Source of the DNA: a virus
Virus record (IMG/VR): IMGVR_UViG_3300017987_005478
Span: 1 to 64,000 of that record
Length of the DNA: 64,000 nt
Reading direction: 5' to 3' (one strand)
This document shows positions 1 through 64,000 of the stretch, one piece after another. The notes beneath the pieces were generated by a model, which did no database searches, was not told the origin of the DNA, and saw only the letters and a program-made list of their open reading frames with translations. Both the position numbers and the translations under genes were made by a program. Numbering within the stretch: position 1 is the stretch's first letter; each line of letters starts with the position of its first letter.

Positions 1-836
1 ATTGGTGATGGTATCCCCTCTCGGTTACAGAAGTTGATGAGGTCGTCTTCAGTAATACTAGAGTTCGGGTTAGTTTTGATGGTTCCGGCTCTGTGCATTC
101 CAAGTTGTATCCATTCATGTGGATAATACTTATGAAATTTATCCAGTATTTCTTTCGCGGATTCTGGACTTATTGGAGGATTACAACCCTTAGCAACATC
201 ATCAAAACTCCCTGTTGTAACGAATATATTCAGAAACGCCGCAATTGTAATACCCAACTCACCTACAGCATTCTCATCCCCAACTCCAAAATATTTCTCG
301 ATAAATTTATCCTTTTCCTTTTGTTTAACACGTTTATTGAGGATGTAATGCAAGGTCCCTTTTGAGGAAATTCCGAATTTCTCCATCGTAAGATCATAAG
401 ATCGACATTTCTGATAGAACGATCTCACCTCATCATTGTCGTACTTCTTGAGATGAGACGCCGCATTTTTAGAGCACCGTTTGTGGGTCTCTTCACCTTT
501 AAGTTGTTCACTTTCTTTGAAGGTCATCAACTCGATGTTACTCTTTCGAATATTCATTGGATTGCTATCAAGATGACGTATAACCAAGTTCGGATCGAAA
601 ATTTTGTCTCCAAACTTTTGGTACGCAGATAGCTTTCCAGCCTCGACCTTCAAGTGTTCTCTGTTTGGTCCACGAACAGAGAATCTAGGGTTATAGTTTT
701 TACCGGAAGCGTTTAACCTCAACTTTTTACCGGTAACACCAATCACATCATTACCAACTACTCGATATCCTTTTTCATAGGCGAGTAGTAGAGCTTTCAC
801 CGCCTTACTCGGTTTTGTCTGGTCGCTTTGGTACAT
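1..836 (-). CDS. HNH homing-type endonuclease, C-terminus outside window
   Basis: The reading frame is open from ATG at 836 to the window edge, about 278 codons. A stretch reading VIRHLDSNPMNIRKSNIELM matches the HNH_3 pattern (HxDGNxxNNxxxNLxxxT): the second His, the Asp and the Asn residues are kept, while the first His is Arg. It is followed by a helix-turn-helix-like segment (VRSFYQKCRSYDLTMEKFGI, then a short turn and ILNKRVKQKEK), the DNA-reading part seen in free-standing homing nucleases. GGAGGT lies six bases upstream, and the start overlaps the preceding 78-codon gene by 32 bases. HNH genes are common freeloaders in large phages. The family call is fairly secure; the target is unknown. 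Confidence 0.8.
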   Translation of the reverse strand, partial: MYQSDQTKPSKAVKALLLAYEKGYRVVGNDVIGVTGKKLRLNASGKNYNPRFSVRGPNREHLKVEAGKLSAYQKFGDKIFDPNLVIRHLDSNPMNIRKSNIELMTFKESEQLKGEETHKRCSKNAASHLKKYDNDEVRSFYQKCRSYDLTMEKFGISSKGTLHYILNKRVKQKEKDKFIEKYFGVGDENAVGELGITIAAFLNIFVTTGSFDDVAKGCNPPISPESAKEILDKFHKYYPHEWIQLGMHRAGTIKTNPNSSITEDDLINFCNREGIPSP

Positions 837-1041
837 TGTGTTCACCTCCAATATGTATCATTTCTAGTACAACTTCGTCAAAATCTACCATAACATCATC
901 AATCGTAGGAACCGGTTGGCCGCTTTCCTTCAATCGACTTTCAAACTTTTTCCGAAAGTCATCCAGATATTCTATCAACATCTTCTGGATACCTTCTTGA
1001 TATTTTCGCCATGCTTCACTCGACATGTCCAAAATGTTCAT
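805..1041 (-). CDS. hypothetical 78-aa acidic helical protein
   Basis: The start is the ATG behind GGAGAAATAATT; a longer version from 1107 would run into the neighbour and lacks such a site. The product (MNILDMSSEAW...) is predicted to be mostly helical and charged, with an amphipathic first half and an acidic VDFDEVVLEMI stretch. No family was recognised. It lies two bases behind the gene at 1044-1937 and overlaps the HNH gene, so the three look like one minus-strand transcript. Confidence 0.6.
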   Translation of the reverse strand: MNILDMSSEAWRKYQEGIQKMLIEYLDDFRKKFESRLKESGQPVPTIDDVMVDFDEVVLEMIHIGGEHNVPKRPDKTE

Positions 1042-1043
1042 AA

Positions 1044-1937
1044 TTATTTCTCCTTTTGATGTAGTTGAATTATCTCTGCTGGTTTTGGTGGAAAGAAGTT
1101 TTTCCATGCTTCTGGAAAATCATTCTCAAGTTTTATCAAAAGTTTCTTAACCCTTGAGCCACTGATAACTGGAGTACATACTCGACCTGTTGGTGCATAT
1201 TTTCCAGTATCTTTGTATACCTTCAGGAAATCAGTGATCGAAATTCCAAGAGTTCCGTTTTTACCAAAAGTTTGAGCTGCCCATGTCATCTTCTTAATCT
1301 TCTCTCTTTCGGCTTCAACTTCTGCAACATTCTTGATGCTGGCGCTAGTCAACTTAGCTTTTGGTAAATTCAAACTTTCATACTCATAGTAGAGGTCAGT
1401 AACCCGAATACACTCAACAAAACTTCCTAGAAATGAGTAGACGTTCTGTAATAGCTTACTGATAAGATGTACTATACACCAGTTAAAGTGTGTAGCATCT
1501 TCCTTTCTCCAGGTTGTGCTTTCATTCCTAAGAATACCGTCTATATGGTTTACACGAAAGATCCTATTATCTGGTTCTGAGTACATTGACTTACCACCGC
1601 TGAAACGTAGCCAATCATGATCAATAGGATCTGGAATCGAGACACATAAATGATCTACGGGCGACCATTCTAAAACCAAGTTGTTCTTACTAGTAAGATA
1701 CAGAAAGAAGTACGCCTTGGGTTTTCGACGATGACCATATTCATCATACAATTTTTCAAGATTCCAGTTAGAAGGGTTCAGTAACTCATATACTCCTTGA
1801 TTTCCTTGCCACTCAACAAGCTCATCGACTACACTGTCGATTATTTGAACACAGTAGTCGTTCCAACCTTCTTCAATGTTAGTAATACTTCTTATTTTCA
1901 GAACTTCGTCCTGCGCCATTCTTATTAATTCATGCAT
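1044..1937 (-). CDS. hypothetical 297-aa protein
   Basis: The start MHELIRMAQDEV was chosen because AAAGGAGAAATAAAT lies directly upstream; the ATG six codons earlier would include this ribosome site. The protein is soluble, with no signal peptide or membrane segment, and has an aromatic-rich middle (YFFLYLTSKNNLVLEW). The C-terminal third is basic with helical repeats (KKMTWAAQTFGKNGTLGI). No family was recognised. It is the first gene of the minus-strand group ending in the HNH nuclease and sits behind a TATATATTATTAA promoter-like motif at about 1976-1995. Confidence 0.65.
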   Translation of the reverse strand: MHELIRMAQDEVLKIRSITNIEEGWNDYCVQIIDSVVDELVEWQGNQGVYELLNPSNWNLEKLYDEYGHRRKPKAYFFLYLTSKNNLVLEWSPVDHLCVSIPDPIDHDWLRFSGGKSMYSEPDNRIFRVNHIDGILRNESTTWRKEDATHFNWCIVHLISKLLQNVYSFLGSFVECIRVTDLYYEYESLNLPKAKLTSASIKNVAEVEAEREKIKKMTWAAQTFGKNGTLGISITDFLKVYKDTGKYAPTGRVCTPVISGSRVKKLLIKLENDFPEAWKNFFPPKPAEIIQLHQKEK

Positions 1938-1973
1938 ATTTATTTCTCCTTTCATACAATAGATTGTTTCGAG

Positions 1974-1995
1974 CTCGTTTAATAATATATATAGT
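1974..1995 (-). promoter_or_regulatory. promoter-like motif I (TATATATTATTAA)
   Basis: On the minus strand this reads CTATATATATTATTAAACGAG, about 40 bases before the ATG at 1937. The same TATATATTA core recurs on the minus strand near 6390, 9750 and 13990 and on the plus strand near 31960. It resembles the A/T-rich TATATTAC element of phiKZ early promoters; function here is inferred. Confidence 0.5.
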
Positions 1996-2011
1996 AGAAC
2001 AAACTATAAAT
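1996..2011 (+). promoter_or_regulatory. promoter-like motif II (AGAACAAACTATAAAT)
   Basis: This is one of at least five copies of GAACAAAnTATAAA found 17-75 bases before genes in this window. Here it precedes the gene starting at 2085. The TATAAA part resembles a -10 or T4-late-type element. No matching -35 was seen. Confidence 0.5.
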
Positions 2012-2084
2012 GGCTCACTGTTTTAACCTAAACCGACTTTAAATCATTCTAAGATCTTAGTCGGTGATCTTGAAGGAGGAAAAC

Positions 2085-2957
2085 ATGGTGTACAGCAGTC
2101 AATTTGTCGCAGTAGTAAAGTGTAATGGTAAAGTCCCTCGTGAAAGAAGTGACGTAGTAACCCTTCCATTTGGTGCTGAATATTCCCTTCTTTTAAAGAA
2201 TCTCTCACCACGTAAGGCGTCCGTCAATGTTAGTATTGATGGTCAGGACGTTCTGTACGGAAATTCTCTTATCATCGACCCAAATTCTGAGACTGAATTA
2301 AAAGGTTTTCTTGATGGGATGACAGTCCGTCATCGCTTTAAGTTCATTCAGAAAACCAAACAAATTCAGCAACATAGAGGGGATAAACTTGACGATGGAA
2401 TAATTCGTATCCAATATGCTTTTGAAGAGCAACGAGTCATCAAGAGAAAGACTATCCTTCATGAGCATCACAAACATGAACACCACCATCATCACCATCA
2501 TAGAAAAACCCATTGGTATAATTATGACTACTACCCACCACTATTTTCTGATAGTAAAGGAGTGGGTTGGGATGATAGTGGGAATGTCTACGGTTCTTCT
2601 GATCAGCTCGTAGGTTCTTCGTTGACATGTAACTCTGGTGGCAGAGGTTTAGAAGGTGAAGTATCTAATTGCTTCTATTCAAATGTCTGTGAAGATTCTC
2701 TTGACGATGCTCCATTGGACGATGAAGGAATCACTGTCCAAGGATCCCAAACCAGACAAGATTTTCATTATGATACTATTGGTAAACTTGAGCCTTCTCA
2801 AGTTATTATTTTAAGACTCAGAGGTCAGACTTCAGGTGGAACAAAAGTTAGTAAACCTGTTACAGTCAAAACTAAATTTCAGTGTCCCACTTGTGGAACA
2901 AGGTCAGGTTCACGAGCCAGATTTTGCGCTCAATGTGGAACTAACTTAGAAATCTAA
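2085..2957 (+). CDS. His-rich protein with C-terminal zinc ribbon, possible virion protein
   Basis: Translation starts at the ATG behind GAAGGAGG; a GTG 21 bases earlier lies upstream of that site. Residues 1-90 look like a beta-rich domain (PFGAEYSLLLKNLSPRKASV, SIDGQDVLYGNSLII), a style seen in phage surface or structural proteins. A run of about ten His residues mixed with Lys and Glu follows near residues 128-142, then a Gly/Ser/Asp-rich linker. The last 30 residues form a zinc ribbon, CPTCG...FCAQCG. The gene stands alone between a motif II promoter and a strong hairpin. A structural or metal-binding role is inference; no exact family was recognised. Confidence 0.6.
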   Translation: MVYSSQFVAVVKCNGKVPRERSDVVTLPFGAEYSLLLKNLSPRKASVNVSIDGQDVLYGNSLIIDPNSETELKGFLDGMTVRHRFKFIQKTKQIQQHRGDKLDDGIIRIQYAFEEQRVIKRKTILHEHHKHEHHHHHHHRKTHWYNYDYYPPLFSDSKGVGWDDSGNVYGSSDQLVGSSLTCNSGGRGLEGEVSNCFYSNVCEDSLDDAPLDDEGITVQGSQTRQDFHYDTIGKLEPSQVIILRLRGQTSGGTKVSKPVTVKTKFQCPTCGTRSGSRARFCAQCGTNLEI

Positions 2958-2990
2958 ACAAAAAATAAACAGTGATCCATTTCATGAGTT

Positions 2991-3017
2991 GTGGGGAGTC
3001 CTTTTGAGACTCCCCAC
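2991..3017. terminator. 10-bp perfect hairpin behind the zinc-ribbon gene
   Basis: GTGGGGAGTC pairs with GACTCCCCAC around a 7-base loop, 33 bases after the stop at 2957. It is followed by ATTTCGT, so the U-run is weak. A very similar stem (GTGGGGAC/GTCCCCAC) occurs at 35680-35703. Confidence 0.6.
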
Positions 3018-3932
3018 ATTTCGTCCGTAAATCCACAGTATTCCATAAATTTCTGTCGCTCAGGAACGCATTACACAAAACTCTAAGATTAATTTGACCC
3101 CACAGAATCGTGTAAAACACTACGTTAGTGTTTCCCAACATATCCAATGTGTTCTTATCAATTTCTATTGGAAGTTTTACGGGACGGTTCTCTTTTTGAC
3201 AAATCATCATAGGTTCGGATCTCATCGAGCAATAATGTCAACAAAATCTGATCCCACATCACCGCATCTAAGCGTATCGAATTCTATCGTACTCCACGGT
3301 ATCGTGAACAACATAATACCACAATAAACCCAAATCCGTCACAATGTTTGAAGACCCATGCGATAAGATTAACTAGTGGACGACTTGTAATCGCACATTA
3401 TTAAATCGAACAGGTTGTGATGTCACCCTATCGAATGGTAAGGTGCATGTTATAATACCACATCACACTACACCACACTCAAACGAAACCAACATTATCG
3501 AACAGAAACCAACATTATGGAACGGAAGCCGATGTTATAATATTACAAGATGGATGCAAAAGTACCAAACAGCATCGCACCTAGTTATATAGAATCTAAT
3601 TCTAAAGAACCTTATTAAAAGTTCCACGCCACTACGCACTACGACAAGATAAATGTTCGAATCGCTTCGAATTCTACGAAACATCAAAATGGAACGGAGT
3701 TGATTGGTTCCAAATCGATATGACGTTTTCACACATTATAGAACTGAATAATACACGTTATAAGATACAACAGCATTCGTTGCTTTGCGACAGGACTTTA
3801 TCGGATCTTTTCGATTCGTATCGAATTGGATGTTGCATATCACGAGGTAATATCGCAACGCACCAGACGATATTGTATTTCATTGGATTGTTTGTAATAC
3901 GTTGTCGCTTTAGACTTGACGTAAGACAGGAT
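3018..3932. other. gene-free stretch between convergent genes
   Basis: About 0.9 kb without a convincing gene. The open frames here are short, lack ribosome sites and have odd composition. The stretch is rich in TCGA-containing words (ATCGAATTCTATCG, TTCGAATCGCTTCGAA), holds a perfect small hairpin AAACACTA-CG-TTAGTGTTT near 3115-3133, several TTATAATA words (about 3449 and 3534), and a threefold 20-base repeat. It could be a decayed region, a replication or packaging site, or an RNA gene. Nothing decisive was seen. Confidence 0.5.
3481..3540 (+). repeat. three imperfect 20-bp tandem repeats
   Basis: Three consecutive 20-base units have the pattern AACxGAAxCCxAyrTTATnn; the first two differ at only three positions and the third is more diverged. 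Such short phased repeats can be binding sites for a protein. No function is known. Confidence 0.6.
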
Positions 3933-3976
3933 GGTTGGGAGGAGACCCAACCACCCCCAGCTAGGCTCCGTCTAGC
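3933..3976. terminator. two adjacent hairpins behind the minus-strand gene at 3977
   Basis: GGTTGGG pairs with CCCAACC (3933-3952) and GCTAG with CTAGC (3960-3976), the second touching the stop codon at 3977. Neither is followed by a clear U-run on either strand, so a terminator role is tentative. Confidence 0.4.
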
Positions 3977-4276
3977 CTAACAACAGCAGGCAGCGAGCTT
4001 CTTTCGAAGACGCTCCCGATTTTTGTTTTCTTTCTCTTTCAGGTCAAGTTTACGAGAGTTGTTATGAACTCTTCCAAGAGAAGCGACGGCATTTGCTCTT
4101 GGAATAATTGCGTCATCGTCAACCTTCACTGTCTTCTTCAGCATACATGCTACAGGGTCTAAAATCTTTTGCATTTTGTAATAACCTCCCTTTCTTAGTC
4201 CGCGTCTCGCTTTTCTCAACCTAGAGATCGCTTTGTTTCTTTCTGGCGTTAAGCCACGAATACCATATTTCTTCAT
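3977..4276 (-). CDS. hypothetical basic 99-aa protein
   Basis: It starts one base after the stop of the 4278-5327 gene (GGCTTAATATG), so it is probably translated by coupling. The protein is strongly basic (RLRKARRGLRKGGYYK near residues 20-34), has a central hydrophobic patch and ends in an odd LAACCC tail. No family was recognised. The charge suggests nucleic-acid binding. Confidence 0.6.
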   Translation of the reverse strand: MKKYGIRGLTPERNKAISRLRKARRGLRKGGYYKMQKILDPVACMLKKTVKVDDDAIIPRANAVASLGRVHNNSRKLDLKEKENKNRERLRKKLAACCC

Positions 4277-4277
4277 A

Positions 4278-5327
4278 TTAAGCCGCTTTCAATTTTTTGG
4301 ATATCACCCCACTCTTAACATTTACAAGCTCGATATGTTCAGGTGGACAGTTATACATTCCGAAATTCGCTCCGCGCCTAGCGCCTATAGCACCTGGACA
4401 GAATGCTTGTTCAATCACAGCGCCTACCAATTCACGATCTGCCAACATGGGAAATTTTCCCTTCGGATGAAACGTGATTGTAAATTCAAAGTAAAATGGA
4501 GCACGAATCAGTTCAAAGAATTGAAATCCAGCTACCAGACCAACTGGTTGTTGACCATCAATAACGATGTCGTCAGCGGTTATCAAATCAGTGAGAGTAT
4601 AACCACTTCCTCTACCAGGTTTTCCCTTCATCGTTTTATACATCTTGACGTGATGTGGGTTCACCTTAACAAAATTCTTGAGATGTTTGATAGAAGGCCA
4701 CCCTGTATGAGTATGACCTGGACCGTAAATTTTGAATTCCATAGGAAATGCATCATTTATGGTATCTCTAAATGCTGCAAATATTGTATGTGCACCTACG
4801 ATCGGGATTGGTTTTCCATTTTTGACCTGCTGGTGATCCCTATGAAAAACATTCAACGGAGCTTTGTACTCTGACTCCTCTTCTTCCATTGTTTTTAGTA
4901 CTTGCCTTGCAAGATTACAGTCGTCAAGGGTGACGGTTTTTCCCTTTGACTCAATGAGTATCTCTACTTCTTTTGCTGTAATCTTGTCTCGCAGTCCAAT
5001 TACTCCCTTACTAGGCTTCTTGACTAACACTTTGATGTCATCTGCTCTTGATCCAGAATAATCTCCGAAGACACAAGCAAGACATTTAACTGCCCAAGGA
5101 CGGTTCTCTTGGCAGTTAACGAATGGTACGGCTGGAATGATTTTCATCTTTTCCAACTTTTCCGTTGTCTTCTCAACATCAAGCGTCGCCTTCTTAAGTT
5201 TCTTCTCCGCTTTGGTTGTAGCTTTGACAGTAGCCTTTAGACTCTTTTCGAGATCCTTTTGCTGCTTCTGTAAAGCTTTAACTTTAGCTTCCTCATCCTT
5301 TACCTTTTGACTCTTTTTCGGTGGCAT
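4278..5327 (-). CDS. hypothetical 349-aa protein with N-terminal coiled coil
   Basis: The start MPPKKSQK follows GGAGGG by seven bases. Residues 1-65 are a Lys/Glu/Ala-rich coiled coil. The rest is a globular domain with GAHTIFAAFRDTINDAF and a C-terminal FEFTITFHPKGKFPML strand followed by a Gly/Arg-rich loop, GAIGARRGANFGMY. That loop is reminiscent of the glycine-rich loop near the end of RAMP-type RNA-binding proteins, but only weakly so. It lies directly downstream of the structured RNA array on the same strand, so an RNA-binding partner role is worth testing. No firm family. Confidence 0.6.
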   Translation of the reverse strand: MPPKKSQKVKDEEAKVKALQKQQKDLEKSLKATVKATTKAEKKLKKATLDVEKTTEKLEKMKIIPAVPFVNCQENRPWAVKCLACVFGDYSGSRADDIKVLVKKPSKGVIGLRDKITAKEVEILIESKGKTVTLDDCNLARQVLKTMEEEESEYKAPLNVFHRDHQQVKNGKPIPIVGAHTIFAAFRDTINDAFPMEFKIYGPGHTHTGWPSIKHLKNFVKVNPHHVKMYKTMKGKPGRGSGYTLTDLITADDIVIDGQQPVGLVAGFQFFELIRAPFYFEFTITFHPKGKFPMLADRELVGAVIEQAFCPGAIGARRGANFGMYNCPPEHIELVNVKSGVISKKLKAA

Positions 5328-5380
5328 ATGCACACCCTCCTTTATTTTATTTGTCGCACGCCTCTGGTGCCGACACTGTA

Positions 5381-5431
5381 TAACAAAAATATACGTCGGT
5401 GGTATGGCGGATGTGTTTAAACCACCGACGT
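5381..5431 (-). terminator. terminator of RNA array, 11-bp stem plus U-rich tail
   Basis: On the minus strand ACGTCGGTGGT pairs with ACCACCGACGT and is followed by ATATTTTTGTTAT. The U-run exists only on the minus strand, which is a main reason for placing the RNA array on that strand. Confidence 0.65.
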
Positions 5432-5726
5432 CTTTCTATCGACCACTCCATTACCTGTGCAGGGCGGGTTGCCTAGTGTTGTGAGGAATTATATTCGTCC
5501 ACCCTGACATTGACCCACCCCTATCTCCTTATCCAATGAATAAGCTCGAGTCGAAACCGGAACAAACCGAGTGGGGGAGAAAGCACAGGTAATGGAGTGG
5601 CCGACGGACTGCTCGACGGCGTTATCAATCGTTCTCAGCCAGAAAACGTTAACATGCCGGACGCCCTATTGTTGACGACTCGCGAAAGGAGTATATGTCA
5701 CGAGGGCAGAGCATTTCTATCGACCA
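5432..5726 (-). ncRNA. structured RNA unit 0 of a three-unit array
   Basis: No coding frame of substance. Two long-range helices are evident: 5596-5600 with 5721-5725 (AGTGG/CCACT), closing a domain that holds TTTCGCGAG, a GGCGT...ACGCC helix and GCCGTCGAG; and an 18-bp perfect helix, CCACTCCATTACCTGTGC at 5443-5460 with 5583-5600. These two pairings share bases, so they compete. Read on the minus strand, the unit begins AGTGGTCGATAGAAA, and the same words recur at its end just before the terminator. It shares core words in order with unit 1. No known Rfam family was identified from memory; large ornate phage RNAs such as GOLLD or ROOL are the natural comparison. Confidence 0.65.
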
Positions 5727-5735
5727 CTAACATTA

Positions 5736-5757
5736 TTCAAACAAAGAAATATATGGA
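5736..5757 (-). promoter_or_regulatory. promoter-like AT-rich linker before RNA unit 0
   Basis: The minus strand reads CCATATATTTCTTTGTTTG immediately upstream of unit 0. It is a weaker version of motif I. It suggests that each RNA unit may have its own start. Confidence 0.3.
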
Positions 5758-5770
5758 TTTTAAATTATAG

Positions 5771-6046
5771 TCAGCTGAGAGCGAGTGTACACAGGGCGCT
5801 CTTTCAAATTTAGAGTTGGCAACCGCCTTGGCACAAACTCGCTCTACTGTCTTCCAAAGGGACATACCACACACGCCCCATATATACATATGTGGCACCC
5901 TATGGAAACATCCTGATGAGTGGCCGTACCAAGTCTACTCGACGGCAGAGGAAGGCGCTCCAAAGCCGGGCGCCCCAAATGCTGCAACAGTCACCTCTCG
6001 CGAAATGTCCGGCGCATGCGGGCGTAGTATCTTGATACGACCACTC
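5771..6046 (-). ncRNA. structured RNA unit 1 of the array
   Basis: On the minus strand, GAGTGGTCG (from 6046) pairs with CGGCCACTC (ending 5918). Inside are CGCCC, TTTCGCGAG, a GGCGC...GCGCC helix (unit 0 has GGCGT...ACGCC at the same place, a compensatory change) and GCCGTCGAG. The 3' part ends in an 8-bp helix AGAGCGAG/CTCGCTCT (5778-5785 with 5838-5845) enclosing GGCGGTTGC. The short open frames that cross this region have no ribosome sites and do not persist between units. Confidence 0.65.
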
Positions 6047-6058
6047 ATGATTTTTGGA

Positions 6059-6080
6059 ACAATTAATAATATATGAAAAC
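6059..6080 (-). promoter_or_regulatory. promoter-like motif I before RNA unit 1
   Basis: The minus strand reads CATATATTATTAATTG, matching the TATATATTA core with one change, just upstream of unit 1. Confidence 0.4.
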
Positions 6081-6090
6081 GTGTAACTTA

Positions 6091-6365
6091 AAAACAGCTG
6101 AGAGCGAGCTACGCCAATGGCGCTAATATTAAGTATAAGCAACCGCCTAGGCACAGTCTCGCTCTACTGGCGACCCACAAAGGCTATGCGAAATGGAACC
6201 CCGACTCCAAGACGCACCCTTTGATGAGCCACAAATCTTGGTGGATGAACTCAGATTTATTCCGAAAACAACCGACCAAGAAATTGAGATCTAAGAAAGT
6301 GCCAGTCAGGAGGATCGACTCCTGACTAGCAGGGGTGTAAAGAATGCATACTGGCTAAACAATAT
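6091..6365 (-). ncRNA. structured RNA unit 2 of the array
   Basis: This is the first unit behind the motif I promoter at 6369-6393. It contains a perfect hairpin, GTCAGGAG/CTCCTGAC (6305-6326), and ends with the same 8-bp helix AGAGCGAG/CTCGCTCT (6101-6108 with 6158-6165) as unit 1, again enclosing GGCGGTTGC, followed on the minus strand by CAGCTGTTTTTAAG, a plausible terminator tail. Its middle is diverged from units 0 and 1 but keeps CTCATCA...GGGTGCG...CCTTTG in the same order as unit 1. Confidence 0.55.
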
Positions 6366-6368
6366 GTC

Positions 6369-6393
6369 TTCTTAGTAAATAATATATATAAAG
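6369..6393 (-). promoter_or_regulatory. promoter-like motif I (TATATATTATTTACTAAGAAG)
   Basis: A good match to the copy at 9731-9753 (TATATATTAATAACTAAGAAG): core and downstream ACTAAGAAG agree. It points into the RNA array, not into the plus-strand tail genes. Confidence 0.55.
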
Positions 6394-6440
6394 GAGTAGT
6401 TTTTACCAAAAAACTTCCATTCTAATTCAGCACCATTTCC

Positions 6441-6456
6441 AGAACAAAATATAAAG
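6441..6456 (+). promoter_or_regulatory. promoter-like motif II (AGAACAAAATATAAAG)
   Basis: It lies 35 bases before the start of the structural gene at 6491, which has AAGGAG at 6478-6483. It matches the copies at 1996, 10087, 14036 and 31903 (minus). Confidence 0.55.
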
Positions 6457-6490
6457 TTCATAGTTTGTAAATTCACAAGGAGATGTTGTG

Positions 6491-7153
6491 ATGGAAGAAA
6501 TAAAAGTCGTGGTAAACGATAAGTACACGGAGCATTGTCTCCACGATGCTGTGGTGAAACGACCGTCTGGTGATAGAAAACCAGAAGGGTATGTTGAGAT
6601 ATACGAGGTTAAGGACGGCGAAGATAAAAGACTTATAGGGAAGCAAAATCTTGTTGTTTATCAGGGAAGAGAATGGATTGCAGAGAGGATTTTCAATTCA
6701 AATAATACAAATACGCCAACCGGTGAGACTGAATTCATTAGTTGGTTGGGTCTTGGTGAAGGTGGTGCTCCAGTAGGAGATCCGCTAAATCCTACAGCAC
6801 CCTCAAGTCTCGACACAGACTTAGATACCGAAGTACCAATCAACACAACTGGCGCCACTCTCGGAGATCTCAGAGGTGGTAATTATTACAAGCACCCATT
6901 TGATTCAATAGAGTTTCAACAGGATGCTGCTAATTCAAATAAGTGGTTGATTGTAAAAGTTACAACAACAATTGGTACTAACGATGCAAATGGCTCTGGA
7001 ACCCAAAATTTGAATGAAGCTGGCTTATTTACAGCAGCCAGCGCTGCTGGAGGTTATTCTGGTAACTTCTTTATATTTAGCAGAGTTACGTTCCCTACAA
7101 TTGTTAAAGATACTTCACGCCAATTGATGTTTATGTGGTATATTTATTTCTAA
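6491..7153 (+). CDS. phage tail/virion structural protein
   Basis: The start is the ATG right after GTG; AAGGAG is 7 bases upstream. The 220-aa product has a beta-rich, Gly/Thr/Asn-rich body and ends with LNEAGLFTAASAAGG, then SRVTFPTIVKDTSRQLMFMW. This ending (NEAGLF ... FxRVTFPxIxK ... LxFxWxIxF) is a recurrent closing motif of small virion proteins in large myoviruses, often next to baseplate or tail-fibre genes. It is the first gene of the tail block, before the sheath. Exact position in the virion is unknown. Confidence 0.65.
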   Translation: MEEIKVVVNDKYTEHCLHDAVVKRPSGDRKPEGYVEIYEVKDGEDKRLIGKQNLVVYQGREWIAERIFNSNNTNTPTGETEFISWLGLGEGGAPVGDPLNPTAPSSLDTDLDTEVPINTTGATLGDLRGGNYYKHPFDSIEFQQDAANSNKWLIVKVTTTIGTNDANGSGTQNLNEAGLFTAASAAGGYSGNFFIFSRVTFPTIVKDTSRQLMFMWYIYF

Positions 7154-7246
7154 TGATTCAAATAATTTATAGAGTTTAGAGAGTAAGGTAGTCGCTCGTA
7201 GAGTTATCGAAAATAGACAAAAAATTAATTCAGGAGGAATTTCATT

Positions 7247-9229
7247 ATGGCGACGCCTATTTCACCAGGTGTGTACACTAAGATAATTGACCTTAGTACA
7301 TACGTTCAAGCAGTGCCTGGAACAGTAGGAATGATTGCAAGCTTGACGGAAAAAGGTGAAGACAATGTTCTGAAGTTTTTCGGTTCAAGAAGTGAGTTTA
7401 TCTCAGAATGTGGTGAACCAAATATCTCCACATATGGGAAAAATTATGGTCAGGGTCCTTATTGCGCATACAATTATCTAGGAGAATCTGGATCCTTGTA
7501 TCACTGCCGACCAATGCCTGACGACGCTTCTTACGCCAACTTCAAATTGGATGTAAGTCTTGCACCGGCTGACGCAACTTCAAGCGTAGTTATCACCTAC
7601 ATTGACGAAACTAATGCTAACTCACAATCCGAGCTTATTACACAACTAGCTCAATCTGGTAACACCTATCCACTGTGTGTTCTCCGTCCAATCGGTAGAG
7701 GTCAGTACTACAATGGTCTTGGAATCCGCTTGACAGAGCACGCCAACCCACTATTCCTCGGAGTATACAATCTCGACATCTATGAAAAACAATCAGATGA
7801 CAGTGAAGTGATTATTGAATCTTTTGCTGTATCATTTGATCCAAGAGCATTTGACGATGCTGGTGACTCACTCTGGATCGCAAGTGTCCTTGAGAATTTC
7901 TCTGCTGTTTTGAGATGTGAGATGAATATTGATGATGAAACTTATACTTCAGGATATGATCAAATCATCAAAATATTTGATAATGAAATTGGTTATGTAA
8001 CAGTTGATCTAAATGCAGCATCTGCAACACTAACCGACACCAAACAAGACTTCTCTGAATGGGAAACAGCCGCAGCTACATATGAATATTGTGTAGAAGC
8101 TGTTGACGCAAGAGGAAATAAATTGTATGGGTGGTTGGGTAACGCAGCTGGAACAGACAATGAAGAAATCGAAATTTATGATGGAAGATTGGCTGGCGCT
8201 GCAAGAGGTTGGATCGGTGACACAACTGCATTTGACGACACAGGAGAAGTCACATACAATGTGAAGAAATCCTACACAAGTGTCGCTTCTGCATTTACAT
8301 CAGCAGATCCAGTGCCATTAAGAAAAGGATCTGAAGGTTCTCTTCTTGATTCGTCTGGCGACCTTGACACAGCAGTTGCAAAACAATTGTTGCAACAGGC
8401 ATATCTCGGACAATTAACAAGTGCAATTGATGGTTCAACACTGGTTGAAGATATTCTCGATCTGGAGAATATTTACTTTACTATCGTCTTTGATTGTGGT
8501 TATCCATCAGATGTAAAGACATCCATCAGCACCTTGGTCCAGACCAGACGTGATTGTGTTGCTATTATGGATAACGGAGACAACTCCGATTATTCTACAG
8601 CGATCAACACAAGAACAAACACAAATACATTCAATACTTATTTTATTGCATTGTATGAATCTTATAACAAAGTCAGCGACACATGGACTGGACAAGATAT
8701 TTGGGTGTCCCCTGTATTCCATATGTCATATCTTCTCCCAAGAAATGATAGTGTGGCTGAAATTTGGTGGGCAGCAGCAGGCTTTAATAGAGCAGCTATT
8801 GACACCATTAAGGAATTGCGCTACAATCCAAGAATTGGTCAAAGAGATAATATGTATCTCAAGCAATTGAACCCGATTGTGAAATTCAATCCTGGTTATA
8901 CTGTTTGGGGACAGCTCACATCTCAAGCTAAAGCAAGTGCATTGCAGGATCTTAATATCGTTCGACTGGTTCTCTATATCAAGAGAGCTCTTGAGCAATA
9001 CTGCAGATACTTCATCTTTGAGATGAATGACCAGATTACTTGGAATACCGTAGCAGGAGATATTCTAGACTTCCTCGAAGACATCAAGAAAAAGAGAGGT
9101 CTCTACTCCTACTCAGTAGAAGTCGGAGCCACATCTTATGAAATAAAGAGGAAAACATTCCATGTGAATGTAACTCTAGAACCGACAAGAGTTGTAGAAA
9201 AGATCGAACTCAATTTCTACATTAAATAA
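7247..9229 (+). CDS. contractile tail sheath protein
   Basis: A 660-aa product behind CAGGAGG. The N-terminus (ISPGVYTKIIDLSTYVQAVP) and the C-terminal half are typical of T4 gp18-type sheaths, with the late segment QDLNIVRLVLYIKRALEQYC, then WNTVAGDILDFLEDIKKKRG and a final strand VNVTLEPTRVVEKIELNFYI. Length matches the 650-700 residues usual for T4-like sheaths. It polymerises around the tube and contracts on infection. A strong hairpin follows at 9264-9300. The tube gene is at 14603, so sheath and tube are separated here by an unusual 5 kb insert. Confidence 0.93.
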   Translation: MATPISPGVYTKIIDLSTYVQAVPGTVGMIASLTEKGEDNVLKFFGSRSEFISECGEPNISTYGKNYGQGPYCAYNYLGESGSLYHCRPMPDDASYANFKLDVSLAPADATSSVVITYIDETNANSQSELITQLAQSGNTYPLCVLRPIGRGQYYNGLGIRLTEHANPLFLGVYNLDIYEKQSDDSEVIIESFAVSFDPRAFDDAGDSLWIASVLENFSAVLRCEMNIDDETYTSGYDQIIKIFDNEIGYVTVDLNAASATLTDTKQDFSEWETAAATYEYCVEAVDARGNKLYGWLGNAAGTDNEEIEIYDGRLAGAARGWIGDTTAFDDTGEVTYNVKKSYTSVASAFTSADPVPLRKGSEGSLLDSSGDLDTAVAKQLLQQAYLGQLTSAIDGSTLVEDILDLENIYFTIVFDCGYPSDVKTSISTLVQTRRDCVAIMDNGDNSDYSTAINTRTNTNTFNTYFIALYESYNKVSDTWTGQDIWVSPVFHMSYLLPRNDSVAEIWWAAAGFNRAAIDTIKELRYNPRIGQRDNMYLKQLNPIVKFNPGYTVWGQLTSQAKASALQDLNIVRLVLYIKRALEQYCRYFIFEMNDQITWNTVAGDILDFLEDIKKKRGLYSYSVEVGATSYEIKRKTFHVNVTLEPTRVVEKIELNFYIK

Positions 9230-9263
9230 TAATTGTTGGAACACCTCCCTTTCTTCCAACAAA

Positions 9264-9300
9264 AAATAGACGGGGTAGTAGGCCACTACCTCGTCTATTT
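9264..9300. terminator. bidirectional terminator between sheath and 9315 gene
   Basis: AAATAGACG-G-GGTAGT pairs with ACTACC-T-CGTCTATTT, a long stem flanked by A and T runs on both sides. It can serve the sheath gene (+) and the convergent gene at 9315 (-). Confidence 0.85.
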
Positions 9301-9314
9301 ACCGTCGTGTTATA

Positions 9315-9698
9315 TTATGAGAAGCTAAAAGGTGGATAGTATTCTCTACCCTTCTTTATCTCTGGTTTAGGTAAATCTTTAACTTTTTTGACATTTCCCC
9401 CACTCATTTTTTGATCACATTGAAGGTTGGTAAAGGTAAACATTTCACTCAACTCTTCAAAAGACAACTTATTGTGTTCATAATGCCATAGTACTTGTTC
9501 TAGGATCATACCCACATTAATAGGTGGGTCTTCATCTTCTGGTTTTGGTCTAGCTATCAACCACGTCTCACCGTTAATAGTAACCACCGCATCATCTTCA
9601 AAAGTTCTTGAAGACATTAAACTGATAACTACCTCACCATTATTAACCACCGCAACGACCCCACCTTCAGTAACTTTGTATTTAATGTCGATGTCCAT
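9315..9698 (-). CDS. hypothetical 127-aa protein
   Basis: AGGAGG precedes MDIDIKYKVTEGG. The first half is beta-rich (GGVVAVVNNGEVVISLM, DAVVTINGETWLIARP), the second half helical, with a Pro/Lys-rich tail. No family was recognised. It is a single-gene transcript between the motif I promoter at 9731-9753 and the bidirectional terminator. Confidence 0.65.
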   Translation of the reverse strand: MDIDIKYKVTEGGVVAVVNNGEVVISLMSSRTFEDDAVVTINGETWLIARPKPEDEDPPINVGMILEQVLWHYEHNKLSFEELSEMFTFTNLQCDQKMSGGNVKKVKDLPKPEIKKGREYYPPFSFS

Positions 9699-9730
9699 TT
9701 TATACCCTCCTAAAGAATATAATAAATTAT

Positions 9731-9753
9731 CTTCTTAGTTATTAATATATATA
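9731..9753 (-). promoter_or_regulatory. promoter-like motif I (TATATATTAATAACTAAGAAG)
   Basis: It is positioned about 35-55 bases before the ATG at 9698. It is the best partner of the copy at 6369-6393. Confidence 0.55.
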
Positions 9754-9773
9754 GAAATGGAGATTTTGCGGAC

Positions 9774-10030
9774 AACAAAAATTGGTAGAGAGCGTGGTAA
9801 TTCAAACCACATCATACCCCACAAATGTCGCGCTCATTAGTGGAGGCAGGTATGACCCGAAGCTGGACTCTCTACCACGAAGTTGGAAGGGTTCGAACCT
9901 CCGCAAACTGACCCCTGCTTTCTAGCCTCAAAAGCATGTCGACGTGGGTAATCAGACGCCGGGCAGTTGTCCATTTTTGAACAGTGCCTCACCTGGCTCT
10001 CCGCAAAAGACAATTCACTATGTGCAAATC
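9774..10030 (-). ncRNA. structured RNA, about 250 nt
   Basis: A gene-free region with nested complementary segments. The 3' domain on the minus strand is closed by GGTAGAGAG/CTCTCTACC (9784-9792 with 9868-9876) and followed by AATTTTTGTTG, a terminator-like tail. Inside are CATACC/GGTATG (9814-9819 with 9848-9853), CCAC/GTGG, and a 5-bp stem with 7-base loop (9795-9811). The word TTTGCGGA occurs twice on the minus strand (9900-9907 and 10000-10008), with its complement at 9764-9772. The layout (motif I promoter, variable body, closing 9-bp helix with U-run) parallels the array units at 5.4-6.4 kb. The strand is inferred from promoter and U-run. Confidence 0.55.
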
Positions 10031-10037
10031 ATCTTTC

Positions 10038-10056
10038 AAAAAATAATATATAGTTT
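10038..10056 (-). promoter_or_regulatory. promoter-like motif I before the 250-nt RNA
   Basis: The minus strand reads AACTATATATTATTTTTTG; core TATATATTA with one change. It points into the structured RNA. Confidence 0.4.
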
Positions 10057-10086
10057 GAAACGCCTTTCCAATATCGCTTTACATAT

Positions 10087-10102
10087 AGAACATAATATAA
10101 AT
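10087..10102 (+). promoter_or_regulatory. promoter-like motif II (AGAACATAATATAAAT)
   Basis: It lies 44 bases before the ATG at 10146, matching the GAACAAAnTATAAA set with one change. Confidence 0.5.
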
Positions 10103-10145
10103 TCGGAGAAGTATGAATAACTAAACTCATGAAAGGAGAGAAATC

Positions 10146-10340
10146 ATGATACCAGAATATGGTTCAATGTTAGAAGCACTGAAGGAATCGTTCGAAGCTT
10201 TTGAGACAGCAGCTGAAGGCGGGAAAGAAGGACGAGGTAGTAAAACTCGTGCTTTGGAAGCCAGAAAACTCAGTATGCAGATCACAAATCAACTCAAAGA
10301 TTTTCGAGCTCTTTCAATCGCTAACGACAAAGCAAAATAA
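10146..10340 (+). CDS. small histone H1-like (Hc1-type) basic protein
   Basis: A 64-aa product behind AAAGGAGAG. The segment EAFETAAEGGKEGRGSKTRA, followed by LEARKLSMQITNQLKDFR, has the spacing of bacterial H1-like/Hc1 N-domains (FxxFYEKGNKAAGTRxRKxxQExKxLxxxIR): a helix, a Gly/Lys turn, then a basic helix. Such proteins bind and compact DNA. The gene stands alone with its own motif II promoter and a strong terminator, consistent with high independent expression. The assignment rests on a short pattern and is moderate. Confidence 0.5.
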   Translation: MIPEYGSMLEALKESFEAFETAAEGGKEGRGSKTRALEARKLSMQITNQLKDFRALSIANDKAK

Positions 10341-10390
10341 CAAAAAAGAGGGTCCCTTAAGCTAATAACAGCCGGTCCTCCCTCGACCGA

Positions 10391-10428
10391 GTCCCACCCA
10401 GATATTCGGGGTCTGGGTGGGACATTTT
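10391..10428. terminator. 12-bp terminator hairpin
   Basis: GTCCCACCCAGA pairs with TCTGGGTGGGAC around a 9-base loop, followed by ATTTTCC. It ends the 10146 gene and may also serve the convergent gene at 10437. Confidence 0.85.
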
Positions 10429-10436
10429 CCGTTGTA

Positions 10437-11459
10437 CTATGTTGAGATAATGATCGTACCATCCTTTTCCGCTCTGAGCGAACTTCCCCTTGGAAGGTGT
10501 TTCATAACCTCGAGAACTTCTTGTATTCGACCGTTACCCGGCATTGTCGAGACAAGTTTTTTCACTTCAACTTGACCGGCAAGGCACTCAATAACTTTCT
10601 TAATATGGGAACCAATAGTCTCAACCCCACCGTCCGACATGGAGTCAAGGTTAGTGATTTCCATATTTAAATGTTGTTTACAGAACTGGTCCAATTCCAT
10701 AGCGATTTCTATCAAGATTTTTTCTGCCGTTACAGTGTCAGGATGTCTTCCTGTGGAAACATCTTTCTTTTTGGTAGCTTTCTTTTTGTTCCTAACTAAT
10801 TCATTGGTTTTGTCTCGAACAGTGGCACCCAGTTGAATCGGGTCTGTATTGTTGAAGATACCATCACGAAATTTCAGCTCGACTGTCTTGTCGAGTTGTT
10901 TGGTTTGCGCATTACCAAGCAACTCAAGAACTTTGAAGACAGTTCTACATTTAGTTGTGGTTGATGCCAACTTGAGATCAAGCCCATGCTTCTTTCCAAG
11001 ACCAACAACCGCCTTTGCAAGTATGGGCGGCGTCATTGGAGCTCTTTCACCTCTTGGAATTTCAACACCCTCATCTTTCAAAATTTGGGTTATTCCAGCA
11101 TTTTGAAAGTTGGCGGCAACTGATATGATAGACGCTTCCATATCTACCCGTTCTTTTGTCCTGTTCTTAGGCGTATACATCGTAAAAAGATTTTCCATTT
11201 TTTCAAGTCTCCTTCCTTCAACTTCTGCGATTTCGTCCTTTGTGTAAACTTTTACTAGTCCATGGAATTCAGATTCAGGTTTGTGACTTCGAAATTTTAT
11301 ACACGGTGGAGTTTTTTGTTTTTTCTGCTCCATAATGATTTTTCTTCGAAGACATTTCGCTTCCTCTGTTTTTTCATCATCTTCTAATTTTCGTAGATGT
11401 TCAGCGACAGGAACGCCATTGATTGTAATCCCCGCCCATCTTCCTTCATCTTCATTCAT
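10437..11459 (-). CDS. hypothetical 340-aa charged protein
   Basis: The start MNEDEGRWAG was chosen as the first ATG after the preceding gene; the upstream AGGGGG is only a fair ribosome site. The protein is highly charged and helical, with a Lys-rich stretch (RNKKKATKKKDVSTGRH) near residue 230 and a hydrophobic-Gly patch (TPPILAKAVVGLGKKHGLD). No domain was recognised. It is last in the minus-strand group 10437-13939. Confidence 0.65.
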   Translation of the reverse strand: MNEDEGRWAGITINGVPVAEHLRKLEDDEKTEEAKCLRRKIIMEQKKQKTPPCIKFRSHKPESEFHGLVKVYTKDEIAEVEGRRLEKMENLFTMYTPKNRTKERVDMEASIISVAANFQNAGITQILKDEGVEIPRGERAPMTPPILAKAVVGLGKKHGLDLKLASTTTKCRTVFKVLELLGNAQTKQLDKTVELKFRDGIFNNTDPIQLGATVRDKTNELVRNKKKATKKKDVSTGRHPDTVTAEKILIEIAMELDQFCKQHLNMEITNLDSMSDGGVETIGSHIKKVIECLAGQVEVKKLVSTMPGNGRIQEVLEVMKHLPRGSSLRAEKDGTIIIST

Positions 11460-11474
11460 GCATTCTTCTACCCC

Positions 11475-11846
11475 CTATTCCCATTCGACGGGATCATCTT
11501 CTACTACTTCAAATTTTACGACTTCAAGACCAACGGGTCCAAGATCATAATAAAACCGCATACCTTTCAAGAAACTGTCGATTAGAAGCCACCTTATATA
11601 TTCAGGGATATCTCGCTGGTCGTTGAACATACTGGTCCATTCCTCAATTTGAAAGAAACGTGAACCAGTTTTCTTGATATTTGAAGCATCCCAGAATCTA
11701 AGATCGGGAAACTCAGAGCGACGTCGCTCTAAGAACTCATTAAAAAGAGTTTTGAACTCCTCCACTGTTAAATCCTCGCTTGACTTGATTGAAAGAATAA
11801 AACTAGCAGAGGAACTATTCGTAACTTCGGATACTCGGAATTTCAT
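11475..11846 (-). CDS. protein with N-terminal TNSSS leader motif (copy 1)
   Basis: The start is MKFRVSEVTNSSSASF; a TTG ten codons earlier is not supported. These first 16 residues are nearly the same in three other proteins here (37038, 39855, 63155) whose remaining sequences are unrelated. The remainder (123 aa total) is an acidic helical domain ending in VEVVEDDPVEWE-like residues. It overlaps the end of the radical SAM gene by 32 bases, so the two are co-transcribed, as also seen at the right end of the window. Function unknown; the leader could be a recognition tag for the radical SAM enzyme. Confidence 0.7.
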   Translation of the reverse strand: MKFRVSEVTNSSSASFILSIKSSEDLTVEEFKTLFNEFLERRRSEFPDLRFWDASNIKKTGSRFFQIEEWTSMFNDQRDIPEYIRWLLIDSFLKGMRFYYDLGPVGLEVVKFEVVEDDPVEWE

Positions 11847-12960
11847 CGTGTTTTTGGATCTCCCCGAGCACCTCAAGCGGGCAACAATAGTTATTTTCTC
11901 TCAATATTTTTCTGAATAAATTAAAAGGTTCACTATTCGCCCACACGTCTTTCATTGTCCGTCTTAAGTGCTTACCTGGTTTAAGAGTTATACCATGGTT
12001 GACATGGTCGCCTATTGAACACGGAACTAATCTGAGGTCAGGAGTGATGTAACAAGATTTTCTACCTGCGCAACAGAAATCAAAAGTAATTTTCTCAAAT
12101 GAACTCAGTTCGCCGTATTGTGTGATGACGTGCTTACCAAGACATGGGTCCATACCTGCTACAAATTTTCTGAGATCTTGGTGTTTCATGGCTTCAGCAA
12201 ATATTTTAAATTCGTTGTTATTAAGCCTCCAAAGCTTCTCAGGTTTGTTTCTACCGCACCCCTGTGGTTTATACAACAGGAACGTGACCCCAAACAACTT
12301 GTCTAAATCAATCTTACCATCCCAAACGTCTTTTCCGTGTAGCATATCAACAGCTTTAGGAAAAGAAAGTTTGTCCAAGACTAGTTGTATGCTGGTTTTA
12401 ACATTCGCCTTCATAAGTCTGTTCAGTGCTGAGTAGGTTTCTGGTTGACCATAATCACTAACCGCAACACTTGGGCAGTATTTTTTGGCGGTAGTTATCT
12501 GTTCATCTGTTAAACGAAATCCGCTCGTTGTAAATGTAGGTGCAATGTTATTCTTTCGACAGAAAGCAACCATTCTTTCAAAATCAGGATGGTCATTTGG
12601 ATCGCCTCTTCCGCCAAGAGCACATTGTGTGATATATGGAGCAGATTGTTTAATGACTACTTTAAAATCGTCAAAAGACATATGAGGTTCTTTTTTCCGA
12701 CCCTGATAACAGTTCTCGCAGCCATTTTGACAGTGTCCCATGACACCAATATCTAACAGAGAAGGAAATTCAAGACCAAAAGGCTCGGTATGATCTCCTA
12801 AACCCTCAAGAATCTCATGTCCATTCATAGCGTTAAACAAAATAACATATGTTTCCTTTGAATTCACTATCACTTTTGTCCACAGTTGCCGTGAAAGCGA
12901 GTGTTGTTCTTCTGTCCACGAACTCTTGTTGATGTTTAGCGGAATTTTTTTAATCTTCAT
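11815..12960 (-). CDS. radical SAM/SPASM-like protein
   Basis: The 381-aa product carries C77-x3-C81-x2-C84 followed by Tyr, the canonical site for the 4Fe-4S cluster that cleaves S-adenosylmethionine. Downstream are a GGRGDP segment, the usual place for SAM binding, and a C-terminal Cys-rich part (FCCAGRKSCYITPDLRLVPC, later NNYCCP) that looks like a SPASM or twitch auxiliary-cluster domain. SPASM enzymes usually modify peptides or proteins. The next gene encodes a TNSSS-leader protein, a candidate substrate. It is not QueE, which has a different cysteine spacing. Family call is firm; substrate is inference. Confidence 0.85.
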   Translation of the reverse strand: MKIKKIPLNINKSSWTEEQHSLSRQLWTKVIVNSKETYVILFNAMNGHEILEGLGDHTEPFGLEFPSLLDIGVMGHCQNGCENCYQGRKKEPHMSFDDFKVVIKQSAPYITQCALGGRGDPNDHPDFERMVAFCRKNNIAPTFTTSGFRLTDEQITTAKKYCPSVAVSDYGQPETYSALNRLMKANVKTSIQLVLDKLSFPKAVDMLHGKDVWDGKIDLDKLFGVTFLLYKPQGCGRNKPEKLWRLNNNEFKIFAEAMKHQDLRKFVAGMDPCLGKHVITQYGELSSFEKITFDFCCAGRKSCYITPDLRLVPCSIGDHVNHGITLKPGKHLRRTMKDVWANSEPFNLFRKILRENNYCCPLEVLGEIQKHDEIPSIRSYE

Positions 12961-12972
12961 AAACCACCCTTT

Positions 12973-13533
12973 CTATTTATTACACCATTCCCATGAATGA
13001 CATAGAATTTGATCTCCATTGTCTAGGTGCAGACAAACATCAATAAGATGACTACTTCCATCATGAGCCATCATACCAAATGTATATCCGTTGCCCAACA
13101 TAGACAAATCAATTTTGTCTGGTCGGAGTGGACTAGGTAAATATTCCTTATCATCATTGAACATTTTGTACCACTCCCGAACCGCATTGCTATTTGTCCA
13201 TATTCTGCGAGTTATACCAGTCTCATCGTTTACAACATGGTCCGGTAAATATGGTTTAAAAGATCTTACCATAATAACAATAGGCACGAGCGACCAGAAC
13301 CGGAGTCTAGAGTATGGACATTCATATCTGCAATTTTCTTCAATTTGTTGCGTATTTTCAATACCCGCAGCTCTAAGAGCACGCCATCCATTAGATTCAA
13401 AATGTGAAATCGAAAACAACTTGCTCTTTTCAAACAAGTTTCTGTCAAATGGAGCCAACCATTTTGAAACTCCATACACATCTATATCCGCACAACTAGG
13501 AACATAATGTTTCTTAGGGATTATGATTTTCAT
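12973..13533 (-). CDS. hypothetical 186-aa protein
   Basis: The start MKIIIPKKHYVPS follows TGGAGATAAAA; the ATG four codons upstream is part of that ribosome site. Residues 60-90 include a Cys pair (CRYECPYSRLRFW) and a hydrophobic SLVPIVIMV stretch. The C-terminus is HSWEWCNK. No family was recognised. It sits between the radical SAM gene and the 13514 gene, overlapping the latter by 20 bases. Confidence 0.6.
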   Translation of the reverse strand: MKIIIPKKHYVPSCADIDVYGVSKWLAPFDRNLFEKSKLFSISHFESNGWRALRAAGIENTQQIEENCRYECPYSRLRFWSLVPIVIMVRSFKPYLPDHVVNDETGITRRIWTNSNAVREWYKMFNDDKEYLPSPLRPDKIDLSMLGNGYTFGMMAHDGSSHLIDVCLHLDNGDQILCHSWEWCNK

Positions 13534-13939
13534 TTTTATCTCCAAAAAGAGGAATGAGTTTACCAGGCTCCTTCTTTACTCTTTCTTCTGGCTCTGCTGT
13601 GATTATGTCCATGAACGGAGCCACCCACATTGATCTACCGCCCATTGTAAATGTTTCCAACCCACATGCTTGTTCTTGTCTGAGTTGCCACTTAACTCGC
13701 TGAGGTCCTTCTGGTGACTCAGGAAAAACAACTGTGTAAATCCACCAATCTTTTTTCTGGTCTGGTTCGATCGCCACAACCCTGGCATGTTGAATAGCTG
13801 CAACAGTTCTCTTATCACCAGTCGCAGGATCCTCCATTTCCGTTTCTCTCATCACGAATAAAAAACTTCCTACGTTTGTCATTGTGTCAAAAATAAACGT
13901 CGTCTTTAACTTCTTAATATAAATCTCCAGATCTAACAT
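13514..13939 (-). CDS. hypothetical 141-aa protein
   Basis: The start MLDLEIYIKKLKT lies eight bases behind AAGGAGG. The protein is a mix of strands and helices with a central WWIYTVVFPESPEGP segment, a Met/Gly loop (FTMGGRSMWVAP) and a basic tail. No domain was recognised. It is the first gene of the minus-strand group, behind motif I at 13970-13993. Confidence 0.6.
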   Translation of the reverse strand: MLDLEIYIKKLKTTFIFDTMTNVGSFLFVMRETEMEDPATGDKRTVAAIQHARVVAIEPDQKKDWWIYTVVFPESPEGPQRVKWQLRQEQACGLETFTMGGRSMWVAPFMDIITAEPEERVKKEPGKLIPLFGDKNENHNP

Positions 13940-13969
13940 AGAAACAGCCTCCTTTTCATACAAACAGTC

Positions 13970-13995
13970 CTTCTAATGAGTAATATATATAAGTA
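13970..13995 (-). promoter_or_regulatory. promoter-like motif I (TATATATTACTCATTAGAAGG)
   Basis: It is positioned about 30-50 bases before the ATG at 13939 and contains the exact TATATTAC word known from phiKZ early promoters. Confidence 0.5.
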
Positions 13996-14035
13996 TTTTG
14001 TTCATTCAAAACTAATCCGTCCTGTTCATATACTT

Positions 14036-14051
14036 AGAACAAATTATAAAG
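14036..14051 (+). promoter_or_regulatory. promoter-like motif II (AGAACAAATTATAAAG)
   Basis: It lies 25 bases before the ATG at 14076, facing the tail block. Confidence 0.55.
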
Positions 14052-14075
14052 TTTACTAGTGCGGAGTTCAAACTA

Positions 14076-14561
14076 ATGTTAAACAAATATTTAGAGCAAA
14101 TACAATCATCAGATGAATCCATTTTTCCGATGGACACGCCGCATAAGAAACATAAGGTGTTAAGAAAAGTCATCTACGGAGAACAGACGGACGTGCCTGA
14201 GGAACGCGAACGATTAATGATTGATTTTGATGGGGTTATACACAATTACACTGGGTGGAATGATGGCAAATTAAATGAGGAAGCAATTCCTGGTGCAAAG
14301 GAAGCTATTGATTCTTTGAGCAGACGATTCACCATAGTTATTTTTACAACAAGAGCCTCAACTTCAAGCAACGGCCCAGAACAAACAGATCAGTTGCTAT
14401 CGGATATGGAACAATGGCTGAAACGCCATGATATTTATTTTGATATGATTACATCAGAAAAACTTGGTGCTATCGCATATATAGACGATAGAGGAGTTAG
14501 ATTTACTGGTAACTGGGAAAAGACACTGAAATTTATTGAAACCATAGAAGCCAGCGAATAG
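14076..14561 (+). CDS. HAD-superfamily phosphatase-like protein
   Basis: In the 161-aa product, D50-F-D52-G-V is HAD motif I, IFTTRAST near residue 90 is motif II with its Thr, and AYIDDRGVRF near residue 135 holds the acidic motif IV. The size and DDRG ending resemble small phage HAD proteins of the 5'-nucleotidase/polynucleotide-phosphatase kind. It heads the second plus-strand tail segment behind a motif II promoter, an odd place for an enzyme. Substrate unknown. Confidence 0.8.
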   Translation: MLNKYLEQIQSSDESIFPMDTPHKKHKVLRKVIYGEQTDVPEERERLMIDFDGVIHNYTGWNDGKLNEEAIPGAKEAIDSLSRRFTIVIFTTRASTSSNGPEQTDQLLSDMEQWLKRHDIYFDMITSEKLGAIAYIDDRGVRFTGNWEKTLKFIETIEASE

Positions 14562-14602
14562 CAGCTACCAATAGTTATACAAATCGTAAGGAGGATTTAG
14601 TA

Positions 14603-15319
14603 ATGAAATATTCATTCGCTGAACTACAAAACAACATTCTAACCCGCAAATTTGGTGGTACTAGCGTGGGTGTGGCTGACCCTTATGTAACAGGGTATCA
14701 TTTTGTTTGGTTCGACAAATTGCCACCTGCTCTTTTGAGCTACGTACAAAATAGCGGTCTTTCAAGCGTGCCTGAGGCTCAAAGAGTCCTCGCCGCTTCT
14801 TGTCTGTCCGTAACACCACCGGGTGGAACATTGAATAAGATCGAATACACCGGACTTGGTGGGGTAAAATGGGCAGTCCCAGGAAACATCGATTATGGTA
14901 ATACCGTAACGGTGAAATTCCTTGAAATGAACAAACTTCCTATCCTCGAGATTATGCACGGATGGGTAAAACTTATTCGTGACTATAGAACTGGTATTAC
15001 GGATATTCTTGAAGACGGCGAGCAAGGTGATGGTTACACAAAGAAAACCTACTCCGGTCTAATGTATTACTGGACTACAGCTCCAGATGCAAAGACTGTG
15101 GAATATTACGCCTGTTATGACGGCATGTTCCCTGCTAAAGACCCGCAAGACTTGTTCACAAGTGATGTCGAGACCGTTGGACGACTCGACATTGAAATTG
15201 AATTCAATGTCGATTATGCGTGGCATGAACCATGGGTCCTTGAAAAATGTCAAGGATTCGCTGATGGAATGTACATGTCTGCGAAACAACATGTGAACGA
15301 CTATAAACCTACAGCGTAA
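14603..15319 (+). CDS. tail tube protein
   Basis: A 238-aa product behind AAGGAGG. The core, GGTLNKIEYTGLGGVKWAVP, then NTVTVKFLEMNKLPILEIMH and GWVKLIRDYRTG, fits T4 gp19-type tube proteins: a beta-sandwich with a conserved W-x5-R helix, a Gly-Tyr turn (DGYTKKTYSG) and late strands. The length is a little above T4 gp19. It stacks as hexamers inside the sheath. The order sheath-tube-chaperone is conserved apart from the insert upstream. Confidence 0.8.
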   Translation: MKYSFAELQNNILTRKFGGTSVGVADPYVTGYHFVWFDKLPPALLSYVQNSGLSSVPEAQRVLAASCLSVTPPGGTLNKIEYTGLGGVKWAVPGNIDYGNTVTVKFLEMNKLPILEIMHGWVKLIRDYRTGITDILEDGEQGDGYTKKTYSGLMYYWTTAPDAKTVEYYACYDGMFPAKDPQDLFTSDVETVGRLDIEIEFNVDYAWHEPWVLEKCQGFADGMYMSAKQHVNDYKPTA

Positions 15320-15332
15320 ATACTAGGAGGAA

Positions 15333-15998
15333 ATGAGAGAGATGAAGGATCAAAAATTGTCCGAATCAATTATCTTCCTTGGGTGTTGTAGAGTCGCATT
15401 GCGAGATGTTATCGACCTCACCGAGGACATGGAAATTGAAGCTAGGACACATCTAAAAAACTTCATCATGAATGAAGCCTCTGACTACCAGATTATTACA
15501 ATGGTAGTTGAGGGTAACATTCCTGAAAAGAAATACGACGATGTTGCTGAGTCAGATCAATTCGGCGCATTCAGGAAGATTGTCCACACAAATGCAGATC
15601 TATTTGCTGAAGCTATTGGAAAGCAAGAAACAATGGATCTATTTTATGAAGTTGGTCCCATCTCTTCATGTGGATTAACGTCTTCTGTTTCAACTCTTGA
15701 ATTTTTGATGCATCAATTCGATATGGCTCAGATCAAGCTTGGAGAGAATAAAATTGAAATCTCCAAGGAAGATGCAAAAACCATCACTCCTGCTCTTGTA
15801 ATTGCTACAGCAAAATATGCTGGCATTAAAGCATATAGAACTCAGGAGAGTAAAGAAGAGGGCATCAAGGCTCAAATCGCCACCATGCAGGCATGTTTAG
15901 AAATGTGCCACTGTTGTCTGGCTGGCGCTGATAAAGATGGTCGTTGTAATACAGCTATCAACAAACAAGTTACAACGCTCAAAAAACAAATAGGTTAA
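15333..15998 (+). CDS. hypothetical 221-aa protein of the tail block
   Basis: AGGAGG is only two bases from the first ATG (15333); the ATG at 15342 (MKDQKLSESI) is 11 bases away, so the start is uncertain between these. The product is helical and Cys-containing (LGCCRVALRD; CLEMCHCCLAG near the end). It lies between tube and tail-assembly chaperone and ends at a strong terminator. No family was recognised; a virion or assembly role is suggested by position only. Confidence 0.65.
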   Translation: MREMKDQKLSESIIFLGCCRVALRDVIDLTEDMEIEARTHLKNFIMNEASDYQIITMVVEGNIPEKKYDDVAESDQFGAFRKIVHTNADLFAEAIGKQETMDLFYEVGPISSCGLTSSVSTLEFLMHQFDMAQIKLGENKIEISKEDAKTITPALVIATAKYAGIKAYRTQESKEEGIKAQIATMQACLEMCHCCLAGADKDGRCNTAINKQVTTLKKQIG

Positions 15999-16013
15999 CC
16001 AAATACATGAGAA

Positions 16014-16051
16014 AAGACCCGCTTAGACATTGAGTTTAAGCGGGTCTTTTT
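16014..16051 (+). terminator. intrinsic terminator
   Basis: AAGACCCGCTTA pairs with TAAGCGGGTCTT, followed by a U-run (TCTTTTT). Standard strong rho-independent form. Confidence 0.9.
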
Positions 16052-16091
16052 GCGAATAACATAAATAGATCAGAATGAAAGGAGTTCTACA

Positions 16092-16883
16092 ATGCCATTC
16101 CAAGGATTTAATCTAACGTATCCGGAGTATGAAGTTATTACTCCGCAGACAAAACAGTCTTTCACAGTGCGCTCATTAAACGTACAAGAAGAAGAACGTC
16201 TTAAAGGAAGTCTCGTTACACCACAAAAGGTGACTGATCATCTCAACAAGTGTTTGTTTGAGGCAATGGTTAAGAAGCCAACATCGATCAAAGACTTCAA
16301 TAGTTTTATGCAGGGTACAACACTGAAGGATAGAGATGCTCTTCTTTATGGACTCTATCATATTTCGTATGGTGAAATACGAGATTATGATGTTACTTGT
16401 TCTTCATGTAGAAAAGATTATGCTGTTTCGGTCCAGGCGTCCGACACATTTTCTTTTAAACATTATCCAGGTAAAACCGTTCTCTCTAAAACTGAAAAAG
16501 TTAAACTCCCAATCTCAAAAGGTGTTACGGCTGTTATTAAACAACCAACACTTGCAGATGAATCAAATTCTATGAAGTCGTTAGGGAGTCGACCAAACGC
16601 TACTCCGGAAGTTGTAACAGAGACATTAATTATTGCAAGGTTCGAACAAGATATTGAAGCACAAAAGGAACCAAAGGTCTATGATGATAGATCTGATATC
16701 CTTGACGCCTATTTGACTCTTCCTGCTATGGACAAACGAGCTATTTATAAGAAATACATGGACACGTTTGGTCAGTATGGTATTGAGTTGAAAATGCGCA
16801 GTTTTTGTACTCACTGCGGGGCGGAGGAGGTGATAGACATCGACTTGGTGTCTGCCTTTTTTCGCATACTGTATAGCGTATGA
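16092..16883 (+). CDS. T4 gp26-like baseplate hub/tail assembly chaperone, upstream frame
   Basis: A 263-aa product behind GAAAGGAG. It has two CxxC pairs (VTCSSCRKDY near residue 100 and SFCTHCGAEE near 240) and general similarity to the T4 baseplate family (gp26-type), whose T4 gene lies next to 51 and 25. Here gp25 follows after a short frame, giving the same order. Near the 3' end the codons GCC-TTT-TTT-CGC are followed by a stop at 16881, while another frame stays open to 17064. That arrangement is typical of tail-assembly chaperones made in short and frameshifted long forms. Confidence 0.7.
   Translation: MPFQGFNLTYPEYEVITPQTKQSFTVRSLNVQEEERLKGSLVTPQKVTDHLNKCLFEAMVKKPTSIKDFNSFMQGTTLKDRDALLYGLYHISYGEIRDYDVTCSSCRKDYAVSVQASDTFSFKHYPGKTVLSKTEKVKLPISKGVTAVIKQPTLADESNSMKSLGSRPNATPEVVTETLIIARFEQDIEAQKEPKVYDDRSDILDAYLTLPAMDKRAIYKKYMDTFGQYGIELKMRSFCTHCGAEEVIDIDLVSAFFRILYSV
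16857..16863 (+). promoter_or_regulatory. probable frameshift site TTTTTTC
   Basis: Six T then C in frame as TTT-TTT-C. Phe-tRNA on UUU can move +1 onto UUC, its better codon, or -2 onto UUU; either leads into the 66-codon downstream frame. A -1 shift would meet a stop within seven codons. GGAGGAGG lies 27 bases upstream (16823-16830). Confidence 0.6.
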
Positions 16884-17064
16884 TGGTATAGAGCAGTTTA
16901 AGAAAAATTTAGATGCAAATATCTATACTTGTATGGAGATGAGTCGACAATCATATCCTGAGGTTATGATTATGCCGATCGGTAAATTCCATGCATATCT
17001 CAAATGGAAGTCAGATTTAGAGGAAGAAAAACAAAAGATGATGGAAGAGGAAGCAAATAAATAA
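16864..17064 (+). CDS. downstream frame of the tail assembly chaperone (gp51-like position)
   Basis: An open frame of 66 codons with good protein character (GIEQFKKNLDANIYTCMEMS, then PIGKFHAYLKWKSDLEEEKQ) and no usable start: the frame opens at 16837 after a TAG, and its first ATGs, past 16930, lack ribosome sites. It ends TAATG, overlapping the start of the gp25 gene. It is best read as the C-terminal part of a roughly 323-residue frameshift product of the 16092 gene. In T4 the position corresponds to gene 51. Confidence 0.65.
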   Translation, partial: AYCIAYDGIEQFKKNLDANIYTCMEMSRQSYPEVMIMPIGKFHAYLKWKSDLEEEKQKMMEEEANK

Positions 17065-17489
17065 TGGCTGGTATATTAGAAAGGTTTCAAAAACACATAG
17101 TTGGATCTAAAGGTCGTATTGCAGATTATACGTCATCAATAGCAGCATCCGGCGACTTCAATCGTATAACAGATTTAAATGTTATATTGAATTCTTGGAG
17201 AAATATTTTGATGACTCCCTTACGATCCGCTAGTTTTGATCCTGATTATGGCAGCGACGTTTATAAATATGTCTTTGCTCCAGCCGACCAAGATACTGTT
17301 GAGGCGATAAGAGAAGAAGTGTTGTTCAGACTTCCCTTATATGATGACAGAGCCACAATCGTTAGCGTAGACATCTCATTTCTTCATAACCGTAAAGGTG
17401 TTGTTGTTGATATTCAAGCTAGGTATCAAGGTGAAGTTGGTGAACTCAGCGCAACGATTGACCCAAATAATTTAAATCTACTTGAGTAG
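17064..17489 (+). CDS. gp25-like baseplate wedge protein
   Basis: A 141-aa product, length typical for the GPW/gp25 family. It shows the family pattern: an N-terminal helix, NVILNSWRNILMTPLRSASF, then DPDYGSDVYKYVFAP, a helix TVEAIREEVLFRLPLYDDRA, and a final beta strand pair. The start overlaps the stop of the frameshift frame (TAATG), so translation is coupled. gp25 joins wedge to hub and nucleates the sheath. Confident assignment. Confidence 0.88.
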   Translation: MAGILERFQKHIVGSKGRIADYTSSIAASGDFNRITDLNVILNSWRNILMTPLRSASFDPDYGSDVYKYVFAPADQDTVEAIREEVLFRLPLYDDRATIVSVDISFLHNRKGVVVDIQARYQGEVGELSATIDPNNLNLLE

Positions 17490-17499
17490 GAGATGACCC

Positions 17500-18129
17500 A
17501 TGCAGTTTGACAGACAATTAGTTGAATGGAGCTGTAAGAGAGCTCTATATGACGCAGTTACCCAAAGTAAAACCATCCATGAAAAATTATCATTTGAAGA
17601 GCAAGTAAAAATGGTCGAGTGGATTGGTGCAATGACTTATGAAGAATCTGTCTCTGCTGTGTTTTACAATAGTGAACCTCTTAATGAAATTGGTATTCGT
17701 CAATTTGAATCTAAATTCAAAGCATTTATAAAATACGGTCTTGCGGCAATTGCTGGTGGTGTGCTTGCTAAAGGACCCCTTGGTAGAATGGTTAAGGGTC
17801 CAGCAGTAGCCATGTTCGCATACTATTTGTTTAGAAAAATGACCGATCCGTGCTGGCAAGTATGTCTCAAGAGGTTTGGTCAATCTAAAGAAAGAAAAGT
17901 ATGTAGATATGAGTGTCAAGTTAAAGCTGCCAAGAATATCATAAGAGATATTCGAGGAGAAATGAATCGCTGCGGTGACAGTCGTAATCCAATCAAATGT
18001 GAGAAGAAATTAAACAAACTTCTTGTAAAATGGTCGAAAAAATTAGAGAAACAATTAGTTAAATTACAGAATGCAAGAGCAAATCTCATTGCTAGCAAAC
18101 GACCCGCAGCAGCGCCTGAGGAAGGATAA
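17500..18129 (+). CDS. tail-block protein with hydrophobic segment and Cys-rich basic region (paralogue A)
   Basis: A 209-aa product behind GGAG. Residues 75-110 are hydrophobic and Gly/Ala-rich (KYGLAAIAGGVLAKGPLGRM, then VAMFAYYLF). They are followed by a Cys-rich, basic helical region with CWQVCLKRF, CRYEC, CGDS and KCEKKLNKLL. The next gene has the same plan and shared words (KCEKKLxKL, a C near the same point), so the two are diverged duplicates. Possible membrane-penetrating or membrane-sensing tail protein; inference only. Confidence 0.65.
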   Translation: MQFDRQLVEWSCKRALYDAVTQSKTIHEKLSFEEQVKMVEWIGAMTYEESVSAVFYNSEPLNEIGIRQFESKFKAFIKYGLAAIAGGVLAKGPLGRMVKGPAVAMFAYYLFRKMTDPCWQVCLKRFGQSKERKVCRYECQVKAAKNIIRDIRGEMNRCGDSRNPIKCEKKLNKLLVKWSKKLEKQLVKLQNARANLIASKRPAAAPEEG

Positions 18130-18713
18130 TGGATAATCCAACCGTTGATCCAATTCGTGATAAGTTATTACAAGCAATAGCGAAGAGTGATACTATTCGA
18201 AAGGAATTACCGTTTGAAGATCATGTTAAATTATATCATGGCATCAAACATATGCCTGATGCTACACTTCTAAAATTAAATAACAAGCTCGGTGAAGCAG
18301 AAATGCCACCACCTGTTAAAGTTGATGCAAGAGCTGAGAAAACTCTAAAGATGGGGTTGATGGCTGCATCTCTTGTAGTTCCTATGCCGGGTTTATCTTT
18401 AGCGATCAATTATCTTGTTGATGTGGCAAGGTATAAATGCATTCAGCGTGTTGAGACTTCTGAGGTTCCAAATAAAAATCTGGCTTATGCTCATTGTAAA
18501 TACCGAGCCATCGCGGACTCAATCAGAGTGTTAACAAGAGAGTTTCATAAATGTAAAAAGATGGATGACCCAAAGAAACATAAAAAGTGTGAAAAGAAAC
18601 TTTATAAGTTAATAGCATCTCAAAGAACGAAACTCACAAAGGCGGAAGGTCGAGTCCGTATTGCAACACATAAAGCAAAAGAAAGAGCCAGAAAGGCGCA
18701 AAACGTCCTCTAA
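18129..18713 (+). CDS. tail-block protein with hydrophobic segment and Cys-rich basic region (paralogue B)
   Basis: A 194-aa product, start overlapping the stop of paralogue A (TAATG). A hydrophobic stretch MGLMAASLVVPMPGLSLAIN (residues 74-93) is followed by a basic region with four Cys at spacings like those of A (YKCIQ, AHCKY, HKCKK, KKCEKKLYKL). The first 60 residues are soluble and differ from A. Same inferred class. Confidence 0.65.
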   Translation: MDNPTVDPIRDKLLQAIAKSDTIRKELPFEDHVKLYHGIKHMPDATLLKLNNKLGEAEMPPPVKVDARAEKTLKMGLMAASLVVPMPGLSLAINYLVDVARYKCIQRVETSEVPNKNLAYAHCKYRAIADSIRVLTREFHKCKKMDDPKKHKKCEKKLYKLIASQRTKLTKAEGRVRIATHKAKERARKAQNVL

Positions 18714-18774
18714 GGACAAAGGAGCGCGTCCCTACTGGGTGTTAGTATTAAACATATATTAGGAGATGGTTGTC

Positions 18775-19419
18775 ATGCAAAATTGGGAGAGATTGTATAG
18801 TTACATACATGACTACCAACAATTAGTCTACGATTACTACTCCAAAACCGGAGTAGCATTCTTAATCAATTATTACAATATTGACCGAACCGATACAGTA
18901 TGGGAAGATGAAGACCTCATGGGAGGACCCTACGAATGGTTAGGAAATCTCACTGGTCTTAAGTTCAACAAATATCTTCTCTTACCTGTCTACTTTTTTG
19001 ACGAAATCAATACAGGTTTTGATGGTCAAGAAATAGGTCTCAATAAGGAGCAAACCTCAACATTTGTATTCCCCAGTTCTTATGGTATAACTCCCTATGC
19101 TGGTGATCTAGTCAAGTTAGAACAAGCATATATGAGACCAACTAATAACACATATCCACTTTTCACAGTAGAAGGCCGAGAGATCCACCCAAATACTGAC
19201 AAGAGATTTTGGAAATTAACAATTCGACCTCATCATAGTTCAGATACACATGAGGCTGATCTTCAAGTTTCTAATACTTATGTGTTCTTTGATTATGACA
19301 AGAAAGTTCATACTTTAGAAGATGGTTTGTCCCTTGCAAGACTTCTCTCAAGAAATGATAAATTGAGAGATAGATTAACAGCTCTGTGGGACCCAAACTC
19401 AGGATTTTACCAAATTTAG
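18775..19419 (+). CDS. baseplate/tail-associated protein, 214 aa
   Basis: AGGAG abuts the first ATG (18766), so the ATG at 18775 (MQNWERLYSYIHD) with proper spacing is preferred. It is rich in Tyr, Asp and Asn (QLVYDYYSKTGVAFLINYYN) and has beta segments; no membrane segment. It lies directly before the gp6-like wedge gene, where T4-like phages carry other wedge parts such as gp53. Assignment to that role is by position only. Confidence 0.55.
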   Translation: MQNWERLYSYIHDYQQLVYDYYSKTGVAFLINYYNIDRTDTVWEDEDLMGGPYEWLGNLTGLKFNKYLLLPVYFFDEINTGFDGQEIGLNKEQTSTFVFPSSYGITPYAGDLVKLEQAYMRPTNNTYPLFTVEGREIHPNTDKRFWKLTIRPHHSSDTHEADLQVSNTYVFFDYDKKVHTLEDGLSLARLLSRNDKLRDRLTALWDPNSGFYQI

Positions 19420-19428
19420 AGGATTGTT

Positions 19429-21927
19429 ATGACAGATATTTCAACGCAAATTTATCTATCTCGAGACCAAACAAGAGATCAGATTATCGAATTCATGAAG
19501 AGCTATCTCGAGCTTGAAAATGTGGATCTGACAAAATCTTCATTTCTCTCATTCTTGATAGACACTATCGCTACTCTAACATCAAATCTCCTCTTCTACC
19601 AAACTTCCGTTTATCGAGAATTCTTTCTAACAAGAGCTCAACTCCAAGAATCAGTATTAAATTTGGCTGCATTCCTTGGATACCGACCAGCTGCAGCATC
19701 TTATGCAAGTGCTAATTTACTTGTTACTATTCCTTTTGGTTTTTCAGATCCAACAGTAACATTTTCAATTGATGAAGGGTTTGAATTCAAAGCAGACAAC
19801 GTGTTATTCCAACCGTATTATGATACTGAAATTGTTGTAACAAATAACGCGTCCGTTTCTATTACAGTCAATGAGGATGGGCGAATTTATCCTCTACCTG
19901 TTGAAGTAGATACAACATCTGACATGCAGTTCACTTTTTTAATGCCTGTCAGACAATATAAAACAACACAACAAGAATTCCAGATCGATTCAGATCTTCA
20001 AATTTATCAGTTTACAAATATCAACGTACCTTTTGATGGAAAAATTTCTACTATTGAAGTTCGTGTAAAAGAACCTGGATCAGATCCGAGCGACAGCGGA
20101 CTACTTTATGACCAATTTGATAGTCTTTATCTTATGTCATCATCTGATCATGGGTATGTGTATAGAAGGACGGACGATGGTGTGTCCGTTTTCTTTGGAA
20201 ATGGTTTAATTGGTGTTCAACCAACCCCAGGTTCTACAGTAATTGTAAATATTCTTGAGACTGAAGGAGCTGATGGGAATGTTATCGCTGGATCTATCAC
20301 TCAAGGAGAGAGAATTTACACCCAACAGGGTTCACCACCTGTAACACAGACTGTTAATTATTCAGTTATAAATCCATCTCCAGCAAGCGGGGGAGCAGAC
20401 GAAGAAGATCTGGAGGCAACAAGACAAAACGCCATCGCTTCACTGACGGCTCTTAACAGATTAGTAACACAAAGTGACTTCGAAAATGCAGATACAATTA
20501 TAACAGGGTCACCATTAGCTCAGAACTCTGTTCCTGTTTTGAAACGGTCTGATTTAGTTGTTAATGAAATACAATTATTCACTTCTCTTGAATTCTCGAA
20601 TTCCTTAGTCCCGATGAGAAATGCTTTGTATGAGCTTCTTGGTTCATCTTACATTCCAAGAGATACAGTTATTTCAATCAATGGAGTAGATTATTATACG
20701 TTATTTGATATGACAACAGAGATAATGAATTCTGTAGCATACTATCATTATATTATGTCTGCTATCGATATTGTCCCTGTGCTTGTCCAGAGTTTTGCTA
20801 GCAATCCATATTCTTTATATGTTAATAACCTTGAAGTTGTAAAAAGTGGAAACACTGCTAGATATCGATTAAGTTATTATTCTACTGAGTCAGATTATAA
20901 TTTGTGTTCTTGTCAAATGTCGATTGTGGAAAATGAAACTGCTTATACAATGACAAATGTTCCCGGTGCAAATGGTGGATATTTTGAATACACTTTTAAT
21001 CCATATACTGATGTACCAGATGGGAACAATACATATTATTTTAGGATAAGCAATCCAACAGGACTTATCTCGGAATACTCTACATCGTTAGTATTTCGAC
21101 AAAATCTTGATGAGTTTATGCTCTCCAATGCTGTGATGGATGGCACTAGCACAATCGTTTATGATATTCCGGTTGTTAAGAAAGATTATTATGATGGTAT
21201 TGATCAAAGAGATTTTGAGCTTCAAGTGATGCAAGCTACTTTACAATCCATGGATTTTGTAAATTACAGAATGTTGACTGACTTTGTAAATGTCAAGTTT
21301 TGTAATACCACAGGAACTATGGAAAACATGTTATTGAATACACCTACAAAACAAGCTGTTATTGATATAGGAGATTGTACGGTCCCAATAGGAAGTGTTG
21401 GTGATCGATATATTGTAAGTGGTCATGAGGGTGGTGTATGGGATGGTCACAAAGATGATATTGCTTTATGCATAGATTCAACAGCTCAATCATGGACATT
21501 TAATACACCAAACACAAACGATATTTTAACAGTTACAGCAAAGGGATCAAAATATATCTATACACAGAAGGGTTGGGTTGTTCCAACTTATGAAATACCA
21601 CTGACTATTGAAGTTGAAGTAATGCGAGACACGGAAAGTGATGCTACAGAAGCTAGAATCGTAGAGGACGTCAAGTCAGAATTATATTCAACATTCTCAG
21701 ATAGATTTGGTCCTCAAGCATCTATTTTTAGATCAGAAATAATTGATGTGGTTCAGAGTGTTGATGGTGTGAGTCATTGTAGATTAATTCAACCAACTTC
21801 AAATATTTTCTTTAACTTCCAACTTGAGGAATTTTCTCAAGAACAATTATTAGAGTATGGTCCTGAGTATGTATACTTTACAACAGACAATATTGTCGTG
21901 AGAGTTCTATCATCAGTGGATGAATAA
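19429..21927 (+). CDS. gp6-like baseplate wedge protein (baseplate J family)
   Basis: An 832-aa product. The N-terminal 110 residues (SSFLSFLIDTIATLTSNLLF, LNLAAFLGYRPAAAS) and the middle motif (SGGADEEDLEATRQNAIASL, then ALNRLVTQSDFE) are classic for baseplate J/gp6 proteins, which form the iris-like ring of the baseplate. Between residues 460 and 550 there are extra beta domains. The length is above T4 gp6 (660). It is co-directional with gp25, as in T4-like baseplates. Confidence 0.85.
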   Translation: MTDISTQIYLSRDQTRDQIIEFMKSYLELENVDLTKSSFLSFLIDTIATLTSNLLFYQTSVYREFFLTRAQLQESVLNLAAFLGYRPAAASYASANLLVTIPFGFSDPTVTFSIDEGFEFKADNVLFQPYYDTEIVVTNNASVSITVNEDGRIYPLPVEVDTTSDMQFTFLMPVRQYKTTQQEFQIDSDLQIYQFTNINVPFDGKISTIEVRVKEPGSDPSDSGLLYDQFDSLYLMSSSDHGYVYRRTDDGVSVFFGNGLIGVQPTPGSTVIVNILETEGADGNVIAGSITQGERIYTQQGSPPVTQTVNYSVINPSPASGGADEEDLEATRQNAIASLTALNRLVTQSDFENADTIITGSPLAQNSVPVLKRSDLVVNEIQLFTSLEFSNSLVPMRNALYELLGSSYIPRDTVISINGVDYYTLFDMTTEIMNSVAYYHYIMSAIDIVPVLVQSFASNPYSLYVNNLEVVKSGNTARYRLSYYSTESDYNLCSCQMSIVENETAYTMTNVPGANGGYFEYTFNPYTDVPDGNNTYYFRISNPTGLISEYSTSLVFRQNLDEFMLSNAVMDGTSTIVYDIPVVKKDYYDGIDQRDFELQVMQATLQSMDFVNYRMLTDFVNVKFCNTTGTMENMLLNTPTKQAVIDIGDCTVPIGSVGDRYIVSGHEGGVWDGHKDDIALCIDSTAQSWTFNTPNTNDILTVTAKGSKYIYTQKGWVVPTYEIPLTIEVEVMRDTESDATEARIVEDVKSELYSTFSDRFGPQASIFRSEIIDVVQSVDGVSHCRLIQPTSNIFFNFQLEEFSQEQLLEYGPEYVYFTTDNIVVRVLSSVDE

Positions 21928-21929
21928 AT

Positions 21930-23084
21930 ATGGATATACTACTTGAGAAAGCAAAAATAAATTACCCAAAGTTAAAAAGATATCTACATAAAACAGCCGG
22001 TACGGAATTAATGCGACTCAGTGAACCATGTTATTATCCAGCCCACCACAAACATTATCATGAGTTTCTACAAACATATGGTCTTACCGACGCAGACTTA
22101 AAGGTTTTTCCAAGGCGTTTTTGGAAAGGAATGCCTGAGGCAACTCGTCTTCTCCCTACTGATAGAATTCGTATGTTTTATGTATTTGCCCTTTATACAT
22201 TATTACAAAATAAGGCATATCGTGGTAGTTATCCAACCATGATGCTTTTATTTGGTATTAGAGAATATGCGAACTTAATGTACAGACAAATTCCTCATTG
22301 CAACGAAGAATATTTCAGATATGCTTTAGAAAATCTTGCAAAGACGCATTTATTTTCAAGAGAGAAAACTATTGGTAATGGAATTTACTTCTTATCAAAA
22401 GAAATGATTAAAAGACACACAGTTGGTTTGGAAACTCTTAATAAAGATAAAATCTCCAAGTTCATTACTGAATATAGAACAAGAATTAGTCAGAGCGTGA
22501 AGAGTTTCGCAGCAATTTATTATAAAGCTGCAAAAGAAGGGGCGGGAATAAAGACAGAACCAGAACCAACTGATGATGAAAATCAATATCAAATCCAATC
22601 TCAAGAGAGGTTTACAAGAGTCGTTGATGATATTGTTAAGAAAGTTACTGTCTATAAAGAAATTGACAAGAAAGCTTTGATGGATGCTAAAAAGTTAACA
22701 AAAATTAGTGTTGCTTTAGCTACACAAATAGCCTCTAAACTCTGCGACGTAAAATATACAGACAATGTTCGAATGTGTTTGCAGTTGTTTTTGAAAGATT
22801 TAAAAGGAGTACGTTCTATTTGCGGAAAAGGTTACTACATTTACATCAAGAAATTGATGGGAATAAAAAGAACGAGAGAACAAATTTACTTCAAACAACA
22901 AGTCCATGAATTGTTGATGCGAGTATTAAAAGATATTAAATACAGTCAAAAATATGAAAGCCTTACTAATCAAACAAAATTTTCAATCAATTCCTACCTT
23001 GCTCTTTATCTTACCATGATCCTCAGAAACGACCTGTGTGGTCTCACTGCTGACAAATTGAAAAAAATGTTTAAACTGAAATAA
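21930..23084 (+). CDS. hypothetical 384-aa protein, last of the plus-strand tail block
   Basis: It starts three bases after the gp6 stop, with no separate ribosome site, so it is coupled. It is a basic, helical protein; residues 45-130 contain aromatic-rich helices (RIRMFYVFALYTLLQNKAYR) and residues 200-230 a charged linker. No family was recognised. Its last 14 bases overlap the convergent gene at 23071. A baseplate role is likely from the operon. Confidence 0.65.
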   Translation: MDILLEKAKINYPKLKRYLHKTAGTELMRLSEPCYYPAHHKHYHEFLQTYGLTDADLKVFPRRFWKGMPEATRLLPTDRIRMFYVFALYTLLQNKAYRGSYPTMMLLFGIREYANLMYRQIPHCNEEYFRYALENLAKTHLFSREKTIGNGIYFLSKEMIKRHTVGLETLNKDKISKFITEYRTRISQSVKSFAAIYYKAAKEGAGIKTEPEPTDDENQYQIQSQERFTRVVDDIVKKVTVYKEIDKKALMDAKKLTKISVALATQIASKLCDVKYTDNVRMCLQLFLKDLKGVRSICGKGYYIYIKKLMGIKRTREQIYFKQQVHELLMRVLKDIKYSQKYESLTNQTKFSINSYLALYLTMILRNDLCGLTADKLKKMFKLK

Positions 23085-24414
23085 ATCTTGATTGTAGTCT
23101 AGACTCTAATGCTAAATTGGTGCTAGAAACCCTTGAAGCTGGTTCCGTTTCAGGATCAGGATCTTGTTTAGATAAATTTTTCGCCATGTTTTTGTCTGCC
23201 ATGTTTGTTTGTATACCTTCGTTGTAATAACTACCAGTATCATCCTTATACATAATACCCTGATTTACTTTTGTTTCATCTTCCATTGCGTCAAGATAAT
23301 TCTGTACAGTTGGTCTGGCTTTTGATTCATAATTAAACCCAGCAATCATACTGTTGTACAAGCTTCCAAAATCAATCCTTACATCAACCATTCCAAGTCT
23401 TTGGTTCCACGCAATAGATTGTTGGTCACCACCCTTAATAATTGTGATGTTAGAAATAAAAGCTGGATCAAGATTATAGATACCAGGAGCTCTAATTTTA
23501 TGTAAGAACGGCCAACTGTAAGTATTTCCATCTAAAGTTCTTGGTACGCCAAGGAGCATCAAAGCACACAACGGACCAATAATGTGTTTCCTTGTAGATT
23601 GAACACTTGCTGGATTTGGATTATACAGTCTAATTGTCATTGTATATGATGGAGCAAAACCGCTATTCTTCCAAACTTGAGGAAAATCAACTCTTGCACC
23701 TGCAAGCATTTTATTGACAATATCTGCACCGCCCCTCATCATATTACCTGCACCACCAGAGCTATCAGCAAGCATATTTCCAAGAGCTGTAGCAGCACTC
23801 TGGACTCCCTCAATACCAGAACCAATTGCTTTCATTCCCATGTTAACTGCGCTGCTCTCAGTTTCAGCACCCTTTAATGCGCCTGAGATCTTCTTCAACG
23901 CGTCTGTAGCTCGCTTTGTCCCCATTATCTGGTTTATCTCTCCAGCGGCGGCAGACCCAACATCCGTAGCTCTCTGTAAGAAACTTTCACCGTATTCGTT
24001 AGCAAATGTGTCAGTTGGAAAATTGTCAGCTAGAAATGCAACTTGTAAGGGCATCTCTGTTGTGAAACCATGCGAATTTAGGAGGTCAAGATATAAATTC
24101 TGCTTCGGAGCGAGTCTAAAAAGTGTAAACCCCGGTTGAAATTCTGGTTCACAAGGAATAATTCTAGCAATGGGCATTGATTGTTTAATCACATCTTCAG
24201 TTGTATGGTCACCAGGCGGAAGTCCAAGAATTGGTTCAAGTTTGGTTGCCGGACTGGTAGCATTTTTATTTCTTTTCGCTTCTTTTGACGACAATCGATC
24301 TCGCCTTTTTCTTTGCTCTTTTTGAATAGAGATGTCAATAGAACCAATATCTCCAAAATCAATAGAATATTTCTGATTCGCCGGTGACGTTGGATTAAAT
24401 TTTTGTGAAGCCAT
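23071..24414 (-). CDS. baseplate tail-tube-cap-like protein (gp48/gp54-type)
   Basis: A 447-aa product whose ATG overlaps the tape-measure stop (TAATG). An Ala/Gly-rich helical middle (residues 150-240) is followed by a domain beginning FPQVWKNSGFAPSYTMTIRL, then YNPNPASVQ and LCALMLLGVPRT, ending in VDVRIDFGSLYNSMIAGF. Many large myoviruses have this domain in the tube-initiator or tube-cap proteins that start tube growth on the baseplate. Position next to the tape measure fits. The precise T4 counterpart is uncertain. Confidence 0.6.
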   Translation of the reverse strand: MASQKFNPTSPANQKYSIDFGDIGSIDISIQKEQRKRRDRLSSKEAKRNKNATSPATKLEPILGLPPGDHTTEDVIKQSMPIARIIPCEPEFQPGFTLFRLAPKQNLYLDLLNSHGFTTEMPLQVAFLADNFPTDTFANEYGESFLQRATDVGSAAAGEINQIMGTKRATDALKKISGALKGAETESSAVNMGMKAIGSGIEGVQSAATALGNMLADSSGGAGNMMRGGADIVNKMLAGARVDFPQVWKNSGFAPSYTMTIRLYNPNPASVQSTRKHIIGPLCALMLLGVPRTLDGNTYSWPFLHKIRAPGIYNLDPAFISNITIIKGGDQQSIAWNQRLGMVDVRIDFGSLYNSMIAGFNYESKARPTVQNYLDAMEDETKVNQGIMYKDDTGSYYNEGIQTNMADKNMAKNLSKQDPDPETEPASRVSSTNLALESRLQSRFISV

Positions 24415-27400
24415 TATCCTATATCTCCCATAACAACTTGCGCTGCATAATCAATACCGCCACTTCCAGCAGATCTTCCAGACATTCCTCCACCAGCAAC
24501 ATTAGTAGCTGCGGTTCTGTTATTAGAGGCAACTGCATTTACAACATTATTCACGCTTGTGACGACTGCTCCATTTCCTTGACCCATTGCGTTTCTTGTT
24601 GCTACTCCATCTGCTAGCAACGGGTTAACTCCAGCTCGAGTCCTTGCAATATCCATTCCAGCTTGACGTTTAGCTAAGTCAGCAGGACTCATAACTGACC
24701 TCGCCATTGATTCAGCAACTCCAGGTGGTAGAGGAACAACTGCTTCTCCTGGATGGAGATCAGCATTGACCGCATGTCGAATAATACCACCACGTTGTAG
24801 ACTCTCTTTTAATGCTCCACCCTTTTGAGCATCTTCTGCGGCCGCCATTGCCTTTTCTTCAGTGGAACTGCCCTCTGCCCATTTCTTTATATGTTTTCCT
24901 ACAAATGGGATCTTTGAAAGCATGCCAACGATTTTACCCTTTGCCCATTTAATAATCTTCCAAGTCATTGTATACGGGAATAGAATAAAACCAACAATAC
25001 CCTTAATTAGAGCCTTGATTTTACCACCGATCCAGTCCATTGCTTTAGCAATATTTTGACCGCCGATAAATCCAAGAATTCCGCCAGCAATTGCTCCGAT
25101 AGCTCCACCAATTGCTGTACCAAATCCTGGAACAATAGAACCAATTCCTGCTCCGATGAGTGCGCCTTTACCAGCACCTTTTAATGCTCCACCAGCAGTG
25201 AAGTTTTCACCTGTTCCGCCAAGAAAACCACCAATACCTGCTCCAGTTTTTGAAGTTCCCCAATCTTTTGCTTTCTTTGTGCCCTTCCATGCATCTAAAG
25301 CGCCCCAAGCAAGACCACCTGCGCCACCAAGAACTCCAGCAGCTCCAAGCATACTCCCACCAGCTAAACCTTTAGCTGCGCCCCCAATGGCACCAAGACC
25401 AGAACCAATTGCTCCTGGTACGCCCTTAATCATAGCAAGGGCACCGCCACCAAGTGTCGTGAGAACTGCACCAAGTGAACCAATAATAGGACCAAACATT
25501 TTACCGAGGAATTGCAGACCTAATAATAAATATTTGACAAAGTTGTTTCCTAATCGTTTTAAACCTTTTTTCATACCAGTAAGAAGTTTTGCAATGCCTG
25601 GAAATGATTTTGCAATCTTTTTCTGGAATTGTCCAATTGTTGTAAGTCTATCAAGTTGACGCTTCGCAATTGACATGTGTTTTCTTGTTCTTTCTTTCGC
25701 ACTTTTTTCAATTTCAACAACTTTGGAAGGAAAGTCAAGAAGTCGTTTCCAACGGCCTGCCCACATTTCTTTTCTAGCTTTAAGTCTCTCAAATCTAGCC
25801 TGCCAGATGTCTTTCCTCATCTGTTTTCTTTCGGCTTTCATTTGTTCTTTTAGTTTTTTCGTTTCGATCTTCATACGAGCAATATCAGCTTTCGCTTTTA
25901 TTCTAGCCGCGATTCGCTCTTTTTTCATTTTTTCTTTTTCTAGTTTTAGTTCAATCTTATTTTTTCTTCTATCTCGCCTTGCTTGTTGTTTAGCTTTCGC
26001 AATTTCTACTCTCAATTTCATTTTCTGGAGTTTGCGTTCAGCTCTTGACTGTGATCTAGCTTTTTGTGCCTCCAGTTTTCTTTCATAACGTAATTTTTCT
26101 TTTTCAATTTTTTCTCTTATTTTTTCAACTTTCGAGCGCAATTTTTCACGTTTTTTAGCCATCTTATCTTGCGCTTTTAAAATTCGTTTTTGTCGTCTCT
26201 CTTCACGTCTAGCAGACCAACTATGAAGACGTTGATAAAACTTAAGAACTTTACGATGACGTTTATCAGCAGCTTTCGCTTCGTCAAGAGATTTCTTACG
26301 AGCGTCTTCGTGTATCTGTGCAACCTCTTTTGTTGCATTGATACGATCTTTCAACATCTTCTTTTGAAAACTTCTAAATATTTTATTTTGATCTCGAACA
26401 GAACGGAAAGCATTCCATTCTCTGAATCGAGCCATTCGTTTACTAAATTTCAGTTCTAATTTTTCTTTGAATGTCGCCCATCTTGACTCTCGTTTCTTTT
26501 GATCCTCAAAACCTTTTTCACGATTCTTGACCGTTCTTTCTAAGAATAAAAGATCACGCTCATTTGCTTTTTCAAAGAATTTCTCTGTTCTTTCTCCATG
26601 TTTTGCTAATCTCTCTTTAGTTTTTAGATCATACATCTCAATTCGTTGATCCATCTTCTGACGAATCTTTTGATCACGATTAGCAACACGTTTTTGATAC
26701 ATGTCGTGTTTTAGCTGCAGAGCTTTTTCATAAAACCCCATTATTGAAAGACCAAACTTGGTCTTCTCAGCTAAAGCTTTTGCAAATGTAAAAGGAGTTT
26801 TGGATTTTACTAATTCTTTGGATCCTTTAGCTCTCTCAAAAGCTCCCTCAAATGCAGCAGATGCTCTTTGTTTTGCTCCAGTTATAGCAGCACGACCGCC
26901 ACTTACTAATCTTCCAAGAGGATCAAATTCAGCGAAAGCTCCGGCTGCTCTTTGTCCTGCTGCACCAACTCCAGCGGCAGCAGCTCTAATACCACCGATA
27001 GTTGCACTTGCTAACCTTGGAGCCAACTCTTGAATATTTTTACTTAAATCTTGAAAGATCCCTTTAAGTTTTGTGAGAGGTTCTAGTTTTTGAACTATCT
27101 CATGTGTAGAGACGGCAAATGTATGAATAAGTTCAAATACTTTTCTAACCGGTAAAATGAGTTCACCCTTATGTGCAAGAATCTGACCAGTCTTTTTGAT
27201 AAAACCACCAGCTTGAAGTTTTGGAACCAATCTGCTTCCAAGCATATAAGCAGGAAGACCATAATTAAATGCCATCCCACCTGCTTTTTTCGCCATCCCT
27301 CTCGGGTCTCTTCTAAATTCGCCTGGCATCCCGCGCATTGTTTCTGGAAGGTCTCGAACTGATTGTTTTTTACGTTCCCAAGCTTCTCTGTCGAACCTGC

Positions 27401-29300
27401 CGCCTTCACCAACCATACCCATTCCAGTGGTCCAACCACCAGATGCTGCAAATAGAGCAGACTTAACAGCTAATTGTTTTTTGTCTACTCCTCTCCATCT
27501 ATGGGCAGTTCTTCTAGCTGCCCCACGACCTTTAACTATAGCATCAAATACCATGGATTGAATGGTATCTTTTATAAGTCCTGAAAATGCTTCTGTTTTT
27601 CTCCTTGCCGCTCCACCAACAGCACTTACTTCAGATCTTACTCCGGTAAGTCCTTCTCGCCACCTTTGTTTTAGAAGATCTGATGATACTCCAGCCTTTT
27701 TCATGATGTTGGTTGGAGTCATATCAGCGAATGTTGTAATACCAGCACTTTCTAGAGCATCTCGGTCTAGACCCATAAAGCCAGTATATGCACTAAACAG
27801 GGTCTCGCCGAATGATTTTTTCGGTCCGCCAGGTTTTTCTTTTCCTTCAACCCATGCTTTTAACTGTTCAAATTTTGTATATGTTTTGTCTTTGGTCGCT
27901 TCTTCATATGCTTCGTCAGATAATTGACTCATACTTTTCGCCATGAGATCAAATTTTGGCGACCAGTTAGTATACATTAAACCAAGACCACCCACTATAT
28001 TATGAAAGACATTTTTACTACGTGTTGCTCGCCTCCATTCTCCCATATACCCGCCACGCGCTGTGAACAAGTATCTTAGTGGAAATGAGATAGCATCATG
28101 AAACCCTTTAGTTAATGTTAAAAGGTTACGGAAGGTGGGATGTTGGATAAGAGTTTCCTGCCATGCTAATCTCCAACGGTCAGTCGTTCCAACTAACTCA
28201 GTTTTCAATTCAAGAATAGCACGTAAGAGTCGGTCCTGCCACTTTGTATCAGGGTCTTTAGCTTTCTTGAAAGCGTCTACAAATGTTCCGACAAGACCTC
28301 TTTGTTCTTTTGGTTTATCCTTCTGTGCTTGAGCAACATATTTTTCTATTTGCGCCATCTCTTGCGACATGACAGTCAAACCGCCGATGAATGTTCTTGA
28401 AAGAGCTGTATCACCACCACTTTCCATTCGCTGATCAATCTCTTTCAAAAGTTCCTCAATAGGCATTACAACTTCACCACGGTGGACCTTTGCAAGTCCT
28501 GTTTTCCTAACTACGCCACCCTCTTGAAGCTTTGGAACTTTCTTTTTCTGTATTTGGCGTGTTCTTAACTCTTCAGCCTTCTTCCCAGCTCTTCGTACGT
28601 TTGCTGCCGTACTGCCCATTGCTACTAATGATTCTTCAGAATAATCAACTTTCGGTCCTCTCCCAAATAAGTATCTGAGGTTGGACATTTTCTCCCCAAG
28701 CTGTCTGAAGATTCCAGTAAACATTGGAGCAATTGCTTTAAAGGCATCACTAAACTTCTGTTTAATCTTATTTGTAAAATCTCCATATATTTCGGTATCC
28801 ATAAACTTTCCAACAAAATAACCGAAAAGTGGAGTAGCTTGTGCCATCGCCATTGCGACAGCATTTTGTTTATTGATGCTAATATCTTCACTAATCGCTT
28901 TTCCATATTGTGATATTGCGTCCTTGGTAACACGCATCGTCTCCGAAGACGTAGACTTCACACCTCTCGCTAGATGATCAACAGACTTTGTCATCATCTG
29001 TAACATAGAATTTACAGATGATTGGACTTCTTTAACACCTTTCTGATTTGCGACAGTTTTGATGGCTTGATTTTGTTTAGCCATCCCGCCTTTAATTGAT
29101 GTAACGTCTGTGCTAAGCTTACTCAGATTTCTATCCGTCATTGCGGACATTTTAGCAGATTGTCTTTCAACTGCAGCAATCTTTTGGTTCATTTCAGCGC
29201 GCAACTTGGCTACATTAGATGTAACCATATCAATGTGTCGCAAGCGTTCTTTGGCTTCTCGATCAGCCGCTTTTAAGATGTCATCATTGTCATTAGCCAT
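24414..29300 (-). CDS. tape measure protein
   Basis: A 1628-aa product. N-terminal coiled coils (residues 1-130) are followed by mixed helical parts, a very long Lys/Arg/Glu-rich coiled coil (about 870-1230), and a Gly/Ala-rich hydrophobic region (about 1270-1450), the usual tape-measure layout. Three related motifs of the form LQxGGxxRKTGxxxxHxGExxxP occur near residues 260, 695 and 1515; this motif type is common in tape-measure proteins. The length predicts a long tail. It lies between terminase/HExxH gene and tube-cap gene. Confidence 0.9.
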   Translation of the reverse strand: MANDNDDILKAADREAKERLRHIDMVTSNVAKLRAEMNQKIAAVERQSAKMSAMTDRNLSKLSTDVTSIKGGMAKQNQAIKTVANQKGVKEVQSSVNSMLQMMTKSVDHLARGVKSTSSETMRVTKDAISQYGKAISEDISINKQNAVAMAMAQATPLFGYFVGKFMDTEIYGDFTNKIKQKFSDAFKAIAPMFTGIFRQLGEKMSNLRYLFGRGPKVDYSEESLVAMGSTAANVRRAGKKAEELRTRQIQKKKVPKLQEGGVVRKTGLAKVHRGEVVMPIEELLKEIDQRMESGGDTALSRTFIGGLTVMSQEMAQIEKYVAQAQKDKPKEQRGLVGTFVDAFKKAKDPDTKWQDRLLRAILELKTELVGTTDRWRLAWQETLIQHPTFRNLLTLTKGFHDAISFPLRYLFTARGGYMGEWRRATRSKNVFHNIVGGLGLMYTNWSPKFDLMAKSMSQLSDEAYEEATKDKTYTKFEQLKAWVEGKEKPGGPKKSFGETLFSAYTGFMGLDRDALESAGITTFADMTPTNIMKKAGVSSDLLKQRWREGLTGVRSEVSAVGGAARRKTEAFSGLIKDTIQSMVFDAIVKGRGAARRTAHRWRGVDKKQLAVKSALFAASGGWTTGMGMVGEGGRFDREAWERKKQSVRDLPETMRGMPGEFRRDPRGMAKKAGGMAFNYGLPAYMLGSRLVPKLQAGGFIKKTGQILAHKGELILPVRKVFELIHTFAVSTHEIVQKLEPLTKLKGIFQDLSKNIQELAPRLASATIGGIRAAAAGVGAAGQRAAGAFAEFDPLGRLVSGGRAAITGAKQRASAAFEGAFERAKGSKELVKSKTPFTFAKALAEKTKFGLSIMGFYEKALQLKHDMYQKRVANRDQKIRQKMDQRIEMYDLKTKERLAKHGERTEKFFEKANERDLLFLERTVKNREKGFEDQKKRESRWATFKEKLELKFSKRMARFREWNAFRSVRDQNKIFRSFQKKMLKDRINATKEVAQIHEDARKKSLDEAKAADKRHRKVLKFYQRLHSWSARREERRQKRILKAQDKMAKKREKLRSKVEKIREKIEKEKLRYERKLEAQKARSQSRAERKLQKMKLRVEIAKAKQQARRDRRKNKIELKLEKEKMKKERIAARIKAKADIARMKIETKKLKEQMKAERKQMRKDIWQARFERLKARKEMWAGRWKRLLDFPSKVVEIEKSAKERTRKHMSIAKRQLDRLTTIGQFQKKIAKSFPGIAKLLTGMKKGLKRLGNNFVKYLLLGLQFLGKMFGPIIGSLGAVLTTLGGGALAMIKGVPGAIGSGLGAIGGAAKGLAGGSMLGAAGVLGGAGGLAWGALDAWKGTKKAKDWGTSKTGAGIGGFLGGTGENFTAGGALKGAGKGALIGAGIGSIVPGFGTAIGGAIGAIAGGILGFIGGQNIAKAMDWIGGKIKALIKGIVGFILFPYTMTWKIIKWAKGKIVGMLSKIPFVGKHIKKWAEGSSTEEKAMAAAEDAQKGGALKESLQRGGIIRHAVNADLHPGEAVVPLPPGVAESMARSVMSPADLAKRQAGMDIARTRAGVNPLLADGVATRNAMGQGNGAVVTSVNNVVNAVASNNRTAATNVAGGGMSGRSAGSGGIDYAAQVVMGDIG

Positions 29301-29312
29301 ACTAGATTACCT

Positions 29313-30221
29313 CTATGCTAGTTTGGAAAAAGCCTTGACAGTTAATGCGTCAGGCAAAATTTCTGATCTCATTGCAATAACTTCTGAAGGCAACCCAATT
29401 TCTTGAGCATAAAAATTTCTGCCTACGTATTTGTTGTAAACTTGTTGATACCCATAGATCAGAGGTCTAATTGTATGTATAAACTGTCTGAGGTTTCTAT
29501 ATAAAACCGCAGGACTTTTGGTGTAAACTTTCCATGTAACAATAAAATCTCGAATCATCCCTTCAAACTGCTTCTCATTTAATGTTGTATATTTACTTAG
29601 TTTCGTGAGTAACATCTTATGATAATTCGAAAGTGTTGTATTTCTCCATGGTTGGTTATGTTCAACTTTATAAAAGATAAATTTAACTATCTCGTCCATT
29701 TCCTTTGGTTCTTGTTTTAGAGATAGAAGTTGTGTGAACACAGCCGTATAATATTTCTTCAAATCATTTTTGAATATAGAGAAAAAAGCTGATGGGTTTT
29801 CTGTCGCTAGTTTATGCATTCCTTCATGTGTCACTAATCGAGCAAGATAATCATTACTAGCATAACCCGCTTTAATGTTTGCATCAAAACAAAGAACAAT
29901 TGTTCGGAATCTTGGTGAATAAAATGCTACTGTGCTTGGATGCTTATCAGAAGGATATTGCTTTTTTCTCATAAGCTTGAAGATACTTTTATCTCCAAAC
30001 GCCGGAATAAATCCTTTTGAATCTATTAATTTAGAAAGTGTCGGAACAAGTCTTTTCGCTCTGCTTGTTTTCGACATAGCTTCTAAGAATTTTTTATTTA
30101 ATTTATTTGAACCGCGTAGCTCTTCACCATCAACGACTGCTACCACTTTTGTCATAAATGGTATAGGAAGAGCGTAAAATTCATTAAGCTCCGGTTTGTT
30201 TGTCTTCTTGCTCTTGTTCAT
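29313..30221 (-). CDS. HExxH putative zinc metalloprotease
   Basis: A 302-aa product behind AGGAG. RLVTHEGMHKLATENP places H132-E133-x2-H136, the zinc-binding and catalytic motif of many metallopeptidases, in a helix; a third ligand could be one of several downstream Glu/His residues. The rest is basic and aromatic-rich. It overlaps the terminase stop by 38 bases and precedes the tape-measure gene, so it may process a virion protein. The HExxH alone is not proof of activity. Confidence 0.6.
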   Translation of the reverse strand: MNKSKKTNKPELNEFYALPIPFMTKVVAVVDGEELRGSNKLNKKFLEAMSKTSRAKRLVPTLSKLIDSKGFIPAFGDKSIFKLMRKKQYPSDKHPSTVAFYSPRFRTIVLCFDANIKAGYASNDYLARLVTHEGMHKLATENPSAFFSIFKNDLKKYYTAVFTQLLSLKQEPKEMDEIVKFIFYKVEHNQPWRNTTLSNYHKMLLTKLSKYTTLNEKQFEGMIRDFIVTWKVYTKSPAVLYRNLRQFIHTIRPLIYGYQQVYNKYVGRNFYAQEIGLPSEVIAMRSEILPDALTVKAFSKLA

Positions 30222-31860
30222 CAGCAGAGGCTCCTGTTTGTTGATAAAAACTCATCACGTCGACTATACCGCTTATGTTATGATCCTTGACGTGTCGTAT
30301 GACTTTTGAGCTTGTCATTTCATCAAGATAGGCGTCAGTATTTGTGCTTATAATATCTTTGAATTCACCTTGGATGTTATGGGTGAAACCCTTATGAATC
30401 AATAGAGGCGGATCATACTTTCTAACATATGTGCACAAAGCTGTAGCTACTGCGATATCGTCTCTACAACCAATATCGGCTTCAACTTTACCATTTGGTT
30501 TAGTAATTAATCCTATAAGTTCGAGAGACAGTCTTTGTGATTTAACCACTTCTGGAAATTCAGTTACATATGAATATAAAGAATCGATCATTAGAGGTCG
30601 AGTTTTAGCATTAGTGCTAAGACCTGGTACTACAGTATTTAATCCTCGTTTTTCTTTGTAAACCATTGGAGCAAATTCTGAACGATAAACAGCTTCAACA
30701 ACATGATTTCCATATGAATTTGATTCAATAATTACTTGACCAGGATATTTTGTGCAAGCCAACATTACAACTTTAATAAAATCTGTAACAGCGCATTTAG
30801 TTTGGTATTCCCAAACTTGCTCCATTGTTTCGTAATCAAAAACAACAATGGCGGATTTATCATTACCATGTTCAGGTGCTGTATCGACTCCAATCAAATA
30901 GTAATTCTTATGAACTGGTTCTTGAAATGTCCAAATTTCTCCACCAAAAATATGAAATCTCTCAATAGGTTTTGTAACAACTTCTTGAAGTCTGGCACTA
31001 GTCTCTTCACTAAAGAATGATCCCTCTGTACTAAGAAACTTAAGCTCCATCTCCTGTTCAATTTTTCTTGGATCATTATCAAACAAGTCACAAATACCCT
31101 GATACCAATGAGGGTCGTCTGCTAATTCTGGAATATCCTTCCAATGAATTACAAATGGTGTTAAAGCTTTACTTTCTCCGGACACCGCATCTGAATATTT
31201 CTTAAAAAACCAAGCACCTACACCCACTGCTCTGTTCGGTGTAGACAATAAAACAGTCCCATAAGGAACACCAGCTTTTCTGGCTTGCATTTGGTTTGTG
31301 GATAAAGCTGGAATGATGGAAGTCCATGCTGTGTCAATATGATGAATAAAGGCAGCCTCGTCAATGACCAAGAATGTTATGGATTTACCTCGAAGGGTTT
31401 TTTCTGGAGCGTTTGGTACTACTGGTGATGCATAACATTTAGATCCGTTGTCAAGAATAAAGGTCCTTTCTGTATTCTTTTGAAATTTTGGTCTTAACCA
31501 CAATGGAAGTTTTTCAATCATTGAAATGATATCTCTGGTAAAATCGGTAGCTTCTGGAGCATCTTTCGAGATGATTCCAACATGCACATTATCATGAAAT
31601 ATTGTAAGCCACACAATAAAAGCTTTCATTACGGTGGATATACCAATCTGACGACTCTTTAGAACCAATACAAATTTATTTGTGAGAATTAAATCTGTAA
31701 GCTCAACTTGTTTTTGGTAAGGAGTAAAGTGTTGATCACCACCTGTTAGTTCAAGAAGGATATATCTCGGTGTAAAATACGCAAAAGATTTCTTACATTT
31801 AAGATATTCTTGTACGTATTTCTCTGCTTGTGTTTTAGCAGATTTAGCTGGTCTACCCAT
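30184..31860 (-). CDS. terminase large subunit (gp17-like)
   Basis: A 558-aa product behind AAAGGAGG. ATPase part: Walker A-like KSRQIGIST (67-75), Walker B FLVIDEAAF (about 163-171) and the coupling motif LLSTPNRA. Nuclease part: IGVDTAPEHGNDKSAIVVFD (about 322-341), IIESNSYGN and DDIAVATAL, the RNase H-like acidic residues. It packages DNA by headful or cohesive cutting. The length is close to T4 gp17 (610). A motif II promoter lies at 31903-31920. No intron or inserted nuclease is seen. Confidence 0.95.
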   Translation of the reverse strand: MGRPAKSAKTQAEKYVQEYLKCKKSFAYFTPRYILLELTGGDQHFTPYQKQVELTDLILTNKFVLVLKSRQIGISTVMKAFIVWLTIFHDNVHVGIISKDAPEATDFTRDIISMIEKLPLWLRPKFQKNTERTFILDNGSKCYASPVVPNAPEKTLRGKSITFLVIDEAAFIHHIDTAWTSIIPALSTNQMQARKAGVPYGTVLLSTPNRAVGVGAWFFKKYSDAVSGESKALTPFVIHWKDIPELADDPHWYQGICDLFDNDPRKIEQEMELKFLSTEGSFFSEETSARLQEVVTKPIERFHIFGGEIWTFQEPVHKNYYLIGVDTAPEHGNDKSAIVVFDYETMEQVWEYQTKCAVTDFIKVVMLACTKYPGQVIIESNSYGNHVVEAVYRSEFAPMVYKEKRGLNTVVPGLSTNAKTRPLMIDSLYSYVTEFPEVVKSQRLSLELIGLITKPNGKVEADIGCRDDIAVATALCTYVRKYDPPLLIHKGFTHNIQGEFKDIISTNTDAYLDEMTSSKVIRHVKDHNISGIVDVMSFYQQTGASADEQEQEDKQTGA

Positions 31861-31902
31861 CTGTCCTCCTTTATTAACAACGTAAAATCGATGGAAGAAT
31901 CT

Positions 31903-31920
31903 CCTTTATAGTTTGTTCTA
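31903..31920 (-). promoter_or_regulatory. promoter-like motif II (TAGAACAAACTATAAAGG)
   Basis: On the minus strand 43 bases before the terminase ATG; the core is identical to the copy at 1996 on the plus strand. Confidence 0.55.
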
Positions 31921-31952
31921 AATAACGTAATGTTTTTGGTTATTTCTAAACA

Positions 31953-31972
31953 ATTATATATATTACTTACTG
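31953..31972 (+). promoter_or_regulatory. promoter-like motif I (TATATATTACTTACTGAG)
   Basis: Plus-strand copy of motif I, containing exact TATATTAC. It points into the structured RNA that follows. Confidence 0.5.
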
Positions 31973-32272
31973 AGAGGAGTCATTGTCTTTTTAATGACTC
32001 GCCTACGTATCCTATACTATCTGACTTCAGTCAGTTTTTTCCTTTGATGCATGAAGGAAAAGCAAGAAGGTTCACCCCGAACAGGAACCTTCTCCGACTT
32101 TGAGATACGATCCGTCGTCTAGTCAACGACATGTTCTACTCAAATGATTTTGAGACCCCCCGAAACTGCTGGAAGAAGCCGGCCCCAAAATTATTTGATT
32201 GTTCAAGGATCGTATCTCGGTTCGAACCTTCGGTTTTGACTAGGGCCGCTGGCTCTAGTCCTAAAAGTTTTT
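31973..32272 (+). ncRNA. structured RNA, about 300 nt, with own promoter and terminator
   Basis: No coding frame. Hairpins: GAGTCATT/AATGACTC (31977-32000), CTGAC/GTCAG, TTTCCTT/AAGGAAA, GAAGGTTC/GAACCTTC (32066-32092), CTCAAA/TTTGAG. A 12-bp perfect long-range helix, GAGATACGATCC (32102-32113) with GGATCGTATCTC (32207-32218), closes the 3' domain. The end is a hairpin with a U-run. It is divergent from the terminase transcript and convergent with the hub gene. No family was recognised. Confidence 0.65.
32238..32272 (+). terminator. terminator of the 300-nt RNA
   Basis: GACTAG-GGCC-GCT-GGCT-CTAGTC forms a stem (32238-32260) followed by CTAAAAGTTTTTGT. The TTTTTGT ending is shared with the other structured RNAs of the window. 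Confidence 0.65.
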
Positions 32273-32281
32273 GTATATTTT

Positions 32282-33499
32282 TTATATAGTTCTGTTGGTT
32301 CTAATTAAATAAATTCTTGCGGTTGCCTGCCATTCACCTTCTCTTTGAAATTCTAAATCACTAGATTTGAGAATATATTTTCCGGACAAATCAACAAATT
32401 CAACAGTGCGAGGAACAAATTTGACTGGTTCACCGACTGAGATCAAACTCCATATTGGTAAGTTCTTTTCAATAGTAATAGAGATTGTTGACAATGATGC
32501 TATCTTTTTTGCAATTGCAGATCTAGCAAATGTTTCTGAATATTCATAACCAGTTTGACTAATATAATAAGTCTGCCTATGAGCGATATTAGTATCAGTA
32601 GGAATTTTTTTGTTTTGAGATATTAAACCGTTGTCTGCACAAATGTCGTCAAGAGCTAGTTCAACAGGATAATATAAACTATCCTCAGGTTTTGAAATGA
32701 ATGTCATGTTATTTGCTAATACTGAATAAGCAGCATTTCCCTTATACCAAGTATTAACAACTGTATATGTATAAAATTCTTTACCAGATGATGAATCCTC
32801 AATAACATCTTCTGCATCCATACCACTTGCTAATTGTGTAACGGTGAAAACTTGACTTCTTTTCATTCTTTCAGATAGATTTAACACATGAAAGTTATTT
32901 TCATAATCACAAAAAGCAACAGGAACACCATCAAATAAACCGAAGGTATCATCTAAATAAGATACTGTTCGATAAAGAGTGGTAGGCGGAACAACAACCT
33001 GTGGAAGAGATTCTGTATTCTCATTAAAGGAGTCCATTTTCAGAGTTGAACCTGCTTTAGAAACTAAATCAGATAAGACATCTCTTACTGTCACATTCTC
33101 ATAAACATCATTACCAGTTGTTGTTATTGTTTTAAATGCATCTCGAACAACTGTAGTAATTGTAATAGGTGTTCTATCTTTTTGTTTTCCTTCGGACATC
33201 TGGTCTTTAGCAGACACATCTAAGTTCATTTCAACAACCATCAAGTCCATTTTTATTTGATCAGTTTGAACACCAGTTTGACCAAGCAAAATGACATTCA
33301 ACATACAATGATCTTGACCCCACAACCCTTCTAAAATAACATCATTGACGTCAACAAAAACGTCTAATACAACTACTTGATATGGGGCAGTAATTGAGGA
33401 AGCAATGCGGACATGATAGAGGTCGGATGTGTAGTCTATTCCTTTGATTGTCAACTCGAAAGAATAACTCCTTGATGGTGCAAATGGTCTATCAGGCAT
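32282..33499 (-). CDS. baseplate hub protein (gp27/gpD-like)
   Basis: A 405-aa product behind AAGGGAG. The beta-rich N-terminal part (YSFELTIKGIDYTSDLYHVR) and the middle (SYLDDTFGLFDGVPVAFCDY, then ENNFHVLNLSERM) resemble hub proteins that form the trimeric ring under the tube, carrying tube-like domains. Separated from the other baseplate genes by the terminase block. The fold call is by pattern; moderate. Confidence 0.6.
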   Translation of the reverse strand: MPDRPFAPSRSYSFELTIKGIDYTSDLYHVRIASSITAPYQVVVLDVFVDVNDVILEGLWGQDHCMLNVILLGQTGVQTDQIKMDLMVVEMNLDVSAKDQMSEGKQKDRTPITITTVVRDAFKTITTTGNDVYENVTVRDVLSDLVSKAGSTLKMDSFNENTESLPQVVVPPTTLYRTVSYLDDTFGLFDGVPVAFCDYENNFHVLNLSERMKRSQVFTVTQLASGMDAEDVIEDSSSGKEFYTYTVVNTWYKGNAAYSVLANNMTFISKPEDSLYYPVELALDDICADNGLISQNKKIPTDTNIAHRQTYYISQTGYEYSETFARSAIAKKIASLSTISITIEKNLPIWSLISVGEPVKFVPRTVEFVDLSGKYILKSSDLEFQREGEWQATARIYLIRTNRTI

Positions 33500-33513
33500 T
33501 ACGTAAACTCCCT

Positions 33514-33532
33514 TGTCTTTATTTTTTGTTCG
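33514..33532 (-). promoter_or_regulatory. promoter-like motif II variant (GAACAAAAAATAAAG)
   Basis: It differs from motif II by one base in the TATAAA part and lies only 17-32 bases before the hub ATG at 33499. Tentative. Confidence 0.4.
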
Positions 33533-33617
33533 GGAAATTTACAACTATATATATAAACTAAGTAATAAATTACTTTTAGAGTTGGTCCGTAGAAACGACT
33601 GTTCTAAATATATTAAT

Positions 33618-33635
33618 AACTAAGAATATAAATTG
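33618..33635 (+). promoter_or_regulatory. weak motif II-like element (AAGAATATAAATTG)
   Basis: It keeps TATAAA but lacks the CAAA part; placed 20-35 bases before the small gene at 33654. Confidence 0.3.
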
Positions 33636-33653
33636 TTTACAAGGAGGTGTGTC

Positions 33654-33806
33654 ATGGAACTCGAGAAGTGTAAATGTGGACGCCCTCTATTAGCGATAGA
33701 TGAAATTGAGTGTGAAGTCTGTGTAGCAAAAGCTAGGAGATATGCTTTTATAATCTTACTCACAGGCGTCGCAGTAACAATTGTATCCATCGCTTGGGCA
33801 TTATAA
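33654..33806 (+). CDS. 50-aa zinc-knuckle plus membrane-segment protein
   Basis: Behind AAGGAGG. The sequence begins MELEKCKCGRPLLAIDEIEC, with four Cys placed as a small zinc ribbon (CxC...CxxC), followed by a single membrane helix (FIILLTGVAVTIVSIAWAL) at the very end. Probably anchored in the membrane with the ribbon in the cytoplasm. First of three tiny plus-strand genes. Confidence 0.65.
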   Translation: MELEKCKCGRPLLAIDEIECEVCVAKARRYAFIILLTGVAVTIVSIAWAL

Positions 33807-33820
33807 GGGGGTGGTATGTA

Positions 33821-33982
33821 ATGGAAGATTCAATATGGTTTCAAATTTGGCTGGTCGTATTTGGATATGCGATACTTGGATTTTGGATGCCGTTATTTGG
33901 ATATAACAGTATTAAAGAAAAGATTGGTTTAGATTATGATTACTCATACTTGGATACAGAGGACGATGAAGATACTTCGTAA
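33821..33982 (+). CDS. 53-aa single-membrane-helix protein
   Basis: Behind AAGGGGG. Hydrophobic WLVVFGYAILGFWMPLFGY followed by an acidic tail (YLDTEDDEDTS). No family. Lysis-related proteins (holin-like) can look like this, but there is no direct support. Confidence 0.55.
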   Translation: MEDSIWFQIWLVVFGYAILGFWMPLFGYNSIKEKIGLDYDYSYLDTEDDEDTS

Positions 33983-34106
33983 AGTCAAAATGTGGGTATG
34001 TGCAATCGCCTATCTTTTCACATTCATTCCAATGATCCTACATGACCAATACCGCCAAATCTTCGGGACTCGAAAACGAAAGCGAAGGCTTTCAACAAAA
34101 AAATAG
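33966..34106 (+). CDS. 46-aa basic membrane peptide
   Basis: ATG at 33966 overlaps the previous gene by 17 bases. A hydrophobic MWVCAIAYLFTFIPMIL segment is followed by a strongly basic tail (RKRKRRLSTKK). No strong ribosome site, so translation would be coupled. Existence is moderately likely; function unknown. Confidence 0.4.
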   Translation: MKILRKVKMWVCAIAYLFTFIPMILHDQYRQIFGTRKRKRRLSTKK

Positions 34107-34133
34107 GGCGCCCGTAATGGACACCCTATTTTT
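34101..34133. terminator. bidirectional terminator
   Basis: AAATAGGG pairs with CCCTATTT, extended inward by GCGCCC/GGACA partial pairs, with A and T runs outside. It ends the tiny-gene group (+) and the 34152 gene (-). Confidence 0.75.
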
Positions 34134-34151
34134 GTTAGATACTCTTAACGA

Positions 34152-35261
34152 CTAGGAGGTAGCGCTAAGAGCGGCGACGGCTTCCATCATCTGAGCCGGC
34201 ACGACCAGGACACGTTCAGCAACACTCTCAAGAATCTTCTTGGCATTGAGATTCGTTTCAAGGGTGCTGAATCGGGTAATGGCATGGAACAGTTGCCAAC
34301 TCGTCATCGTCCAAGACTCCACACCTTCAGTGGGATTCTCTTCCGTGATCACGGCGGAGATGGCTTCGCGTCGGGTTTTGCCGGATTGTTTCTCGATCAG
34401 ATCCAGAATCTTCATCATGTCTTCTTCTGTGACATGCTCATTGAAGTTGGCCTGGATCATGTCTCCGATATTTCCGGCAAATGCTGTCACGTACCCGCCA
34501 ACCTCGGCCTGCATGGTCGTCTGGGATCCCTCAAGGTGAATCTGACGAAGGGAGCCGAGTTTGTTCGGCGCGCAGAACCGGACATCTTGTTGACCATCGT
34601 TGAAGGCGAGTCCGAAGGCGATATGCGCAGCGCGGGTTCCATCATAACTGTTGGTGACAATCAACTGTGGATAGATGTCTCCAACTGTAGGAACGTTGGT
34701 CGCACTCTGGATCACAATCTCGTGGCGGATGCTTGCGAGGTTGGGAGCCATGACAGTATTCTCTGACATAATGGGATTTCCAACGGCACTGATGGACTCA
34801 CGAATCCGGTTGATCAGGACTTCATTTCCCTCAAACTTATAATATGGGGAAATGATCCCAACCCATCCAAAAGTTCCGTCGATACCGGCCGGTTTGGTGA
34901 AGAGGCCAACGGGAGGAACGATCATATCGTCCATCAGGTTTTCACCGGCGCCGCTGCCTGTTTGTAGCAGACGATACAGGACCTCGGAGAATTCGTCGGA
35001 GTAATGATAGGCACCTTCTTCCCCTACTGGGGTAAGACCCATCACTTCTGCGCGTTCATCAAAACCCTGTCTTGAAGGTGTGGCTTCTTCCGTGGCGGTG
35101 TCGGTACCATCGTCGGGCGAACTCACGTCGTTCGGATCCGTCTCTTCGTTGGTCTCGTCGTTTGGGTCCGTGTTGTTGTCGAGGTCTCCACTGGTCTCTA
35201 CAGTTTCCTCAACAGAACCTTCCTGTGTGTCTTGGTCGACCATTTCTTGCAAATCTTCCAT
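34152..35261 (-). CDS. DUF932-like 369-aa protein, GC-rich gene
   Basis: Behind AAAGGAG. An acidic, low-complexity first 65 residues (NDETNEETDPNDVSSPDDG) precede a globular domain with IVTNSYDGTRAAHIAFGLAF and LGSLRQIHLEGSQTTMQ, a pattern reminiscent of the DUF932 phage/plasmid family, function unknown. Two 60-base lines inside the gene are 58-62% G+C, well above the surrounding 35-40%. That points to high-expression codon choice or recent arrival. Confidence 0.5.
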   Translation of the reverse strand: MEDLQEMVDQDTQEGSVEETVETSGDLDNNTDPNDETNEETDPNDVSSPDDGTDTATEEATPSRQGFDERAEVMGLTPVGEEGAYHYSDEFSEVLYRLLQTGSGAGENLMDDMIVPPVGLFTKPAGIDGTFGWVGIISPYYKFEGNEVLINRIRESISAVGNPIMSENTVMAPNLASIRHEIVIQSATNVPTVGDIYPQLIVTNSYDGTRAAHIAFGLAFNDGQQDVRFCAPNKLGSLRQIHLEGSQTTMQAEVGGYVTAFAGNIGDMIQANFNEHVTEEDMMKILDLIEKQSGKTRREAISAVITEENPTEGVESWTMTSWQLFHAITRFSTLETNLNAKKILESVAERVLVVPAQMMEAVAALSATS

Positions 35262-35288
35262 CTTTTGATCTCCTTTCGATCGTTTTTT

Positions 35289-35663
35289 CTATTTTGCTTC
35301 TTCGACCGATCCATCAGGACCAGTCTCGGTTTGAATCTTTTCATCTTGACCTGCGGTTTGGATACCGATATTATCAAGTTTATCATCAAGGGTTTTGAGT
35401 CTATTCTCCGCCTTGAAGAGCTGTGTCTTGATTTTTGTCAGATCTTTAGTTACTTCAACTTCTTCCTGGACTAGCTCCAGGTTTTCTTTCGCCTTCTTAA
35501 GTGCTGCGATTTTGAGTTTCAATTGCGCAGCTTCTTCTTCAGGCGACCTTGGTTCCATCAATTCTTCCTCAACTTTTGCAGTCAAACGTTTGCCTATAAT
35601 TTTCCACGCGACGAATACAAAGAGTAGAAAGAGAATGATATAGATTAAGAATTGTGCGAACAT
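35289..35663 (-). CDS. membrane-anchored coiled-coil protein
   Basis: The start MFAQFLIYIILFLLFVFVAW is preceded by GGAGG; an upstream GTG is less well placed. One N-terminal membrane helix (residues 1-23) is followed by a long charged coiled coil (30-100) and an acidic tail. This single-anchor, coiled-coil plan suggests a partner of the SPFH protein encoded just upstream. Confidence 0.65.
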   Translation of the reverse strand: MFAQFLIYIILFLLFVFVAWKIIGKRLTAKVEEELMEPRSPEEEAAQLKLKIAALKKAKENLELVQEEVEVTKDLTKIKTQLFKAENRLKTLDDKLDNIGIQTAGQDEKIQTETGPDGSVEEAK

Positions 35664-35679
35664 TGTCACCTCCGAAGAT

Positions 35680-35703
35680 GTGGGGACCCCGTAGAGTCCC
35701 CAC
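35680..35703 (-). terminator. hairpin between SPFH gene and coiled-coil gene
   Basis: GTGGGGAC pairs with GTCCCCAC around an 8-base loop. No U-run follows; it may be an attenuator or processing stem. The stem sequence is nearly that of the hairpin at 2991-3017. Confidence 0.5.
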
Positions 35704-35712
35704 TATGTGTTT

Positions 35713-37035
35713 CTATTTAACACCCTTGACAGACATGTCAAGTTGCAGCTGTTTCGCAACACTGATGTTCATCATGTTCATGAAACGCTGGAATTCGTCA
35801 TCCGGATTCTGGGTTCCGCTTTCACCACCACCTGCCATATAAACATTCGGAACCTTCCTTGTGCTATAGGCATCGGCGTAGTTCTTGTGAATCGCAACCA
35901 CTGCTTCCAGTTTCTGTTTCAGGGCACCGTCAGCCTGCATGATCAGACGTTTCTTCTCGGCTTTACCTTGACCGAGTAGGATGTCTCTCTGTTTCTCTTG
36001 CTCAGCAGCTTTCTTCTCCAGTTTTGCAACCTCGAGTTTCTTTGCGGCATGAGTCTCAGCAACTTCCTTGTCTCTCTCGGCCTGAACCACTGCGGTGGCT
36101 TTCTTTTCCAGCTCCAGATATCTCGCCTTGGCGACCTTTGCCTCACCCTGAGCCTCGATGGTCAGCTTGTCCTGCTCGGCTTCTTGAGCTCTTGCTCGAG
36201 AGGTAGCGACAGCCATGAGAGCTTCCTGCTGGGTCGCAATCTGCTCTTTGACCTTCTCGGCATATTCAAAGGCTTTGATTTCAAAGTTCACCAGTTTGAT
36301 ACCAGTTCCTTCTAGAGGATTCATCTGACGCATGGGCAGTTTGGTATTCGGATCTTCTTTAATCTTCTTAACGGTTCTCGTGACTTCCTCACCAGAGATT
36401 GGATCCTTGACCTTCTTGGTTTCTTCCTCAGTTTGGTAAATACCATTCTGGATCTGGTCTGCAGCCCAGTACAGAAAATCGGTTCTTTTCTCAGCATAAG
36501 ATTCCCTGGCAGACATCAAGTTTGCTGTAAGGCGCAAGGAGTTTCTCACATGAGGGAGAATCAGTTTATTTTGAACATCATTATATGTCTTATGACCTCG
36601 CTCAGTTACCAACGAAATGGCATCACTCTCAGATGTGGGCATGATATTACGGAGCGTTCCAGAGATATCACAAAGAGAACCGTCATTGAATCGGACCTCA
36701 ATGGACTCATCCTTGGCTTCACCCTCATCCACATCCTTGGTGAAGAAGAAAGTCTCAGCGGTAGGCCACACGGTAATGTCACCGAAACCCTGCACCCAGA
36801 GACCCGGATCCATCTTTGCGGACATTTTACCTGTTACGGCCGCCTGTTTGATCTGATAGGTGCCCTTTTCCACGGTGTCAAAGATCTTGGGTGAGAGTAT
36901 CAGACCGATAAGACCGATCACAACCAAAACACCCAAACCAACAAACTTCTTGATGATCTTTTTCTTTGCCAACAACTGGCGTTCATATTCACTCATTTGA
37001 CTTTTCCCTTCTTGTTTCCAATTTTCTCCTGCCAT
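35713..37035 (-). CDS. SPFH/band-7 domain membrane protein
   Basis: A 440-aa product behind AAGGAGG. N-terminal membrane helix (about residues 31-48, VGLGVLVVIGLIGLILSP), then an SPFH domain (VEKGTYQIKQ..., VRFNDGSLCDISGTLRNIMP, VRNSLRLTANLMSARESYAE) and a long Ala/Glu/Lys coiled coil (about 260-390) typical of stomatin/prohibitin/flotillin or HflK-type proteins. These assemble into membrane rings. A sampled 60-base line is 53% G+C, above neighbours. A role in guarding the membrane or modulating host FtsH-type complexes is possible but unproven. Confidence 0.82.
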   Translation of the reverse strand: MAGENWKQEGKSQMSEYERQLLAKKKIIKKFVGLGVLVVIGLIGLILSPKIFDTVEKGTYQIKQAAVTGKMSAKMDPGLWVQGFGDITVWPTAETFFFTKDVDEGEAKDESIEVRFNDGSLCDISGTLRNIMPTSESDAISLVTERGHKTYNDVQNKLILPHVRNSLRLTANLMSARESYAEKRTDFLYWAADQIQNGIYQTEEETKKVKDPISGEEVTRTVKKIKEDPNTKLPMRQMNPLEGTGIKLVNFEIKAFEYAEKVKEQIATQQEALMAVATSRARAQEAEQDKLTIEAQGEAKVAKARYLELEKKATAVVQAERDKEVAETHAAKKLEVAKLEKKAAEQEKQRDILLGQGKAEKKRLIMQADGALKQKLEAVVAIHKNYADAYSTRKVPNVYMAGGGESGTQNPDDEFQRFMNMMNISVAKQLQLDMSVKGVK

Positions 37036-37037
37036 TT

Positions 37038-37418
37038 TTAGTATCCTCCTTCACCTCTTATGATTTTGACGTTTTCAGGCAAGTCAAGGTCATTGAGACC
37101 TTGATGGGTTAACATTACTTCCATTGGGTCATCACTCTCATCGCTAACATGCAAAACGTGTACTACACCTCCTTCCTCTATGATAGTCTTTGCTGCCTCG
37201 TACTGCTCCTTCTCAGATCCCTCGACGTCATCTGGTGTATAACCGTACCAGTCATCCAACCATCTGTCGAGATCCTCCAACGACTTAATAGTATTTTCCG
37301 AATACCTACTCAAATCGACCTTCATTGTGATTTCAGTAATAAGACTCTGATCACCTGTAGAGCCAATTATAAATGAGGTGCTAGATGAGTTGGTTACTTC
37401 ACTCATTCGAAACTTCAT
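37038..37418 (-). CDS. protein with N-terminal TNSSS leader motif (copy 2)
   Basis: It starts MKFRMSEVTNSSSTSFIIG behind GGAGG, overlapping the HD gene end by 20 bases. After the leader the 126-aa protein is acidic (DLDRWLDDWYGYTPDDVEGS) and ends with LPENVKIIRGEGGY. Only the leader is shared with the copies at 11475, 39855 and 63155. No domain recognised in the body. Confidence 0.7.
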   Translation of the reverse strand: MKFRMSEVTNSSSTSFIIGSTGDQSLITEITMKVDLSRYSENTIKSLEDLDRWLDDWYGYTPDDVEGSEKEQYEAAKTIIEEGGVVHVLHVSDESDDPMEVMLTHQGLNDLDLPENVKIIRGEGGY

Positions 37419-37905
37419 GAATAGTCCTCCATAATTCTAGATACTTTTCGTGGTACATCTTTAACCGGTTGATATCCTCCTTTCTGAGTTTCCGGTCTTT
37501 AAATCTTGAAATATCCATATTGTGTTCCAGATCTTTCATTTTGATTCTAACGGCTCTTTCATCTTTCTTTATTCTAATATAATACTCCTTAACTGTTTCT
37601 CCTTCTCTTCTCGTAAGAGCATCTACTGTATTGATGACTTCAAAAGGTATTCCATAACCAAGTAGCTGCTCTTTCGTCGTCGGGGTATCTTCCAAAACGT
37701 CATGAAGTACTGCAGCCATTTGATCATACGGATCGTCAAAGTGAGACATTACAGTTAAAGGATGAAATATATAAGGTTTCCCTGATTTGTCCAACTGACG
37801 TTCATGAGCAACAGCCGCAATTTTGATAGCAGTTGCTACATGTAAGGAAACACCCTTCTCTTGCCAATTTTCTAGATAGCTTTCAGCAGTTTCATGCCCT
37901 CCCAT
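37399..37905 (-). CDS. HD-domain protein, SpoT/MESH1-like alarmone hydrolase
   Basis: The start is ATG at 37905; a TTG two codons earlier is weaker. H34 (AHERQ), H48 (FHPLTV) and H68-D69 (LHDVLEDT) are the metal-binding set of the (p)ppGpp hydrolase HD domain, spaced as in SpoT and MESH1. The 168-aa length fits a free-standing small alarmone hydrolase. It lacks any synthetase domain. Degrading host ppGpp during infection is the natural guess. Confidence 0.78.
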   Translation of the reverse strand: MGGHETAESYLENWQEKGVSLHVATAIKIAAVAHERQLDKSGKPYIFHPLTVMSHFDDPYDQMAAVLHDVLEDTPTTKEQLLGYGIPFEVINTVDALTRREGETVKEYYIRIKKDERAVRIKMKDLEHNMDISRFKDRKLRKEDINRLKMYHEKYLELWRTIHEVSNE

Positions 37906-37920
37906 TATCAACCTGCCCTC

Positions 37921-38358
37921 CTAAAAGATGAAGACACCATAACCACCAATATCAAGCTCAGAAGGTCTGAATGCAATTGATACCATATCTGGTTTTGCAA
38001 GTCTAACAATTTCCAACCATAACTGAGCAAAGATGTGTGGTGTAAGTTCGTTCTCTTCCATATATTGTTCTTCTTTGAATGTGATTCCGAATTCAGCAAG
38101 TTTGTCTCTATATTTCTTTTTGATCATATTCTCTTCACTGTCATTACAGACTTTTCGGGAGAAATCAAAACCAATGATTTTAACTGCTTCCTTATAAGCC
38201 TCTTTGAGTTCTTTGAATGTTAATGAAGAAAAGATAAAGATTTTGTCTGTCAACCCATGCCCGTCATGAGAATCATCACCAACAACCAGTGCAATCATAT
38301 GCAAATCTTCATTGATTACAACTGCCTCTCCAGTTTCCTTACTGATATACTGCGTCAT
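37921..38358 (-). CDS. hypothetical 145-aa protein
   Basis: The start MTQYISKETGEAVV overlaps the region of the previous gene's stop (GGTGATATG) with AAGGA upstream; longer starts at 38400 or 38412 are possible. Has VINEDLHMIALVVGDDSHDG and a helical second half; no family recognised. Confidence 0.55.
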   Translation of the reverse strand: MTQYISKETGEAVVINEDLHMIALVVGDDSHDGHGLTDKIFIFSSLTFKELKEAYKEAVKIIGFDFSRKVCNDSEENMIKKKYRDKLAEFGITFKEEQYMEENELTPHIFAQLWLEIVRLAKPDMVSIAFRPSELDIGGYGVFIF

Positions 38359-38359
38359 A

Positions 38360-38503
38360 TCACCATCCTTTCCGACACCTTGTACATCTCCAATGGACAT
38401 CCGGATCTGCAATCATTAACATAATGCAACCACAATTCGGACATGTTATTGGCGGGTCGTATATTGATGGTTTTTTCTTAAACCATTTTTTTAACCATTT
38501 CAT
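38360..38503 (-). CDS. 47-aa zinc-ribbon protein
   Basis: ATG behind AGGAGGAAACA. A basic start (MKWLKKWFKKKPS) is followed by CPNCG...CTRCRKGW, two CxxC pairs. Typical small phage zinc ribbon; partner unknown. Confidence 0.65.
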   Translation of the reverse strand: MKWLKKWFKKKPSIYDPPITCPNCGCIMLMIADPDVHWRCTRCRKGW

Positions 38504-38705
38504 TGTTTCCTCCTGAAAGGGTGGGGGTAGCCGCCATTGTTTAAACAGGATTAGACCCCCGGCTTCTTTCCTCAAAGGACGTTCTTGTAGTAACAGAATT
38601 TTACGCGCAGGACTACAAAGAACTTTTTCTCGCATGGCGGCAGACGAGCGCATGAAAACGCCTGCACAACCTTGGGTAAATGACCAACCCGAAGGACCCC
38701 AAAAC
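38504..38705 (-). other. structured 200-base leader upstream of the zinc-ribbon gene
   Basis: Between the stop of the 38706 gene and the ATG at 38503 lie 200 bases without a convincing gene; one frame is open but has poor composition. On the minus strand several stems can form: TTGTAGT/ACTACAA, GCAGGCG with CGTCTGC, GGGGGT/ACCCCC just before the ribosome site. Possibly a regulatory leader or small RNA. Confidence 0.4.
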
Positions 38706-39023
38706 TTAAGCAGCTTCTGCATCAATGCTATTTGCTAACTCGTAACAATCCCAACAAAACTTTCTCGGTTTCCCTCTCCCGGTCCACAACATCCACTTCT
38801 TATGGGTGGTTCCACATCTCGGACAGATACATTCAACTGAACGTTTTCTAAATCCATCATCATCTCCGCCTTGATATTTTTTCCGCGCTTCGGGTTTTAG
38901 ATAATACTCCTTTGAGCATTGTCTTGAGCAAAACACGGGTCTGTTTGGCGGATTCTTTTTTCCACAGTTGCGACAGAATTCTAGAACTTCGATCACGTTT
39001 TTTCCAACCCGTCTTTTTGGCAC
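38706..39023 (-). CDS. zinc-finger protein with three Cys pairs
   Basis: It starts at GTG (39023) behind AAGGAG, overlapping the methyltransferase stop (TAGTG). The 105-aa product has FCRNCGKKN...FCSRQCSKEY, CICPRCG and FCWDCYE. Basic; probably binds nucleic acid or protein. No exact family. Confidence 0.65.
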   Translation of the reverse strand: MPKRRVGKNVIEVLEFCRNCGKKNPPNRPVFCSRQCSKEYYLKPEARKKYQGGDDDGFRKRSVECICPRCGTTHKKWMLWTGRGKPRKFCWDCYELANSIDAEAA

Positions 39024-39640
39024 TAAGAAACTCTCCTTCCTTTATAACGTAGGTAAATATCACGACCGTCAAATTCGAAGTTCGGCTCGATATCTATTGT
39101 CTCAAATCTCTTTTCCATTCCAAAGAAATGTTCGAACCTCTTCATTGTCCAAATAGAAGCATGCGGGCAACCTGGCTCGTTGAGAAGCTCAGTTGTTGTT
39201 ATGATATTTTCAGCTTCGAATTCCTTACTCGCTGGGTCCTCTGCGAGAATTCTTTTTGCTAAATTTTCGTAATCTGGAACGATGATGTCAACTTCACCGC
39301 TTCCCTTTAAACATGTTGACATCAAGTATATGAAATACAGGACGTCTGTAAATTTAATATGCTCCAAGAATCTGTAGCATACAATTTTGTCAAATGTGAT
39401 TGACGTCCGTTCCATAAACTCAAAAGCGTCCGAATTCACCTTTCGAAAATGCCGGCGATTTTGCTCCTGATTGAAAGGATGAAAATGATTTTCCCAATGT
39501 CTGTGAGCGCTTTCAACATCCTCGGGTGCGCTGGCTTTGTAATACATCGTATCAAGATTAACTACGAAAATGTCCGAGTCCAGTTCATGTTCCAATGGAT
39601 ATTGAAGTTTACCAGCTGCCAAGTTCAAAATTGTTACCAT
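39023..39640 (-). CDS. SAM-dependent methyltransferase-like protein
   Basis: A 205-aa product behind GGAGG. ILNLAAGKLQYPLE (motif I-like, with the acidic loop replaced), VNLDTMYY, then FDKIVCYRFLEHIKFTDVLY, the post-strand-4 EHI typical of Methyltransf_11-like enzymes, and GEVDIIVPDYENLAKRIL. Motif I is degenerate, so cofactor binding needs checking. Such proteins often sit in sugar- or surface-modifying clusters. Confidence 0.6.
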   Translation of the reverse strand: MVTILNLAAGKLQYPLEHELDSDIFVVNLDTMYYKASAPEDVESAHRHWENHFHPFNQEQNRRHFRKVNSDAFEFMERTSITFDKIVCYRFLEHIKFTDVLYFIYLMSTCLKGSGEVDIIVPDYENLAKRILAEDPASKEFEAENIITTTELLNEPGCPHASIWTMKRFEHFFGMEKRFETIDIEPNFEFDGRDIYLRYKGRRVS

Positions 39641-39855
39641 CCATCTTCCTCCTTCTTGGGTGTTTCTACTGGAAATTTACCTTGGATTCTCCCACAATCC
39701 AAGCAGTAATCAAATTCAATATAATCTCCATCACCAATTCCAACATCGCTTTGCACGTAACCGACTTTTTCGTAATCGTCGATCACAAACTGGCAGAGGT
39801 CGGAACACTTGGCGTTCACCATTGCTATTCTTTCACTTCCACATTCACAAGCCAT
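39634..39855 (-). CDS. 73-aa zinc-ribbon protein
   Basis: The start MACECGSERIAMV lies behind GGAGG and overlaps the stop of the 39855 gene (TAATG). Two metal-binding pairs, CECG and CLDCG. No further family. Confidence 0.6.
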   Translation of the reverse strand: MACECGSERIAMVNAKCSDLCQFVIDDYEKVGYVQSDVGIGDGDYIEFDYCLDCGRIQGKFPVETPKKEEDGW

Positions 39856-40238
39856 TATCTGTCCTCCCAACATTCTTCAATATGGTATAACTCTCCTGGT
39901 TCGACAGACATGTTTGATTGCTCAAACATTTTACAAATTCTTTCTTTGAATTGTTGGAGAGTTTCATCATCTTTCATTTTAAACGGAGAAACTCCAATCA
40001 TGACACGGTCGTCATAAAATTGTTTTGATGCTTCCAAGCCAGCTTTCGACATGATTGTCTCAGCACTCCAGAAAAAGTCACTGTCTTCTAAGAAGTCTTC
40101 TACAGAACCGCCATCTTCCCTCAGTTCAGCAAGGCCTTCACCATACTTATCTCTAAGTTCGTCCATGTCCATTTCAATTCCCCACACGACAAAGCTGGTG
40201 CTTGAGGAATTAGTTACTTCCGTCATCTTAAATTTCAC
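39855..40238 (-). CDS. protein with N-terminal TNSSS leader motif (copy 3)
   Basis: It starts MKFKMTEVTNSSSTSFVVWG behind AAGGAGG (11 bases). The 127-aa body is acidic and helical (LAELREDGGSVEDFLEDSDF) and unrelated to the other leader proteins. Codons for the shared serines differ between copies (TCC/TCA/AGC), so the identity is selected at protein level. Confidence 0.7.
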   Translation of the reverse strand: MKFKMTEVTNSSSTSFVVWGIEMDMDELRDKYGEGLAELREDGGSVEDFLEDSDFFWSAETIMSKAGLEASKQFYDDRVMIGVSPFKMKDDETLQQFKERICKMFEQSNMSVEPGELYHIEECWEDR

Positions 40239-40249
40239 TTTAAGCCTCC

Positions 40250-40972
40250 TTATGCAAATTCTAGGACTAGACTCTCTGCGAAAGGTTTAATATAAAAATC
40301 GTAATATCGTTCACGATCAATATCAACAGGATCCATAACTCTTACCATACTTCTTGAAATTTGAGTTTGTCCAAAATGTTTTAAAAAGATATTACATTTA
40401 TCATCCGTAACTGGGATGGCATACAAACTCGGATCCTCTGACATAATAATTTCATCTCTGATTTCTTGCAATGTTGTAAAGATCTTATATTTATTGGAAT
40501 TACAGACCTTTATCATTTTCTCAAATAGCTGATCCATAGCAGGATACCTATATGGGATACCTTTAATATTGACAGTCGATTTATGAATAGCTATGTAAGT
40601 TTTTCTATCTGAGGAAATGAGCATTGCGTCAAAAGATGCTCGATAATCGAGGGGAATATTTAGGTTGGTCTCTCGCAAATGTCTTGTTACAATAACACCG
40701 TCATATTGGCGAATAATCAATTCATCTTCAGTTATTTCGTTTTTCGCCAGATATTCACTAATTGTAGAGTTGGTAATGCCACGAATAATGCTTGTTAAAC
40801 GAGGGTCGTCCCGCATCATAATTCCAATCTGCGTATTTCTCTTGAGTTTATCGTTCTCGTCAATATGAGATAGATCGAAGCCCAATCGCTTGATTATCTC
40901 ATAGTGACAAGCAACGATATCATAGAGATGTACATCACGCAGGAGAAGTCGACACGATTTGTTTATCTCCAT
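40250..40972 (-). CDS. hypothetical 240-aa protein
   Basis: It starts directly after the lipoprotein stop with a close AAGGA. Mixed alpha/beta, with VHLYDIVACHYEIIKRLGFD at the start, a central YDGVIVTRHLRETNLNIPLD, and ERYYDFYIKPFAESLVLEFA at the end. No signal or membrane segment. The opening resembles proteins of large phages that act on DNA or share a polymerase-like fold, but nothing diagnostic was seen. Confidence 0.6.
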   Translation of the reverse strand: MEINKSCRLLLRDVHLYDIVACHYEIIKRLGFDLSHIDENDKLKRNTQIGIMMRDDPRLTSIIRGITNSTISEYLAKNEITEDELIIRQYDGVIVTRHLRETNLNIPLDYRASFDAMLISSDRKTYIAIHKSTVNIKGIPYRYPAMDQLFEKMIKVCNSNKYKIFTTLQEIRDEIIMSEDPSLYAIPVTDDKCNIFLKHFGQTQISRSMVRVMDPVDIDRERYYDFYIKPFAESLVLEFA

Positions 40973-40975
40973 TCC

Positions 40976-41701
40976 TTATTCCTTCAGTGATTCATTTATT
41001 GCCTGAGCTTTACACAGAAGAACATAATTTACAAGCTCTTCGTAATCCACCATTGTTAGTGGTCGATGCTCAGACGTAACGATTTCGTTAAATCGGTTTT
41101 CTGCTGCTTCACACCCTCGTATTGAGTATTTGAGATCGTCGTAATCGTCAACAGAAATCAACTGTGACATCACTTGACCTCTTTTAGGTTTGTTCCATGG
41201 TTGAGAATTCGCTTCTCTGACCATTGCTACCATACCCTTTTGGACACCATCTTCAACCACCTTCTCCGTTGCCTCTTCTTTCTCTTCTACAGGATCTGGA
41301 TAATCAGGTGGCTCTGATTTGGTGATTTGTCGATACCATTCTGGGTCTATTCGACTAAATCGAGCCTGGTTAGCTTTCTTGATGTTTTCTGACTTCCAAT
41401 CATCTCCTGTGACCATTACAATCTCTTCTGTAGATTTAATGATGTGTCCAAGATCCTGAAAGGGAGTTGCAGTTTCCATTGGTTTATCTGTTCTGTTTCG
41501 AATTGCCTCGCGCAGATTCACTAGATAACTTTGACCCCAAACCTTCTCAACGGAATCATAATATTGCTTCTCTTGTACCGTCATTAGAGGCCAAGTTTTA
41601 TTTGCTTCCATATCCGTTTCTTTGTATGTGTCACAACCGGCAAGCATAGCTAATGCAAGCGCGATAATCAGTATCACCATACTAGCAACCAGATGCTTCA
41701 T
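40976..41701 (-). CDS. predicted lipoprotein
   Basis: A 241-aa product behind AAGGAGG. Signal peptide MKHLVASMVILIIALALAML followed by lipobox LAGC with Cys23, so it is probably lipidated and exported. The mature part is acidic and helical, with a Pro/Glu-rich linker near residue 140. Phage lipoproteins often block superinfection or aid lysis; no direct evidence for either. Confidence 0.75.
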   Translation of the reverse strand: MKHLVASMVILIIALALAMLAGCDTYKETDMEANKTWPLMTVQEKQYYDSVEKVWGQSYLVNLREAIRNRTDKPMETATPFQDLGHIIKSTEEIVMVTGDDWKSENIKKANQARFSRIDPEWYRQITKSEPPDYPDPVEEKEEATEKVVEDGVQKGMVAMVREANSQPWNKPKRGQVMSQLISVDDYDDLKYSIRGCEAAENRFNEIVTSEHRPLTMVDYEELVNYVLLCKAQAINESLKE

Positions 41702-41711
41702 TTTCTCCTCC

Positions 41712-42128
41712 TTACAATCTTATTCGTGATTCTATGAGTTTCTGTCTTACGTCTTGACATACGCTTGCCGATTTTATGTAATCGTCAAACCACTTAGTCT
41801 TGATTTCAAATTCTGAATTGAATTTATGAACCGTGATATCAGGATTAGCTCTAACTCTAAAACCAACCGCAGTTAATGTGGAGTTTAATTCACTCAAACC
41901 AACAGCTTCTATTGCCTCGTTAGCTGGAGTCGGCGCCAATTTGTTATCCTTCATGACTTTAGCCAACAAAGTGTTTTCAACATCGTCCGAGGTATAGGGA
42001 ATGACGAAATCACAATTATACTGTGGTTCCATATTTTCGTTCATTCTCATTCGAACACCAACGATATAATAAAATCGTTTATTTTCTTCCGATTTCAGCG
42101 CTTCTAACCATTCCTCTGGTATACCCAT
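41712..42128 (-). CDS. hypothetical 138-aa protein
   Basis: Behind AGGAGG. It has a beta-rich start (FYYIVGVRMRMNENMEPQYN) and a helical end; two similar halves may exist (RMRMNEN... and RVRANPD...). No family. Confidence 0.6.
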   Translation of the reverse strand: MGIPEEWLEALKSEENKRFYYIVGVRMRMNENMEPQYNCDFVIPYTSDDVENTLLAKVMKDNKLAPTPANEAIEAVGLSELNSTLTAVGFRVRANPDITVHKFNSEFEIKTKWFDDYIKSASVCQDVRQKLIESRIRL

Positions 42129-42147
42129 ATTGTCCTCCTACGGAAAA

Positions 42148-42180
42148 ACTGGAGGGCGCATGGGAAGAACGCCCTCCAGT
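42148..42180 (-). terminator. 11-bp perfect terminator hairpin
   Basis: ACTGGAGGGCG pairs with CGCCCTCCAGT, followed on the minus strand by TTTTTCCG. Ends the transcript of the 42188 gene. Confidence 0.85.
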
Positions 42181-42187
42181 ATCCATC

Positions 42188-42928
42188 CTAGCTTACTAGA
42201 AAGATTATCACATCGTCTATTTGAAGAAGATGATTGACGTCTTGGACGTCCGGAATCTTTGTAGCAAACCAAGCAACCGCAGACGAAGCAGTTGTGATTT
42301 CTGAAATACTCTTGGTGATCTGTTTATACTGGAGCTGGAGTGCTTCTGTGTCCACCTGCTCCGCAAGTTTGGCGTTTATCTGAGTTAGATTTGGATCAAT
42401 GTTGTTAATACCTTCATTTTTCCTCTTCATTTTCTCTTTTGCATAGGGAACCAATACTCCGTTTATGTCAACACAGAATACATTGATTAACCCAGTCTTT
42501 ACACCATAACTCTTGATAAACTTACCGTCCCCAAGATCATAAATGATTCGGAAACTGTTGTTTTTGTAGACAGTCATATCCGAACCGGGGAGATTCAACA
42601 CCGGAATCTTGTCCGCGTCTTCGAATAATCGGAGCCGCTTTTTTGGTCTTCCATCCTCAAACTTTTCTCCCCTTGGATCTGGAATCTTGAAGATTAAATC
42701 CTGACGAGGATCTACGTCTGAGATCGATACACGAACATGACCAATATGCTCAAACCTAGAATGGTTTTCATCAAACCAATCCGGAAATGCAGCGACTCCA
42801 ATGTCGAATCTTTCACCAGCAGGTTGAGCAACAGTTTCTTGTTCAGGTTCCTGTGGCAGTTCTGTGCCGGTTGGAAGCGAACCAGGATGCTCAGTCTGGT
42901 CGATCATTGAAGTGAGATTGTCATTCAT
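42188..42928 (-). CDS. hypothetical 246-aa protein
   Basis: Behind AAAGGAG. A Glu/Pro-rich start (residues 1-35) is followed by a compact domain (FDIGVAAFPDWFDENHSRFE, SDMTVYKNNSFRIIYDLGDG, INVFCVDINGVLVPY) and a C-terminal helical part. Last gene before a strong terminator. No family. Confidence 0.65.
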   Translation of the reverse strand: MNDNLTSMIDQTEHPGSLPTGTELPQEPEQETVAQPAGERFDIGVAAFPDWFDENHSRFEHIGHVRVSISDVDPRQDLIFKIPDPRGEKFEDGRPKKRLRLFEDADKIPVLNLPGSDMTVYKNNSFRIIYDLGDGKFIKSYGVKTGLINVFCVDINGVLVPYAKEKMKRKNEGINNIDPNLTQINAKLAEQVDTEALQLQYKQITKSISEITTASSAVAWFATKIPDVQDVNHLLQIDDVIIFLVS

Positions 42929-42992
42929 AAACTCGATCTCCTTTCATAAAGGTTTCTATTCTTTAATATGTTCACGAAAAGTCGGAAAGTTT

Positions 42993-43289
42993 CTAATATT
43001 GACCATCAACAGGTGATGCCGAGAAACGTTTCTTCCCCTCGTTCACATATACAACTTTGAAAGAGTTTCCCTCGATCATGAACCGTGTACCAACTTGCGG
43101 GAGTCCAGTTTTCTTGTCAAACTCAGCAGGTGGTGTTTTGGAAACGGTCAGATCGCCTTTCGCTGTAACAGGGAGTTTATGAAAAACCTCTCTTGCTTTT
43201 GATACAGCAAGATCTTGCACCTCTTGAGGCGCATCTTTTAGCTTTACCACTTCTGGTTCTTCAGTGGTAGTTTTTTCTTCTTCAGTCAT
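42993..43289 (-). CDS. hypothetical 98-aa protein
   Basis: The start MTEEEKTTTEEPE follows AGGAGG by ten bases and overlaps the previous gene's stop. Acidic N-terminus, then a small beta domain (GTRFMIEGNSFKVVYVNEGK). No family. Confidence 0.6.
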   Translation of the reverse strand: MTEEEKTTTEEPEVVKLKDAPQEVQDLAVSKAREVFHKLPVTAKGDLTVSKTPPAEFDKKTGLPQVGTRFMIEGNSFKVVYVNEGKKRFSASPVDGQY

Positions 43290-43651
43290 TACTGTTTTTC
43301 CTCCTGTTCTAACCATTTAGGGTTGATACCCTCTTCCCGCCAGCGACTTGGGTCGACGGATAGATAGGCTTCCAATGCGGCACCTGCCAGAGCAAACACT
43401 TTAATCAGTTCTTCGTATGCTCCGACAGGTCCTGGTTTACCGCCAGTTGATTCTTTACACCCGATCAACCAAGGCGGTAAATCTCTATCCCATTTCTCGA
43501 CATAACTTTGCTTAGCTTTTTCAACATAACGCTCGATAAAGGCTAAGAAGCTGGCGAGGTTAAGATCCGGGTCATTTCGGTAGTCCCCGAATACTGTTTT
43601 TTGGTACTGACGCTCTTTGACGTAAAGGTCAATGAGTGTTTGTTTATCCAT
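43289..43651 (-). CDS. hypothetical 120-aa helical protein
   Basis: The start MDKQTLIDLYVKERQYQKTV lies eight bases behind GGAGG; an upstream GTG includes that site. The pattern ERQYQ...FGDY, a helix with FIERYVEKAKQSYVEKW, then YEELIKVFALAGAALEAYLS is reminiscent of all-alpha NTP-pyrophosphohydrolase-like (MazG-type) proteins, but the metal-binding Glu residues are not clear. Function open. Confidence 0.55.
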   Translation of the reverse strand: MDKQTLIDLYVKERQYQKTVFGDYRNDPDLNLASFLAFIERYVEKAKQSYVEKWDRDLPPWLIGCKESTGGKPGPVGAYEELIKVFALAGAALEAYLSVDPSRWREEGINPKWLEQEEKQ

Positions 43652-43652
43652 C

Positions 43653-44798
43653 CTAAATTCCTCCACGATAACTCATCGCCATGGTTTCAGATTTGGTTTT
43701 GGTCCGCATCCGAATAGCGACAGCTCTCTCCCCAACACCTGGTTGGAAAAGAACAAGACGTTGCCATTTGGTTCTCTTCCCCTTAGGAACATAATCCTTC
43801 TCCCACTTGGTGCCACCGGACAACCAGGCCGGCATTCTGTAGGACTCATCTGTCATGGCATTTTTGAAGAATGCGAGCTCGGTACATCTCGTGGCAAAAC
43901 GCAGGTTGGGAATAATTCTGGTGATGATATCCCGACGTTTCTGAGTCAGAGAGACCAGAGTTTCCTGATTGGCTTCAAATTCGGGATAATCGTTAATATA
44001 TTCAGGCAAGTCCACTTCGACTTGAAGGGATGTGAACTTCACTGATTTACCCTTCTCTCGTGAAGACTTCGGCCATTGCTTTTTGGCGCCCTCTCCGGTT
44101 TCGGGATATTGAATGCCGCCCTTAAGCAGAGCATTGATAACGAGGTTGTAATATTGTGCCTCATCATTCAGCCGCTCGATAAGAGCTTTGGTTATGAAAT
44201 AATGCTTCCCATAAAAACTGGTCCACCGGTTTGGATGCACAAAGTTCTTGAAGATAACCCGGTTGCCTGTCCAGAGTTTGTTTTCCATCAGAAATTTGTT
44301 CTCTTTGGCACTCGGGTCCCACTGAATTGTGTTCCAACCACTATACCATTCACCAGAAGGATCTGTCAGGGAATATGTTCGATAATCACCGACAGATTCA
44401 CTGGTGACCACGTTGGCGTCTTTGATCCGAATAGAGAATGAGAATACATCTTTGTTGGCTAACAGGTTTAGAACTGGTCCGTGCCTGTTGAACTCAGATA
44501 CTGTTCTCTCACCCTCTTTGATGGTTTTCGGGCGCATGGATTTATATGTCGGGATATTAATCACAGCCCCTCTGTCAGCAATTGCTGTGAGAAAGCAGGC
44601 GAGATCCAAATCGGTTCCAACAAATACCCCATCTTGGAGTGCTGCACCGGGTTTCCGACTATAGAGATCGAAACCCCACCACTTCTGCGCTTGCTCAACG
44701 GCTTCCATGATGTTGGCGCTTTTGTCGAGAACAGTTGTCATAACCGGGTGATCCAATAAACTCTTTAGCGTTTTCGCTACATGCTTCCTTTCAGTCAT
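43653..44798 (-). CDS. hypothetical 381-aa protein
   Basis: Behind AGGAGG. A soluble, basic protein with VEQAQKWWGFDLYSRKPGAA near residue 35 and a basic C-terminus (WEKDYVPKGKRTKWQRLVLF). By eye the gene is more G+C-rich than the AT-rich genes after it. No family recognised. Overlaps the 44791 gene by eight bases. Confidence 0.65.
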   Translation of the reverse strand: MTERKHVAKTLKSLLDHPVMTTVLDKSANIMEAVEQAQKWWGFDLYSRKPGAALQDGVFVGTDLDLACFLTAIADRGAVINIPTYKSMRPKTIKEGERTVSEFNRHGPVLNLLANKDVFSFSIRIKDANVVTSESVGDYRTYSLTDPSGEWYSGWNTIQWDPSAKENKFLMENKLWTGNRVIFKNFVHPNRWTSFYGKHYFITKALIERLNDEAQYYNLVINALLKGGIQYPETGEGAKKQWPKSSREKGKSVKFTSLQVEVDLPEYINDYPEFEANQETLVSLTQKRRDIITRIIPNLRFATRCTELAFFKNAMTDESYRMPAWLSGGTKWEKDYVPKGKRTKWQRLVLFQPGVGERAVAIRMRTKTKSETMAMSYRGGI

Positions 44799-45186
44799 CT
44801 CTCGTTCCTCCTATTGTCTTTAGCAAATGACTTACAAAATTCATCGACATTCTGAATGTCCTACCTTTCGTCGGTCCGGTAATAACCATCACGACTAAAC
44901 AATAGTCATTGAATATCACATACTTATTTTTCACTTTTTTATACCGATCAATAACCACACCCATTTGATTTCTGGCATGCTTTGGTCGGACTTGTGGGCC
45001 AAATTTAAATACATCCCCCCTTTCAAGACTTAAACCTTTTTGGTTTGGATCTATAAATTGATACTGAAAATTGTATTCATAGGGAATACGAGGTTTCCCA
45101 TAATTACCATACGGGGTTGAGTAATCATAAATTGTCTCACCCACGGGGATCCCATAATTCTCTAATCTTAGAATGTCTTGCCTCAT
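44791..45186 (-). CDS. hypothetical 131-aa protein
   Basis: MRQDILRLENYGIPVGETIY starts seven bases behind GGAGGG, although this means a 50-base overlap with the preceding gene. Beta-rich (GDVFKFGPQVRPKHARNQMG, KYVIFNDYCLVVMVITGPTK); might be a small SH3/KOW-like barrel. No family. Confidence 0.55.
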   Translation of the reverse strand: MRQDILRLENYGIPVGETIYDYSTPYGNYGKPRIPYEYNFQYQFIDPNQKGLSLERGDVFKFGPQVRPKHARNQMGVVIDRYKKVKNKYVIFNDYCLVVMVITGPTKGRTFRMSMNFVSHLLKTIGGTRDD

Positions 45187-45460
45187 CGACCAACCCTCCT
45201 GGTCTGTGTTTGTCTAAGACCTCCTTGATTGTATCTCTGAGTTCATCAACAGCAGCCGCATCAAAATGCTCCATATGTAAATGGGGTCTCAAGAGATAAA
45301 TTAATGTCCAAATTCTTTCGTCTTCTGTGAGTTCCTCTACAGAGTCTGCATTTGGGTTATTCCAAGGCATTACGAGAATTGCTGCAGACCCTCGATTAAA
45401 CCCCACTATCATTTGGTAGTCCGTGATCAGTTCCATGAACCCGTTGTAACTTACTTGCAT
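45137..45460 (-). CDS. hypothetical 107-aa protein, paralogue of the next gene upstream
   Basis: Behind GGAGGCGGCC. Plan: a strand region (MIVGFNRGSAAILVMPWNNP), a helix (ERIWTLIYLLRPHL) and a motif DTIKEVLDKHRPGGLVDEA. The 45396 gene has the same plan, ending EAVTKILYRHSIGGGHA, so the two arose by duplication. Function unknown. Confidence 0.55.
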   Translation of the reverse strand: MQVSYNGFMELITDYQMIVGFNRGSAAILVMPWNNPNADSVEELTEDERIWTLIYLLRPHLHMEHFDAAAVDELRDTIKEVLDKHRPGGLVDEARHSKIRELWDPRG

Positions 45461-45734
45461 GGCCGCCTCCTATTGAATGACGGTATAGTATTTTCGTAAC
45501 TGCCTCTTCAATTTCTTCCTTCACAAAATCATCAAATACATCAATACCAGTATTGCCTCTCAACATTATAGCGAATGTTTTTATTGCGTCCATTAATGTC
45601 AGGCCATCATCTGGATGTGTATACCGGCTTTTGTAAACCACCATCTCGCCTTGTTTAAAACATAAGACTAGTTCAGATTGATATAATAAAGCCTGTCCTC
45701 TTGATCTACCTTTTCCAAATTTAAATTTTGACAT
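45396..45734 (-). CDS. hypothetical 112-aa protein, paralogue of the 45137 gene
   Basis: It starts at the TAATG overlap with the 45734 gene. Basic N-terminus (MSKFKFGKGRSRG), then strands, a helix and ILYRHSIGGG. It overlaps its paralogue by 65 bases. Confidence 0.55.
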   Translation of the reverse strand: MSKFKFGKGRSRGQALLYQSELVLCFKQGEMVVYKSRYTHPDDGLTLMDAIKTFAIMLRGNTGIDVFDDFVKEEIEEAVTKILYRHSIGGGHASKLQRVHGTDHGLPNDSGV

Positions 45735-46000
45735 TAGAACACAAATCCTTCGGGACCATGGAAAGCTCTAGTTTCATCTAACTGAGTTTCCATATCCATG
45801 TTAAGGTCGTACACTTCCATGATTCTTTGCATATTTTTTCCATTGTATCTGGAATATTTTTCTAAAAAGTCACCATTTCCGTGGGCATAGACAGGATAAT
45901 CTTCATAGCTGAATGTATCACACACAATGATCATATAATCTTTGCCCATTGCTTGACCACTCTCAAACCAAACTTTTATTGTTCCGGGTGTTAACGCCAT
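45734..46000 (-). CDS. hypothetical 88-aa protein
   Basis: The start MALTPGTIKVWFESG overlaps the stop of the membrane-protein gene (TGATG). A small alpha/beta protein (DYMIIVCDTFSYEDYPVYAH) with an acidic end. No family. Confidence 0.55.
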   Translation of the reverse strand: MALTPGTIKVWFESGQAMGKDYMIIVCDTFSYEDYPVYAHGNGDFLEKYSRYNGKNMQRIMEVYDLNMDMETQLDETRAFHGPEGFVF

Positions 46001-46197
46001 CACCACCCCCACTTTCTCCAAAATTTCTTCCACTCGATTTTTCTTGATTCATTTCCATGATATAGTTTAGATGCTCCCATACCACCAAAGAAACCTCCAA
46101 TGATAAAGAACCAACCACCATGACCATGCAGTCCAAATAAAAGAAACATTAGACCTAGAAATAGAAATACAATACCGAGTCGCATTGTTTTATTCAT
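46000..46197 (-). CDS. 65-aa two-helix membrane protein
   Basis: Behind TTAGGAG. Two hydrophobic helices (LGIVFLFLGLMFLLFGL and GWFFIIGGFFGGMGASKL) separated by HGHGG, with a basic, Trp-rich tail. Could be a holin-like or membrane-shaping peptide; not established. Confidence 0.6.
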   Translation of the reverse strand: MNKTMRLGIVFLFLGLMFLLFGLHGHGGWFFIIGGFFGGMGASKLYHGNESRKIEWKKFWRKWGW

Positions 46198-46207
46198 AGG
46201 AATACTC

Positions 46208-46489
46208 CTAAGGAACCAATTCAGGTCCTACGGTTGTCTCTACTCCTATACTTGTGTATTCTCCTGCAGGATCAGGATTGTGTTGAGGCGCCGTCGTGGC
46301 TTTAAAGCACACATTTTCAACACCGCCGATAGGACAGAGTTGATATTCGTCTTCAATAAAGAATCTATCACCTGGTTTCAATCCTTCAATACCATCTCTC
46401 AAGACTGCTACTGTCCCTGCTGACTCTACAATTAAAATTGTCAACTTACCACGATTGTCAATTGTATATTCTCTTTTTTCAACGATCAT
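46208..46489 (-). CDS. hypothetical 93-aa beta-rich protein
   Basis: The start MIVEKREYTIDNRGKL lies behind AAGGAG. Strands with a GDRFFIEDEYQLCPIGG turn suggest a small barrel. No family. Confidence 0.55.
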   Translation of the reverse strand: MIVEKREYTIDNRGKLTILIVESAGTVAVLRDGIEGLKPGDRFFIEDEYQLCPIGGVENVCFKATTAPQHNPDPAGEYTSIGVETTVGPELVP

Positions 46490-46499
46490 GTTTTTCTCC

Positions 46500-47420
46500 T
46501 TATAGAAAGTAATGGTAATCAAAGCCGCCCTCAACACCCTTGTAATTGACCGCTATTGCTTCTGAGGTGTGAATACTTTCCTCATGAATACTCTTAACTA
46601 CCCAATCACGAACACCAGGTAGGGCGTCTAATTGATCGCTTATACCTCGAATTGCATCCTCGACAAATATTGGATTTTCTCCAGCGATACGAGCAATCTC
46701 TTGTTCATCTTCCCTTTTGATTATTGGATATGGAATGGTCTTGATTGCTCTCTCAACACATTCTACAAGATCCTCTAACCACACATAATGATTCTCTTCC
46801 TCCATATCTTTTTCAGTAATGATATGGGCGAAAGACCGCTGCGCATGCGGAAACCCATTGCTCCCTTTCTTATCCAAATCTTTACAGAGTTCGGCAGAAC
46901 AAGGACAGTAGCTGGCATATTGAACTATAACACCTTGAAAGAATCGAAATTCAAGAAGGTCGCCAAGTTTGCCTGGATACTTAATAAGCTGTCCTTCAAA
47001 TCTGCTATCATGGAAGATGGGGAATTCATTATCCGACAGCGCAGACGGTCTATTTATCGGAAGTTTAAAATCGAACCGCATATAACTCTCTGTTGAACCA
47101 ACTCGCTCCATCAGGTCCAAAAGGATACCCCGTATTAACTCTTTCTTCAAAGGTAAATCCAAGTATTTCTTTAATGTCCTCAGAAGCCGGGACATTGAGA
47201 TTCCCTTTGTATCAGCGTCGAGATTGGTTCTCATTGATACATTAGCAGTCATTGGTTTAAATCCTCCATATTTTGACTCTAATGAAAATGGAACCATAAC
47301 GTTCTCAACACCAACTTGTCTAATCAGTCTCCTTATCCTCGGTTTTGTCATCTGAATGTCCGGAAGGTTTGAAGAAGAGCGGTTGTCCGCCTTTGATTGG
47401 TCGGAGTTTCTTTCTGACAT
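46500..47420 (-). CDS. folE2: GTP cyclohydrolase FolE2 (type IB)
   Basis: A 306-aa product behind AAGGAGAATTTAG. Family landmarks: NLPDIQ at the N-terminus, RTNLDADTKGISMSRLL, YCPCSAELCKDL (metal Cys), HAQRSFAHIITE, VECVERAIKTIPYPIIKRED and SIHEESIHTSEAIA. FolE2 converts GTP to 7,8-dihydroneopterin triphosphate, the first step to folate and to 7-deazaguanine (queuosine, or preQ0-type DNA modification). No QueC/D/E or DNA-transglycosylase gene is in this window, so the pathway here is open. It overlaps CoaD by 101 bases. Confidence 0.88.
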   Translation of the reverse strand: MSERNSDQSKADNRSSSNLPDIQMTKPRIRRLIRQVGVENVMVPFSLESKYGGFKPMTANVSMRTNLDADTKGISMSRLLRTLKKYLDLPLKKELIRGILLDLMERVGSTESYMRFDFKLPINRPSALSDNEFPIFHDSRFEGQLIKYPGKLGDLLEFRFFQGVIVQYASYCPCSAELCKDLDKKGSNGFPHAQRSFAHIITEKDMEEENHYVWLEDLVECVERAIKTIPYPIIKREDEQEIARIAGENPIFVEDAIRGISDQLDALPGVRDWVVKSIHEESIHTSEAIAVNYKGVEGGFDYHYFL

Positions 47421-47937
47421 CTAAATTCTCCTTGTGTTTTTGTATAATCGCATCAAACACATTTTCAGGGACAAACTTTTTAACCATATCTTCCCAACCA
47501 TTCGGACCAACCAAGTCTTTTACTGTACTTGAACTAATGTCAATCAGAGAATGTGGCGGGATGAGAAACACAGTAGTGATACCCGGATTCATCCCGCCAT
47601 TTATCTGACGCATTGTTGATTCGTAATTATAATCTTTTATAGACCTGATTCCTCTCAGAAGATAATTCGCTTTTTGTGCTTGTGCGAAGTGAATAAGATA
47701 TTCATTCCCAAGTAACATCGTGGTCACATTTGGGAATATGCTTGTAATTTCCGTTACCATTCTCAACCGTTCAATGTTGTTGAAATATGGTGTTTTTGAT
47801 GGGTTTGTTCCAATAGCAACGATGAGTTTTTCAAATAATTTAGACCCCTGAGAGATCATCCAAAGATGACCTTCAGTTGGTGGATCAAAACTACCTGGAT
47901 ATATCGCTATCTGTGGATGAGGGTATGTTTCGTTCAT
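47320..47937 (-). CDS. coaD: pantetheine-phosphate adenylyltransferase-like protein (CoaD)
   Basis: A 205-aa product behind AGGAG. YPGSFDPPTEGH with T21-x-G23-H24 is the nucleotidyltransferase signature; GTNPSK, ANYLLRGIRSIKDYNYE and FLIPPHSLIDISSSTVKDLV match CoaD in order. The usual Arg after ISSS/T is Lys here. The last 45 residues are a charged extension absent from cellular CoaD. The enzyme makes dephospho-CoA; why a phage carries it is unclear. It overlaps the RNAP beta stop by 47 bases. Confidence 0.85.
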   Translation of the reverse strand: MNETYPHPQIAIYPGSFDPPTEGHLWMISQGSKLFEKLIVAIGTNPSKTPYFNNIERLRMVTEITSIFPNVTTMLLGNEYLIHFAQAQKANYLLRGIRSIKDYNYESTMRQINGGMNPGITTVFLIPPHSLIDISSSTVKDLVGPNGWEDMVKKFVPENVFDAIIQKHKENLDVRKKLRPIKGGQPLFFKPSGHSDDKTEDKETD

Positions 47938-50900
47938 TTGGATTCACTCCTATTGTAAGTAAATATGCTTCTAGTAATTTCACAGATTCTGCAACCATCG
48001 ACTCATCATTACCATCTTCCTTAACCAAGTCTGTCTCAATTGTATTACGAAGGAACTTATTTTTCAGATCTATACAATCTGATTTGGTTGTCAAGAATTC
48101 AGAGATGTTGTATGGAGCATCATGTCCAATAAGACAAGCTGTTTCCATTTCTCCAAGTCTTTGACCGCCCTTATTTTTTCTTCCCGCTAATGGTTGCAAT
48201 GTTCTTCTTGCATATGAACCAATACCTCTTGCTGCTAATCTGGATTCAGCAATATGGACCATTCTGAAGAAGTACATATAACCAACCGCAATTGGATTGA
48301 CCAAATGCTGACCAGAGACAGGATCAAACACTTTCTGCTCAAATTTTGTATTTGTATACTCCAAGACTTTTTCAAGAATTGTCGCCGTTACAGATGAGAA
48401 AGGTGGCTGTATTAATGTAAGTTCGTTTATGAACTTTTCATCAATTATATCAGGGAGTTGTTCAAAGAACTGATATGTATACCATTTTGTCTCGGTATTA
48501 TCAACCAATTCAAAGAAACCTGCAAGATATCTTTTGAGTTGAGCCTGTCCTTTCTTGTTAGCAATCATCTCCAACAAATTCTTTTTAAGGTCTTCAAGCG
48601 CTAGACTAAGATGTAATTCAAACAACTGCCCGATATTCATCCTGCTAATAATTCCCAATGGATTTATACATATATCTACGTGTCGTCCATCCTCAAGTTG
48701 AGGCATCATTTCATGTGGAACGATGGTTGAGATAACTCCCTTATTCCCATGACGATTTCCGACCTTATCTCCAACTTGTATTTTGCGAGTGTATAAACCA
48801 AACATCTCGACTTGGATACCATTGATCTTTTCTTTCTTCGCTTTGTATTTTCTCGTGTAACTACTCTTATCGAGTCCGTTATCACGAATGAACCGGGTGG
48901 CATCTTCTTTCGACAGATGCTCTTTAATAATTCCCTGTAACTCTTTTTCTCGTTGGACTTGAGATTCTATTTTTGCTTCAACCCAATCTTTAAATTCTGG
49001 AATATCCTCATTCCATTGGTTCGCATAAATATTTACTTCGCTAATTACAACAGACTTCTTTGTCGTCAGCGGGATGGGTTCTTCAAATATAGAGCAGAAA
49101 TCAGTCGGTCCACCTGGGACCTTCTTCATAATTGCATATGGTTCACCAACTGCAATTTTGTCAAATACATCTGGAAGAGGCTTGTAGTTATTTTCCTCAA
49201 GACTGAGCAAGACTTTATCCGGTGTTAGTGTAAAGGAGAAGTCCCGATAATGGACTGAGGTAAACAATCCTTCATTCACAAGTCTGTCAGAAATAACAAT
49301 ACCATCCTCATAGTTATAACCGTAGTAGACCATCACAGCAGTTAGCAAATTCTTCCCAATATTGATATTACCTTGGGTGCAATAATTACTTTCTGCTAAG
49401 ATATCCCCTGCCTTAACTTTATCACCCTGTTTGACATATACATTAATTAAATCCATATTTTCAACATAGATTTTTCGATATCCAATGTTAAATACATCGA
49501 CTGTATTATCAACATATGCAACAATCAGATACTTGTCATCAATGAATACAACTTCGCCATTTTTCTTGGCTCGTTTTACAAACTGGGTATGATCTGTGTA
49601 TAAACCTTCACAACCAGATCCAATCATTGGTGTATCAAACTTCTTCAACAAGATAGCCTGACGCATCTGAGATGATGCCATTTGGAGTCGAGTTTGGTCA
49701 TCGTGCTCCAGAAATGGAACCATTGATACCGGAATAGATATTGGAGATTTTTCTAATGCCTCATCTGTAAATCTGAGATTCTCATCGAGTTTTGTGTTGA
49801 CTAACATATTCTGCAAAACTCCACAATTATCTCGGTCAGGTGTATCAACAGGACACATACGACCAAACATTGTGTCGCTTAGATCCCTAAGATGCTCTGG
49901 AACATTCTCTCTTTTAAATCCACCAGGACCAACCAAACTGGTTCTTGACAGCTTGGTTAACTCTTCAATCGGGTTAATCGAAAAGTCAAATTGCACAATG
50001 TCAGAAACATTACACTCTGTCAAGATTTTTGTCGAATTCACATTGAATTTGGCGTTTCTTGTTGTTCTATGCGCAAGGCATAGATCAAATACAGCCTTGG
50101 AGACTTTCGATGTGATGATATATTCAAAACATCTAACTCTCTTATTTTGAAAATCTGTATCATCATAATTTGGATCTTGCATCACATCCACAAACTCTTC
50201 AATAACCGAATCCGTCTTAAAGAATTTAGCAGATAATGGATCTACTTTCAACATAAGGTCAAGAGCATACATCAACGATTCACCCTTCGCTTTGAAATTA
50301 TACTTAGAGTAAATCCTTCCAATTTCTCGCAGGATATCGTTTTCGCTAAAGTCCTCATCTGTTGCATCATACATCTCTTTTAAATCATACAACATTTTAC
50401 CGTAAATTGTATCCTTGTCTGGATTAAGAGTATCAAAATCAAATCTCTCGTTTAGGGCTTCAGGTCCATACTTTGCAAACATAATCATACAGAATGGAAC
50501 TCTTTTGCCCAATACACTCAGATACACATACGGTGGTTCTTTATTTTCGAACAACATCATTGTGGCAACATTTGTCCGTATCTTGATAGCTTTACCTCTA
50601 GTCACAACTGGAATATCAAATAGCTGAAACAGAGGAATCTTCTTTCTGCCATTAATAACCAAATAGTTATCATCAATGAGCTTTGGAATTTGCATTGAGA
50701 GGTCTATGTTTGACGTTCCTCTTGTCAGTTTAATTACAAGATTTCTCCGGAGAGTTTGATGTAACTCCCCGGATGCCATCTTAGAATCTTTAATTCCAAA
50801 ATCTGAAATCTCAAAACCAATTTCTGTAACTGGTTGAAGAATTTCGTTAATTGTCTTTTCTAACTGTCCATACTCAGTTTGTCGAATCTGAAAGATATTA

Positions 50901-50941
50901 CTTTCTTCATCAACCTTGAACATAGGATTGACAAATTTCAA
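47891..50941 (-). CDS. DNA-directed RNA polymerase beta subunit, unsplit
   Basis: 1016 aa, against 1342 in E. coli; large insertions are missing but all core blocks are present in one chain: MCPVDTPDRDNCGVLQN, LLTAVMVYYGYNYEDGIVIS, KVGNRHGNKGVISTIVPHEM (about 722-741), MNIGQLFELHLSLA, KNKGGQRLGEMETACLIGHD. In phiKZ-type phages beta is split into two genes; here it is whole. With beta-prime it should form a virus-specific polymerase that reads phage promoters. Confidence 0.95.
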   Translation of the reverse strand: MKFVNPMFKVDEESNIFQIRQTEYGQLEKTINEILQPVTEIGFEISDFGIKDSKMASGELHQTLRRNLVIKLTRGTSNIDLSMQIPKLIDDNYLVINGRKKIPLFQLFDIPVVTRGKAIKIRTNVATMMLFENKEPPYVYLSVLGKRVPFCMIMFAKYGPEALNERFDFDTLNPDKDTIYGKMLYDLKEMYDATDEDFSENDILREIGRIYSKYNFKAKGESLMYALDLMLKVDPLSAKFFKTDSVIEEFVDVMQDPNYDDTDFQNKRVRCFEYIITSKVSKAVFDLCLAHRTTRNAKFNVNSTKILTECNVSDIVQFDFSINPIEELTKLSRTSLVGPGGFKRENVPEHLRDLSDTMFGRMCPVDTPDRDNCGVLQNMLVNTKLDENLRFTDEALEKSPISIPVSMVPFLEHDDQTRLQMASSQMRQAILLKKFDTPMIGSGCEGLYTDHTQFVKRAKKNGEVVFIDDKYLIVAYVDNTVDVFNIGYRKIYVENMDLINVYVKQGDKVKAGDILAESNYCTQGNINIGKNLLTAVMVYYGYNYEDGIVISDRLVNEGLFTSVHYRDFSFTLTPDKVLLSLEENNYKPLPDVFDKIAVGEPYAIMKKVPGGPTDFCSIFEEPIPLTTKKSVVISEVNIYANQWNEDIPEFKDWVEAKIESQVQREKELQGIIKEHLSKEDATRFIRDNGLDKSSYTRKYKAKKEKINGIQVEMFGLYTRKIQVGDKVGNRHGNKGVISTIVPHEMMPQLEDGRHVDICINPLGIISRMNIGQLFELHLSLALEDLKKNLLEMIANKKGQAQLKRYLAGFFELVDNTETKWYTYQFFEQLPDIIDEKFINELTLIQPPFSSVTATILEKVLEYTNTKFEQKVFDPVSGQHLVNPIAVGYMYFFRMVHIAESRLAARGIGSYARRTLQPLAGRKNKGGQRLGEMETACLIGHDAPYNISEFLTTKSDCIDLKNKFLRNTIETDLVKEDGNDESMVAESVKLLEAYLLTIGVNPNERNIPSSTDSDISR

Positions 50942-51172
50942 CGTTTTTGTCCTCCTTCCCTAGTTGTGGAAATAAATCGGTTGATGTACGTTTGTCCTTA
51001 CTTGGTGTAAGAACCCTTGTAATGACTTTTGTATTGCACGTTTCGATGATAATCTCGAACCACATTTTGCCATCATGGTTCCATTTCGAGCGATCCACGC
51101 CCAACTCCACCATGTGTCGCCATAATCTTCTTCGCTCCAGATATTATAACCGGGTCGTAATTTAGGTCTCAT
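50910..51172 (-). CDS. small gene between RNAP subunits, apparently frameshifted
   Basis: One frame starts at ATG 51172 right behind GGAGG (MRPKLRPGYNIWSEEDYGDT) and loses protein character after about 30 codons. A second frame, -1 relative to it (ATG 51113 to 50910), has poor initiation but good protein character (GKMWFEIIIETCNTKVITRV, then LTPSKDKRTSTDLFPQLG). Joining them near 51085-51095 would give one plausible protein of about 87 aa. Either a real -1 shift, a mutation, or a one-base sequence error. Confidence 0.4.
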
Positions 51173-51404
51173 GAAACCTCCTATCTACACCCTCACCAAT
51201 TTTCTTAGCGGCGCTTATCAAAGCTTGATCTCTTAAATCACCCAAATACCCACCACTAATTTTCCTCAGAACCCGGCGATCAGTGCATACGTCTTGATTC
51301 TTGCGCATAAATACACAGATTGCCTTTCTTACTCGCAGTCGATCTTTTCGTATCTGTTCCAAATGGTCTAACGCCACTTGTAGTTCTGTTGTGTCGTGTA
51401 TCAT
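51162..51404 (-). CDS. hypothetical 80-aa basic helical protein
   Basis: The start overlaps the beta-prime stop (ATGA), with GGGGAG upstream. Helical and basic (VALDHLEQIRKDRLRVRKAI). Placed between the two polymerase genes; could be a polymerase-associated factor, but no resemblance to omega was found. Confidence 0.6.
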   Translation of the reverse strand: MIHDTTELQVALDHLEQIRKDRLRVRKAICVFMRKNQDVCTDRRVLRKISGGYLGDLRDQALISAAKKIGEGVDRRFHET

Positions 51405-54109
51405 TGTATTCTCTCCCCTTTTAGTATCGTATCCATAACACCTGTATAATGACCACTATACAAGATGCCTTTAAGAATACTTCTCTTTGGGTTTGAGAAT
51501 GCCAACGCCAATAACCAACTTTCATATGATGGGACTGTTTGAACAGAATGGAATTCAGGTGTGTATCTGTCTCGATTGTGGTGAAGACGCCATTTGGTAT
51601 AACCAAACCACATCAACTGGGCAACCACACATTCAAAATGAACATGGTGTATGGATCTGCTATTATTGTAAACTTCATATAGCTTATGGACAAGAGTAAT
51701 ATACGTCTCACCCCTAAATTGATGAAGAAGTTTAGAAGCTACAGATAAATCATTAACAATATCCATTTGCTTCATATCGTCATCTTGGTGCATATCCTTG
51801 ATAACAGCAACCCCACTCGTGTGGAAGGTTCTCAATACCAACTGTGTATTTGTTTCTCCCATAGATTGAGCTGCAATAACACCCACAAATCTACTGTCAA
51901 TCGACTTGTATAATTCACCATAACATTTACAACAGACTCCAGGATTATTACAGAATATAGGACTTCTTACCTGGATTGTTTCACCCTCAATCTCTCCATA
52001 ATTTTTCTCGGTGATAAGTTTCAAACCATTCTTATCTTTCATCCATTTACCGACTAACATCTTTGCTTTCTTCCTGTCAGATACAAACACGTCGAGAAAG
52101 TCTTCCGTGCCACAATCATCAACAGATGTGTCAAGAATCAAATTAGCACAAGCAAAGATTAACTTTCTAGAAAGATAACCTGATGACCCTGTATTAAGAG
52201 CAACGTCCAGAAGCCCTTTTCTACTTCCATATGTTGAATCAAAGAACTCCTTTTGTGTCAACCCGTTGAGAAAACTATGTTTTATCGGGTGTGGAATAAT
52301 TTGACCCTTGAAGTTCGAGATAAATCCTCGAGTTAACACTATTTGTCTTACCTGATCCCAAGAACCCCTTGCTCCAGATTCAATCATATATGAGTAAGAG
52401 AAGTTGTCTTCCAAGAAACGTTCTGTTTCTCTACTAGAAACATTATTTAACTGCTCCCTGATATCTTCATCCTCACCATATAGAGAACCTTGTAATTCAT
52501 TGGCTCCTACAACCCGAGAAGCTTTCAATGACATAGAAGCTCCATATAACGTACTGTATTTAAACCCTAATCTTTTAATTGCATCCAGAGTTACAGTCAT
52601 AACTTCATAGGGATACTCGCGTTTGATTTGATTGAGTATTGCCCCAAGCTGCTTTTTGCCGACAACAGTATTTACAACAGGATAAGTTTCGGGAAGACAT
52701 TCATTAAACATTATTCTTCCCTTCGTAAGGGTTTCACCCTTGTATTCTTGTTGCTCTAATAATTCTGGAAATTGGTCTTTTGTAAGCATGTAGAGTCCAA
52801 GAATAATATCTTGACTCGGTGTTGTTGTAAGACTTTCATTTGCTGGATTTGTGAAATTTCTGGTAATAAGGAACTTGTCAAGCACTTCGTCTTTCGTCTT
52901 TCTTGAGATTGGGATATACACTGCCATTTGATCCCCATCAAAATCTGCGTTAAATGGGGGACAGGCTAACGGGTGAATCTTGATAACATTATCAAGAGAC
53001 ACCTTAACTTTAAATCCCAACATACTTAATCGGTGTAAGGATGGTTGTCTGTTTAATAGACAGACCTCTCCTTTAACCAAATTTTCACAGAGACTAAACA
53101 ATATTGGTATTTGATATTCGATGCAATTGTCGACAAAGTCAATCCCTTGATTTAGGGTTTTAAACTTACCAACTTCAATAAGTTTCTTTGCAATTTTGAG
53201 TTTGAATAACTCAAGAACCATTAAATATGGAAGTACACATTCTTCCAAGTTAATAGTTGGATCAGGAATAATCACTGCACGTCCAGAAAAATCAATTCTC
53301 TTACCGAGTATATTACCTCGAATCAACCCTTCTTTCTTTGACATCTTTTCAACGATGTGACTATACAAATCGTTGACATCCTTTTGTAGTTGTTTAAAGT
53401 AACTATAGAAGAGTTCTTTGTTTCTAAGAATATCAACCATCGTCTCTTCCATAGTTTCTTTCTTGTTGAGAATCTGGTTATAGAAACGATTAATCTTATC
53501 TACAACCTGACTATTCCTCTCAACGCCCTTTGCCGCTGGTCTGAGATCTGGAGGCAGCACGATAATTTCACGCAAGAACATCTTGTGGACATTATCTTGT
53601 ATTTTTCGCCACTCATCCATTTCATCAGCAAGTTTATCAGCCAACCCTTCGACTAACTCTTGAATGGCTTCCAATCTTTCCCATTTGTCCGAAACATTTT
53701 CTGGTAAATGGTCTTCGGTGGTCACAACATATTCATCGCCGTCCATATACATTACTGCATCTTCTTTTTTCAGAAGCGTGTCGACAGCGCCCTTGATGTC
53801 CTTACCACCCACATCTATCAGGAGATCATAAAATACTGGATTCATGACTTGAATGGGTAAAACAATTTTTGCAAACCTTCTTCGTCTTTCATCACTATTA
53901 ACAATGTCAACACCGCAGTCTCCACATGTGCCACCAGCTTTTGAAATTCCAAAATACGTTCCGCATTGACAGGTATAGTTCTTTAAGGGTCCAAAGATCT
54001 GCTCCGAGAACAGTCCATATTCATGGAAGTGTTTCTTATCCATGATTTTTGAGGATTTGACTTCGGGTAATTCCTCACAAAATCGTGCGTAGTCCAGAAG
54101 ACCTGGCAT
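51401..54109 (-). CDS. DNA-directed RNA polymerase beta-prime subunit, unsplit
   Basis: 902 aa in one chain. CQCGTYFG...GTCGDCG zinc site near residue 48, GKRIDFSGRAVIIPDP, LLNRQPSLHRLSMLGFKV, the catalytic NADFDGDQM at 387-395, MIESGARGSWDQVRQI, STYGSRKGLLDVALNTGSSG, second zinc site with CCKCYG, GVIAAQSMGETNTQLVLRTF in the trigger-loop region, and a recognisable C-terminus (SWLLALAFSNPKRSILKGIL). Much shorter than E. coli beta-prime (1407) through loss of insertions. All active-site residues are present. Confidence 0.95.
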   Translation of the reverse strand: MPGLLDYARFCEELPEVKSSKIMDKKHFHEYGLFSEQIFGPLKNYTCQCGTYFGISKAGGTCGDCGVDIVNSDERRRRFAKIVLPIQVMNPVFYDLLIDVGGKDIKGAVDTLLKKEDAVMYMDGDEYVVTTEDHLPENVSDKWERLEAIQELVEGLADKLADEMDEWRKIQDNVHKMFLREIIVLPPDLRPAAKGVERNSQVVDKINRFYNQILNKKETMEETMVDILRNKELFYSYFKQLQKDVNDLYSHIVEKMSKKEGLIRGNILGKRIDFSGRAVIIPDPTINLEECVLPYLMVLELFKLKIAKKLIEVGKFKTLNQGIDFVDNCIEYQIPILFSLCENLVKGEVCLLNRQPSLHRLSMLGFKVKVSLDNVIKIHPLACPPFNADFDGDQMAVYIPISRKTKDEVLDKFLITRNFTNPANESLTTTPSQDIILGLYMLTKDQFPELLEQQEYKGETLTKGRIMFNECLPETYPVVNTVVGKKQLGAILNQIKREYPYEVMTVTLDAIKRLGFKYSTLYGASMSLKASRVVGANELQGSLYGEDEDIREQLNNVSSRETERFLEDNFSYSYMIESGARGSWDQVRQIVLTRGFISNFKGQIIPHPIKHSFLNGLTQKEFFDSTYGSRKGLLDVALNTGSSGYLSRKLIFACANLILDTSVDDCGTEDFLDVFVSDRKKAKMLVGKWMKDKNGLKLITEKNYGEIEGETIQVRSPIFCNNPGVCCKCYGELYKSIDSRFVGVIAAQSMGETNTQLVLRTFHTSGVAVIKDMHQDDDMKQMDIVNDLSVASKLLHQFRGETYITLVHKLYEVYNNSRSIHHVHFECVVAQLMWFGYTKWRLHHNRDRYTPEFHSVQTVPSYESWLLALAFSNPKRSILKGILYSGHYTGVMDTILKGERIQ

Positions 54110-54112
54110 AAG

Positions 54113-54382
54113 CTAATCCTCCTCTTTAAATGTCTTGTTGATACTGTCAGCTAGGAACAACAGATGTTCCTTTACTTTTCTTGAAATAAGCTCGTCCAAA
54201 TCCGGAATCACTTCGGCTGCAATAGCCTTGATGTCCTTCTTGGTCAACTCCATCTTCTTTTTCTTGACTATCTTTTCTATGAATTCAGTGGCTTGTTTTT
54301 CTAAAGCCTCAAGACCACCGAGCAATTCAAATATTGCCGGATATTGTTCTTCAGGAGTCTTCTCCTTGCTCTTTTTGGTCAT
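54113..54382 (-). CDS. hypothetical 89-aa charged helical protein
   Basis: Behind AAGGAG. Lys/Glu-rich, with EKIVKKKKMELTKKDIKAIA and a C-terminal amphipathic helix. Overlaps the 54351 gene by 32 bases. No family. Confidence 0.6.
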   Translation of the reverse strand: MTKKSKEKTPEEQYPAIFELLGGLEALEKQATEFIEKIVKKKKMELTKKDIKAIAAEVIPDLDELISRKVKEHLLFLADSINKTFKEED

Positions 54383-54599
54383 TCGATTTCTCCTTTGACA
54401 ACTTGTCTACAATTTTTTCTTTCTTATCTTTCCAGGCTGTAGTCAAGCCATTTTTTGCTACTTCAATTAACACATTTACTGCTTTGACCCCACTCTCTTT
54501 TAAAGGTTCTTCAACTTTTTCTAGAAGTTCAAGAGCAACAGGAGCCAACCCTTTACCGATTTTTTCACAAGCTTCTTTGCTGGATTTCTTAATATCCAT
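54351..54599 (-). CDS. hypothetical 82-aa charged helical protein
   Basis: Behind AGGAGGG. Lys/Glu/Ala helix (KKSSKEACEKIGKGLAPVAL) with an acidic tail. Length and composition are like the next gene. It lies directly after the small E2-like gene. Confidence 0.6.
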   Translation of the reverse strand: MDIKKSSKEACEKIGKGLAPVALELLEKVEEPLKESGVKAVNVLIEVAKNGLTTAWKDKKEKIVDKLSKEKSNDQKEQGEDS

Positions 54600-54610
54600 G
54601 CATAACCCTC

Positions 54611-54934
54611 CTATTCATAGGTGAATTCGTGCCAGGGTTGAAAGTAACTGTCATCGAGGTTAAAAGTTTGTAATAGATTCGCTACAGTTGGTATTATGGT
54701 TTCATCCGATTTTTTGAACTTTAGATCTTTTGGAAGACAAAGTTCTCCAGACGTTGGATGACAGTTTGGATGTACCCCATTAATAACAACCCTCTTAAGC
54801 AAATCACTATCTGTAAAGTGTAAAGTGAACCCATGAAATACAAATTTATCTACTATGTCTGTAATGGGTCTCACTTCTCCTTTAAAGATAAGTTTCGTCG
54901 GAACTATTTCCATCTTAACGGGGACCCTTATCAT
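54611..54934 (-). CDS. E2-like (ubiquitin-conjugating-fold) protein, 107 aa
   Basis: The start MIRVPVKMEIVP follows AGGAGG by ten bases. After a strand-rich first half, GVHPNCHPTSGELCLP gives H55-P56-N57 and, eight residues on, C66-L67. This agrees with the ubiquitin-conjugating enzyme active-site signature (HPN, x4-5, G-x-[LIV]-C-L) except for Cys58 in place of a hydrophobic residue. C66 would carry the thioester. It is shorter than eukaryotic E2 proteins (about 150 aa), lacking C-terminal helices. It follows the second E1-like gene by 23 bases. The E2 call is by motif and context; the protein fold should be tested. Confidence 0.6.
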   Translation of the reverse strand: MIRVPVKMEIVPTKLIFKGEVRPITDIVDKFVFHGFTLHFTDSDLLKRVVINGVHPNCHPTSGELCLPKDLKFKKSDETIIPTVANLLQTFNLDDSYFQPWHEFTYE

Positions 54935-54957
54935 TTCGTGTTCTCCTCCTACCTTTC

Positions 54958-55833
54958 CTACGCCGCACCTGTCTCGGCAATTAACTCTACGAAGTGACAC
55001 CCGTTATGACAACCAGGTGACACGATATAACTATTGAATACAAAGGGTAAGTCTAGTGAGGAAATTAGACAGGCTATCGCATCGTTAGAATCTCGAATTG
55101 AGCCTGCTGGTATTTTTCTTTTGACAATTGGATATTCTCTACTTCCAACGAAGATGAATACTGGATGATTTTGGTTCATATCCCTTATTTTTGGTAGGTT
55201 TTCGTATAGGTTTGTTAATTTCCTTTCTCCCTCATGCGGCTCCAATATTTCGTCTGGTTTCCTTCTAACCAACGCCATGGACTCCGCAATGTCTCTATTT
55301 AGATAATCCAACTCGATTTTATGTATGAGTTGTTTGTCTATGATTTCTTGTAGCAATCCCTTTTGTACCAATACTGCTGCGCTAAAGGCTGCTACTCGCA
55401 AATCCGTTTTCGATAAACGATGTAGATATCGACCCTGATGGTTTGACGCATATTCAACATCATGTCTTCCATCTACGATTAAATAACGAGATGACATATA
55501 CATTCGAACATGAATACTACCCTTTCGATCATATACATAATCTCTGCAATCAATCACCAAATCACATTCGGGTATTGGTGTTTTACCTTCGATAAATTTC
55601 TCATTTATTGCTGTCAGTATAACATCTTCTCTTCGCTGCCCAATCGAGCAGCAAAGAGCTTCAGTCTTTTGCTGACCTATATCTCCCGTTCGAAAACAGG
55701 AGTTTCTAAGGTTCTTTTTCTCAACCTTATCATGATCAATAAGCACTAAATCCTTGATTTCATCAAGTTCAGAGAGACTTTGTGCTAAATGACTACCCAG
55801 ACTACCACAGCCTACTATTGCAACTTTCTCCAC
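54958..55833 (-). CDS. E1/ThiF-like adenylating enzyme B
   Basis: It starts at GTG 55833 behind GGAGG. In the 291-aa product, VGCGSLGSH (7-15) is the ATP-binding loop; LVLIDHD with D33 and D35, then N41-L42-R43 follow as in ThiF/MoeB/E1 proteins, but the usual RQ pair reads RN. DLVIDCRDY occupies the DN..D position. No zinc CxxC pairs. The C-terminal half (EYPIVKRKIPAGSIRDSNDA and on) is unusual. It is probably paired with the small E2-like gene immediately downstream. Confidence 0.78.
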   Translation of the reverse strand: MEKVAIVGCGSLGSHLAQSLSELDEIKDLVLIDHDKVEKKNLRNSCFRTGDIGQQKTEALCCSIGQRREDVILTAINEKFIEGKTPIPECDLVIDCRDYVYDRKGSIHVRMYMSSRYLIVDGRHDVEYASNHQGRYLHRLSKTDLRVAAFSAAVLVQKGLLQEIIDKQLIHKIELDYLNRDIAESMALVRRKPDEILEPHEGERKLTNLYENLPKIRDMNQNHPVFIFVGSREYPIVKRKIPAGSIRDSNDAIACLISSLDLPFVFNSYIVSPGCHNGCHFVELIAETGAA

Positions 55834-55908
55834 GGGTATCCTCCATTGTTTCTCTCTCGACCTATAAGGTTTGTTATTTGTTCTTTATAAATGAATTTGT
55901 TTCACAAA

Positions 55909-56520
55909 TCAAGCGATTTCTGAAAATGTTCTGTGAATCTTTTCTCGCCTTAATTTAACAGTTTTCCCACTACGTCTGTACTTTTCAACCAATTCTAATA
56001 TTTCGTTATGAAACGAAGCCTGGTCTTCAGTATTTATTTGAACTGTATATTTTCTATAGGGTATTTGCGCTGTCTGTACTTCTGACAACTTTCCCATTTC
56101 TTTCATCATTTCAGCAATCTCAATGATTGTCTCGTATAATTGTACTACCTCTCTAACAAAACTTTCTGCTCTCCCATAAACCTCAAGGGAGATATTCTTA
56201 ATTGGGTGATGAAACAGATTGGGACTTCCGACTTTGTCGTAAAGTAATTGTAGGTTGCATGCTAGTTTCGTAGCAACCACTTCGTAAGATATCACATCTG
56301 GAATGTCGTTTAGAATATCTGTAAGAACTGCAAGGATTTGAAATATATCATCCTTATTCAATCTTTCTGCGACCTTACGAACGCTTTCTTCATGTAATTT
56401 GTTTACTTCGTCAAGATTAATTTTGTAGGCTTTTACTTTCTCACCTTCTTGATTTTCAAGTACATAGTAGTCGGGATGTTCTTCCACGGCTTTAACCATA
56501 TCGCCTTGATATATTGGCAT
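55909..56520 (-). CDS. hypothetical 203-aa protein inside the ubiquitin-like cassette
   Basis: Behind AAGGAGG. N-terminal 40 residues form a small beta unit (MPIYQGDMVKAVEEHPDYYV), the middle is all-helical (ILAVLTDILNDIPDVISYEV, SFVREVVQLYETIIEIAEMM), and the C-terminus is basic. No family. Its place between the ubiquitin-like and the E1-like B genes makes it a candidate accessory factor or substrate adaptor. Confidence 0.6.
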   Translation of the reverse strand: MPIYQGDMVKAVEEHPDYYVLENQEGEKVKAYKINLDEVNKLHEESVRKVAERLNKDDIFQILAVLTDILNDIPDVISYEVVATKLACNLQLLYDKVGSPNLFHHPIKNISLEVYGRAESFVREVVQLYETIIEIAEMMKEMGKLSEVQTAQIPYRKYTVQINTEDQASFHNEILELVEKYRRSGKTVKLRREKIHRTFSEIA

Positions 56521-56536
56521 GACATCCTCCTTGTTT

Positions 56537-56576
56537 GAAGGAGTAGCCCGACTACTAGTACCCGAGCTACTCCTTC
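56537..56576 (-). terminator. 11-bp hairpin after the SAP-Ubl gene
   Basis: GAAGGAGTAGC pairs with GCTACTCCTTC around an 18-base loop, starting ten bases after the SAP-Ubl stop. No U-run. It may terminate partly, protect the 3' end of the upstream mRNA, or be a processing site. Confidence 0.55.
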
Positions 56577-56585
56577 GCTCAGATA

Positions 56586-57062
56586 CTAGCCTTTACGGCC
56601 TGCTGGTTTCAAGAACTCCAAATCATCCCCTTCTTTGAGGACGTAGCTTCCGTCAACCTTGTCGCCGTTCACAATACCTTCATCGAGGCGGCCTACATTG
56701 AGAACCTCCCTCAAGAATTCACCAACGGCACCAACAGTCTTTCCTGCAACCGGAAACTTACCAGAATTGGCTCCGCAAGAGACACTGATGGCTGTCGTAC
56801 ACCTATCCCCAAATTTCTTTTCGGGATTGGTCATGACGCTGGACATTTTGAAGTCAGCCTTTGTGACTTTTTCCACACCGGCAGTCTTTCTCAGTTTCGC
56901 CATGTGACCTGTGGACTTTGCTCTGGCAGTGACCTTGTTGGCCTTCAGAATGGCATCAATGATAATGTCCTTGCGCTTCTTGCTCATTCCAGGTATGCTC
57001 TGGTCTCGACACATTTGGCGCAGTTCGGCTACTGTCTTCTCTTTCAATATTGCTCTCGTCAT
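56586..57062 (-). CDS. SAP-like motif fused to C-terminal ubiquitin-like domain
   Basis: A 158-aa product behind AAAGGAG. Residues 11-40 (VAELRQMCRDQSIPGMSKKR, then KDIIIDAIL) match the SAP helix-extended loop-helix that binds DNA. A basic linker follows. The last 65 residues look like a beta-grasp ubiquitin-like domain: SGKFPVAGKTVGAVGEFLRE, an NGDKVDGSYVLKEGDDLEFL end-strand, and a tail PAGRKG ending in glycine, like the GTKG end of PRTRC protein C. The gene is about 49% G+C, above the 30-38% of its neighbours, suggesting strong expression. It overlaps the E1-like A gene by 107 bases. A conjugated DNA-binding tag is the inferred role. Confidence 0.68.
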   Translation of the reverse strand: MTRAILKEKTVAELRQMCRDQSIPGMSKKRKDIIIDAILKANKVTARAKSTGHMAKLRKTAGVEKVTKADFKMSSVMTNPEKKFGDRCTTAISVSCGANSGKFPVAGKTVGAVGEFLREVLNVGRLDEGIVNGDKVDGSYVLKEGDDLEFLKPAGRKG

Positions 57063-57759
57063 TCGATCGATCTCCTTTTACTAAGGGTTTTCGGGTTTGA
57101 GATCTAACACTCATTGTTTGAATGTCAAAATAGATCTCAGCACAACTAGTTGGCTCTTTGCCATTTAAAACTACTGTGTAGAACGCCCAACACATGATTG
57201 TAGCTACCGAAAGGTTGGTAAACAGAAGCTGCGGCTCAGCCTCTGCCAATTCTTCACAGCCCATATCCTCAGGTGACCGGTCACCTGGGGTTGCTATTTC
57301 CGGGTGGTAGTCCGTCAGTGATGGTGATAAATTCACACCTCCCTTTCTCACATAAATTTGGACATTACCGTCGGTAAATTCATTACCGCCCGAAATGATT
57401 GTGACATCATCTAACCCTTCGGCGTGGTCAGATATCACTTTCCTTGTTTTGTGGTTATCGACACATACAAATACAACATCACCATTTTTGACAATTTGGG
57501 CGACATTTTCTGCATTGACATAAGAGTCTACATCTTCAATATAGATCTTATGATAATTCTCTTTCAAATCCTCAGATTTGATTTTCGCCTTATTACCAAA
57601 ATCAGTGAACACTTGTCTTTGCAAATTCTTGTGCTCGTAAGCATCCCCATCAACCAATGTAAGTTGAGGCGTTTCTACTGACGAGTAATTTAGAAACCTA
57701 CAAAGCGCTTCACAGAGGTAAGTGCCGACCCCACCCAGGCCAATAACCTTGATATTCAT
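56956..57759 (-). CDS. E1/ThiF-like adenylating enzyme A (PRTRC ThiF-like)
   Basis: A 267-aa product behind GGGAGG, ATGA overlap with the JAMM gene. G7-L-G-G-V-G12 nucleotide loop, LVDGD with D37 and D39, KNLQRQ with R48-Q49, and VCVDNHKTR: a canonical E1-fold active site. The later MGCEELAEAEPQLLFTNLSV resembles ThiF proteins of PRTRC cassettes. It should adenylate the C-terminal glycine of a ubiquitin-like partner, here the overlapping SAP-Ubl gene. The C-terminal 35 residues are charged and lie in the overlap. Confidence 0.85.
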   Translation of the reverse strand: MNIKVIGLGGVGTYLCEALCRFLNYSSVETPQLTLVDGDAYEHKNLQRQVFTDFGNKAKIKSEDLKENYHKIYIEDVDSYVNAENVAQIVKNGDVVFVCVDNHKTRKVISDHAEGLDDVTIISGGNEFTDGNVQIYVRKGGVNLSPSLTDYHPEIATPGDRSPEDMGCEELAEAEPQLLFTNLSVATIMCWAFYTVVLNGKEPTSCAEIYFDIQTMSVRSQTRKPLVKGDRSNDESNIEREDSSRTAPNVSRPEHTWNEQEAQGHYH

Positions 57760-58964
57760 CCGTGCCTCCCTTCTCCAAATCCTTCTTGGTCCAGGTGCTC
57801 GGGAACGTAATTGTGAATTGATTCCTCACCTGTGACAGTGAGGTCACCTGCGACATCCACAGACGCCCCATCCTCTTCCACAAACTCATAACCAAGAGAT
57901 TCAAGTTGGTCGTCATCAAGATCCAAGGCGTCAATCACTTCTTCCATAAGCATGTCAACCTTGTAATCCTTATATGGACATTGTTCACATGGATTCCATT
58001 CATCGTCATTTCCAAATTGACGATAGAGAATGTCGGTATATGAATCACCTTTTCCAGGTTCTGGAATCATCATTGAAGGGTCTGGTGGGTAAAACGAATT
58101 TCCAACCCCGTCAAATAGACCAGGTTGTTGTGTATCTCGTTGATGAAATCGTTGACCCCAATGACCGTAATGTCGACCCCATCTTCTAGAACCACGAACA
58201 GGCACTCCGGAGCCATGAACGACAACCCCTTCGTATACCTTTTTCGTTATTCCGTCCATCCATTTAGAGGGGAATCCGCTAGTGTTGGATGTAATTTTAT
58301 ATCCAAGGACCTCTTTCGGTTTTGGTATCGCTTTTCCCTGTGCTTGAAGTTGGTTGATATGAACTTCACCAAGCTGTTGCTCGTATGAATCCAACTCCAA
58401 ACCCTCTACATAATCTGTTGGATTTACTGGAAAACGAGTCCCATTTGCTACGATAGATGCAGCAACCGAGAATCTTGGTTTAAGATTGTCACCGATTGTG
58501 ATATGGAGACCATCCCATGTTGCTTCGTCATTTTGATCAGTCCCAGAATGAAATGCTGAGAAATTACAATGACTATGGATGGTTCCAAGCCTTACAAAGT
58601 CTTTATAACTCACCTCACTTTCATATTCTGTTCCAGCCGCTGAAACTTCCTGTTTTGGCACTTCGATGCGATACGTCTTTCTTTTCTGGTTATAATGAAT
58701 AATGACATTCGCTTCTCCATGATGTTGATTGTAAACAGCCGTGAAAAATCTCTGCACCTCAGCAAACAGTTTCGCCGGAATCTTTTTAATATCCATGCTC
58801 GCGTATGCGTCCATCTCATTGAGTATTCCTATACCATCAACTTTCGCCATACTTTCGAACATACCCATCTTCTTTTTCAGAAAAATGCCTTCTTTTGAGA
58901 TAATATACAAGATATCATCTGGCGGCATCTCTGTCTGCCCGTCATTAATCCAGACACTGAACAT
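57756..58964 (-). CDS. JAMM/JAB-domain isopeptidase-like protein (PRTRC-A-like)
   Basis: A 402-aa product behind AGGAGG. GTIHSHCNFSAFHSGTDQND carries H-x-H-x7-S-x2-D (residues about 129-142), the exact JAMM zinc motif, in a context (HSH...AFHSGTD) like PRTRC protein A. The upstream Glu may be in HHGEANVIIHYN. The second half (240-400) is Gly/Trp/Arg-rich, then acidic, with a CEQCPYKD Cys pair; it is not part of known JAB domains. JAMM enzymes remove or process ubiquitin-like proteins. 20-base overlap with the gene at 58945. Confidence 0.82.
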   Translation of the reverse strand: MFSVWINDGQTEMPPDDILYIISKEGIFLKKKMGMFESMAKVDGIGILNEMDAYASMDIKKIPAKLFAEVQRFFTAVYNQHHGEANVIIHYNQKRKTYRIEVPKQEVSAAGTEYESEVSYKDFVRLGTIHSHCNFSAFHSGTDQNDEATWDGLHITIGDNLKPRFSVAASIVANGTRFPVNPTDYVEGLELDSYEQQLGEVHINQLQAQGKAIPKPKEVLGYKITSNTSGFPSKWMDGITKKVYEGVVVHGSGVPVRGSRRWGRHYGHWGQRFHQRDTQQPGLFDGVGNSFYPPDPSMMIPEPGKGDSYTDILYRQFGNDDEWNPCEQCPYKDYKVDMLMEEVIDALDLDDDQLESLGYEFVEEDGASVDVAGDLTVTGEESIHNYVPEHLDQEGFGEGRHG

Positions 58965-61473
58965 AATCCCAATCCTCCCTGTAATTGAATTCTGCTGATG
59001 AATGTTCTGTAAACCCGTTTTGAAGATTTGAAAATCCCCACTTCTTATAACCTCGCATCATGTCAATTCTAGCGAGGGTATATCGAGGTGAGAGAAAACC
59101 AAACCTCTTCATGCTGTCCATGTAGTATGGTTCCATATTATTGGAATAACCATATCCCCACCGGTTGACCACATTCGTTAAAGCAAGTTTATTGTAATGA
59201 TATCGTCGATAGATCGCAACAAATATCCGTTTATGATCTCTATCTTGGATATAAGTATCACCACATTGGGGTTTGAGTTTGCTCAGCTGAATTGGAGCAT
59301 TCTTAAGTTTGTGCCACTTCGGATCTGTTATTTTATACACATCGAAGTTTACCAATGAGCTCGGACTCGCCCACTGTGTGCATAGATTCGAGCAGAGCAT
59401 CAATGGATAATGTCCTTCACCACAATCAGGCAAGAACCCAATAACTGTGTTAACATCTTTCTTTGGGAACATGTAAATACCAGCAGTCTTTGCCCTGATT
59501 TTATCACCAGATTTAATGCCTGCAAATTCTCGCATGATATGTCGAATTTTACCTGTCCAGATAAAACCATCAGCAAAGTCAATATACTCATCTCTTCTTT
59601 CGTTTCCTTGACCATCAACTGTTTTGACAGTGATTTTATTGTCGGAAACTAAGAATTGCTTGATGGTTCGAATCTTCAGCATTTCAACTGGGTCATCCCA
59701 ATCGGCTACAACTACTTCATCACCGACCTTAAAGTTAATATCAATGTCAAAACTGGGAATATTGATTTCTTTTCGATCTTCGGACAAGATAGACTTCTTG
59801 ACAACTTCAGAATCATAACGCCGATTGCTGACACCGCCAGAAGGAACCATAATTCCCTTTCCTCGTATTAACGGATATTGAGGTTTGTCTGTCTTTAGAT
59901 TTGAGTGTAACTTACAGAAGATCCTGTATGCTGGCGGGACAAACATATCCTTAACAGGAGCTATTGTATGACTATCTCCTGTGAGAGAAACTCGATGCGT
60001 ATCTGAGTGTCCTGTATCAACATCTTGAAACTTAGCCACCAGAGTTCCACGTTTATCATCAAAACCAACAAAGACGGCTTTATTACCATAACAGAATGGT
60101 CTTTCACGCCTTCCACTCGACCTGCTTAGTAGATACACTTCGTCATTTTTCCCAACTTCTACATCACCGATAGTTACCTTATTCTCATCAAAGATTTTGA
60201 ATTTGAGGTTTTCCAAAAGATAATAATCAGCTCGATTACACTGAGCTTCAATTTTTCCATCTCTCGCTTTCCTCAATTTTGTGATCTTACGATACGAATT
60301 TTCAGGATACGTTAAAATGATGATATCTCCAACGGCAACTGTCAACCCATTAATCTCTACAGATTTAAGCAACTTGTCTCCAAGCATCTGTTTTGAAAAA
60401 GATTTCTGTCTTGATGGTGTCAACTCAACTTCAACATCTTCTCCACCCTCTTCCGGTTCTAGCACTACAGAAGTTGGAGATTCAAACCGATTTCCAATAA
60501 AGGTTTTGACATAATGATTCTTTTTCTTGTATGTCACTTCGTCACCAACAGCCAGAACAGCACCACCATCCAAAGCAGTTGATTCCGTCACATTGATCAA
60601 GAGTCTTGAATTTTCTCTGATTTTTCTTCTGTTTGTGAAGACCCCTTTAAGAGAGTCAAAACAAAACATAGAATTACCCATACCTGATACCGCATAATGT
60701 TTCAATGTATGTTCAACAGCACCTCCAAGTGTATAATCCTCCTTCTTCCATTTAACCCCATAGATAAACATAGGGTCTTTCATGGAGTTATACTGCCAAG
60801 TAAGAAAGTCAGAGACTTCAGGCACTTTTGAGTAAGATTCATAGCGCTCCGAAAGATCTTTATTAAAGGAGTTGACCCAGAATCTTTCAATAACACCGCT
60901 TGCTTGATCAAAGATGCCTCGCTTCGGTGTTTTGTTTTCAAAATCTCCCAAACATAATGAACCATCTCCGCCAATATTTGGGAGATTTGGTCTGAGGAGA
61001 TAATCCTCCATACAAACTATCGGCTGTAATCGATAGTACGGTTTGGCGCACGACACACCACCTTTTGTCAGAAGGATAATATAGATAATGTAAGGAAAGG
61101 CTAGCTGCATCCGATATGGTTTACGATTGTGTTTCAACCACTCGTCATAACCATATTCTTCCAACTTGCCTGTAATTTTGAATTTCTCGATTGTTCCTTC
61201 TAAGTCCATGTCAACTGTAACATTCCTGAGTCGAGGTTCTTCCTCAATAATGACTAGTGCACTGTCGACACCAACTTGTTGTACAAATCTGGTGTTCTGA
61301 GGAAGGAACGTTCCGAGTTCTAGATTTGATTTGGATCCAAGTCGTTGATAAAAATCTGCAGTTGGTACCAACCTTTTACGTCGAAACGGAGTAAATGTTT
61401 CGTCGTCAGGTATGTCTTCACTACTGACTACCAAACTTGCGTATTCACGGTTTAACACAATCTCTTCCATCAT
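58945..61473 (-). CDS. large E2-like (Prok-E2_D/PRTRC-B-like) protein with long extension
   Basis: The start MMEEIVLNREYAS follows AAAGGAG; two ATGs are adjacent. Residues 110-190 contain AFPYIIYIILLTKGGVSCAK and RPNLPNIGGDGSLCLGDFEN, with C174 as the likely thioester Cys; LPN-x3-DG-x2-CLG is the hallmark of prokaryotic E2 family D. The remaining 650 residues have repeated small beta units (VGDEVTYKKKNHYVKTF, VAVGDIIILTYPENSY, VGKNDEVYLLSRS, VGDEVVVADWDDP) that look like SH3/KOW-type barrels, and an Arg/Tyr-rich C-terminus. PRTRC-B is far shorter, so this is an unusual extended form, perhaps a combined E2 and substrate or nucleic-acid binder. Confidence 0.65.
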   Translation of the reverse strand: MMEEIVLNREYASLVVSSEDIPDDETFTPFRRKRLVPTADFYQRLGSKSNLELGTFLPQNTRFVQQVGVDSALVIIEEEPRLRNVTVDMDLEGTIEKFKITGKLEEYGYDEWLKHNRKPYRMQLAFPYIIYIILLTKGGVSCAKPYYRLQPIVCMEDYLLRPNLPNIGGDGSLCLGDFENKTPKRGIFDQASGVIERFWVNSFNKDLSERYESYSKVPEVSDFLTWQYNSMKDPMFIYGVKWKKEDYTLGGAVEHTLKHYAVSGMGNSMFCFDSLKGVFTNRRKIRENSRLLINVTESTALDGGAVLAVGDEVTYKKKNHYVKTFIGNRFESPTSVVLEPEEGGEDVEVELTPSRQKSFSKQMLGDKLLKSVEINGLTVAVGDIIILTYPENSYRKITKLRKARDGKIEAQCNRADYYLLENLKFKIFDENKVTIGDVEVGKNDEVYLLSRSSGRRERPFCYGNKAVFVGFDDKRGTLVAKFQDVDTGHSDTHRVSLTGDSHTIAPVKDMFVPPAYRIFCKLHSNLKTDKPQYPLIRGKGIMVPSGGVSNRRYDSEVVKKSILSEDRKEINIPSFDIDINFKVGDEVVVADWDDPVEMLKIRTIKQFLVSDNKITVKTVDGQGNERRDEYIDFADGFIWTGKIRHIMREFAGIKSGDKIRAKTAGIYMFPKKDVNTVIGFLPDCGEGHYPLMLCSNLCTQWASPSSLVNFDVYKITDPKWHKLKNAPIQLSKLKPQCGDTYIQDRDHKRIFVAIYRRYHYNKLALTNVVNRWGYGYSNNMEPYYMDSMKRFGFLSPRYTLARIDMMRGYKKWGFSNLQNGFTEHSSAEFNYREDWDYVQCLD

Positions 61474-61493
61474 ATTTGATCTCCTTTTGCAAA

Positions 61494-61883
61494 TCACTCA
61501 CCTCTAAGATACTTGAGTTTCTTCGCAAACTCAGTTACGATTTTTGCAGCTTTGCTTTGTTTCACTTCCCATGCCTTTATCCTTTTCAAAGGCGGTTGTC
61601 TGTCCTCAGGATTCATTCCTCGACCTACGAGCAAGCCACGTTTCTTCGCATAATGAGCCACAATGTATTTCTCTGGTTCCTCCCTTTCTAATGTCAGAAA
61701 GAATATTTCTTTTTGATCCTTTCCAATCTCCAGTGTTAAGAAGACATTTGGTCCATCGGGTCCACGATATGGTTGTTTTTCTTCTCCCCTTTCTTCATCC
61801 ATTATCTGATCACAAAGTTGTTTGACCTGTTCGTCAACATCACTACTTTCGATCTCAGACAACAGTGTGTCTAGAATTGGCAT
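61494..61883 (-). CDS. hypothetical 129-aa protein
   Basis: Starts at the second of two adjacent ATGs behind AAGGAGGTA. Acidic first third (SDVDEQVKQLCDQIMDEERG), then strands (VFLTLEIGKDQKEIFFLTLE) and a basic helix. First gene upstream of the ubiquitin-like cassette in the same run; not known to belong to it. Confidence 0.6.
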   Translation of the reverse strand: MPILDTLLSEIESSDVDEQVKQLCDQIMDEERGEEKQPYRGPDGPNVFLTLEIGKDQKEIFFLTLEREEPEKYIVAHYAKKRGLLVGRGMNPEDRQPPLKRIKAWEVKQSKAAKIVTEFAKKLKYLRGE

Positions 61884-62232
61884 CATTACCTCCTTCAACA
61901 CGATAATCTCTGTCAACCATTTGTCTCATAGTTGCCAGCATCCGCTCCAAAAATGCGCCTTTGTCGACGATGGTCGGATTATGATCCATTTCCGACTTTA
62001 GAAAGTTGGCTGAATTCATCAAAAACGTCAAAAGATCGTCATCCTGAGGTTTAGTCTGACTCTCAACCATTTGAGCTTTTTTACCGAACACGTCTAACAT
62101 AGTAAAGTCGTCCGATTTGGTCGTGAATTCAAGACCTGTTATTCTCAAGATACATTTGTCTGTATTCAACCAAACTTTCCCATTTTCTGGATCTACTTCT
62201 AAGGATGCGATGGCGAGATCTTTTCTAACCAT
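61855..62232 (-). CDS. hypothetical 125-aa protein
   Basis: Behind AAAGGAG. A beta-rich first half (LAIASLEVDPENGKVWLNTD, CILRITGLEF) and helical second half. Overlaps both neighbours by a few bases. No family. Confidence 0.6.
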   Translation of the reverse strand: MVRKDLAIASLEVDPENGKVWLNTDKCILRITGLEFTTKSDDFTMLDVFGKKAQMVESQTKPQDDDLLTFLMNSANFLKSEMDHNPTIVDKGAFLERMLATMRQMVDRDYRVEGGNDANSRHTVV

Positions 62233-62800
62233 TCAAAGCACTCCTTTCTCGTTCTCTTCTCATATTTTGTAACCACTTTCTAGCTGTGTATCTTGTACCG
62301 TTCCTATAATCCAAAACTTGCTCTCTCACCTGTTTGATGGATAATGGTGTAAAATTATGCATGTCCACTCCAACATTCAGACAGTTTCTCTGCATATAAA
62401 ATAGAGTGTGTATATGCCCGCAAAGAAACCACTTATCCACCCATACCTGAGAAAGAGCCGGATCATGGACACATATGAATTCTTCAACTTCAAAATATGG
62501 AGCATGAACAGACCAAAACCCCAATTCTGTCCAAAACCACGGATCTTTCACATCATGGTTCCCCATAATCAAATGTAATCGACCTTTTAATTTCCTCACA
62601 TATTGTTCGATTTGTCCTCGATGACTTTTCGTCATCATTGTAAAATCTCCCAAGATATAAACGTCATCATTATCATCAACCACACGGTTATGATTTTTAA
62701 TAATAACACTATCCATATGTCGAGTCTGTCTAAAAGGACGATCACAACTTTCTATAATTCCATGGTGTCCTAAATGATAATCTGCTGTGAAAAACTTCAT
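62225..62800 (-). CDS. calcineurin-like metallophosphoesterase
   Basis: A 191-aa product. D7-x-H9, G51-D52, G80-N81-H82-D83, then CVHDP near 110 and CGHIH (127-131) give the complete dimetal site of the family. Similar small proteins act on phosphodiesters or nucleotides; the substrate is unknown. Length is usual for phage members. Confidence 0.88.
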   Translation of the reverse strand: MKFFTADYHLGHHGIIESCDRPFRQTRHMDSVIIKNHNRVVDDNDDVYILGDFTMMTKSHRGQIEQYVRKLKGRLHLIMGNHDVKDPWFWTELGFWSVHAPYFEVEEFICVHDPALSQVWVDKWFLCGHIHTLFYMQRNCLNVGVDMHNFTPLSIKQVREQVLDYRNGTRYTARKWLQNMRRERERSALNG

Positions 62801-62803
62801 TGT

Positions 62804-63139
62804 TTACCTCGGTGGTTGTATTCTAAATCTCCTTCTGTCTGGTTGGTCTTCTTCGCCTGTCTCCAACCACTGCACTTGTTTGAACGGAACGCTACGCCAA
62901 TCTTGTTTTTCAAGATCATAGACATTGATAATTCCGTGTTTGTGCAATCGCTCGAGAATTTTAGCCACATTCACATCTTTCGGTTTCCTCGCTAACGGGA
63001 CATACTGAAAATTGAGAGTGCATTTCATTGTCCTCTCAGTCCCATCTTTTTTCACAAATTTAATGGTTACCTTGTCTTCCTCCTTTACTTTTTGAAAGAA
63101 CGCTGTTGCGCTCGTTATTACATCATCTGGAGTTGCCAT
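62804..63139 (-). CDS. SH3-barrel-type small protein (DUF2693-like)
   Basis: Behind GGAGG. The 111-aa sequence has VITSATAFFQKVKEEDKVTI, KKDGTERTMKCTLNFQYVP, INVYDLEKQDWRSVPFKQV, a pattern common in phage and bacterial proteins annotated as SH3 beta-barrel fold (WYL-like). Function not known. Confidence 0.65.
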   Translation of the reverse strand: MATPDDVITSATAFFQKVKEEDKVTIKFVKKDGTERTMKCTLNFQYVPLARKPKDVNVAKILERLHKHGIINVYDLEKQDWRSVPFKQVQWLETGEEDQPDRRRFRIQPPR

Positions 63140-63154
63140 TTGTTCTTTCCTCCG

Positions 63155-63682
63155 TTACCTATTTTGCTCCGTAACTATTACAAAGTCTGGTTCATCAATT
63201 CGAATTTTTCGACCCTCATAGTCCATTGTGGTTCCAACACGACCACCTGATATTTCACCGTCGTTGTCTCCAAAACCAATTTTTAGAAATGATGTCAATC
63301 CTTTCTCTTTTGCACTCTCAAGAAGAGCAATCTTTTCTTGGATTCCCGTAACAATTCTTTTGACCCAACCATCCTCTCTAAATGATACATCATTTTTCCA
63401 AGAATCAAGATCAGATTTAAGTTCTTGAATACCTTCGTCAATTTTCCTAATTTCGGGTCTAATCCATAATTGTTCTGAATTGCTCTTAACTACTTGATCC
63501 AACGCCCTGATGACATCCCATACATGGATATCATAAACCTCTTCATTAAATAATTCATAGTGAAGCTTAAAATGTTCTTTATACTTCACCAGTAATTCGT
63601 ATAGATTGTAGATATCTCCTTTAAATGCCATCAAAAACGACGTTGAAGATGAGTTCGTTACTTCACTTGCTCGAAATTTCAT
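63155..63682 (-). CDS. protein with N-terminal TNSSS leader motif (copy 4)
   Basis: It starts MKFRASEVTNSSSTSFLMAF behind GAGAGGAG and overlaps the radical SAM stop by four bases (ATGA). The 175-aa body has a long charged coiled coil (about 75-125) and a C-terminal Gly-rich part. As with copy 1, it is placed directly after a radical SAM/SPASM gene. Confidence 0.72.
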   Translation of the reverse strand: MKFRASEVTNSSSTSFLMAFKGDIYNLYELLVKYKEHFKLHYELFNEEVYDIHVWDVIRALDQVVKSNSEQLWIRPEIRKIDEGIQELKSDLDSWKNDVSFREDGWVKRIVTGIQEKIALLESAKEKGLTSFLKIGFGDNDGEISGGRVGTTMDYEGRKIRIDEPDFVIVTEQNR

Positions 63683-64000
63683 TCTCTCCTCTCGGTGTGC
63701 ACTAAGTCACGATACAGATGTGATTGTTTTGTAATTATCTGGCTCATAAGCATACATGTCCAGTTACAACCTCTACAGTATTTGACTTTGTCTTTCTTGA
63801 GCTGTTGTTTAAGAAATGGATTTAGTTTTCCACCTCGCCCAAAGGCATCAATTGCTTTTACCATTGGAGTCGACAATCCGCGAATTCTCAAACACAACCT
63901 TACAGTTCCATCAGCATCAATTGTCATATTATGAACATTGTGCTCAATACCACAATCCATATCCGCTGGCAGAATCTTCCAAATAGCTGGCAATAGTTTA
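63679..64000 (-). CDS. radical SAM/SPASM-like protein, C-terminal part only
   Basis: The frame is open to the window edge; an apparent TTG start at 63993 is not supported. The visible 107 codons have DCGIEHNVHNMTIDADGTVR, a Cys soon after (LCLR), and KYCRGCNWTCMLMSQ. Clustered Cys with an N-x5-I-x3-G-x3-C pattern is typical of SPASM-type C-terminal domains that hold extra Fe-S clusters. The SAM-cleaving domain should lie to the right of this window. Confidence 0.65.
   Translation of the reverse strand, partial: KLLPAIWKILPADMDCGIEHNVHNMTIDADGTVRLCLRIRGLSTPMVKAIDAFGRGGKLNPFLKQQLKKDKVKYCRGCNWTCMLMSQIITKQSHLYRDLVHTERRE

Follow-up and report, generated by a model that had tools for sequence, protein, structure and literature searches.

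Complete ubiquitin-style tagging systems of the kind considered here (tag, activating enzyme, conjugating enzymes and tag-cutting protease) have been described chiefly from the plasmids and chromosomes of bacteria and from their defences against viruses. The window analysed here, a stretch of 64,000 nucleotides of viral DNA, carries a run of minus-strand genes that an initial annotation had read as a ubiquitin-like conjugation cassette beside viral RNA polymerase (RNAP) genes. Does a phage encode a protein-tagging pathway of its own, and if so, which proteins would receive the tag? All seven cassette reading frames are found where the annotation had placed them, followed by RNAP beta' and beta, and the overlaps it gave are exact: 20 bases (58945-58964), 4 bases (ATGA, 57756-57759) and 107 bases (56956-57062). 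The locus reads as follows:

58945..61473, minus strand: E2D, a large E2-like protein (842 aa; 850 aa from a GTG at 61497)
57756..58964, minus strand: JAB, a PRTRC_A-like JAB/JAMM isopeptidase by hhalign and invariant residues (402 aa)
56956..57759, minus strand: E1a, a canonical, PRTRC_ThiF-like E1/ThiF protein by profiles and hhalign (catalytic Cys168)
56586..57062, minus strand: Ubl, a SAP/Rho_N and beta-grasp fusion by profiles, ending in AGRKG
55909..56520, minus strand: Hel, a helical protein and optional cassette member
54958..55833, minus strand: E1b, a degenerate E1 by sequence, predicted structure and PDB matches
54611..54934, minus strand: E2b, a small E2-like protein with an HPN...[FL]C[LI] motif (107 aa; 129 aa from a GTG at 55000)
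54351..54599, minus strand: s1, a small charged reading frame between the cassette and beta'
54113..54382, minus strand: s2, a small reading frame between the cassette and beta'
51401..54109, minus strand: RNAP beta' subunit, a conserved downstream neighbour related to the cassette by position only
47891..50941, minus strand: RNAP beta subunit, a downstream neighbour

The cassette was found in 69 non-redundant viral contigs, which points to a widespread group of large phages. Conservation of gene order in relatives had been set beforehand as a check on the annotation, and the order indeed holds: a single order and strand is seen in all 57 loci that have all seven anchor genes, and of the 60 beta' loci whose upstream flank spans 8 kb or more, 55 have all six cassette genes. 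Hel is rare, occurring at 10 of 60 beta'-anchored loci. Median intergenic gaps are -7 bases (E2D-JAB), -3 (JAB-E1a), 30 (E1a-Ubl) and 0 (E1b-E2b). The cassette proteins of the window are 53-85% identical to those of its relative L005, with dN of 0.10-0.42 and dS from 0.85 to saturation. The arrangement is not due to chance, and the cassette is under purifying selection. A scan of genome contigs gave matches solely in MAG contigs, which are possibly phage sequence binned with cells and thus point to no reliable host.

Taken together, the first three proteins are closest by profile to the PRTRC (ParB-related, ThiF-related cassette) systems that large plasmids carry, such as those in Cupriavidus taiwanensis (NZ_LT984809) and Aromatoleum (NC_006823), whose A, B and ThiF proteins are homologous to the phage JAB, E2 and E1. 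In profile searches with the window protein, E1a matched ThiF at 9e-20 and PRTRC_ThiF at 1.3e-11, the latter under the curated cutoff, and hhalign linked it to PRTRC_ThiF at 2.6e-21. Its residues R48, Q49, K57, D101 and C168 are invariant (69/69). JAB contains the JAMM motif that had been claimed for it (E84, H130-S-H132-x7-S140-x2-D143), and E84, H130, H132, S140 and D143 do not vary among 68 sequences. It matched PRTRC_A at 1.8e-7, with 31 bits against an NCBIfam cutoff of 101.8, and at 7e-16 by hhalign; on these profile comparisons JAB is homologous to PRTRC_A, not an equivalog.

E2D combines an N-terminal E2/PRTRC_B-like domain of ~260 aa, with a predicted catalytic Cys174 (182 from the GTG), and a C-terminal extension of ~580 aa. 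That this cysteine marks an E2 had been proposed, and profile-profile comparison by hhalign, in which decoys scored 0.2-0.7, agrees: E2D was linked to PRTRC_B at 4.8e-6 and to the E2 of a second group of phages, the Arash type, at 2.2e-8. In GTG numbering, N174 is kept in 60 of 63 family members and C182 in 61 of 63, the other two having gaps. Prok-E2_D was matched by 28 of the 41 large-E2 family members, at best at 1.2e-6; the window protein alone reached 0.028. KOW/SH3-type repeats, suspected by eye in the extension, had no Pfam match and were set aside.

The candidate tag, Ubl, joins a SAP/Rho_N domain (residues 6-41; Rho_N at 1e-7 in the window fusion) to a beta-grasp Ubl at about residues 84-158. 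Rho_N was matched by 51 of 67 members in profile searches, and matches to ThiS (37/67) and TGS (45/67) uphold the beta-grasp fold that had been expected at the end of the protein. The terminal K157-G158 is present in 69 of 69 sequences, G155 in 64 and G-x-K-G as a whole in 64; 25 of the 69 bear extra residues beyond GxKG, mostly a single Cys. Profile links of the window-type Ubl are weak (PRTRC_C at 0.008, Arash Ubl at 0.012), and the Arash Ubl itself was linked to PRTRC_C at 7e-5. G-x-K-G lies in or near the end of three of the five plasmid PRTRC_C proteins examined (RAAGTKG, RAVGTKG and RAAGAKGADAQV); the remaining two have QTKGGRRK... and GDRG.

The ThiF and ThiS matches would also be expected if Ubl were a ThiS/MoaD-type sulfur carrier, whose thiocarboxylate, formed by E1a, modifies a nucleotide or cofactor, JAB being a processing protease; JAB-ThiS-E1 sets are indeed known in sulfur-assimilation contexts (PMC1779556). 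However, the operon holds two E2-like proteins with invariant cysteines, for which sulfur transfer has no use, the cassette showed no gene for a sulfur donor or a modifying enzyme, and the closest joint profiles for JAB, E1 and E2 are those of PRTRC. We therefore regard sulfur-carrier chemistry as very improbable.

The phage cassette and PRTRC have the order B-A-ThiF in common, and PRTRC protein C usually ends in GxKG. Unlike in PRTRC, the phage Ubl follows ThiF and is fused to Rho_N/SAP, the E2 has the ~580 aa extension, an extra E1b/E2b arm is present and the whole adjoins RNAP beta'. None of the phage cassette proteins had an NCBIfam match to the ParB-family protein, to protein E or to protein F of PRTRC, and a 320-aa protein of the Arash type scored 0.23 against PRTRC F in profile comparison. 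The Arash-type cassette (Salmonella phage Arash, Vibrio D69/D148/D181, Bacillus KLEB27-3) also brings together Ubl, E2, JAB, E1 and a GxKG tail in phages, but it has PRTRC order with Ubl first (Ubl-x-E2-JAB-E1, kept in the simpler versions of the cultured phages Arash, D69 and KLEB27-3), lacks the SAP domain and E1b/E2b, and often encodes a tandem poly-Ubl. In KLEB27-3 four 56-aa units, each ending in GVKG, are followed by an MPRIVVK tail; three units occur in D69 and two each in the contigs L014 and L019. We count these tandem units, together with the residues after GxKG, toward precursor processing. A mass-spectrometric protein list of purified Arash particles includes the E1 (Gp246), the JAB (Gp247) and the E2 (Gp248) (PMC10585845). 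We do not take this as evidence of virion incorporation, because the list is large (116 proteins, many of them enzymes), coverage is very high from 2-5 unique peptides, and carry-over is named as possible by the authors themselves (PMC10585845).

We consider it likely that the cassette carries out protein conjugation by a PRTRC-like pathway, whatever the substrate, which agrees with the overall reading of the initial annotation. This view is based on active sites that are invariant across 61-69 divergent contigs (E1a, JAB, both E2s, the Ubl tail), on profile links to PRTRC A, B and ThiF, and on operon spacing, purifying selection and the GxKG tail common to PRTRC_C. By such a pathway, JAB would cut the Ubl precursor after G-x-K-G; E1a, given its complete E1 site, would adenylate the terminal Gly and take Ubl onto Cys168; E2D would receive Ubl on its catalytic Cys and hand it on to a substrate lysine, with E2b perhaps attaching it too; and JAB would later remove the tag. 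Because trypsin cuts behind the Lys of GxKG, a digested conjugate would keep a single Gly (+57 Da) on its lysine, easily mistaken for alkylation, instead of the GRKG remnant expected in the initial annotation. The SAP/Rho_N part could then act as a nucleic-acid-binding handle on the modified protein. Our literature search, which covered no preprints and a minority of subscription journals, turned up no publication that describes a phage E1-E2-JAB-Ubl cassette and none on PRTRC function. The lambda/T1 tail assembly genes TAPI-TAPK likewise include phage Ubl and JAB domains, but without E1 or E2 (PMC1779556). What is new here is the phage-wide occurrence, the nucleic-acid-binding domain on the tag and the added E1b/E2b arm. 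If the conjugation reading is true, the full ubiquitin-style set of tag, E1, E2 and protease extends to phages as a conserved and probably core function, poly-ubiquitin-like precursors exist there, and a protein tag bearing a nucleic-acid-binding domain is on offer. The named phages Arash, KLEB27-3 and Vibrio D would become tractable models for the uncharacterised PRTRC systems, and another place would be gained for tracing how the ubiquitin pathway arose and diversified.

Host Bil and CBASS systems also use E1, E2 and JAB proteins. These are host defences, and Cap2 is an E2-E1 fusion whose target is the C-terminus of a CD-NTase. The E1/E2/JAB chemistry of Bil and CBASS Cap2/Cap3 would be common to the phage cassette, and E1b is similar to the E1 domain of Cap2 both by sequence and by fold (Cap2 is discussed in PMC12355090). 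The cassette could compete with or reverse host tagging, for example if JAB stripped host Ubl from virions or if E1/E2 served as a decoy. Against this, the cassette has its own conserved Ubl with an invariant K-G end, PADLOC matches were limited to E1 domains, with none for JAB, the E2s or Ubl, and almost every close relative retains the cassette, unlike counter-defence genes, whose distribution tends to be patchy. Counter-defence hence appears improbable to us.

If the cassette is a conjugation pathway, the most likely substrates are proteins engaged with DNA or RNA in the infected cell, among them possibly the RNAP that the phage encodes. The transcription machinery and virion proteins, suggested as targets in the initial annotation, are putative substrates at most. 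The adjacency to RNAP noted initially is general among the close relatives but breaks down in the second clade: in the Arash type, RNAP beta lies at 131-133 kb and the cassette at 176-180 kb, and the two are also far apart in D69. Three core-cassette contigs show no RNAP beta', and these contigs may be incomplete. Since adjacency fails in the Arash-type clade and in these three contigs, RNAP need not be the substrate. RNAP as substrate is a guess from gene position, and we think it unlikely that a transcription complex is tagged. Ubl might instead be put on host or competing-phage proteins, changing or inactivating them, in keeping with the location of PRTRC and other E1/E2/JAB relatives on mobile elements (PMC1779556); the constant place of the cassette by the phage RNAP genes fits better with a core part in phage replication, and we hold such takeover or exclusion to be unlikely. 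It concerns the substrate and not the chemistry.

E1b and E2b would form an added, coupled arm. The second E1-like protein of the initial annotation does belong to the E1 family (ThiF at 1.7e-16 in a profile search) but is degenerate, lacking the Arg-Gln pair (N44/S45 in most) and having no Cys where E1a has its catalytic one. Its structure was predicted with a pLDDT of 94 and matched MccB, Cap2, ThiF and UBA5 in the PDB. The C-terminal domain has a predicted bb-a-bb topology and a flexible TGAA tail, and the TG(A/G)A end is nearly invariant (G289 60/65, A291 63/65). This domain had no sequence match to Ubl in Pfam, PDB profile search or profile-profile comparison, so that it is the predicted topology that suggests a second Ubl on E1b. 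Probably E1b serves as a partner without catalysis of its own, or else bears its own tag-like C-terminus. For E2b, an E2 fold had been suggested around C66 (C88 from the GTG): the core was predicted with a pLDDT of 93-97 and human E2s were the PDB matches of top probability, but not significantly so (prob 0.60, E 0.42, TM 0.40). Single-sequence searches found no match in PDB or Pfam, comparison with predicted viral structures found none, and the family profile matched three E2s weakly (0.2-1.4).

The losses in E1b, and the apparent loss of the E2b Cys in the divergent member L008, would fit E1b and E2b being structural pseudoenzymes only, in an operon with one active arm. The E2b family argues otherwise, with H and C in 61 of 61 members and P and N at frequencies of 0.95 and 0.97, a near-invariant HPN that points to catalysis; pseudoenzymes are thus a serious possibility that we nevertheless doubt. 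We propose from these motifs that E2b is a second Cys-active E2. More speculatively, and as a reading that we think unlikely, we envisage a two-arm core pathway in large RNAP-bearing phages, in which the SAP/Rho_N tag would tether viral proteins of transcription or replication to nucleic acid (DNA or RNA), while the other arm would pair a classical HPN-Cys E2 with an E1 that carries a fused Ubl-like domain of its own, ending in TGAA. Of the 129 E2b-family reading frames 106 show the HPN...C pattern, against 2 of 16,977 others from the same loci. E2b probably starts at 54934, at a Met common to L005, rather than at the GTG at 55000.

The minus-strand run at 54611-61473 in the window and its gene overlaps, as claimed in the initial annotation, were borne out exactly. 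The window also carries terminase, tail sheath, baseplate and tape measure genes of a phage, and lies within a virus record of 127,917 bases. Scanning viral contigs with families yielded 28 loci for the JAMM protease (JAB), 67 for the canonical E1 (E1a) and 80 for RNAP beta'; after removal of near-duplicates, 69 contigs contained both E1a and the SAP/Rho_N-ubiquitin-like tag (Ubl). Among these, JAB was found in 68, the degenerate second E1 (E1b) in 65, the small E2-like protein (E2b) in 61, the large E2-like protein (E2D) in 63 and beta' in 65. A single order and strand was observed in all 57 loci carrying all seven genes, so the gene order on which the conjugation model had been staked is kept in relatives. 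Starting from beta', 60 loci (a set without de-duplication) extended 8 kb or more upstream, and 55 of them contained all six cassette genes; the exceptions include L166, with zero cassette genes upstream, and L154, with E1b and E2b alone. Between the window and its relative L005, dN was 0.10-0.42 and dS ranged from 0.85 to saturation.

The predicted active sites are strongly conserved. Residues R48, Q49, K57, D101 and C168 of E1a (69/69) and E84, H130, H132, S140 and D143 of JAB (68/68) are invariant (window numbering). The E2D cysteine is found in all sequences covering the position (61/63, the other two being gaps), and all 69 Ubls have the C-terminal K-G end. The window Ubl fusion matched Rho_N, as did 51 of 67 family members; ThiS matched 37 (best 3e-4) and TGS 45 (best 2e-4), counting E up to 0.1, which supports the beta-grasp fold anticipated at the end of the 56586 product. 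The ~580-aa C-terminal extension of E2D (window 58945-60690) is kept across the clade and matched no Pfam family.

Both E1a and E1b of the window matched ThiF. The Arg-Gln pair is absent from E1b, as is a cysteine aligned to the catalytic cysteine of E1a, whereas its glycine loop, D33 and K56 are retained. In its model (pLDDT 94), the predicted E1 core resembles MccB, Cap2, ThiF and UBA5, followed by a C-terminal bb-a-bb domain, which sequence methods did not link to Ubls, and a flexible tail whose terminal TG(A/G)A is almost invariant. The E2b motif is conserved (H and Cys 61/61, P 0.95, N 0.97), and the HPN...C pattern occurs in only 2 of 16,977 other ORFs at the same loci. The E2b model has a core pLDDT of 93-97, and its top-probability solved-structure match is a human E2; because the E-values of the structure matches were not significant, the E2 assignment rests mainly on the motif. 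E1b and E2b, with a median gap of 0, are tightly coupled and may represent a regulatory E1 subunit with a second E2, or a second pathway.

In the favoured mechanism, the Ubl precursor would be matured, activated, handed to E2 and conjugated to a target, and JAB would also reverse conjugation. Extra residues, usually a single Cys, follow GxKG in 25 of 69 Ubls; some eukaryotic ubiquitin precursors likewise carry an extra residue after the conserved Gly. GKKGC or GRKGC ends occur in many Ubl genes of loci L045-L136 (e.g. L050:10687-11145). Tandem Ubl units, a layout matching poly-ubiquitin precursors, are found in Vibrio phage D69 (three), in L014 and L019 (two each) and in KLEB27-3, where near-identical units each end in GVKG and are followed by MPRIVVK:

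L205:676-1425, Bacillus phage vB_BauM_KLEB27-3 (OM634661), gp199, poly-Ubl of four tandem 56-aa units and a short tail

The deposited annotation of gp199 is hypothetical. Tandem units and trailing residues would fit JAB as the processing enzyme.

A second clade (Salmonella phage Arash, Vibrio phages D69/D148/D181, Bacillus phage KLEB27-3 and many contigs) has the order Ubl, larger protein, E2, JAB, E1, which is the C-F-B-A-ThiF order of plasmid PRTRC. Profile comparison supported homology of PRTRC B, A and ThiF with phage E2, JAB and E1, but detected no link between the larger protein and PRTRC F. In the window, JAB resembles PRTRC_A and E1a PRTRC_ThiF, both matches being under curated cutoffs. 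GTKG or GAKG lies at or near the end of 3/5 plasmid PRTRC_C proteins, an end type shared with the phage tags. The core of the phage cassette resembles PRTRC, but the cassette is not PRTRC by strict membership, since ParB, PRTRC E and PRTRC F were not found in it. A third, core form (L086, L097, L100) consists of a short E2D-JAB-E1a-Ubl, without adjoining E1b/E2b; beta' was not found on these contigs. In Arash (L002:102-320 versus 107-307), the deposited gp251 frame misses a conserved, GTKG-ending Ubl ORF in an overlapping frame. On Metabacillus plasmid pB218 (L188:4396-4803), a protein ending in GGAKG, directly before JAB and ThiF genes, may be a further plasmid-borne relative that falls outside classical PRTRC.

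A 2006 paper (PMC1779556) described Ubl and JAB domains in the tail assembly of phages, along with bacterial E1/E2/JAB operons carried by mobile elements. Annotation of PRTRC on plasmids is widespread, with a PRTRC_B relative in 308 records; a literature search found no functional paper on it. For a full phage cassette that is conserved next to RNAP, carries a SAP domain on its tag and includes a second E1/E2 arm, no report was found in the journal literature searched, and priority is uncertain.

As it carries a SAP/Rho_N domain, the tag may recruit its target to nucleic acid. The adjoining RNAP is a candidate target by position only; in Arash, more than 40 kb separate the cassette from RNAP beta. 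Two beta' genes, 33% identical, are present in the record, one at 51401-54109 in the window and the other at G000:C1:85919-88168. This pair recalls distinct virion and non-virion polymerases, and the cassette adjoins one of the two genes only.
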